DNA from: a virus
DNA length: 29,319 nt
IMG/VR virus record: IMGVR_UViG_3300037485_001205
Location: 1 to 29,319 of that record
Direction: 5' to 3' (one strand)
The notes below the pieces were generated by a model, which saw only the letters and a program-made list of their open reading frames with translations, did not search any database and had not been told where the DNA came from. Both the position numbers and the translations under genes were made by a program. Below, piece by piece: positions 1 to 29,319 of the stretch. Within the stretch, counting starts at the first letter, position 1, and the number at the start of each line of letters is the position of its first letter.

Positions 1-1032
1 ATCATCTGATGCAATTGTTGCACTGGCAGTAGCTCCAACTAAATCCGAACCTAAAAATTTAGGATTATAATTTACAAAGAAATTTACCCTATTTGTTCGT
101 AAGGTGGTTTTTAAACTATCTTGCCAATCAATTGGATTGATAATGTTACCATTTAAAACAGTAGCTCGATCAATTCCAGCTACGGTTAAATAAGTTTCAT
201 TTCTATTTTTAGCTCTAGTAAAGAATCCACCCACATCAGATACAGCCGGGATAGTGTATGTTAATTTACTGTTTGATAGTAGTGTAGTGGTGTCAAGTGT
301 CGTTACAGTCTTTAATCCATAGACATTAAACAATCTATTTGCGACTGTTGAGCCTGTAGTTAAAGCAGAGCTTCCTAATAAGGTTGTATAATCTGCTAAG
401 GTATATCCGTTACCAGTTATACCAGTAGAACCACTATTATCTGGAGCAGATGGAAAAACACCTGCTGTATATGGTTGATTAATCATCCATTGGCATAGTT
501 GGGTAGTTCCCGCTTGACCAATAATAATATCTAATACTTTTTCTTTATCTGCTTGATATTGATTAAAGCCTGTTGGATTTCCAACAACAACAAGATTACC
601 ACCATATGCCAAATAATTTATTGCGAAAAGGAAATCTCTACCCGGAGTTAATTCTTGTAAGGCAACAGAAGTTCCAACAATTCCATTAGTTTGAAATAAT
701 GCAAAGGTTCCACCAGAATTTGGTGTGGTTATAAGGCAACTAGTTATCCCACTCAATGCATTTAAATCCCCAACAAAATCTTGAGGATTGGTATAAACAA
801 TATATGTGTCTGCCGTAGTTCCTTTGGCGGAGGTTGCGGGTGACCAAATCGTAGACCTTGAATAAATAAGCCAACCAAATAGCCCACCGGGATTGTTTCC
901 TGCGGCTCCAGACACACCATTAAATACGGGAGCGACATACGGTGAACCTAATTGCATACCAGCCAATAAAGGATTGGTTGTACTTTCTAACGAATATTGA
1001 CTTGAGTTTATGAAGGAGCTGAGTGATGGCAT
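1..1032 (-). CDS. 18: Contractile tail sheath protein (T4 gp18 family), C-terminus outside window
   Basis: The sheath polymer surrounds the tail tube and contracts during infection. The frame is open from the ATG at 1032 to the window edge (344 codons visible); the C-terminal part lies outside. The visible region has a Gly/Ser-rich N-terminal domain and, near residues 265-335, a segment of the form GGFFTRAKNRNETYLTVAGIDRA followed by NPIDWQDSL and RTNRVNFFV. This matches the conserved sheath pattern of an 'AG..RG' loop followed by 'IN.....'. It lies directly downstream of the large terminase, as 18 follows 17 in T4. An AAGGAA Shine-Dalgarno stands just before the ATG, and a late-promoter box lies in the 35-bp gap after gene 17. 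Family assignment is from recognisable motifs and gene order; the C-terminal polymerisation domain cannot be seen. Confidence 0.85.
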   Translation of the reverse strand, partial: MPSLSSFINSSQYSLESTTNPLLAGMQLGSPYVAPVFNGVSGAAGNNPGGLFGWLIYSRSTIWSPATSAKGTTADTYIVYTNPQDFVGDLNALSGITSCLITTPNSGGTFALFQTNGIVGTSVALQELTPGRDFLFAINYLAYGGNLVVVGNPTGFNQYQADKEKVLDIIIGQAGTTQLCQWMINQPYTAGVFPSAPDNSGSTGITGNGYTLADYTTLLGSSALTTGSTVANRLFNVYGLKTVTTLDTTTLLSNSKLTYTIPAVSDVGGFFTRAKNRNETYLTVAGIDRATVLNGNIINPIDWQDSLKTTLRTNRVNFFVNYNPKFLGSDLVGATASATIASDD

Positions 1033-1055
1033 TTAATTTCCTTATGGTGTCCAAA

Positions 1056-1063
1056 TATTTAGC
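1056..1063 (-). promoter_or_regulatory. T4-type late promoter box for the tail sheath gene
   Basis: The minus strand reads GCTAAATA, starting 3 bp after the large terminase stop codon and 23 bp before the sheath ATG. The gap contains a Shine-Dalgarno (AAGGAA), so this is a conventional leadered late promoter. It gives the abundant sheath protein its own transcript. Confidence 0.6.
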
Positions 1064-1066
1064 ATT

Positions 1067-2722
1067 TTATGTGGGATACCATATCACACCTCCTTGAGAA
1101 AATTCTTCACCATCATCACCATTTTTTTCTTGGGCTACAAATAAAACATTGTCGTCTTCGGGTTTTACCGCGTCTTCATAATTAAATTTTGACTGTTCTA
1201 CCAAATCACTAAAATATTCTTGTCGGGTTAACCAAGCAAAAAAGACTAAGGACATAACTAAATCGTCGTGTTGTCCATCTTCAGCTTTGTACGTATTTGA
1301 TTTAGATATAAACGACATCAATTCAGTAATAATACGGTCATCATTTATTAGAAGTTTATCTTCTTCGATCAATCGCTTTAAAATTGCACAACCAATCTTC
1401 TTTGTTTGTGCAGTTGTCCTAATACCCATCTCATTTTTACCAACACCTCCAAATCCTTGAGATAAAACTTGACCCTTTCGACCCATTACTTTTGTCATTA
1501 AGACATTGTCGTATTCAAGATCGGAGTGTAAAATGTGTGATACTTGACCCCCCAAATCATTAGTTTCAATTAATACATAAGCGTTATTGTACGTTTTTCC
1601 AGCATCTCTAATAACAGTTGGAAAACTAAATGGACTTATAGTATTATTTCTATAGGATGCTACAATCTTATATGGTGTGGTAGACCCTTCAATTATTGTA
1701 AATGCAGAGTAATCAGCACCCTGTCCTCTCGACACATCAGCCTGTAAAAAATATGTTTTCTCTTTATCTGGTAACTCAAATATTCTATAACCTTCTGCAT
1801 TTTCTGTTAAAAATTCTTCAGAAGCTAAAACATTTAATTTTGTAGATGAAATTAATGTATTGGATGAGCCTAAGAAACTACAGCCATACTCTTGGTTAAA
1901 CTGTTCTTGGCTGGTATTGGCAATCTGTTCTTCTGCCCATTCTTCATTGCGTCTAGGTCCACCCGGAGTTATGGGAACTTGAGTCCAATCAACTTCTACG
2001 GGTACAAATCTATTTTTAAGTTTGTGCCCCATAGGTCTGTTAGCATCAACCCATAATTTATGAAAATGATTCATCCCATTTGGAGTAGAAACAATGATAA
2101 GTTTGGTAGTCAAACCTGCCGAAATGGTTGGATATGTTGAAGAATAGAATTCTTCAGCAATATGTGAAGGTAAGAAGGCGTACTCATCTAACAACAATAG
2201 GTTATAAGAGCCACCACGGATCGCTGAAGACGAAGTTGCGTCACAGACCACTCTAGACCCGTTTTCTAATTTAAAACTCGTCTTGTTCCATTCTACTACT
2301 CCTTGTTGCAAAAAATGTGGTAGGTTTTCATATGCTAATTGAAGTTTGGCAAATAATTCATCTTTTGCGGTCTTTAACTTATTAGCAAGAATAGCAACAT
2401 TTACACTTTGGTTAAAAGTTACATAATGGCAAATGTAACCAATAACTGATGTAGACTTTCCGGATTGACGAGGCCACTTTGAAATAACAAATCTGTTTTT
2501 GTGGATTTGTTTAACAAATTCTTCTTGATAATCATACAACTTGAAAGGCATAATACCTTTATCAAGAGTTTTAACTTTTACATATTTACTACAAAAATAT
2601 ACAGGATCATTAGCACATTTGACATATTCTTCCAGCTGTTCTTTAGTATACTGAATATCAATGCCGGGTGGCTTTAATTTTGGATTATTTCGGTAACCCT
2701 GATTACTGTTGTTTAGACTCAT
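1067..2722 (-). CDS. 17: Terminase large subunit (T4 gp17): packaging ATPase and nuclease
   Basis: This is the DNA-packaging motor that docks on the portal, translocates DNA with its N-terminal ATPase and cuts concatemers with its C-terminal RNase H-fold nuclease. The Walker A motif is RQSGKST at residues 85-91, and Walker B with the catalytic Glu is LLLLDE at 175-180. A coupling-motif-like VSTPNG stands at 211-216. The nuclease acidic residues are visible as D329 (LQADV), D337, E386 (LIETND) and D486/D487 (GQHDDLVM). At 551 aa it is slightly shorter than T4 gp17 (610 aa). Its start overlaps the end of gene 16 by 20 nt, consistent with coupled expression of the two terminase subunits. The ATG at 2722 gives MSLNNSNQ and is the natural start. 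Confidence 0.97.
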   Translation of the reverse strand: MSLNNSNQGYRNNPKLKPPGIDIQYTKEQLEEYVKCANDPVYFCSKYVKVKTLDKGIMPFKLYDYQEEFVKQIHKNRFVISKWPRQSGKSTSVIGYICHYVTFNQSVNVAILANKLKTAKDELFAKLQLAYENLPHFLQQGVVEWNKTSFKLENGSRVVCDATSSSAIRGGSYNLLLLDEYAFLPSHIAEEFYSSTYPTISAGLTTKLIIVSTPNGMNHFHKLWVDANRPMGHKLKNRFVPVEVDWTQVPITPGGPRRNEEWAEEQIANTSQEQFNQEYGCSFLGSSNTLISSTKLNVLASEEFLTENAEGYRIFELPDKEKTYFLQADVSRGQGADYSAFTIIEGSTTPYKIVASYRNNTISPFSFPTVIRDAGKTYNNAYVLIETNDLGGQVSHILHSDLEYDNVLMTKVMGRKGQVLSQGFGGVGKNEMGIRTTAQTKKIGCAILKRLIEEDKLLINDDRIITELMSFISKSNTYKAEDGQHDDLVMSLVFFAWLTRQEYFSDLVEQSKFNYEDAVKPEDDNVLFVAQEKNGDDGEEFSQGGVIWYPT

Positions 2723-3146
2723 TATTCACAACCTCTGCTTCGATTATTTTATCGGTGCTTCTATCTTTATTTAAGAGGTTTTGAAGATCCTTGGTTGACC
2801 CAACAAAAACTGAATTATTTGTTTGTGAAATTTTTGTAGTTGATGATGTAGTATCTTTTGCTTTCTTATGAACATCCAAAACATTATTATTTAAATCTGC
2901 TAAAGTTTTTAATAGAATAGCAACAACTTCAAATGCTCTTGGGCTATCAGATTCTGTAGCAACCTTTAAAGCACTTTCGAGGGCTATATTTCCATTACCT
3001 AATAAATCTTTTAAATTTGATTGAACAAATTCATAATCTTTTTGAAAATTATTATTATCAAATGTACCACCAGCAGATGGTTTTAGATTAATTTCTTTTG
3101 GTTCATTCACATTAAACAGTTTTGCTAAATTTTTATTAATATTCAT
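2703..3146 (-). CDS. 16: Terminase small subunit (T4 gp16)
   Basis: The small terminase forms the ring that regulates gp17 and recognises DNA for packaging. The product is 147 aa from the ATG at 3146. The centre carries the family pattern SPRAFEVVAILLKTLADLN, then a helix with HKKAKD, and near the C-terminus NSVFVGSTKDLQNLL, matching the T4 gp16 'VFMGSPTELM' element. A longer reading from a TTG at 3155 adds three residues and would overlap the gene 15 stop; I prefer the ATG. It lies between 15 and 17, as in T4. Confidence 0.9.
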   Translation of the reverse strand: MNINKNLAKLFNVNEPKEINLKPSAGGTFDNNNFQKDYEFVQSNLKDLLGNGNIALESALKVATESDSPRAFEVVAILLKTLADLNNNVLDVHKKAKDTTSSTTKISQTNNSVFVGSTKDLQNLLNKDRSTDKIIEAEVVNNESKQQ

Positions 3147-3151
3147 AAGAC

Positions 3152-3805
3152 TCAATCAAAGTCAATAATTGGATTCGATACAGTATTACTTATAGCAGTA
3201 GCAGCTTCAACTTCACCAAAAATCCATGATTTGGCTAAAAATTGAAAAGAAGCAATATTTAATCTACGGCTGTTAAGATCACCATCGTATCGTTCACTCA
3301 AATTATTGCTAACCATAGTTATGGGAATATTTAAATTGCTTTGAACACTATTCATATCTAATTGAATGATATGTTCTGGAAGAAAATATGGCATAATTTG
3401 TTCAACAATTTGTAGCATATCATCTGTGTGTCGTGTATAAGCAAACAAATTGAATGACACATTTACTGGAGTTTGTGTAGCAATTTTACTACCAGATGAT
3501 TGACATCCATTTATATTGCTATTATTAGAAAATCTACCCAATCGTCTTGAAGGATCTGGAGAAATGCTATTCATCATAAAACTAATAATTGGAACTTGGG
3601 TTTCAATACGAGTTCCGGGAGTTATAGACGATGGTTGTAATAAACGCTGAATAAATTTTTCTTGTGAAGCATAATGAATAGGAACTCTTATTTTTATAGG
3701 AGTAACATTGTCTGGATCGGTATGTTCAACATCAATATTGCTGAACAATGCTCCAAAACCCACAACCAATTTTCTTAAATTTTGATTATAAAAATGTCCA
3801 AACAT
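3152..3805 (-). CDS. 15: Tail completion and sheath stabilizer protein (T4 gp15)
   Basis: The product caps the finished tail and joins it to the head neck. It is 217 aa, against 272 in T4. The N-terminus MFGHFYNQNLRKL...LFSNI corresponds to T4 gp15 MFGYFYNSSFRR...LFSNI. Other shared elements are IRVPIHYASQEKF, FNLFAYTRHTDDMLQIVEQIMPYF (residues about 120-142) and a C-terminal RRLNIASFQF...SWIFG. The T4 Pro-rich C-terminal tail is absent, so this is a shorter form. It sits between 14 and 16 in the T4 order. Confidence 0.95.
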   Translation of the reverse strand: MFGHFYNQNLRKLVVGFGALFSNIDVEHTDPDNVTPIKIRVPIHYASQEKFIQRLLQPSSITPGTRIETQVPIISFMMNSISPDPSRRLGRFSNNSNINGCQSSGSKIATQTPVNVSFNLFAYTRHTDDMLQIVEQIMPYFLPEHIIQLDMNSVQSNLNIPITMVSNNLSERYDGDLNSRRLNIASFQFLAKSWIFGEVEAATAISNTVSNPIIDFD

Positions 3806-3819
3806 AAGAGTCCTTAAAG

Positions 3820-4506
3820 TTAATTACATGCCTCATATCCACTAGTTGATCCACACTCATCAAATGGATTGTTGGGATCAAATCCATAACTATTTCCTTC
3901 AGTTGTAAGAACATCATTGATTCCAAAAGTAGTTCCAAGATTATTAGATAGGGGAATAAGAGTAGATCCAGAAAAACCTTGTGTTGATGTATATGGGCTA
4001 TTGATTGCCGTAATATTGGTCTCGATTTTTTCGTAACTGTATGTGAATAGTTCTGCAGTTATTTGATAAGAATATAATTTACCCAATGGATACAATGGAT
4101 TTTCGTGTTCTACAAAATTAATTTCAAAAAGAGATTTGGATAAAGGAAAGTATATAAGATCACCTTCTCTAGGTCTTGTAATGCTAGAATCTATGTTTGT
4201 AATTTCTTGTTTAAATCTACGTCTAGCAAACAATAAAGTAATTTTATCTTTAATTTCTAAACCAAATTGAGTAATAACATCAGTCCCATCAAATCCTTTA
4301 TATGACTGCACATACATCTCTAGGGTATATGCTTTTTCAAATGAAGATGCTGGATCTTCTCCAAACACTTTATCAATATTAAAATATTTTCTAGGCACAT
4401 AGGAACAATCTTGCCCCATACCTTGAATCAATTCTACAGTAAGATCTTCTATAAGATTTTGTTCTGGACCATAAGAAGTTAAATTGAGATATGGATTTGT
4501 TGCCAT
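3820..4506 (-). CDS. 14: Neck protein (T4 gp14)
   Basis: With gp13 it forms the neck collar that seals the packaged head and receives the tail. It is 228 aa from the ATG at 4506 (MATNPYLN), 1 nt after the gene 13 stop; a TTG nine bases upstream is less likely. Family features visible are EQNLIEDLTVELIQGMGQD, YVPRKYFNIDKVFGEDP, the 'EMYVQSYKGFDG' strand, then RPREGDLIYFPLSKSLFEI and a 'YQITAELFTYS' segment. The order 13-14-15 is that of T4. Confidence 0.93.
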   Translation of the reverse strand: MATNPYLNLTSYGPEQNLIEDLTVELIQGMGQDCSYVPRKYFNIDKVFGEDPASSFEKAYTLEMYVQSYKGFDGTDVITQFGLEIKDKITLLFARRRFKQEITNIDSSITRPREGDLIYFPLSKSLFEINFVEHENPLYPLGKLYSYQITAELFTYSYEKIETNITAINSPYTSTQGFSGSTLIPLSNNLGTTFGINDVLTTEGNSYGFDPNNPFDECGSTSGYEACN

Positions 4507-4507
4507 T

Positions 4508-5338
4508 TTAACCAATCATTGGATCTACTGGAAGTTCTTGAGTCTTCAATAGCATAACTTCGATAGCATCTAATTCTCTAATCGCATCAGCCATCATTGC
4601 ACCTGCATTTAATTGCGCTCCACCGGGTAATGGCATACCAGCATATTTCATTAAATTTTGTGCCCATTGTTTCTTTAACATGGCAGAATAATGTCGTTGA
4701 AATATACGATCTCCCCAGATTTTTGAGTAATAGTCTGGATTAACCTGAACATATGCTTCAACCATCATATAAGATCCAGCTACAAGTTTTTTATATTCTG
4801 TTTCTAAAAATAATCGATTGGTTGTTCTTGTATAGGTATATGATACTGGATAATTAAAGACATCATTAATTAACTGTAAGTAAGACATACTTTCCATATA
4901 TGATGCCATAGGTCCTTGAGATAAACCACCTTGATTAAAATATAGACCAAAGAAATCAAACAATGTCATTTGATATCTTAAATCAAACATATAATCACCA
5001 ACAGGATTGCTTGGCTTATAAACTTTTGTAATAGTTCTTATGTCGGATGCAGCAGGCCAATATCCAGTTATACCGGTACTTGCAGATGTTACTCCCTGTG
5101 CTCCTACGGCATAACCAAAATTACTTGTATCAAAATATTTATTTGCAATATTTGCAGAACTTACAGGCACAATAAATTGAGCCCGTTCATTAAAATCAAA
5201 ATGACGTTCGTGCATATACTCTAAAGATTCATCTAAACGATCTTCAGCTTGTTCTGCATCAATATTTATTTGAATTACAGGAGCACCAAGACGGCGATAG
5301 GTGTAATCAATAAAATCTTGTCTGGTAGTAATGGACAT
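4508..5338 (-). CDS. 13: Neck protein (T4 gp13)
   Basis: This is a head-completion/neck protein, 276 aa (T4 309 aa). The N-terminal YTYRRLGAPVIQINIDAEQ followed by EDRLDESLEYMHERHFD is the typical gp13 opening. The C-terminal half has the conserved KKQWAQNLMKYAGMPLPGG...ADAIRELDAIE pattern. A late-promoter box lies only 5 bp upstream of the ATG and no Shine-Dalgarno is visible, so its own transcript would be leaderless; it can also be read through from the upstream baseplate genes. Confidence 0.95.
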   Translation of the reverse strand: MSITTRQDFIDYTYRRLGAPVIQINIDAEQAEDRLDESLEYMHERHFDFNERAQFIVPVSSANIANKYFDTSNFGYAVGAQGVTSASTGITGYWPAASDIRTITKVYKPSNPVGDYMFDLRYQMTLFDFFGLYFNQGGLSQGPMASYMESMSYLQLINDVFNYPVSYTYTRTTNRLFLETEYKKLVAGSYMMVEAYVQVNPDYYSKIWGDRIFQRHYSAMLKKQWAQNLMKYAGMPLPGGAQLNAGAMMADAIRELDAIEVMLLKTQELPVDPMIG

Positions 5339-5343
5339 AGAAA

Positions 5344-5351
5344 TATTTATG
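5344..5351 (-). promoter_or_regulatory. T4-type late promoter box for gene 13
   Basis: The minus strand reads CATAAATA, overlapping the stop codon of the preceding Cys-motif gene. Five bases separate the box from the ATG at 5338. In T4 the box occupies about -13 to -6, so transcription would be expected to begin at the A of the start codon. Confidence 0.6.
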
Positions 5352-5799
5352 AATTCTCAACAATTTTGTTTATTTTATCTATCAATTGTTCTTTTTCTTC
5401 ATTATATCCTATTGTTACTTGAATAAATTCTAATTCTTTTGGATCAAGTTCTTCAATCATTTCTTTGCGCAATTTTACTTCTATTGGTTTAAAATTTGGA
5501 TCATAATTACTAAACCCAGGCATCTGCATCGGACAATTTAAAACTGGATAATCCAATTTTGAATATTCCTCAGAACTTTGAAGTAACCATGTGTGGGATT
5601 TATCACCACAACCACAACCACCACAATAACTTTTAGTTGAATCTACTGAACTAGTTTTTAAAAACACACATGGTGTGTTAATAGTACTGCCACCAAAACA
5701 AGATAGAACTCTAAGCTGTTTTGTTTGAACATCAGTTTTTGTATTGCCGATTCCTCTAGAAACTAAAGAAGCAGCAAACATCATCATTTTTTTAAACAT
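5347..5799 (-). CDS. Small cysteine-motif protein, probable metal binder, conserved in marine T4-like phages
   Basis: The product is 150 aa and its function is unknown. Cysteines are C34, C44, a cluster YCGGCGCGDK (C59, C62, C64) and C89 (LNCPMQMPG), a spacing suggesting a zinc or Fe-S site. The N-terminus is a basic, Met-rich stretch (MFKKMMMFAA), possibly an amphipathic helix; the C-terminus is acidic and helical. I recall similar 'CGxCGCGDK...L.CP..MPGF.NY' proteins near neck genes of cyanophage-like T4 relatives, but cannot verify this. It is embedded between baseplate and neck genes, 4 bp after the gpI-like gene, so it is presumably a late, assembly-related or virion protein. Confidence 0.6.
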   Translation of the reverse strand: MFKKMMMFAASLVSRGIGNTKTDVQTKQLRVLSCFGGSTINTPCVFLKTSSVDSTKSYCGGCGCGDKSHTWLLQSSEEYSKLDYPVLNCPMQMPGFSNYDPNFKPIEVKLRKEMIEELDPKELEFIQVTIGYNEEKEQLIDKINKIVENS

Positions 5800-5803
5800 A
5801 AGA

Positions 5804-6439
5804 TTATATAGTAGTGTAGTTTACAGAAATTCCTGCCGGAATTACATACTCGGATAAAAATGGTTTGAAGGTTTCAAAGGATGCTTGTTGTGCTGCTTTA
5901 ATTTTTATTTCCATCATTACATAACTTCCTGTAAATACAGTTACATCAGACAAATTAAAACCTAATAATGAACAAATTATATATTTAATTGCTGTTGGGG
6001 TTCCTTTAATATTAAAATAATTTTGATCAGATCTAATTAAAAATCTTCTAATATTTGGTAATATATTTTTTAACGGTTCTTGTGAAAAATCCGCTCCGGG
6101 AAAATAAAAATCGGCTAATGCTTCTAAAAATATAGAATTCATATATAAAGGAACTCTAATATTTTCCCAGTTTAGTTGAGCACCATAACCATATTCTTGG
6201 CTTAAAAGCCATCTCATATAATTTTTTACTATAGGTATTACAGTAACATTATTTACATCAGCCTCGTATGCTTTTATGATCCATTGCGGAAACAATGAAG
6301 AAATTGTAAGTTTGTCTCCTAGCCATGGCTTTGTTATATAACTTCTATAGTCACTACCAAATAATTCAGAGGCTCTTTGTGCAGTTAATTCTATTTTAGT
6401 AGCAATAGTTACGGGTTGTGCATTGTATACAGTAATCAT
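5804..6439 (-). CDS. Baseplate wedge protein, P2 gpI / T4 gp7-N-terminus type
   Basis: The product is 211 aa. Near residues 125-165 it has IRRFLIRSDQNYFNIKGTPTAIKYI, followed by LLGFNLSDVTVF. This is the signature of phage tail protein I ('...KGT..alr..l..lg'), which joins the gp6/gpJ wedge arms to the fibers. The gene directly follows the gp6-like gene with a 4-nt overlap (ATGA). The order gp25-gp6-this matches P2 W-J-I and T4 25-6-7. T4 gp7 is a 1032-aa protein; only the small core appears to be present here. The assignment rests on one motif plus gene order. Confidence 0.6.
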   Translation of the reverse strand: MITVYNAQPVTIATKIELTAQRASELFGSDYRSYITKPWLGDKLTISSLFPQWIIKAYEADVNNVTVIPIVKNYMRWLLSQEYGYGAQLNWENIRVPLYMNSIFLEALADFYFPGADFSQEPLKNILPNIRRFLIRSDQNYFNIKGTPTAIKYIICSLLGFNLSDVTVFTGSYVMMEIKIKAAQQASFETFKPFLSEYVIPAGISVNYTTI

Positions 6440-7515
6440 AGTTGATACACCAATCTAATACCAGCAACACAACGTGTGCTTAAGTATTCCATTAAAACAC
6501 TTTGATTACTCGCAGATAAACTACTTACATATATGTCAATTATACCTGGAACACAACAATTATTTTTAACCGTTATTAAACTTTCATCGGTGGTTCCAGG
6601 AATACCAGAACTTAAAATAGCATTAACATAGTCGTTGAGTGTTACACATCTGTCTTGTCCAGTTGCATTAAACAATAAACTATATCTTGCCTCGGATACC
6701 GACAGTTCATCATAGCCTCCAGTAGGGACTTGAAACGTAACAAAAACAGCATCACTTCTATTTGATAAAGAAGCATTGTTTGCATCAGCACCATTCGAAG
6801 AAATGGCTTTAATTAACACTGTACTGGATGTAGTAATTTCTTTAGATGTAACAAACTTATTAGTTACAATATATCCCTTTGGACCATTAATAACCGTAAA
6901 GGTTTTATCATTTCCAGTACTTGTGGGTGAAAATTTATCAACACGTGTCCATTTTGTAACAATTCCAGAATTGGTTACAGATTCATAAAAACCAATTGTT
7001 CTTGGATCTATAGAATATGGAAGTTCACATGATTGAGTTACATAATCGTAATTTGTATAACTTATAACATCATATCCAGAATATAAATTAATAGCACTAC
7101 TTGTATTAGCTGGAATTGAATCAATATTAAAAAAGAATGAACCAGATGCTTTTGTTGTTGATGCACTAAAAGTTGTATAATCCTGTAACGTTGCACCAAT
7201 TGTTGTAATAGTTCTATTTGTAGTTGCGCTCTGGGATGGGGCTATTAAGATAGAACTGTTAGATGCGATCCCTAATAAACTTTGCATTAAAGTTGTAGTA
7301 GTAGCAAAAGAATTTATATATCCAAATTGCGCATATACTCCATTATATGCTGTAACTGTTGATAATATATTTATTAATAAATTAGCGGCACTTGCATCAT
7401 TTTTAAAATCTATATCAGCTAAATCTGGCTGTTGATTAAAAAAGTTAATCAATGATAATTTAATATCATCAAAGTCCAAAGATGCTACATTAAGATTTTT
7501 TAGTTGATATGTCAT
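6436..7515 (-). CDS. 6: Baseplate wedge protein (T4 gp6 / P2 gpJ family), short form
   Basis: gp6 forms the iris-like inner ring of the baseplate. The N-terminus LDFDDIKLSLINFFNQQPDLADIDFKNDAS...LINILSTVTAYNGVYAQFGYINS matches T4 gp6 'FAEIKQNLIEWLNGQNEFLDYDFEGS...LLAYNTLYIQQFGN'. Residue 235 onward has SSNGADANNASLSNRSD, then GQDRCVTLNDYVNAI (T4 QQRCVTATDYDTFV) and a C-terminal VLMEYLSTRCVAGIRL. It ends about where the middle domain of T4 gp6 ends: 359 aa against 660. It is therefore closer in size to P2 gpJ. The gene overlaps the ends of both neighbours by 1-4 nt. Confidence 0.88.
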   Translation of the reverse strand: MTYQLKNLNVASLDFDDIKLSLINFFNQQPDLADIDFKNDASAANLLINILSTVTAYNGVYAQFGYINSFATTTTLMQSLLGIASNSSILIAPSQSATTNRTITTIGATLQDYTTFSASTTKASGSFFFNIDSIPANTSSAINLYSGYDVISYTNYDYVTQSCELPYSIDPRTIGFYESVTNSGIVTKWTRVDKFSPTSTGNDKTFTVINGPKGYIVTNKFVTSKEITTSSTVLIKAISSNGADANNASLSNRSDAVFVTFQVPTGGYDELSVSEARYSLLFNATGQDRCVTLNDYVNAILSSGIPGTTDESLITVKNNCCVPGIIDIYVSSLSASNQSVLMEYLSTRCVAGIRLVYQL

Positions 7516-7895
7516 TATAAGTATACCTCAATAAATGTAGATGCATCAGATTGGCTATTGATTCCATTTGAAATTGAATATGTAATTAAAAATTGAAAAA
7601 CTGTGTCGGATCCAAATTGTAACTTTACCTTTACCTTGGTTATAGAAGGTATTGCAGTTTGTATATATGCAGCCATTACACTTTCGAGTGCACCTACATC
7701 GGCTTTACCATTAAAGATAAAATTAAAATAATTGGAACCTAAATTCATATTAGATACCAATTCTCCTTTTTGGGTTTTGCATACATTTTCAATATATTGT
7801 GAATATGCATTAAAACCACTAACCACACCAATATCTTTTTTATTGGTATTGGTGGTTATCTTTTCAAACAATATTGAAAAATCTTTAATAGGCAT
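7515..7895 (-). CDS. 25: Baseplate wedge protein (T4 gp25 / P2 gpW family)
   Basis: The product is 126 aa, close to T4 gp25 (132 aa), which staples the wedge and nucleates sheath assembly with a sheath-like handshake fold. Visible features are a central TQKGELVSNMNLGSNYFNFIFNG (family 'tR.GerpfdPefGs.l...lF'), then ADVGALESVMAAYIQTAIPSITKVKV ('...i...i...EPRi....v') and a final strand FQFLITYSISNG. The EPR motif common in the family is replaced by IPSI. It is the first gene of the gp25-gp6-gpI trio and has its own late promoter with no room for a Shine-Dalgarno. Confidence 0.82.
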   Translation of the reverse strand: MPIKDFSILFEKITTNTNKKDIGVVSGFNAYSQYIENVCKTQKGELVSNMNLGSNYFNFIFNGKADVGALESVMAAYIQTAIPSITKVKVKLQFGSDTVFQFLITYSISNGINSQSDASTFIEVYL

Positions 7896-7900
7896 TATAA

Positions 7901-7908
7901 TATTTATA
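7901..7908 (-). promoter_or_regulatory. T4-type late promoter, perfect TATAAATA, before gp25
   Basis: The minus strand reads TATAAATA, then five bases (TTATA), then the ATG at 7895. By T4 geometry the transcript would start at the A of the ATG, giving a leaderless gp25 mRNA. Confidence 0.75.
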
Positions 7909-7927
7909 CTAAAAAGAATATGAAATA

Positions 7928-8722
7928 TTAAATAGTTCCACTTGCAAGTGGAGCCAGCTGAGTTAAAGCTAATGCACTTTCATGGGTACCAGAATTTGTA
8001 ATAACATGTTTAATACCAGTAATATAATATGAACCATTTGATACTGGTGTTACAGAAGAATATGGTTTATTACTAATACCATTGATACGTAAATTTACAA
8101 TAGATCCTACTTTTAGATTAAAATCACCAGCAATGGTAACATCAATTTTAGAACCATACTTGAGAGCATCAATAAATTCAGTTCGTTTTACTGGAGTTTC
8201 AACAGGAGTATTCCAAAACGAGGCTACATTTAACCGAAGTTTAATATAGGCTTCATATTTGGGATTTACATCTGGACATATACAACTATATGGTGCGGAA
8301 GGAGTTCCCCAGAGACAGCCTAACCATTCATCACCCAACTTACTATTAATTTTATCACATTCTTCATTAGATGTATCAAAATATATATCAACTGGAAGAG
8401 TTGATGTAAATCTATTAATTGCTGGTGGACAACCAGTTGGACCTTCCCATAATGAAAATCCTCCAGAACTTCCAGATGTACCAGCTGCACCACTAGAAAT
8501 ACCAGTAGTACCTTCTACTGCACCCTTATAAAAACCAACGGCTTCAGCAATATCCCGAACGCTAGGAAATTTTTCAAAACATTCTTCTATAGATCCAGGT
8601 GTACTTGTTACACCACGTGTAATAGATGAATTTGCACACTCATATGTGTGTCTGCTTATAACAGGATAAAATGCTTCTTGTCCTTGATTTGTACCGTATG
8701 TATATATTTGTTTTGATGACAT
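7928..8722 (-). CDS. Baseplate hub accessory protein with gp27/gpD C-terminal-type domain
   Basis: The product is 264 aa. The last 110 residues read like the C-terminal tube-domain half of gp27/gpD hub proteins: FIDALKYGSKIDVTIAGDF, LKVGSIVNLRI, then GSYYITGIKHVI...SALALTQLA (family 'v.v.GdprL.vGdvv.v....G.Y.V..v.H.i....y.t.L.L'). The N-terminal half contains a Gly/Ser/Ala-rich tract (GAAGTSGSSGG, residues about 77-87) and four to five cysteines (EECF, GCPP, EECD, GCLWG, CIC). It lies 14 bp after the large hub-like gene, so the hub function seems split over two polypeptides. A Shine-Dalgarno (GTAGGAT) precedes the ATG. Confidence 0.55.
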   Translation of the reverse strand: MSSKQIYTYGTNQGQEAFYPVISRHTYECANSSITRGVTSTPGSIEECFEKFPSVRDIAEAVGFYKGAVEGTTGISSGAAGTSGSSGGFSLWEGPTGCPPAINRFTSTLPVDIYFDTSNEECDKINSKLGDEWLGCLWGTPSAPYSCICPDVNPKYEAYIKLRLNVASFWNTPVETPVKRTEFIDALKYGSKIDVTIAGDFNLKVGSIVNLRINGISNKPYSSVTPVSNGSYYITGIKHVITNSGTHESALALTQLAPLASGTI

Positions 8723-8736
8723 TTAATATCCTACTT

Positions 8737-10704
8737 TTAACATGTCCCATCTAATACATTTTCAATCCAGAATGAAGTTACTCGTGTTTTTGCATCAATC
8801 TGTTCAATACAGACTCTAGCAATATGCGAAATATCTCCACCATTAGATCCAAATGTAGCGTTTATTGTTGATCCGATTGGTCTAAATTTGAATGATGATA
8901 ATGATGGGCTAACCCATCCAGGTGGTAAATATGCACCAGATAAACCACGTTCATTTAAATTAATAGCCCACGTATCATCTTGTGTATCACTTGATTTGGT
9001 TGTTGGGTCTAGACACCATTTTTCTAATCTGTGACTATATGCGGTAGCACCAGATGCACCACCAGATGCACCCGATGCACCAGAACTTCCACACGTTCCA
9101 CATGTTACACCTTCATAACCCGGTCCAAATAATATTTTATTCCATTTATACCTATAAAATTTAGCAGAACCTGGGAATATTGGATCAGATGCACCTGTTA
9201 CACCATAGTAAGTGTTATCTGGTTCGTATCTTTGTAATACAGCAAAGAAACAATCTTCTTTTTTACCCATGCAACACAAAGAATACATTACAAAATTTTG
9301 AGCTTCAATTTTTCTAATCTCTTCTAATCTACTTGCAGCAGCAGATGCCCCCGATGGTCCAGAAGCCCCAGCAAATACTTCATATCTAATATCAATAACT
9401 TTTTGTAAATTGGTTGCATCTCCAGATAAAATAGAACCTGGAGTTATACTTTGTTGATCTGGATAATGAGGATGTATTGGTGTCAAGTCAAACATATTTT
9501 TCCACATATCAGGACTATCTAAAAATGGCATAACTTCTTTTAATCCCATAAAATTTAAATTTTTATAGTTTAAATCGGTTCCATATTGATTAGACAACAT
9601 GTTAGGAATAGATTTGTCGTTTGTTGGGATAGTTGGATCATAATATCCCCACGAATTCTCCGGAATAATATGATCACCCCCGTCAGGTGCAACAGTTCCA
9701 CGACCATCAACACTAACTATATCAATATTGTATTTTTGACCATCATCTTGAAATTGAAAAGTTAGATTTTTTAATGTGGTACTTTGTTGAGCTATTTCTA
9801 AATCACTTCCAGTAAAACCAGATGAACCAGAATCTAAAATAATAGAATCTAAGTATTTTGGTGTTTTACGAATATAATAATAATTTTTAGAAATCCATTG
9901 TACTGCGGGATTTGATGCAACAAAATAGGCTTTACGATACACTTTACCGTCAGATAATTTTTGTATTACTGAATCACCATCATATACGGCAATGTTATTT
10001 GCATTTGCATAATTTGGATCTGATGTAATCTCTCGTTTAAAGGATTTAAAGTTTACAGCTCCATCAAAAGAAGTCCAAAAAAGAAAATTAGGATCGCCAT
10101 TTGCATCAATGGCTCCTGTACTTAAATAATTCATCATTTCAATAGCATTATCTGGAGTTGTTTCATCGCCAGTATTATATGGAGTCAGAGGTTTATATAA
10201 AAAGTAATTTGTCGCACTATCTTCATATCCTCTACCAGTTGAGCCAAAGGTATGTTTTAATTGTGTTACAAATTCATCTACTGTATGAACAATAGGCTTT
10301 TTATATGTAAGTAAGGCACTTAAAGATTTTGAAGAAAAGTACTTATAATATGAATTAGTAAAATATATTGCAACCATCGTCTCATCACTATCAGACGCTG
10401 CATTATTGATATATGATATGCTTGTAATTGAACCTTTAATTGGCTCACCAGAAAAAAAGCCAATTGAAATATTTTGAAATCCATTTGCAAAAGTAACTAT
10501 ATCCTGCAAGTCAGTAACTATTAAACAACCTGATGGTAAAACATCATTGATATTTTCTACAAGTTCCAATCGTTCATATCTACATTGAGTATTTTGTTTA
10601 ACGATATCAAATCCTGAATCTGGATCTGAATTAGCTGTCGCCAATAAACTTATAGATTTTATTGTAGAATATGCGGGATTAAAACGTGAGTTTGTATTTG
10701 CCAT
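8737..10704 (-). CDS. Baseplate hub protein, gp27-like
   Basis: The product is 655 aa. The N-terminal 260 residues have the layout of gp27-type hubs: YERLELVENINDVLPSGCLIVTDLQDI, FQNISIGFFSGEP, a 'YYKYFSSKSLSALL' helix, and MMNYLSTGAIDANGDPNFLFWTSFDGAVNFKSF, matching hubs where '...NFLFW..f.g..f.sl' follows the 'A..N' helix. Beyond residue about 400 it carries extra sequence with GASGPSGASAAAS and GSSGASGASGGASGA tracts and pairs of cysteines (LCC, TCGTCG), not seen in T4 gp27 (391 aa). The hub trimer would connect the tube to the spike. Assignment is by motif and position (between gp53-like and gp25). Confidence 0.6.
   Translation of the reverse strand: MANTNSRFNPAYSTIKSISLLATANSDPDSGFDIVKQNTQCRYERLELVENINDVLPSGCLIVTDLQDIVTFANGFQNISIGFFSGEPIKGSITSISYINNAASDSDETMVAIYFTNSYYKYFSSKSLSALLTYKKPIVHTVDEFVTQLKHTFGSTGRGYEDSATNYFLYKPLTPYNTGDETTPDNAIEMMNYLSTGAIDANGDPNFLFWTSFDGAVNFKSFKREITSDPNYANANNIAVYDGDSVIQKLSDGKVYRKAYFVASNPAVQWISKNYYYIRKTPKYLDSIILDSGSSGFTGSDLEIAQQSTTLKNLTFQFQDDGQKYNIDIVSVDGRGTVAPDGGDHIIPENSWGYYDPTIPTNDKSIPNMLSNQYGTDLNYKNLNFMGLKEVMPFLDSPDMWKNMFDLTPIHPHYPDQQSITPGSILSGDATNLQKVIDIRYEVFAGASGPSGASAAASRLEEIRKIEAQNFVMYSLCCMGKKEDCFFAVLQRYEPDNTYYGVTGASDPIFPGSAKFYRYKWNKILFGPGYEGVTCGTCGSSGASGASGGASGATAYSHRLEKWCLDPTTKSSDTQDDTWAINLNERGLSGAYLPPGWVSPSLSSFKFRPIGSTINATFGSNGGDISHIARVCIEQIDAKTRVTSFWIENVLDGTC
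9046..9083. repeat. Short direct repeats encoding a Gly-Ala-Ser tract
   Basis: The plus strand has the unit GATGCACC three times with short CA-rich spacers (phases 9 to 11 bases). It encodes the SGASGASGGASGA tract of the gp27-like hub protein on the minus strand. This is a low-complexity coding repeat, possibly prone to length variation. Confidence 0.6.
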
Positions 10705-10705
10705 A

Positions 10706-11554
10706 TCAATTATACTTAGTAGTCACAAAGGAGGATTGAATAAGACCAAGTTCACTTGGTGTATATGCTTGAATTATTTTAGAAGCGTCATCGATTGTTT
10801 GTTTTACTGTATATGTGGTAGTAGCAGTTGCTGTAGCACCTTTAACAGGAGGTGATTTTGGTAATAATTCATCAATTGTAACTTTACTGGATGCACTACC
10901 TTTACTAATTATTTTTCCATCAGTACTTTCAATAATTTTAACAACTGTATCACCTAAGTACGATTTATTTCCAGTATACCATCCCAACAGAGTTGTAAAG
11001 GATCCATCTGTATTTTTTTGAAGAGCAATTACTTTTTCTGTTGGTGCCCCTACAACAATAAACGGGTTTCCACCCAATTGACTACCGATGACCATATTAC
11101 CATCATAAAATGAGGATTCTTCAACTATAGCTAATGCACCATATAAATTATAATTACCAGTAAACCCATAACCGTATGATGGACCTGTATTTCCAATACT
11201 GGGTAATAATATACTCCCAACTGGCAACGCTATACCACCAGTAACATCATCGGGATCATTAAATAAAGTTAAATTAATTTTACCTGCAATACTTTTTTGA
11301 TATGTTATGGTATTTGGTGCCAACAACTCGAACGGGTTAATAACATTATTTGCAGCAACAAATGCCCATAAAGTATTCGTATCATTATAAAATGTATATG
11401 AAGCTTCGATTAATGTTGTTTTATCATCAATATTAATAGTACCTTCATTTATTGGAGCATGTTCTACATCAAGATAAGTAAAAAAATCAGAAATACTATA
11501 AGTTCCAATAGAACTGACAAAATTAGTTTTAGGTAAGTTTTTAAAAAATTTCAT
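10706..11554 (-). CDS. 53: Baseplate wedge protein with gp53/LysM-like N-terminal domain
   Basis: The product is 282 aa. Residues about 15-80 resemble gp53 and LysM-like baseplate proteins: ISDFFTYLDVEH...LIEASYTFYNDTNTLWAFVAANNVINPFELL. T4 gp53 has the corresponding 'G.P.LYWVLLMCNDNYDPY'. T4 gp53 is 196 aa; here a C-terminal half of about 190 residues has beta-rich sequence and a low-complexity ATATATTTY stretch (near residue 243) before a predicted helix. The start overlaps the gp48-like stop by 4 nt. Confidence is moderate because only the short N-terminal motif is recognisable. Confidence 0.55.
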   Translation of the reverse strand: MKFFKNLPKTNFVSSIGTYSISDFFTYLDVEHAPINEGTINIDDKTTLIEASYTFYNDTNTLWAFVAANNVINPFELLAPNTITYQKSIAGKINLTLFNDPDDVTGGIALPVGSILLPSIGNTGPSYGYGFTGNYNLYGALAIVEESSFYDGNMVIGSQLGGNPFIVVGAPTEKVIALQKNTDGSFTTLLGWYTGNKSYLGDTVVKIIESTDGKIISKGSASSKVTIDELLPKSPPVKGATATATTTYTVKQTIDDASKIIQAYTPSELGLIQSSFVTTKYN

Positions 11555-12363
11555 GAGGAAGTACCAAAATAGGCGGCAGAGATTTCAGATTTAGATCTAA
11601 GTGCATTTACAGATTCATCGTATGTTCCGGTTTCGAATTCAGAAAATACAAGACCAAGTAAAGTCATAGAAGAACCACCATTGGGAAGATAACGGACGAC
11701 CGGGTCACTAGCATCATTTTTTTCTACTTTTACCGTCTCTAGAACACATACCATAGGTTCTCCAAGCCAGTTTGCTGTTAGATTGGATTCTCCACCAAAG
11801 GCATCTACATTACCTTTGGTAACTTGTAGTGACCATAAATTTTGTGGATAGGATCGTTCTGGTAATCCAGACGCCACGGTTGGATATGAAGACTTTCTAA
11901 AAGTTCCAATAATTTCTTCAATCGCAATACTGTCTTCTTCATTTTTTGGTACAAGTAAATATTGAAAGAAGTATTTTTTTCTTCCTTCAGATACCATAGT
12001 AGCTTCAGCAATATTACTGAATCGACGATATGTTGATGTAGCAAACATACGTTCCCAATAAAACGTAGCTGGTTGAGCAGCACGTGCTAATACGTTTAAT
12101 CCACTACCACCAGCATTTGCTATGCCAGATCTAGTTAACATTGGTCCAACAGGATTGTTGTTACTTTGACCAAATTCATGTGCAATCAAATATCCCGGTT
12201 CTTTTGGCATTGGTAACTGAAGATGTGCAAAAGCTCTATTAATAACACCCCACCTAGTTCGTTCATCATTTTTTAAAGAATAATTTGCAGCAAAAAAGTT
12301 TAAGAATAATGGTTGTTCTGCTCTAGCAAGACCCGTGGGATATTTAAAGGAATATTTAGCCAT
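11551..12363 (-). CDS. 48: Baseplate tail-tube junction protein (T4 gp48 type)
   Basis: The product is 270 aa from the ATG at 12363 (MAKYSFKYP). The C-terminal half has FFQYLLVPKNEEDSIAIEEIIGTFRKSSYPTVA, then YPQNLWSLQV and a final MTLLGLVFSEFETG. This is the pattern by which gp48/gp54 family members match the tail-tube fold ('..L.PRn..E...I..ii..FK....P...........yP..f.i.f', ending with '..l.l.f.Ele'). It would cap the hub and begin the tube. A TTG 18 bases upstream extends the frame but lies in the late promoter region, so I reject it. Confidence 0.72.
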   Translation of the reverse strand: MAKYSFKYPTGLARAEQPLFLNFFAANYSLKNDERTRWGVINRAFAHLQLPMPKEPGYLIAHEFGQSNNNPVGPMLTRSGIANAGGSGLNVLARAAQPATFYWERMFATSTYRRFSNIAEATMVSEGRKKYFFQYLLVPKNEEDSIAIEEIIGTFRKSSYPTVASGLPERSYPQNLWSLQVTKGNVDAFGGESNLTANWLGEPMVCVLETVKVEKNDASDPVVRYLPNGGSSMTLLGLVFSEFETGTYDESVNALRSKSEISAAYFGTSS

Positions 12364-12370
12364 ATAGTAA

Positions 12371-12378
12371 TATTTAGA
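12371..12378 (-). promoter_or_regulatory. T4-type late promoter box, leftward, before the gp48-like gene
   Basis: The minus strand reads TCTAAATA, then 7 bases, then the ATG at 12363. It would drive the whole leftward baseplate-neck-terminase block. Expected initiation is about 2 nt before the ATG, leaving no Shine-Dalgarno. Confidence 0.6.
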
Positions 12379-12385
12379 CAAATTA

Positions 12386-12393
12386 CCTAAATA
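12386..12393 (+). promoter_or_regulatory. T4-type late promoter box, rightward, before gene 4
   Basis: The plus strand reads CCTAAATA, then 5 bases (TTATT), then the ATG at 12399. Together with the leftward box 7 bp away it forms a compact divergent late promoter within a 35-bp intergenic region. Confidence 0.6.
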
Positions 12394-12398
12394 TTATT

Positions 12399-12827
12399 AT
12401 GGCATATAGATCGATTTTTAATCCAAAGAATATTAAAAAATATGCAGGTGATTCCTCTAAGATTGTCTGTAGATCTATGTGGGAGAGGAATGTTTGTAAA
12501 TTTTGTGATGATCACCCAAGTATTCTTAAATGGTCTTCAGAAGAAATTGCAATTCCATATATCAATCCAATAGATAAAAAGGTACACAATTATTTTCCAG
12601 ATTTTTTAATTCAATTTAAAAACCACGAAGGTTTACAAAATTGGATGATAGAAGTAAAACCCAAAAAACAAACTTTTTTAAAAGAAAATGCTTCTAAAAA
12701 AGAAAAAATCACATGGGTTATCAATAGTGCCAAATGGGATGCGGCTAATACCTATTGTTTAAAAAATAATATTGTCTTTAAAATAATTACAGAAAAAGAT
12801 TTATTTACAAATGCCAACTCCAAATAA
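12399..12827 (+). CDS. 4: Head completion protein (T4 gp4), nuclease-like
   Basis: gp4 (T4 gene 50/65) finishes filled heads so that tails can attach; the family has a VRR-NUC/TnsA-like endonuclease-type core. The product is 142 aa, near the T4 length (150). Recognisable elements are CRSMWERNVCKFCDDHPSILKWSSEEIAIPY, then NYFPDFLIQF and WMIEVKPKKQT. The acidic E21-type residues (SMWE), PDF and E-x-K form a plausible PD-(D/E)xK site. The C-terminus has INSAKWDAANTYC and FKIITEKDL. The gene overlaps the next gene by 17 nt. Confidence 0.95.
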   Translation: MAYRSIFNPKNIKKYAGDSSKIVCRSMWERNVCKFCDDHPSILKWSSEEIAIPYINPIDKKVHNYFPDFLIQFKNHEGLQNWMIEVKPKKQTFLKENASKKEKITWVINSAKWDAANTYCLKNNIVFKIITEKDLFTNANSK

Positions 12828-13389
12828 TAACTCGATCCTTACAATTAAAGACTTCTTTGATAGACATCAAGGTCTTCAAAGAAATAACAGATTTTCCATG
12901 TCCTTTTTTAATTTACCAGATGGTTTACCTGCTCTTCCTAATACAGATTTAAATCCAATTGCCATTACAATTGGATCCAGAGCAATAGATGGCATTGCCG
13001 ATAATTTAGCTGGTTATGGTCCAGGTCGTACAGTGCCAAGATCACAAAAATTTCCACAAGGTATCATGTTATCATTTCCTGTAACCAATGATAATTTTAT
13101 TACTGACTTTTATGATTCGTGGTTCAATAGAATTTATTCTGGTGGTAGACAACAGGGTGATTATAAAAAACCATTCCAATTATCTTTTTATGATGATATC
13201 ATTGCAAATACACAAATGAAAATAGATTTATTAGATCCAAACGGAAATATAAATCGTAGTTTTACTTTTTTTGAAGTTTATCCAATTGAATCTCTACCAC
13301 TAGAACTTAATATGTTAGATACAAATAGATATTTGGTTTATCAAGTTTTGATGATGTTTAGAGATTTTACTATTACAAAGGCGACATAA
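12811..13389 (+). CDS. Tail-tube-fold protein, probably baseplate tube initiator (gp54) or a gp19 paralog
   Basis: The product is 192 aa. The sequence follows the tail-tube fold: RNNRFSMSFFNLP at the start, PRSQKFPQGIMLSFPVTNDNFITDFYDSWFNRIYS in the middle, then FQLSFYDDIIANTQMKI...FTFFEVYPIESLPLEL and a terminal YQVLMMFRDF strand. In T4 both gp19 (tube) and gp54 (tube initiator) have this fold. The main tube gene normally follows 18, which lies off the left edge, and this gene sits next to gp48/gp26-like genes. I therefore lean to gp54; a search is needed to decide. It overlaps gene 4 by 17 nt. Confidence 0.6.
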   Translation: MPTPNNNSILTIKDFFDRHQGLQRNNRFSMSFFNLPDGLPALPNTDLNPIAITIGSRAIDGIADNLAGYGPGRTVPRSQKFPQGIMLSFPVTNDNFITDFYDSWFNRIYSGGRQQGDYKKPFQLSFYDDIIANTQMKIDLLDPNGNINRSFTFFEVYPIESLPLELNMLDTNRYLVYQVLMMFRDFTITKAT

Positions 13390-13392
13390 TTT

Positions 13393-14055
13393 ATGGATTT
13401 GTTTAATTCGTTAGAAAATTTATTACCACAATATGAAACAGTATTACCATTTTCAAAAGAAAAGGTATCGTTTACTCCATTCAGAGTCAAAGACGCTAAA
13501 AATATTTCTATTATTTTACAAGAAGATAATAAAAAATTAGCATTAACTTCTTTAGTAGATTTGCTTACTACAAATATTAAAGGAACCAATATACTAAATT
13601 TATGTATTGGTGATGCTGAATTTTTGTTTTTGCAAATTAGGTCTAAAAGCGTTGATGAGAGACTAAATTTAATTTACAATAAAGAAAAAATACAAGTTTT
13701 TATTTCGGATATAAAAACAAGAAATAATATTATTAGTGAAACTATACAATTAACGGATGGCGTTAATATTACATTAGAAACTCCAACTATACAAGATTTA
13801 CTTAAATTAAATACATTAGAAAAAGATGAATTGATTAAAGCATCTATTAAAAAAATAGCTGTGGGGGGAGAAATTTATTATGTAAATAAATTTGTAACAG
13901 AAAAATTACAAAAATTAATAGATAATCTTCCAATGACTATACTTCCAAAATTGGACGAATTTCTATTAAAACAACCTGAACTATTTGTTACCTTACAAAC
14001 ACAAGAAGGTGATAAGGAGGTCAGTGGATTTTTAAGTTTTTTTACTTGTCGGTAA
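13393..14055 (+). CDS. 26: Baseplate hub assembly protein (T4 gp26 family), zero-frame product
   Basis: The product is 220 aa. The N-terminal half has VSFTPFRVKDAKNISIILQ and, at residues about 75-95, IGDAEFLFLQIRSKSVDERLNL. This is the signature of the T4-type baseplate assembly chaperone family ('..r.f.vkE.k.l....e......l..l...c......d...l...d.e.lfl.iR.kSvge'). These proteins help fold or load the hub and tape measure. The gene starts 3 nt after the preceding stop. Its 3' end carries a T TTT TTT slippery run followed by a stem-loop, and the next gene is in the -1 frame and overlapping, so a 285-residue fusion may also be made. Confidence 0.85.
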   Translation: MDLFNSLENLLPQYETVLPFSKEKVSFTPFRVKDAKNISIILQEDNKKLALTSLVDLLTTNIKGTNILNLCIGDAEFLFLQIRSKSVDERLNLIYNKEKIQVFISDIKTRNNIISETIQLTDGVNITLETPTIQDLLKLNTLEKDELIKASIKKIAVGGEIYYVNKFVTEKLQKLIDNLPMTILPKLDEFLLKQPELFVTLQTQEGDKEVSGFLSFFTCR

Positions 14056-14096
14056 AGTTTTTTGATCTTAAAGATTATTTTACTACAAACTTTACC
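14014..14096 (+). promoter_or_regulatory. Probable -1 programmed ribosomal frameshift signal at the gp26/gp51 junction
   Basis: Three elements are visible. A Shine-Dalgarno-like AAGGAGG lies at 14014-14020, inside the gp26 reading frame. A heptamer T TTT TTT lies at 14037-14043, correctly phased for a -1 tandem slip. A 7-nt spacer follows. Then comes a perfect 10-bp inverted repeat, GGTAAAGTTT at 14051-14060 pairing with AAACTTTACC at 14087-14096. The zero-frame stop at 14053 lies inside the stem. The -1 frame is open from 14016 to 14249. The shift would join residue 217 of the gp26-like protein to 68 residues of the gp51-like frame. Confidence 0.65.
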
Positions 14097-14249
14097 TTAA
14101 TAAATAACTTTAATTGGAATTTAACTGATCTTGATAATATGATATGGTGGGAAAGAGAAATTTATATTAAACTATTAATAGATTATCAAGATCAAAAGAA
14201 ACAAGAACAGATGAATAATAGATTTGATATGGGAGGTATGAACCTATGA
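14046..14249 (+). CDS. 51: gp51-like baseplate hub assembly protein, probably made as a frameshift extension of gp26
   Basis: The short frame (67 codons from a TTG at 14046) reads FFDLKDYFTTNFTLINNFNWNLTDLDNMIWWEREIYIKLLIDYQDQKKQ. It matches the small helical protein that follows gp26 in T4-like phages ('..f...y.L......s...i..MPwwEREiy...l......E'). It is equivalent in position to the P2 E' and lambda T extensions. There is no ATG and no Shine-Dalgarno at a proper distance from the TTG; an ATT at 14028 is 7 nt after AAGGAGG but is a very rare start. The -1 frameshift is the simpler explanation. It ends with an ATGA overlap to the next gene. Confidence 0.6.
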   Translation: MSVKFFDLKDYFTTNFTLINNFNWNLTDLDNMIWWEREIYIKLLIDYQDQKKQEQMNNRFDMGGMNL

Positions 14250-14665
14250 CAGATGATACAAATGGATTTTCAATTGATGTTGGAGCAGAGCAACAAGCCT
14301 TTTCTGCTGCACTGACACCATCTAGTATAGAATTACCAGCACTAGTATCTTCAGTTGCCAATCAACCACTACCAGAATCTATACTTTATCAACCAACTAA
14401 TGTAAATATCTCATCACAAACAAAAGCAGAAGTTTCTGGAGTTGCTTTAGATTTAAGAATTAAATTTGATGCAGAGGATAGTTACAATCAACTCAAGGAT
14501 GTGGTTGATGAAGTTCAACAATCTGTATCAGGGTCTAATGAAAACAGATGGATTCCAGATCCAAAAACATCTGATCAATTTGAAGAACGCCCATCCCTTG
14601 AACCAACTAATTTAATTTTTGATAACAGAAGAGAACGGTTTTCTGAACATCCTAAGTGGGCATAA
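14246..14665 (+). CDS. Small acidic protein of unknown function in the tail-assembly operon
   Basis: The product is 139 aa. The start codon overlaps the previous stop (ATGA) and is preceded by GGGAGG at good spacing. The sequence is hydrophilic and acidic with a Pro/Ser-rich N-terminal half, a helical segment DAEDSYNQLKDVVDEVQQSV (about 73-92) and a C-terminal NRRERFSEHPKWA. I do not recognise a family. In lambda and P2 the tape measure gene follows the frameshifted chaperone; this protein is far too short to be one, so the tape measure must be encoded elsewhere. It is the last gene before a strong terminator. Confidence 0.55.
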   Translation: MTDDTNGFSIDVGAEQQAFSAALTPSSIELPALVSSVANQPLPESILYQPTNVNISSQTKAEVSGVALDLRIKFDAEDSYNQLKDVVDEVQQSVSGSNENRWIPDPKTSDQFEERPSLEPTNLIFDNRRERFSEHPKWA

Positions 14666-14666
14666 A

Positions 14667-14689
14667 AAAAGCCCCTTGCGGGGCTTTTC
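14667..14689. terminator. Bidirectional intrinsic terminator between the gp26/51 operon and gene 32
   Basis: The sequence AAAAGCCCC TTGC GGGGCTTTT forms a 9-bp perfect stem with a 4-base loop, with A-tracts and T-tracts on both sides. It fills the 24-bp space between two convergent stop codons and would stop transcripts from both directions. Confidence 0.9.
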
Positions 14690-15547
14690 TCAATCATTCT
14701 CCATTTCGGAGAAGTACTTTAGAGGATCCTTTTCCTCAATGTCTTCACGGACTACCGTATCCGTGACATCATCTTCAATACTCTTTGACTCAGTAAACTG
14801 AGCACGAATGTCATCTCCGGTTGCCTTCTTGAGTCGTGCCTTGAGTTCATCATAACTCTTGAACTGACTCTTGTCAGTAAACTCCTTGAGTGCATATTGC
14901 TTCTTCCAGAGTTCCTCTAACTTCTTATCATCCCCACCAAGAAGAGGAGCAGCAGTAGCAAACTCTGAACGATCATAGTTTACATATCCACCGACATTAC
15001 GAATCTTGATCTTGAAGTCTGCACCAGTCCAAAAGTTGAATGGATCGACTGCAGTCTCATCCTGATACTCTGGATGAGCAAGTCCTTGAATCTTCTGAAA
15101 GATCTTAGTACCATACTGATACAAGAAAACCTTTCCCTTATTCTCTGGGTTTGCTGGATCTTCAAGAACAAGAATGTTTGAGATGTAAGTCAACTTACGC
15201 TTACGATTTCTTGCAATATTCTTGTCATCCTCAATTCCACTATTCCAGAGTTCCGTGTTTGCTTCACAAACAGGGCACTTCTCTCCAAGAGTAGTTGGGC
15301 AGTTTTCAAACAACCAACCACCCTTGCCCTTGAATGCATGACTATAAACGGAAACAAAGGGGGTGTCTTCTCCTGCAATTTCAGGGAGGAATCGAATTAC
15401 TGCATAACCGTTTCCAGCCTTATCAATACCGGGCTTCCAAATACGGTCATCTTTGTAACTCTCCTTTGACGTGAGCTTATCCATACGCTCGGTTAGTGAT
15501 GCGACTGAGTTCTTACTCTTCTTCTTAAAATCTGAAAAATTTGCCAT
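14690..15547 (-). CDS. 32: Single-stranded DNA-binding protein (T4 gp32)
   Basis: gp32 coats ssDNA in replication, recombination and repair. The product is 285 aa (T4 301). The N-terminus has basic residues for cooperativity (SDFKKKSKNS). The OB-fold core includes YAVIRFLPE, the zinc ligands H70, C83, C91 and C94 (SHAFKGKG...ENCPT...CPVC), NILVLEDPANPENKGKVFLYQYG and FKIKI. The C-terminus is acidic, ending MEND, as needed to contact replication partners. Codons are clearly more G/C-ending (AAG, AAC, GAC, CTC) than in neighbouring late genes, as expected for an abundant early protein. A sigma70-type promoter lies 50-80 bp upstream. Confidence 0.97.
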   Translation of the reverse strand: MANFSDFKKKSKNSVASLTERMDKLTSKESYKDDRIWKPGIDKAGNGYAVIRFLPEIAGEDTPFVSVYSHAFKGKGGWLFENCPTTLGEKCPVCEANTELWNSGIEDDKNIARNRKRKLTYISNILVLEDPANPENKGKVFLYQYGTKIFQKIQGLAHPEYQDETAVDPFNFWTGADFKIKIRNVGGYVNYDRSEFATAAPLLGGDDKKLEELWKKQYALKEFTDKSQFKSYDELKARLKKATGDDIRAQFTESKSIEDDVTDTVVREDIEEKDPLKYFSEMEND

Positions 15548-15597
15548 ATGTGTCTTTCTTTCCCCAAGGATCTACCTTGGCCTAACAGTTCTCTGAT

Positions 15598-15625
15598 ACT
15601 ATACACCACGATTTACATTAGTCAA
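15598..15625 (-). promoter_or_regulatory. sigma70-type early promoter for gene 32
   Basis: On the minus strand the -35 is TTGACT (15625-15620) and the -10 is TATAGT (15603-15598), with a 16-bp spacer ending GTGGTG. The -35 overlaps the gp33 stop codon. The spacer and boxes closely resemble the promoter at 18873-18900. Confidence 0.8.
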
Positions 15626-15851
15626 TTGGTAGTTTCTTAGATTTAGACTTTTTCATTAAATGAAGGTTTTGAGCTTCTTGTTGAATTTTTTCAATAATGG
15701 GCTTGGTTAAAAGTTTACCAGAAGCACTTGGATCTAAACCCATTTCTTCTGTAATTTCTAAAACACAATCCATAAAACTCATATTAGTAGATTTTACTCT
15801 TCCTATTACTTTATTTGAAAATTGTTCTTTGGCAGAGTCATCTATATACAT
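15618..15851 (-). CDS. 33: Late-transcription coactivator (T4 gp33-like)
   Basis: gp33 links the late sigma factor gp55 and RNA polymerase flap to the sliding clamp gp45. From the ATG at 15851 the product is 77 aa: MYIDDSAKEQ..., then NMSFMDCVLEITEEMGLDPSASGKLLTKPIIEKIQQEAQNLHLMKK, and a C-terminal SKKLPID. The 'sy.dai...ce..gie.e.vakli...lk.kI..eA..ln.l' layout with a hydrophobic C-terminus ending LPI is typical of the T4-like gp33 family in marine phages. A longer reading frame of 22 extra codons runs through the intergenic promoter region and is unlikely. The adjacent T4-type late promoters throughout the window fit this assignment. Confidence 0.78.
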   Translation of the reverse strand: MYIDDSAKEQFSNKVIGRVKSTNMSFMDCVLEITEEMGLDPSASGKLLTKPIIEKIQQEAQNLHLMKKSKSKKLPID

Positions 15852-15857
15852 AATCTT

Positions 15858-15886
15858 ATTATAGCACCAGTTTATATTAAAGCCAA
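15858..15886 (-). promoter_or_regulatory. Possible sigma70-type promoter immediately before gp33
   Basis: On the minus strand TATAAT lies at 15863-15858, with TTGGCT 17 bp upstream (15886-15881) and GGTGC just before the -10, similar to the gp32 promoter. The -10 ends only 6 bases before the gp33 ATG, so the transcript would be leaderless or nearly so. It is weaker than the other early promoters because of the poor -35. Confidence 0.45.
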
Positions 15887-15898
15887 TAAATATAAGAG

Positions 15899-15906
15899 TA
15901 TAAATA
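15899..15906 (+). promoter_or_regulatory. T4-type late promoter, perfect TATAAATA, before the 335-residue virion-like gene
   Basis: The plus strand reads TATAAATA followed by TTGGAGACC. The ATG at 15936 is 29 bp downstream with AAGGA as Shine-Dalgarno. This is an ordinary leadered late promoter, divergent from the gp33 gene. Confidence 0.75.
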
Positions 15907-15935
15907 TTGGAGACCAAGGAATCTAAGGATACACT

Positions 15936-16943
15936 ATGCCAATACCTTCACCATTTTACGGAAGTGATTATGTTGTAATTAATAGCGGAGCCACATTTGC
16001 AATTGGAGCGGATCCAATTTTAAATATTTCCGGTGGTTATACAACATATGTTCAATATTATAAGTTAGGTTTTGGTGCAACTGGAGCATTTTCTGCTGTT
16101 AGCGCAACCAATCCATTTCCTGTAACTATGGCTGCTGGGTTGACTGCGACTATTTCTGGATTTTCGGGACCTATTGCGGTAACCGGTCTTGCTGGTGGTG
16201 CTGTTAATGTATTAGGAACTGTTGTAGTATCTGGTTTAACTGCAGCCCCTGTATACGTTCAAACAGCTCCAAATTGTCGAGTAGAAGTTACTGGTGGAAG
16301 ATATTTAAATCAATTAACAGATAGTGTTTCCGTATTTGGTCCATCTGGTAGCACATGGCTATATTCTAATCTGGTCAATGCTAGTGGTGTTGCTATTGGA
16401 ACCACTGCAAACCCAATGCAAGTAAGTTTTAGTGGTGTCACGATAACTGCAAATATTGCATCAACAGTTGGTGTGACAAATTCACCTACTGGTATGGGTC
16501 TAATAATTCAAGGTATGTCTGGTGGTTCTAGTGTTGCAACAACTGTTGGAAATACAGTTGGTATTAATGATACCGCAATATTATATGGAATGACGGCAAT
16601 GTATTCAAGAATGGCAGCTATGGGTGTGACCCTTGATGCCATATATCAAGCTCTTTCGGTATTTGGTTTAGTAAGACCAACTACAGTTCGTTCAGGTTTA
16701 GTCTCAATGACAACCGGTGCTACTGGAATATCTCCAGTAGGATTTACATGTGCTGGTGGTGTAAATTTAAAGGCTCTTGGAACAAATACAGATTTAATTT
16801 ATCTGGGTGGGTCTTTAGTTGGAGTAAGTTATGGTTACCAATTAGAACCAGGAGAAAATGTATTTTTTAATGTTTCAAACGTAAATATGGTTTATGGAAT
16901 GGCTAAAAGCGGAACACAAACATTAAGTTATTTTGCATCATAA
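15936..16943 (+). CDS. Predicted virion structural protein, beta-rich
   Basis: The product is 335 aa, rich in Gly, Ala, Val, Ser and Thr, with alternating small and hydrophobic residues that suggest beta-helix or beta-sandwich folds. No signal peptide or membrane segment is evident. The last 60 residues (TDLIYLGGSLVGVSYGYQLEPGENVFFNVSNVNMVYGMAKSGTQTLSYFAS) resemble a C-terminal beta-domain seen in phage structural or fiber-associated proteins ('vyvGg..vt...G..L.pGe...l.v.n.n.iy.ia.sgtq.v.y'). A helical stretch (TAILYGMTAMYSRMAAM, about 211-227) may be an oligomerisation point. Its late promoter supports a virion role. The exact role is unknown. Confidence 0.7.
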   Translation: MPIPSPFYGSDYVVINSGATFAIGADPILNISGGYTTYVQYYKLGFGATGAFSAVSATNPFPVTMAAGLTATISGFSGPIAVTGLAGGAVNVLGTVVVSGLTAAPVYVQTAPNCRVEVTGGRYLNQLTDSVSVFGPSGSTWLYSNLVNASGVAIGTTANPMQVSFSGVTITANIASTVGVTNSPTGMGLIIQGMSGGSSVATTVGNTVGINDTAILYGMTAMYSRMAAMGVTLDAIYQALSVFGLVRPTTVRSGLVSMTTGATGISPVGFTCAGGVNLKALGTNTDLIYLGGSLVGVSYGYQLEPGENVFFNVSNVNMVYGMAKSGTQTLSYFAS

Positions 16944-16944
16944 T

Positions 16945-18252
16945 ATGTCAAGTACCGATACATTTTTAACATTAGTAAAATCCACAAATGCATATATTTC
17001 TCAATTTATAGGAACTACTGCAGACCCGTGTTTTACTAAAGGACTTGTTGAGAGTTCTCCAACAATATATAAAACTGGAAATAGTTTTTTTATTGATTAT
17101 TCACAAACATCAAATAGTTCTGATTTAAAATTTATAAAAAAGTTTTTTGGATCCATAACTCTTGGAAATACATTTAATGTATCAGGTGGTACTTATTATG
17201 TTCAAAGTAGTGGCACTCAATATAACTTTTCCGGAACATATCAATTAATTGGTATTACCGGGACATACAACCAATATATAAATTTAAGTGGAACCACATA
17301 CTCTTCAGCATTAATAAATGGAACATATAATAATAATAATTTTGTAACTCCATTAAATTATAGCGCAGTAGTAGGAAATACTGCACAATATTTTATTTCA
17401 CAATTAAATAAAGATGATCCAAATAATATTGAATTTCTTGGAATATATGGCAATGATTACAACTACGAAGAATATATACAGGTTGTTGGATCATCAGCAA
17501 ATAATGCTAGATATAAAATAAATTCATCTTTAAAATTAAATGATGGAAGTCAAATAATTTATATTAATAGTGCATTAGGTATTACTAGTGAAAATTTTTA
17601 TTTTATTCCCGTTACAGTAAATATATACATGAGAGGTGTACCAGACTTAGTTACATTATCTCAAAATAAAAATATCAATGGATTATTAAAAATAGTAGAT
17701 TCAAATGGAACTACTACGAAAATATTAAATAATCAAAATTTACATCAAAGATATTGCAGATCAATTATTGATACAATAAACTATTATGATTGGTATGCTG
17801 CTCATAGAATATCAAATTATGACAACATATACAATCCTGATGCATGGGATGGTCTATCATTATCAATAAATTATTATTCTTTTATTAAAATTGGAACATC
17901 TGTTGAGTTTATCAGTACTGAAGCATCAACAGAAACTATTTTATCACAAACTAATACAAATGTTTTAATTGTAGATGGCGTTCAAACAAATTATGCTAGT
18001 TATAACAGCCAAATGGTTATACCAAATCCAGTGTTAAAAATAGATTTTTCTGATTCATCATTATATAATGCATTTGTTGAACCATACATAGATTATAACT
18101 GCACAGTTCCTCTTAAATCTTCATATTTTTTAAATGGTGTTCCAGGATTTGATGGTGCATCATTTATATATTTAAAAACTGTAACATCACCGTCAACAAT
18201 CTTTTTAAAAATAAAAAGAGAAACTGAGATGGTTCTACAGATTGTTATTTAA
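16945..18252 (+). CDS. Predicted virion protein of unknown function
   Basis: The product is 435 aa from the ATG at 16945, 1 nt after the previous stop; a TTG 12 bases upstream lies inside the previous gene and is unlikely. The composition is rich in Asn, Tyr, Ser, Thr and Ile, typical of phage beta-structured adhesins. A segment with NVSGGTYYVQSSGTQYNFSGTYQL and GTYNQYINLSGTTYSSALINGTYNNN (about residues 76-136) shows imperfect repeats of 'SGT-Y'. I recognise no family. It is co-transcribed with the preceding gene from the late promoter at 15899. Its last 4 nt overlap a convergent gene, with no terminator visible between them. Confidence 0.65.
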   Translation: MSSTDTFLTLVKSTNAYISQFIGTTADPCFTKGLVESSPTIYKTGNSFFIDYSQTSNSSDLKFIKKFFGSITLGNTFNVSGGTYYVQSSGTQYNFSGTYQLIGITGTYNQYINLSGTTYSSALINGTYNNNNFVTPLNYSAVVGNTAQYFISQLNKDDPNNIEFLGIYGNDYNYEEYIQVVGSSANNARYKINSSLKLNDGSQIIYINSALGITSENFYFIPVTVNIYMRGVPDLVTLSQNKNINGLLKIVDSNGTTTKILNNQNLHQRYCRSIIDTINYYDWYAAHRISNYDNIYNPDAWDGLSLSINYYSFIKIGTSVEFISTEASTETILSQTNTNVLIVDGVQTNYASYNSQMVIPNPVLKIDFSDSSLYNAFVEPYIDYNCTVPLKSSYFLNGVPGFDGASFIYLKTVTSPSTIFLKIKRETEMVLQIVI

Positions 18253-18530
18253 AGCTCAACCCAAGTGTAGCTATTACCATCATAATAATAAGTATATAAT
18301 TTGCCACTGTTTTCCCACTGCTGTCCAATCTGTGGATCTATTGGTGCAAACGTTGACGAGAAAATTGAACTTATACCAATGTATTGCCAGTCTTTTGAAT
18401 TTTGAAAAGGCGATTCTGAAGTTGAAAAAAGAGCTTGGTATATAACACCTTCATATACAATGGTATCACCACCAATATATCCTACTGGTGTACCATCTGA
18501 ATTTTTTTCTTTATATTTGCCTTTAAACAT
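18249..18530 (-). CDS. Small carbohydrate-binding-like (CBM5/12-type) protein
   Basis: The product is 93 aa. Residues 20-52 (IGGDTIVYEGVIYQALFSTSESPFQNSKDWQYIG) follow the chitin-binding type CBM5/12 pattern 'Y..GD.V.y.G..Y.a......P....W....'. The C-terminal half, FAPIDPQIGQQWENSGKLYTYYYDGNSYTWVEL, resembles the 'P..P..GdlW.d..t..lyvY.dg....Wv' module common in phage tail fiber proteins. It is probably a virion or fiber-associated adhesin. It has its own late promoter 7 bp before the ATG. Confidence 0.6.
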   Translation of the reverse strand: MFKGKYKEKNSDGTPVGYIGGDTIVYEGVIYQALFSTSESPFQNSKDWQYIGISSIFSSTFAPIDPQIGQQWENSGKLYTYYYDGNSYTWVEL

Positions 18531-18537
18531 CTAACAA

Positions 18538-18545
18538 TATTTATA
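18538..18545 (-). promoter_or_regulatory. T4-type late promoter, perfect TATAAATA, before the 93-residue protein
   Basis: The minus strand reads TATAAATA, then 7 bases (TTGTTAG), then the ATG at 18530. The predicted 5' leader is about 2 nt. Confidence 0.72.
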
Positions 18546-18567
18546 TGTTTAAAGAATTTATTAAAAA

Positions 18568-18855
18568 TTATTGCTTTAAATCAACATTCTTAATACCGTT
18601 TTCCAAAGCAGTTTTCCAATTGTAGTAATAGGTTTTCATATCATCACTTAATTCTGTAACAAACCATATTTCTGATTTAGGTAATTTATGACCATTTCTA
18701 ACATTTGTATACGGCATCCAAGTCATCAACTGCCAATGAAAATCTTCTGTTGCCATCAGACCAGCTGTATTTTTAACAAAATAATAATCATCGTGTTCAG
18801 TATATTCTGCAACAATTTCTTCACCATATTTAAATTTAAATAATCCTAGATTCAT
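18568..18855 (-). CDS. Sm-like phage protein, paralog 1
   Basis: The product is 95 aa. It has the pattern GLFKFKYGEEIVAEYTEHDDYYFVKNTAGLMA, WQLMTWMPY and IWFVTELSDDMKTYY. The same pattern occurs in the 103-residue protein at 27717-28028: a gly-glu-glu turn after the first strand, a W-M/P-W-M segment, then an 'F.V.ELsddmk..Y' strand-helix. I recall that Sm-like proteins of putative cyanophage origin have this layout, so an Sm/Hfq-type ring is possible; this is not proven here. It has a strong Shine-Dalgarno (AGGAG) and a canonical early promoter, unlike its late neighbours. Confidence 0.65.
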   Translation of the reverse strand: MNLGLFKFKYGEEIVAEYTEHDDYYFVKNTAGLMATEDFHWQLMTWMPYTNVRNGHKLPKSEIWFVTELSDDMKTYYYNWKTALENGIKNVDLKQ

Positions 18856-18872
18856 ATATATTCTCCTATTTT

Positions 18873-18900
18873 ATTATACACCACAATTACAATAAGTCAA
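18873..18900 (-). promoter_or_regulatory. sigma70-type early promoter for Sm-like paralog 1
   Basis: On the minus strand the -35 is TTGACT (18900-18895) and the -10 is a perfect TATAAT (18878-18873), with a 16-bp spacer ending GTGGTG. The -35 begins directly after the stop codon of the upstream gene. It is nearly identical in layout to the gp32 promoter. Confidence 0.85.
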
Positions 18901-19458
18901 TTATCTTTTCTTAGAACATCCACATGGTTTTTTAAATTCTACTGGAGTTACTGGGTTTTGTAGAGGAACTGTTGGGGGGTTGACAGAGGGTGTCTGTGTG
19001 GGTTGTGGAGTTGGTTGTGGGTTTGATTGTTCTTGTGATTCTTCAAACATTTTTAGTTTCCTTTTTGATTTTTTCAATTGTTTAATTTTAAAGACGACAT
19101 CATCATCTTGAACATACAAATCTCGCATTTTAAACGAATACCAAAAAATATAAAATTTATTGTATTTAATTCTACGTTGTTCGCACCCACAGTTACCATT
19201 ATTGAGATACATAACTAAATTTTTAATATATAAAATTTTAGTAATAAAGTTAATAATATCTCCAAAACCCAATTTGTGTAATTTAATTAAAAATAATTTA
19301 TTATATTCTATTTTTATAATTTTATTATAAATTCCATATTCTAATTGACGTTTGTCAATAATATTACCACTGTTATCTAAAAATAATTTAAAATTATCTT
19401 TAGTGTGCATAGATCCAGAAGTATTAAATGTAAAGTGTGCATCAAATAAATTTGCCAT
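18901..19458 (-). CDS. Protein of unknown function with CGC cysteine motifs and Pro/Thr linker
   Basis: The product is 185 aa. The N-terminal 110 residues are rich in Lys, Ile, Asn, Phe and Tyr, with C90-G-C92 (GNCGCEQRR). A basic helix KIKQLKKSKRKLK (about 124-136) is followed by a linker of Pro/Thr/Gln (PQPTPQPTQTP, about 147-157). The protein ends with a second C-G-C (PCGCSKKR, C179 and C181). The two CGC pairs could form one metal site. It is located just after the giant Cys-rich protein gene, 35 bp downstream, and has a late-type box of its own. I recognise no family. Confidence 0.6.
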   Translation of the reverse strand: MANLFDAHFTFNTSGSMHTKDNFKLFLDNSGNIIDKRQLEYGIYNKIIKIEYNKLFLIKLHKLGFGDIINFITKILYIKNLVMYLNNGNCGCEQRRIKYNKFYIFWYSFKMRDLYVQDDDVVFKIKQLKKSKRKLKMFEESQEQSNPQPTPQPTQTPSVNPPTVPLQNPVTPVEFKKPCGCSKKR

Positions 19459-19471
19459 ATAAATTCCAATA

Positions 19472-19479
19472 TATTTAGT
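19472..19479 (-). promoter_or_regulatory. T4-type late promoter box before the CGC-motif gene
   Basis: The minus strand reads ACTAAATA, 13 bp before the ATG at 19458, with a weak TTGGAA as possible ribosome site. It lies in the 35-bp gap after the giant gene. Confidence 0.5.
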
Positions 19480-19493
19480 TTAATTAAGCTCCA

Positions 19494-22400
19494 TCATTCA
19501 CCCGGACAACACGCTACCAAACCACATTGAACTGGACTTGTATAAAAATTAGGACCAGTCCCTGAACATAAATATAGTAACTCATTATTTAAACCATTTG
19601 TTGGTTCACTACTACCAACAAAACAAATAGCACCATAACTTGAACTAGATATTCCACATATATTTTTAATATAATTTTTAGATTCCCAACATAAAGGTAT
19701 CCATTTCTGAGACGTTCCATGAAGCCACGGTTCTGTGGTTTCTGTATAGGCACTATTTCCAAGGACATCGATAAATGAATATTTTATAAAATTAGGATCG
19801 GTTGATGGGGGCATAGTTAAACCAATATAACTACAAGTACCCTTTAACAATTGTTCTGGTGGTAGATATGTTTTTATATAAGGAATATAATAATATGGAG
19901 CCCACATGGTATTAATATTGTCACCTGTATTATCACCGGTACCTTCACATTGGCTTCTCCAAGCAAACGAAGCATATCCACCAAAATATCTAATTGCATC
20001 TGCAATGTTTCGAGCATTACCGCCACAACTATAACAACTATTCTTAGGAATTAATATACTACAAAAAGCAGCTTGAAGATTTTCAAGAATTTCTGGATCG
20101 TTAGGAAAATTTACTGGTAAATTTTGATATTGTTCTAAAGGATAGTTTGGTCCAGTCATTGGATAATTAAACAAACTATAATATCCACACAATCCAGCTT
20201 GTGTTCCACCATTGGGTCCAGTGCCGCCACCAAAACCAACACCGGGATTTGCATCAATAAAGGTTACTCCTGGTGGTCCACCACTTAGACCAAGAGAATT
20301 TGTAGTATTTACATGTAAAAAATCTGGATTTAGATATATATCATACGTATCCAATTCTCTATCATATCCAAAATAATAATGTCTTTCGGAATATCTAAAA
20401 TAAGGATTATATGTCTGAACATGTTTTGCACATGGTGCGGTATCACTAGTAAAATTAGCTGACCCGTATCTATCTATTCTCATTTGAAATATATCTTTAG
20501 TAGATTTAAATGATACAGTTGGGCCTATATCAAATGCTCGGGAGATACTTCGAGCATCACTTGGTAAAACTCCTTTAGTAAAAGTATTTTCTTCACCCGT
20601 ACATGGATCTGCTCTTTCACATGGTGGTTGGATTGGTCTTTGTCTATTGTAAAGCATTTGTTCACCCATAGGTCTGGCTTCACCCCATACAGATTGTGTT
20701 GATTGTCCACACCAACCATACAATCCAGACGCACTATTATCACCATCATTATCAACAATCATACCACCATCTACTTGATCGCAGGCTTCTCCAATAGAAT
20801 CATTACCAATTGTGCCAGGTGTTTGTGGTTTAAATGACGAATCAAAGGCTTGTTTTGTTAACCTTCTCCAATCAGATCGCATCCAGAAATATTGTGGATA
20901 TCCACTATATGATAAATGAATATTAAATTCTAATGCACCAGCAGAGTTACCAGTATAAATGTTGTAGGCTAAAGCGGAACATGGATCTGGTTGAATAACT
21001 GGATGATCATTTTCAACTATTTGCCCGCAACACAAATCACCATATAACCATTTTGAAAAATCCCATGATCCAGGAATGGCTTCAAAAAATGCATCACGTT
21101 TAAAATATTGTGGTATCGATGACCAATTTTTATATTGATATTTTTCTGTACCGGGAGCAAATGATTGATAGTCCCATGTTTTGGCTTCTTTTCCGGTAGA
21201 ATATATTGCAATAGCATGTGCATATCCTGCTGAAATATCAATTATTTCTTTATTTTGCAGATCTATAGGAACACTGGTTCCAAAATCTTGTTTTCCATAT
21301 CGAGTATAGCTATACACTCGACTTGAAGTAAAATCAGTACCAGCAATTTTTATTCTATAAGAAATATAAAAAGCATTTACTCCTGCACTAATTTTATCAA
21401 TATCAATTAAACTTATATCAAAATCAGAAAGACGGATCTCTGTACTTGATACTGTTCCGGGAACATATGTACTAGGATTATAGCTACCGGGAACCATACT
21501 AGCGTCACCCCAAACATAAACTCTATTATTACCTACAACACACATGCTATAATCACAAGAACTATCAATATCAGTTATTAAACTGTTTTCTCCGGGTGGG
21601 AAGTATTCTGCACGTAATATTGGTGAATGTGTAACACCATCACATGTAAATCCACACCCATACGTTACATCCCAAGTGCCCTTTAATGCTTTTAACGCTT
21701 CAGGAATAAAACAGGTTATTCCTTGTAATACATTAGTCTCTTCTCCACTACCAGTATCAACAGTTACCAATGGTCCGTTTGGTGTTCCTTGATCATCTAT
21801 TTGATAATATCTTCCATAAATTTCTAATAGATTTTCATTAGTTACTAATAATGTATTATAATGACCTGCAGCAACATTTGTATATCTTGGTTGATAATCA
21901 CCAATTGTTCCGATTGGAACATCAGAATTATAAATTAATGTTCCTAACAAATTACACGTAATATCATAAATTGCTGGATCTGGCTCAGAACATGTTGCTC
22001 CTGTAGTAATTATCTTATCAAGACATCTATTCCCTTGTACAAAACCAACTCCTCCACCACCGCCACCACCAGGACCTTCACTATTATTTCGACAACTTTC
22101 TGCTGGAGTTCCATACAAACAAGCACACAAATATCGTAGATATTCATTATATACTGAGTTCGGGCTAGTTAAGGAAATATATAATTCCTTTGTCCATTCT
22201 TCTTCTTTAATATATCCTGGTCTAGGAATATGATTAAAATAGAAAAACCCACTATCATCATTATCAGTTATCTTAGAGCCACTTCGTCCGAATCCTCTAT
22301 ATTTGTAGAAGGCTGATTCTTCATAAGTAATTGGAAAGCCCTTATCACATTGGTGATCAGTATTATCACTTAAAGGAGATGCAAATACTCCACCAAAATC

Positions 22401-25400
22401 ATCTAATGCAACAAAGTGTTTTAATCCAGCAGCAATTTTTGTCCATATAAACCAAGTATTGGTTCCAGGATATCTTAAATTATTTGGGTTTATAGCAGGA
22501 TCATAACCACCTAATACACCACCAGCACTATCTTGTTGAGATAAAGAAAAAGTGGCTAATCTGGCATTACTTCCCCATGATTTAATTCTATATGCATCGG
22601 GATGTCGACTTTCACCTGCAAGTGCTCTTAAACCATAATTTACGGTACCCTGCGGACCAGGAACAATATAAAATGGATCATTGGGGACACACTGTGGTCC
22701 AAAAGGCTCAAAAATCTTAGAATTAGCACCATTGCAATTAGTAGCATAATAATCGGCAGCAACACCTTCATCATTATCAAATGCAGAATTATTAATACTA
22801 CCAACTTCTTGAGAATAACATAAAAAGCTTAAACCACCATTTTCAAAATTGAGTAATGCGGAAGCAAAATCATCACCTTTCATAACAAGATCTATTATAG
22901 TTCCATCTGTTATTTGTTCTTGTGGTCTTAGTCTAACTCCACTTGGATTATCGTCATCTCTTTCTAATATAGAAAGTATTGATAGATAAAATGGTGTACA
23001 TGTTATGCTGGATGGATATTGAAATGTTCCGTCATCGGCACACACAGTATCACCACCACTAGGAATTCCTCCAAAAATAAGTAATTTGCCACTTACATCG
23101 GTTACAAAAGTTCCACCTAAACCCGATGTAACTCGAATTGGTCTAAGATTAGACCATGTATTATCTGGATCAGTTACATTCAAAATAGAAGGTATACTGA
23201 TTGCATCACTTGTATATGGAGCACATTCAATATAATCATATGTGTTTCCGGGTTGAGAATCTGCAGTACAACCCCATCCAGTTATTCCAGTCAATACTGC
23301 TGCCAGCGGCAGGGTAGCTTTTCTAGGTAAAAAGCATCTCATCTGTTCTTTGTCACCAGATGGTCCAGTAAAACCAAAAAGACCTTCTGTATTTAATAAT
23401 TTGTTTTTTATTATTTTTGGAGTTGTTGCATTTTGTGTTCCAGCACAAACTCCAAAAAAGTTTATTAAATCAATATACCCACTCAAACCACCAGTAAGAA
23501 GTCCAATCGTATCTGGAATTAAAATTTCTTGCTGACCTTGATCATTTGTTTGATAAATTCCTGTTTGAATAACTTTATTAACATCACTTGATATATCTAT
23601 TGCATGATCTTTTATTCTTGTAATACCATTTTCAATCATACGTTGTAACCAAAAATTTACATAATCATATGAATTTAATAAATGGTTAAAATTCCATTCT
23701 ACTGGACCGGGTGCTTCACCTGGTTCGGTACACTTACCAGAAGAAAAATGTCGCATTCCAAAGAAATATCGATTATAATGTTCTAAAAATAAAACACCAT
23801 CAAATAATCCACCAGGACCTTGAATATTATTTGAGATCGATAGGGTTTCCATAGACACAAGATCAAAATGGAATAATGGAATACCAGAACCCTTATACAT
23901 TACTCTTCTTGGAATACCCCGTTTAACTTGCCATAAAATAGAATCATAATTCCACGGTGTCCACAAAACTTTATTTGAACCACTTTGTACAAATCTACCA
24001 GCATACCCTCTTTCAAATGGTATATTTTGCATTCTACAATGATTTTGTAATGGTGGTAGTGAAACAGATTTACTACCATCTAAAGATTGAAATGCATAAC
24101 ATTCAAAGTGATGTTCTAATTGAATAAAACCAATATACTGTTCTTTTAATGATGTTTTAATTCCAGATATTTTTTTAAATCTTACATTAATATCTTTTCT
24201 TGCCTGATCTATTTGTACGCCAAGACCCCTATAGGTTGGACCAAAGTCATGTTTGTATCCAGAATTTCTTCCATGTCTCCATATACTATATGCCATTTTA
24301 TAATCATCTTGTGATATTCTTAAAAGATATGGTGATATACCCCATTCATAACATCGTTTTTTATATCCTGGATTTCTGGCAAGACTACTATCAACTTGTC
24401 CCGGTTGGAAGTGGCAATTTATACCAGGACCACAAGGATCTATACCTATATCTTTTCCTTTTTGATCAAAATATGGATATGTAGCACGATAACATGATGC
24501 TCTTGCTTTTGAATAAGCATCATAATCTTGACTACTTTGTGCAGCACTTCCACACCAACAACATCCGGCTTCTTGACTTGTTAACATCGGGGCAGAAAAA
24601 GCAGGCATATGTGATACATAACCTATTTGGTTTTCTGTTAATCGTACATTTACTCTATTAAAAACAGAATCTCTTACACCACCATGTATATGTGGAAATG
24701 GAACGCATGCACAAGGAAAGATAGGGTTTGTTTGTCTGGTCGGATAAAATCCTAGATAACATTGAAACATACTATTATTTTCAGCAGCACCGGCATATTC
24801 TTTTTGAAATGCCCATTGTTGACATGAATTTTGAGCAGTTTCATATCCTTGCTGATTACCATTTTCATCCAATGCTCTACGATATCCCAAAAACCCATTA
24901 CATTGATTTACATATACATCAAAATCAAATGAATATTCTCTTGGATGCCATGTTAAATAACAACCTGAATATTTGTATGCAAACACAATAGGTTCTGCAT
25001 CATTCATCCAAGATTCATAAAAATCACCTGTACAACATGCACGAGCACAATATGTATGTGGGTCTGTGCTAAGATCTCTATTTCCACTATTCCATGCACC
25101 TTGATCTGATCCACATGGTGGTGCATCTGGATTAACACCACCATTAGCAGATCTTTGATTTGGAATTTGATTTGTAAACGTTTTTTCTATTGAAGAAGTT
25201 TTATCTGTACTTGCTAATTTATTTGATAATCCACTCTGATATGCATTATTTGACTTAGACCCAAAAAAATTATTTTTAAGTGTATTTCGTAAAGAAAATC
25301 CAGTATTATTTTTTATATTAACTAATTTAAAATTATTTGATGAGTCATTATTATTGTTTAGATTAGCTTGTTCGGGTGGACATCCACAACAACAATTACA

Positions 25401-25604
25401 ACCAGGATCACTATCATTATTAAAAAATCTTCTTGATGAAACTCTTGGTGTTCCCGGACGGGGAGTATATAAAGCAATCCAATCCTCTGGACTAACTTCG
25501 GCAGTTTCTGCCATAGAAGTTCCATATAATGTTATAAAATCGCTGTAAAAAGTTGGATTACAACAAACTGTAGTAGGATTACAACAACAAGCATTTTTAG
25601 GCAT
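19494..25604 (-). CDS. Giant cysteine-rich virion-like protein with RCC1-like repeats
   Basis: The product is 2036 aa, the largest in the window. It contains about 70 cysteines, many paired (ACCC and VCC at residues 6-15, NCCCGC near 70, ACC, GCCWC, LCC, and a C-terminal ACCPGE). It is rich in Tyr, Trp, Gly, Pro and Asn. Between residues about 1055 and 1470 there are RCC1-like blade motifs: KIAAGLKHFVALDDFGGVFA, NVAAGHYNTLLVTNENLLEIYG, CDYSMCVVGNNRVYVWGDA and DISAGYAHAIAIYSTGK, which suggests a beta-propeller. A seven-Gly run lies near residue 1180. There is no signal peptide or transmembrane segment. The size, composition, late promoter and isolation as a single cistron suggest a fiber, whisker or receptor-binding protein, but the role is unproven. 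Confidence 0.8.
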   Translation of the reverse strand: MPKNACCCNPTTVCCNPTFYSDFITLYGTSMAETAEVSPEDWIALYTPRPGTPRVSSRRFFNNDSDPGCNCCCGCPPEQANLNNNNDSSNNFKLVNIKNNTGFSLRNTLKNNFFGSKSNNAYQSGLSNKLASTDKTSSIEKTFTNQIPNQRSANGGVNPDAPPCGSDQGAWNSGNRDLSTDPHTYCARACCTGDFYESWMNDAEPIVFAYKYSGCYLTWHPREYSFDFDVYVNQCNGFLGYRRALDENGNQQGYETAQNSCQQWAFQKEYAGAAENNSMFQCYLGFYPTRQTNPIFPCACVPFPHIHGGVRDSVFNRVNVRLTENQIGYVSHMPAFSAPMLTSQEAGCCWCGSAAQSSQDYDAYSKARASCYRATYPYFDQKGKDIGIDPCGPGINCHFQPGQVDSSLARNPGYKKRCYEWGISPYLLRISQDDYKMAYSIWRHGRNSGYKHDFGPTYRGLGVQIDQARKDINVRFKKISGIKTSLKEQYIGFIQLEHHFECYAFQSLDGSKSVSLPPLQNHCRMQNIPFERGYAGRFVQSGSNKVLWTPWNYDSILWQVKRGIPRRVMYKGSGIPLFHFDLVSMETLSISNNIQGPGGLFDGVLFLEHYNRYFFGMRHFSSGKCTEPGEAPGPVEWNFNHLLNSYDYVNFWLQRMIENGITRIKDHAIDISSDVNKVIQTGIYQTNDQGQQEILIPDTIGLLTGGLSGYIDLINFFGVCAGTQNATTPKIIKNKLLNTEGLFGFTGPSGDKEQMRCFLPRKATLPLAAVLTGITGWGCTADSQPGNTYDYIECAPYTSDAISIPSILNVTDPDNTWSNLRPIRVTSGLGGTFVTDVSGKLLIFGGIPSGGDTVCADDGTFQYPSSITCTPFYLSILSILERDDDNPSGVRLRPQEQITDGTIIDLVMKGDDFASALLNFENGGLSFLCYSQEVGSINNSAFDNDEGVAADYYATNCNGANSKIFEPFGPQCVPNDPFYIVPGPQGTVNYGLRALAGESRHPDAYRIKSWGSNARLATFSLSQQDSAGGVLGGYDPAINPNNLRYPGTNTWFIWTKIAAGLKHFVALDDFGGVFASPLSDNTDHQCDKGFPITYEESAFYKYRGFGRSGSKITDNDDSGFFYFNHIPRPGYIKEEEWTKELYISLTSPNSVYNEYLRYLCACLYGTPAESCRNNSEGPGGGGGGGVGFVQGNRCLDKIITTGATCSEPDPAIYDITCNLLGTLIYNSDVPIGTIGDYQPRYTNVAAGHYNTLLVTNENLLEIYGRYYQIDDQGTPNGPLVTVDTGSGEETNVLQGITCFIPEALKALKGTWDVTYGCGFTCDGVTHSPILRAEYFPPGENSLITDIDSSCDYSMCVVGNNRVYVWGDASMVPGSYNPSTYVPGTVSSTEIRLSDFDISLIDIDKISAGVNAFYISYRIKIAGTDFTSSRVYSYTRYGKQDFGTSVPIDLQNKEIIDISAGYAHAIAIYSTGKEAKTWDYQSFAPGTEKYQYKNWSSIPQYFKRDAFFEAIPGSWDFSKWLYGDLCCGQIVENDHPVIQPDPCSALAYNIYTGNSAGALEFNIHLSYSGYPQYFWMRSDWRRLTKQAFDSSFKPQTPGTIGNDSIGEACDQVDGGMIVDNDGDNSASGLYGWCGQSTQSVWGEARPMGEQMLYNRQRPIQPPCERADPCTGEENTFTKGVLPSDARSISRAFDIGPTVSFKSTKDIFQMRIDRYGSANFTSDTAPCAKHVQTYNPYFRYSERHYYFGYDRELDTYDIYLNPDFLHVNTTNSLGLSGGPPGVTFIDANPGVGFGGGTGPNGGTQAGLCGYYSLFNYPMTGPNYPLEQYQNLPVNFPNDPEILENLQAAFCSILIPKNSCYSCGGNARNIADAIRYFGGYASFAWRSQCEGTGDNTGDNINTMWAPYYYIPYIKTYLPPEQLLKGTCSYIGLTMPPSTDPNFIKYSFIDVLGNSAYTETTEPWLHGTSQKWIPLCWESKNYIKNICGISSSSYGAICFVGSSEPTNGLNNELLYLCSGTGPNFYTSPVQCGLVACCPGE

Positions 25605-25621
25605 TAAAAGATCTCACAACC

Positions 25622-25629
25622 TATTTAGG
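25622..25629 (-). promoter_or_regulatory. T4-type late promoter box for the giant protein gene
   Basis: The minus strand reads CCTAAATA, 17 bp before the ATG at 25604. It lies immediately downstream of a terminator hairpin, which isolates it from upstream early transcription. The Shine-Dalgarno is weak (GTGAGAT). Confidence 0.6.
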
Positions 25630-25632
25630 TGC

Positions 25633-25668
25633 AAAAACACAAGACCCCCATTACTGGAGGTCTTGTGT
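25633..25668 (-). terminator. Intrinsic terminator after the helix-turn-helix gene
   Basis: A 10-bp perfect stem pairs ACACAAGACC (25637-25646) with GGTCTTGTGT (25659-25668), with further C-G pairs inside. On the minus strand it is followed by TTTTT. It lies between the early HTH gene and the late promoter of the giant gene and so separates the two expression classes. Confidence 0.85.
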
Positions 25669-25689
25669 CTAACAAAAATTTTACAAATT

Positions 25690-25926
25690 TTACCGACTGC
25701 GTGAGCGAACAACTCGGTAGTGTGCACGACCCTTAACGGTCTCACGAACTACAGTATACTTGAGGTCCATACGATCAAAAGCCTCACGAAGATTGCTCAT
25801 AGTTGCGCGCATATTTGCAACCTTAAAACGCTTACGGGCTTCACATGCATTCAGCGGAGTACCATTTCGCATATAATCAAACACTCTCTGAATCTTCGTC
25901 GGACGGTCAACAGTAGTAATATCCAT
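25690..25926 (-). CDS. Small helix-turn-helix protein (HTH_39-like)
   Basis: The product is 78 aa. The layout TKIQRVFDYMRNGTPLNACEARKRFKVANMRATMSNLREA matches small phage winged-helix proteins ('tq...vl.yL..g..lT..eA...fgi.rlaarI.dLr..G'). A basic wing and tail follow (RETVKGRAHYRVVRSRSR). It probably binds DNA and may regulate transcription or assist replication. Codons are G/C-ending as in gp32, suggesting high early expression. It has a strong promoter, a good Shine-Dalgarno (AAAGGAAA) and its own terminator, making it a single-gene early unit. Confidence 0.75.
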   Translation of the reverse strand: MDITTVDRPTKIQRVFDYMRNGTPLNACEARKRFKVANMRATMSNLREAFDRMDLKYTVVRETVKGRAHYRVVRSRSR

Positions 25927-25957
25927 AGAACTTTCCTTTCTTATAAGAAGTTACTAC

Positions 25958-25985
25958 ACTATACACTCTATATCTGACCTGTCAA
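25958..25985 (-). promoter_or_regulatory. sigma70-type early promoter for the helix-turn-helix gene
   Basis: On the minus strand the -35 is a perfect TTGACA (25985-25980) and the -10 is TATAGT (25963-25958), with a 16-bp spacer ending AGAGTG. It has the same spacing and a GTG before the -10, as in the gp32 and Sm-like promoters. Confidence 0.85.
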
Positions 25986-25993
25986 GTGATTAT

Positions 25994-26001
25994 TATAAAT
26001 A
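25994..26001 (+). promoter_or_regulatory. T4-type late promoter, perfect TATAAATA, before the metallopeptidase gene
   Basis: The plus strand reads TATAAATA, 21 bp before the ATG at 26023, with GAGGAGG as Shine-Dalgarno in between. It is back-to-back with the early promoter of the helix-turn-helix gene, so the same 100-bp intergenic region serves early leftward and late rightward transcription. Confidence 0.7.
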
Positions 26002-26022
26002 ATACTGACTGAGGAGGACTTT

Positions 26023-26622
26023 ATGGAACAGATGAGTCATCAGTTTATAAAATTTGTACGTAAGCATCTTGCCCAGTATGGCATGAAACTTATACTTGGG
26101 CGCGGTAAATGCGTCAACGTAGACGGTTTTCGCTGTTCTGGATGCTTTGACGAGTCTGGAAAGGCGATTCGGGTAGCTAGACACTGTAATCAATTTTTAC
26201 ATGTGCTAGTTCATGAATATTGTCATTTTTTACAATACATCAATAGTAGTAAAGTCTATGAAAAGTCATATAAAGCCTCAAATATTGTAGATGGATGGTT
26301 AAAAGGTAAAAATTATGCTGCCAAAGATGTAAAAAGAGCATTTTTTATCGTTCGATCCATGGAAAGAGACTGTGAAAAACGAGCCGTTCGATTAATTAAT
26401 GAATTTAAATTAAAAATTGATACCAAAATGTATTCAAAACGTGCTCACGTATACATCTATAGTCATTTCATGATGGAAAAATCACGAAAGTTCTATTCTT
26501 TTAAACAAGATCCATATTATAGCAAATGCGTTTTGCGCATCATGCCTTCTAATATGGCTGTTCTAAGCCACGTGTCTATTCCAACAAAGGTCTATTCTGT
26601 TTTAGAATCTTTGATGAAGTGA
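26023..26622 (+). CDS. Zinc metallopeptidase-like protein (HExxH)
   Basis: The product is 199 aa. The motif FLHVLVHEYCHFLQY holds H64-E65-x-x-H68, the zinc-binding active site of metallopeptidases. A conserved helix further on, RSMERDCEKRAVRLI (E114 or E118), could supply the third ligand. This resembles SprT-like or ImmA-like small phage metallopeptidases. The substrate is unknown; a role in cleaving a host or phage protein is possible. The first 55 codons are G/C-rich and the remainder A/T-rich, an internal composition change. The 3' end overlaps the convergent gene by 31 nt. Confidence 0.75.
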   Translation: MEQMSHQFIKFVRKHLAQYGMKLILGRGKCVNVDGFRCSGCFDESGKAIRVARHCNQFLHVLVHEYCHFLQYINSSKVYEKSYKASNIVDGWLKGKNYAAKDVKRAFFIVRSMERDCEKRAVRLINEFKLKIDTKMYSKRAHVYIYSHFMMEKSRKFYSFKQDPYYSKCVLRIMPSNMAVLSHVSIPTKVYSVLESLMK

Positions 26623-26957
26623 CTTTGAGCATATTTGGCAACAAACTTAGTAAATGGCTGTTCACCATAGGGCCAACGATCAATTGAATCCATAAACCCA
26701 TGTTGAATTAGATCATCAATATGTTCATCCATCATTGATAGAGTTACATCATCTACATTCCATTTGAGTTCACCATCATAATCGATTGATGGTTCTTCTG
26801 CTGCATTATGTTCTGCTACAGCAAGATCGGAGATCTTTGCAAGATTTCCAAGAATTTCTAATGATTTAGCACATTGATAAAAAAGATCCTTGTTGATAGG
26901 ATCTTCTTCTTTACGTGCTAGTTTTCGGACTTCGTACACTAGTTCTGAAATTTTCAT
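26592..26957 (-). CDS. Small acidic protein of unknown function
   Basis: The product is 121 aa. It is mostly helical, with an N-terminal KISELVYEVRKLARKEEDPINKDLFYQCAKSLEI and an acidic middle (NAAEEPSIDYDGELKWNVDD). I recognise no family. It has a strong Shine-Dalgarno (AGGAG) 5 bases before the ATG and follows the DUF5856-like gene after 8 bp, so it is the last gene of the leftward accessory operon from 28028. Confidence 0.6.
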   Translation of the reverse strand: MKISELVYEVRKLARKEEDPINKDLFYQCAKSLEILGNLAKISDLAVAEHNAAEEPSIDYDGELKWNVDDVTLSMMDEHIDDLIQHGFMDSIDRWPYGEQPFTKFVAKYAQSHFIKDSKTE

Positions 26958-26965
26958 ATTAACTC

Positions 26966-27328
26966 CTAGGACAAGGTTAGCAAGTACTTAGTTTGTTGTA
27001 CCAAACCAAGCATCTCATCCTTTATATTTAACAAGGCAGTTTGATCTCCACCAATTTCTTTTGGTAATTCTTTAGTTAAAAATTCTTCAAATGAACTTAA
27101 CACTTGCATAGCAGTTGTTTTATGTGGTCCATTTAAACTCAATTCATTAATTTCTCGTAATTCTTCTTTACCAAAGGTTCCCATATATGTTTCGGCAAAG
27201 GTATCAAGAAGAACATCTATTCCTGTGTAGGCAGTTCCTAGGGCTATATGTGCGGCATATGACTTAGTTCCCCAATGATGGAGACGTAATTCATTTTGAA
27301 AATTTAAGATTATTTTAATGCATGACAT
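26966..27328 (-). CDS. DUF5856-like phage protein (helical, ferritin-like type)
   Basis: The product is 120 aa. The N-terminus IILNFQNELRLHHWGTKSYAAHIALGTAYTGIDVLLDTFAETYMGTFG is the typical opening of the family ('...q.riyHwqT.syaeHkalg.lYe.l.dlid.f.E.yqG.y'). The conserved His/Glu residues on helices resemble Dps/ferritin-like four-helix bundles. The biochemical role is not established. A TATAAATA box lies 7 bp upstream, which may allow late expression, besides read-through from the deaminase-like gene. Confidence 0.65.
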   Translation of the reverse strand: MSCIKIILNFQNELRLHHWGTKSYAAHIALGTAYTGIDVLLDTFAETYMGTFGKEELREINELSLNGPHKTTAMQVLSSFEEFLTKELPKEIGGDQTALLNIKDEMLGLVQQTKYLLTLS

Positions 27329-27335
27329 GGTATAC

Positions 27336-27343
27336 TATTTATA
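27336..27343 (-). promoter_or_regulatory. Possible T4-type late promoter (TATAAATA) before the DUF5856-like gene
   Basis: The minus strand reads TATAAATA, 7 bp before the ATG at 27328, overlapping the stop codon of the deaminase-like gene (27339-27341). Because it overlaps coding sequence, chance occurrence is more likely than for the intergenic boxes. Confidence 0.5.
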
Positions 27344-27713
27344 GAATGTGTACACCTTCATCATTGGTGTAATATATTTTATGAAAAGCTTCGTTGCACC
27401 ACTTGGCACACACTGGACAGGGCTTAGAATTTCGATAGTGACCAAATCTATTAAAACGAAAATTAAGGAGAATTAATTTTTCTCCTCTTAACGCTTTTGG
27501 AATTTTTCTGTAGGCATCAAGTTCTGAGTGCATATCAGAACCACGATATCCCAAACGAAAAGTATCGGGGTGGGTCTTAAATACATTCTGACCCACCGCG
27601 ATAATTTTCCGCTTATAGATTACTAATGAGATGTGTTTCTTTTGTCTCTCCATTGCCATCGAGAGTGGCTTAGCAATAGGAACAAAATTTTCAATCACAT
27701 GATCTATATTCAT
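27339..27713 (-). CDS. Cytidine/deoxycytidylate deaminase-fold protein
   Basis: The product is 124 aa. It has the zinc-site signatures of the deaminase superfamily: H62-S-E64 (DMHSELDAY) and P-C99-P-V-C102 (KPCPVCAKW), with a preceding IIAVGQNVFKTHPD strand. The ending IYYTNDEG matches the family's 'i.yss...g'. It could deaminate a cytosine nucleotide (dCMP or CMP) for the phage nucleotide pool or act on a nucleic acid base; the substrate cannot be told. It sits with Sm-like and DUF5856-like genes in a small operon. It is short, with no allosteric extension as in T4 gene cd. Confidence 0.75.
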   Translation of the reverse strand: MNIDHVIENFVPIAKPLSMAMERQKKHISLVIYKRKIIAVGQNVFKTHPDTFRLGYRGSDMHSELDAYRKIPKALRGEKLILLNFRFNRFGHYRNSKPCPVCAKWCNEAFHKIYYTNDEGVHIL

Positions 27714-27716
27714 AAT

Positions 27717-28028
27717 TTACACAGACAACTTCAGATTAGAGAGTGGATCAACTCCCTTACCAGAAGTAATAATTCCCTTATTAAGACTACTATCATACTG
27801 AGTCTTGAGTTCATCAAGCGGCTCAACTGTAAAGGCAATAAAGGTATTAGGAATTGTTACACCCTTTGCAGCCTTACTGTACATCATCCAAGGCATAAGA
27901 CCAATTTGACCTTGCTGCATGGGTACAAGAATTGCAGGATCCTTTAAAGTCCATGATGTTTCATTTTCAGTAAATCGTGATAAAATTTCTTCGCCAGAAT
28001 TAAGTCTAAATATCTTTACATTACTCAT
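27717..28028 (-). CDS. Sm-like phage protein, paralog 2
   Basis: The product is 103 aa. Residues 1-30 (NVKIFRLNSGEEILSRFTENETSWTLKDPAILV), GQIGLMPWMMYSKAA and the strand FIAFTVEPLDELKTQYDSSL show the same layout as the 95-residue protein at 18568-18855. I recall similar 'MSNVKIFRLNSGEE' proteins being widespread in T4-like marine phages, with an Sm-like fold described for a member of putative cyanophage origin. A role in RNA binding or post-transcriptional regulation is possible but unproven. It is the first gene of the leftward operon and has a good Shine-Dalgarno (AAAGGA). Confidence 0.7.
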   Translation of the reverse strand: MSNVKIFRLNSGEEILSRFTENETSWTLKDPAILVPMQQGQIGLMPWMMYSKAAKGVTIPNTFIAFTVEPLDELKTQYDSSLNKGIITSGKGVDPLSNLKLSV

Positions 28029-28051
28029 AGTGGGTTCCTTTGTATAATTTA

Positions 28052-28079
28052 ATTATATCACTTTTAATAACAATAGCAA
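28052..28079 (-). promoter_or_regulatory. sigma70-type early promoter for the leftward accessory operon
   Basis: On the minus strand the -35 is TTGCTA (28079-28074), the spacer is 16 bp and the -10 is TATAAT (28057-28052), with GTGA just upstream of the -10. The spacing is the same as in the other three early promoters. Confidence 0.7.
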
Positions 28080-28090
28080 GCAACAATAAT

Positions 28091-28687
28091 ATGAAATCAT
28101 TTAAACAATATTTGGCTGAAGAGAATCAAACGGTTCAATGTGATATTAATGGCATATGCAAGGTTATTAAAGGATATGAATCTGCTGGAAATGAAGAGAA
28201 AATTTTAGGTGTATATAAAGATAGTAAAAAATTAGATACTATTGGTCACGGACATTTGGTAACACCACAATCAGAAGAAATTTTTAAAGAAGTGTTTCCA
28301 GAAGAACACAAAAAAGATCCAAATTTTGGATCTAATGTTTTGCGTAAAGGTGGAAGAATAACACCAGAACAGGCTGATGCGTTAATGTTAAGAGATGTAA
28401 CAAAACGGTTACCAACAGTTAAAAAACTTGTTCCAAAGTTTGAAACATATTCTCCAGAATTACAAGCACATCTTGCATCAGAAGATTTTAGAGGTATGTT
28501 ACGTAAATCACCAAAGGCAGTAAAATATTTAAATGCAGGTCAATATGCTGAAGCAGGTAAAGAATTTTTAGATGCAGATGATTATAGAAATTCTGTAAAA
28601 GAAAAAACTGGTATTGCTGCAAGAATGAAAGCCTTATCAGATGCTATGGTGTCTGAACCAACTCGTCAGAAGAAACCTGCGAAGTAA
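28091..28687 (+). CDS. T4-type lysozyme with N-terminal capsid-targeting-like peptide
   Basis: The product is 198 aa from the ATG at 28091. The N-terminal ten residues MKSFKQYLAE closely match the T4 internal-protein capsid-targeting peptide MKTYQEFIAE, which the prohead protease gp21 cleaves after (L/I)xE. The following domain contains KGYE (E30), GVYKD (D44) and DTIGHGHLVTP (T50). These correspond to the T4 lysozyme triad Glu11, Asp20 and Thr26: the Asp-Thr spacing (6) is the same and Glu-Asp is 14 instead of 9. It is therefore a muramidase-type enzyme, probably either head-packaged or a lysis endolysin. No holin or late promoter is seen beside it. The 3' end overlaps the convergent gene by 44 nt. 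Confidence 0.75.
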   Translation: MKSFKQYLAEENQTVQCDINGICKVIKGYESAGNEEKILGVYKDSKKLDTIGHGHLVTPQSEEIFKEVFPEEHKKDPNFGSNVLRKGGRITPEQADALMLRDVTKRLPTVKKLVPKFETYSPELQAHLASEDFRGMLRKSPKAVKYLNAGQYAEAGKEFLDADDYRNSVKEKTGIAARMKALSDAMVSEPTRQKKPAK

Positions 28688-29156
28688 ACCACTCTGGTGC
28701 ATTACCAAGTTTCCATTTAGCAAATCGGGCTTTCTCTCCAAGATAATATGCACGATATGCGGCTACTGCATCAACGTTCTTATATTGTTCTGGCATTGCC
28801 TGTGCAAAGTCAGTACAAATAGTATTTGAAAGATTGCTTGGTGAATTGTGTTTAAACCAATGTGCCATACTAGTAGCCTTATGAATCTTTGAATATCTAT
28901 TAGTATATTCTTCCGTTAATTCAAATGTGTGATTGGCTAACCAATAATAATTGGACTTAGATGCTCGTGCCCAAATTGTACATGGATGATTATGAAAACA
29001 TGGCTTGTATAATGTTGGTTTATTATCTTGCACAACATCTAAAGAATGAACCGTTGAAAGCATCTGACATCCTTCAAGAATCATTTTGACAACATGTTTA
29101 TCACACATCATCTGTGCGGCAACATACGGATCTTTATCTAAAACAAAAATGTTCAT
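28644..29156 (-). CDS. Conserved phage protein with CDKHVVKM motif, unknown function
   Basis: The product is 170 aa. The N-terminus MNIFVLDKDPYVAAQMMCDKHVVKMILEGCQML and the segments NHPCTIWARASKSNYYWLANH, AQAMPEQYKNVDAVAAYRAYYLGEKARFAKW form a pattern I recall in many T4-like cyanophage and pelagiphage proteins. No function is established, to my knowledge. Conserved Cys and His residues could form a metal site. The start overlaps the preceding GMP reductase-like stop (ATGA), so the two are co-expressed. Confidence 0.65.
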   Translation of the reverse strand: MNIFVLDKDPYVAAQMMCDKHVVKMILEGCQMLSTVHSLDVVQDNKPTLYKPCFHNHPCTIWARASKSNYYWLANHTFELTEEYTNRYSKIHKATSMAHWFKHNSPSNLSNTICTDFAQAMPEQYKNVDAVAAYRAYYLGEKARFAKWKLGNAPEWFTSQVSSDELVQTP

Positions 29157-29319
29157 ATTTCATTCTCTTCAAAAATGTTATTAATTGTGCGGTTTACTTT
29201 CACCAAGGTGCCATTGGTGTATAGAGAAGGCAAATCAAAAGCACCAACGTAAGAACAAGCCGAGCGCAAACCACCAAGAATTTCTTGTATCGTATTGTAT
29301 ACAGGTCCACGGTAAGGAA
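29153..29319 (-). CDS. guaC: GMP reductase / IMP dehydrogenase family enzyme, C-terminus only
   Basis: Only the last 54 codons are in the window. PYRGPVYNTIQEILGGLRSACSYVGA, followed by GTLVKVNRTINNIFEENEI, matches the C-terminus of bacterial GMP reductase ('VPYKG.V..TI.DILGGLRS.CTYVGA..LKEL..RTTFIRV....N.IF'). GuaC converts GMP to IMP with NADPH; IMP dehydrogenases share the fold. The RTTF element is replaced by GTLV, so GuaC versus GuaB cannot be settled without the catalytic Cys loop, which is outside the window. It ends with an ATGA overlap into the next gene. Confidence 0.75.
   Translation of the reverse strand, partial: PYRGPVYNTIQEILGGLRSACSYVGAFDLPSLYTNGTLVKVNRTINNIFEENEI

Follow-up and report, generated by a model that had tools for sequence, protein, structure and literature searches.

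A T4-like myophage very probably uses the gp26-like locus analysed here to make two forms of its tail assembly chaperone from one gene, the longer one through a −1 slip of the ribosome at T TTT TTT. From their sequences, the two products are best read as the short and long tail assembly chaperones, TAC-N and TAC-NC. The window, that is, the whole stretch of DNA under analysis, is a 29,319-base virus record (IMG/VR IMGVR_UViG_3300037485_001205), and all coordinates refer to it.

Table 1. Features of the frameshift locus and their positions in the window
Feature	Position	Strand	Remarks
gp26-like ORF	13393..14055	+	220 aa 0-frame product, TAC-N equivalent; PF12322, phrog_150
AAGGAGG, internal Shine-Dalgarno (SD)-like element	14014..14020	+	16 nt before the heptamer
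Slippery heptamer T TTT TTT	14037..14043	+	X XXY YYZ phase; TTTTTTT or TTTTTTC in 181/181 junctions
Spacer ACTTGTC, 7 nt	14044..14050	+	same spacing throughout the gapless alignment A3
Stem 5ʹ arm GGTAAAGTTT	14051..14060	+	includes the 0-frame stop codon (14053-14055)
Stem 3ʹ arm AAACTTTACC	14087..14096	+	pairs with 14051-14060
−1 frame C-terminal extension, predicted TAC-C equivalent, 68 aa	14043..14249	+	phrog_634; 'gp51' in cyanophage annotation
Predicted fusion, peptide across the junction			...SGFLSFFYLSVK...

In the proposed mechanism, most ribosomes would stop at the end of the gp26-like ORF and yield the short form of 220 aa, while a fraction would slip back one base at 14037-14043, enter the −1 frame and yield a long form of 285 aa that carries an extra domain of 68 residues. 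The downstream stem and the upstream AAGGAGG would probably stimulate this slip. By analogy with lambda G/GT, the short and long forms together may cover the tape measure protein, keep it soluble and pass it on for tube assembly. The occurrence and rate of slipping, the stimulation by stem and AAGGAGG, and the role as a chaperone are inferred from the DNA sequence and its comparison with relatives.

Slippery heptamer at the gp26-gp51 junction

The first-pass annotation of this DNA had proposed a −1 programmed frameshift with a slippery run in the right phase, and the 0-frame codons at the slip (AGT TTT TTT ACT TGT CGG TAA) confirmed this phase base for base. After a −1 slip, the codons would read TTT TTT TAC TTG TCG GTA AAG. 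The 7-nt spacer, the perfect 10-bp stem and the upstream AAGGAGG that it had described are all present (Table 1), and translation across the slip gave the fusion of 285 aa (217 + 68) that it had predicted. The −1 frame stays open over 14016-14249.

When the fusion was used as the query against IMG/VR, 72 relatives were returned, and the heptamer and the −1 overlap were retained in 72/72. Further relatives, collected with the C-terminal domain, P-SSM2 gp26 and phiM12 gp26, brought the set to 181 distinct junctions, which come from IMG/VR and isolates and cover the window clade, P-SSM2-like cyanophages, HTVC008M, Melnitz-1, phiM12 and pf16. All of them (181/181) have T TTT TTT or T TTT TTC in phase, and the gp51-like ORF at −1. 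For the 180 junctions that were scored automatically, the last in-phase slippery heptamer was in every case (180/180) one of these two, and the heptamer is also present in the remaining junction (L055). At other in-phase codon positions of the same genes, such a heptamer occurred at only 11 of 37,927, and chance is thus excluded as the source of its presence at the junctions. The codon preceding Phe-Phe specifies seven amino acids (Ser, Asn, Thr, Ala, Asp, Arg and His) by eight codons and always ends in T, compared with T-ending shares of 11-79% for those codons elsewhere in the window clade.

The first-pass annotation had counted relatives that lack the slippery run but keep a normal ATG for gp51 as evidence against its proposal, and no relative without the heptamer was found. 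A −1 programmed frameshift that joins the gp26-like and gp51-like frames was supported at every point that sequence can test.

Residues and start codons past the slip

In the 57 aligned window-clade junctions, the first two shifted residues were Tyr (57/57) and Leu (57/57), the latter being specified by five codons, and Tyr-Leu was also invariant at this place in a set of 27 sequences. The 0-frame residues on the same bases varied among Cys, Tyr, Phe, Ser, Trp and Leu in the 57 junctions. Judged from this pattern, the −1 frame is under purifying selection directly past the slip.

It had also been claimed that the downstream frame is open and has neither an ATG nor a properly spaced ribosome site. 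The frame is open and has no usable start, but a TTG and an ATT do exist in it. The TTG (14046) is badly spaced from the SD-like element, the ATT lies 7 nt past AAGGAGG, and neither codon is conserved among relatives. The first −1 frame ATG of the window is well within the C-terminal domain. For the window clade, no ATG, GTG or TTG was found before the 18th shifted codon in 38/64 junctions, nor upstream of the slip in 64/64 members.

These codons bear on the alternative that the gp51-like domain is a separate small protein, made through termination-reinitiation or internal initiation with the aid of AAGGAGG as a Shine-Dalgarno sequence, which we consider very unlikely. The strong conservation of AAGGAGG would fit such a protein, but the codon 7 nt past it varies over 14 different codons, one of which is a stop. 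Candidate starts do occur in relatives: a −1 frame ATG overlaps the 0-frame stop (ATGA) in six window-clade loci (L058, L062, L065, L068, L069 and L072), an ATG at shifted codon 3 is invariant in the P-SSM2 clade (59/59), and public records annotate a separate gp51 from such ATGs. However, the heptamer is retained even where an ATG exists, and the Tyr-Leu ahead of any start is invariant. The window has an ATG of neither type, and it and most of its clade have no start codon near the junction, apart from the badly spaced TTG in the window. Synthesis of gp51 from its own start was ruled out for this window by the lack of a conserved start codon. Given the conserved shifted residues together with the missing starts, no mechanism other than a slip at the heptamer was seen to fit all of these observations. 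In the ATGA loci and the P-SSM2 clade, reinitiation could add a free C-terminal domain.

Stem and Shine-Dalgarno-like element

The stem region had an MFE of −11.7 kcal/mol, lower than those of 200/200 shuffles (z −3.2), and the stem was paired in 96% of cells across the 57 window-clade sequences. Two-sided changes were seen in 4/10 stem pairs, and the covariation exceeded that of all 500 shuffles and of all slid controls, with few independent events behind it because the sequences are related. Two variable pairs fall on codon third positions, where GTA AAG with AAC TTT is replaced by GTG AAA with AAT TTC. The P-SSM2 clade has its own 10-bp stem, which is well preserved and without covariation support. 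Going by these patterns, the 10-bp stem after the 7-nt spacer probably stimulates the slip.

Conservation of the cassette across relatives, which the first-pass annotation had put forward as a check, held throughout for the heptamer, in part of the window clade for the absence of starts (38/64, as above), and in the window clade outside the L057-L071 group for the stem. Most of the six ATGA loci, L057 and L071 have lost the stem, with the heptamer retained. As the stem has decayed and an ATG lies over the stop in the L058 subclade, frameshifting may not be the sole route there. The six ATGA loci possibly represent a lineage shifting from frameshifting towards reinitiation.

Upstream of the slip, 62/64 distinct window-clade junctions have a GAGG whose end lies exactly 16 nt from the heptamer. 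The Glu codon at this site is GAG in 56/57, compared with 127/991 (13%) elsewhere in the same genes. In the P-SSM2 clade, GAGG ends 10 nt before the heptamer in 56/59 junctions, and the Glu codon there is GAG in 56/59 compared with 22% elsewhere. A third group of relatives has GAGG 10 nt before the heptamer in 32/57. Judged by this codon choice, the SD-like element is under strong nucleotide selection, and the upstream AAGGAGG probably stimulates the slip.

In E. coli dnaX, a heptamer, a downstream stem and an upstream internal Shine-Dalgarno sequence act together, the last at a spacing of about 10 nt. The 10-nt spacing in the P-SSM2 clade matches the dnaX arrangement, whereas the SD-like element of the window lies farther upstream, at 16 nt; the genes are unrelated. 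It is conceivable, though on balance rather doubtful, that this three-part cassette with its moved SD-like element (16 nt here, 10 nt in P-SSM2-like phages) contains an unusual stimulator, possibly acting through a type of pausing other than that in dnaX. No description of the strongly selected GAGG was found in the literature, in which Vladimirov et al. 2022 was represented by the papers that cite it. The moved element offers a natural, testable comparison of spacing effects on −1 frameshifting.

The same elements bear on the idea that the fusion arises from transcriptional slippage at the T run instead of ribosomal frameshifting, an explanation that is slightly less likely still than a separately initiated gp51. 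RNA polymerase could slip on seven consecutive T, but outside the window clade the usual form among relatives is six T and then C (59/59 and 46/57), and a run of six T is too short for typical transcriptional slippage. In addition, the codon phase of the heptamer is strictly retained, and both the stem and the SD-like element, which are conserved, represent kinds of signal that act on ribosomes. The loss of one T from the homopolymer of a continuous gp26-51 gene by sequencing or assembly error has a negligible chance of being correct: homopolymers are error-prone and one extra T would join the frames, but the −1 arrangement is shared by 181 distinct junctions, which come from many samples and from finished isolate genomes and some of which have only six T and then C, and this explanation is rejected on that survey.

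T4 gp26 and gp51 and known frameshift systems

The short product matched PF12322 (T4_baseplate, E 7.6e-23) and phrog_150 (baseplate hub, E 8.5e-24), and the −1 extension matched phrog_634 (baseplate hub assembly catalyst, E 1.3e-15). In T4, gp26 (208 aa) matches PF12322 over its whole length, and gp51 (249 aa) matches PF12322 over residues 1-201 (E 4e-52) and phrog_634 over residues 147-246 (E 1.2e-23). A direct profile alignment of the window extension with T4 gp51 211-244 was weak (probability 18, E 0.0013). Comparing A1 with T4 gp51 as single-sequence profiles yielded no information, and better evidence comes from the matches to Pfam and PHROG. By these matches, T4 gp51 is a gp26-like domain followed by the C-terminal domain, that is, a long-form paralogue of gp26. 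With this domain make-up, T4 gp51 would be the counterpart of the predicted frameshift product, and T4 gp26 that of the unshifted one. T4 gp26 also weakly matches the gp28 family phrog_1140 (E 9e-4), which hints that T4 gp28 may share the fold family.

The first-pass annotation had noted that gp26 and gp51 are separate genes in T4. There are indeed two genes, but gp51 is not merely the partner of gp26, as it holds both a PF12322 and a phrog_634 domain. Genes 26 and 51 of T4 (L077:3803-5229) are divergent, on opposite strands. Gene 26 ends in GLKEFFELL at the equivalent place, where TTC TTT encodes Phe-Phe; it lacks a slippery run and an open −1 frame. T4 thus has the two forms from two separate paralogous genes, whereas the phage of the window would make both from one gene via frameshifting. 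In the annotations of P-SSM2 (L074), HTVC008M (L075) and Melnitz-1 (L080), gp51 is a separate gene with a later start, and that of P-RSM1 (L076) lists no gp51 gene. The long form is misannotated or missed in the public genomes examined.

PMC3004832 lists T4 gp26 and gp51 among the hub assembly chaperones, gp51 being required for assembly and absent from the virion. The AlphaFold model of the short form was confident (pLDDT 89) and matched gp26/gp51-family models in a viral library, one of which is named a tape measure chaperone. No solved structure was matched significantly in a fold search, the HK97 tail assembly chaperone 2OB9 appearing at probability 0.30-0.38 and E 0.77-0.92, and the model hints weakly that the short form may resemble this chaperone. 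In both HTVC008M and phiM12, an annotated tape measure gene is found one gene downstream of the pair. No tape measure gene was recognised beside the locus in the window, where the frameshift gene is followed by an ORF of 139 aa and then by a gp32-like gene on the opposite strand. The 139-aa ORF (14246-14665, +) had no assigned family and is kept in relatives, with 47% identity in L040.

Frameshifting in the TAC-N/TAC-NC genes of T4-like phages was described by Vladimirov, Gautam & Davidson (2022, Virology 566:9-15), as cited in PMC10885494 and PMC12846349. Through these citations, the TAC-N genes of T4-like phages are known to contain poly-T slippery sequences (PMC12846349), and some T4-like phages have, in place of frameshifting, one TAC gene for the short form and another for the long form (the PRFect paper, PMC10885494). 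As characterised by the citing papers, these systems belong to the same family as the window locus and share with it a poly-T site at the end of TAC-N and a −1 extension. No direct report of cyanophage baseplate frameshifts was found in the literature; the precedent surfaced through the PRFect paper. The frameshift device here is therefore not new, as it had been reported for T4-like phages in 2022. The abstract of that report is said to name T4 26 and 51 and to state that frameshifting is kept in several T4-like groups. The tail chaperones lambda G/GT and P2 E/E', which use −1 shifts near a tape measure gene, belong to differently named protein families, the fold similarity to the HK97 chaperone being only suggestive. 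On the comparisons above, the window locus is a real and well-supported case of the published T4-like TAC frameshifting. The large-scale comparison confirms that one phage gene family has two routes to the same pair of proteins: T4 has duplicated genes, and its cyanophage-like relatives use frameshifting.

Elsewhere in the window, an ORF of 2036 aa (19494-25604, −) had no PHROG match and showed a weak match to RCC1-like repeats at about residues 1343-1472.
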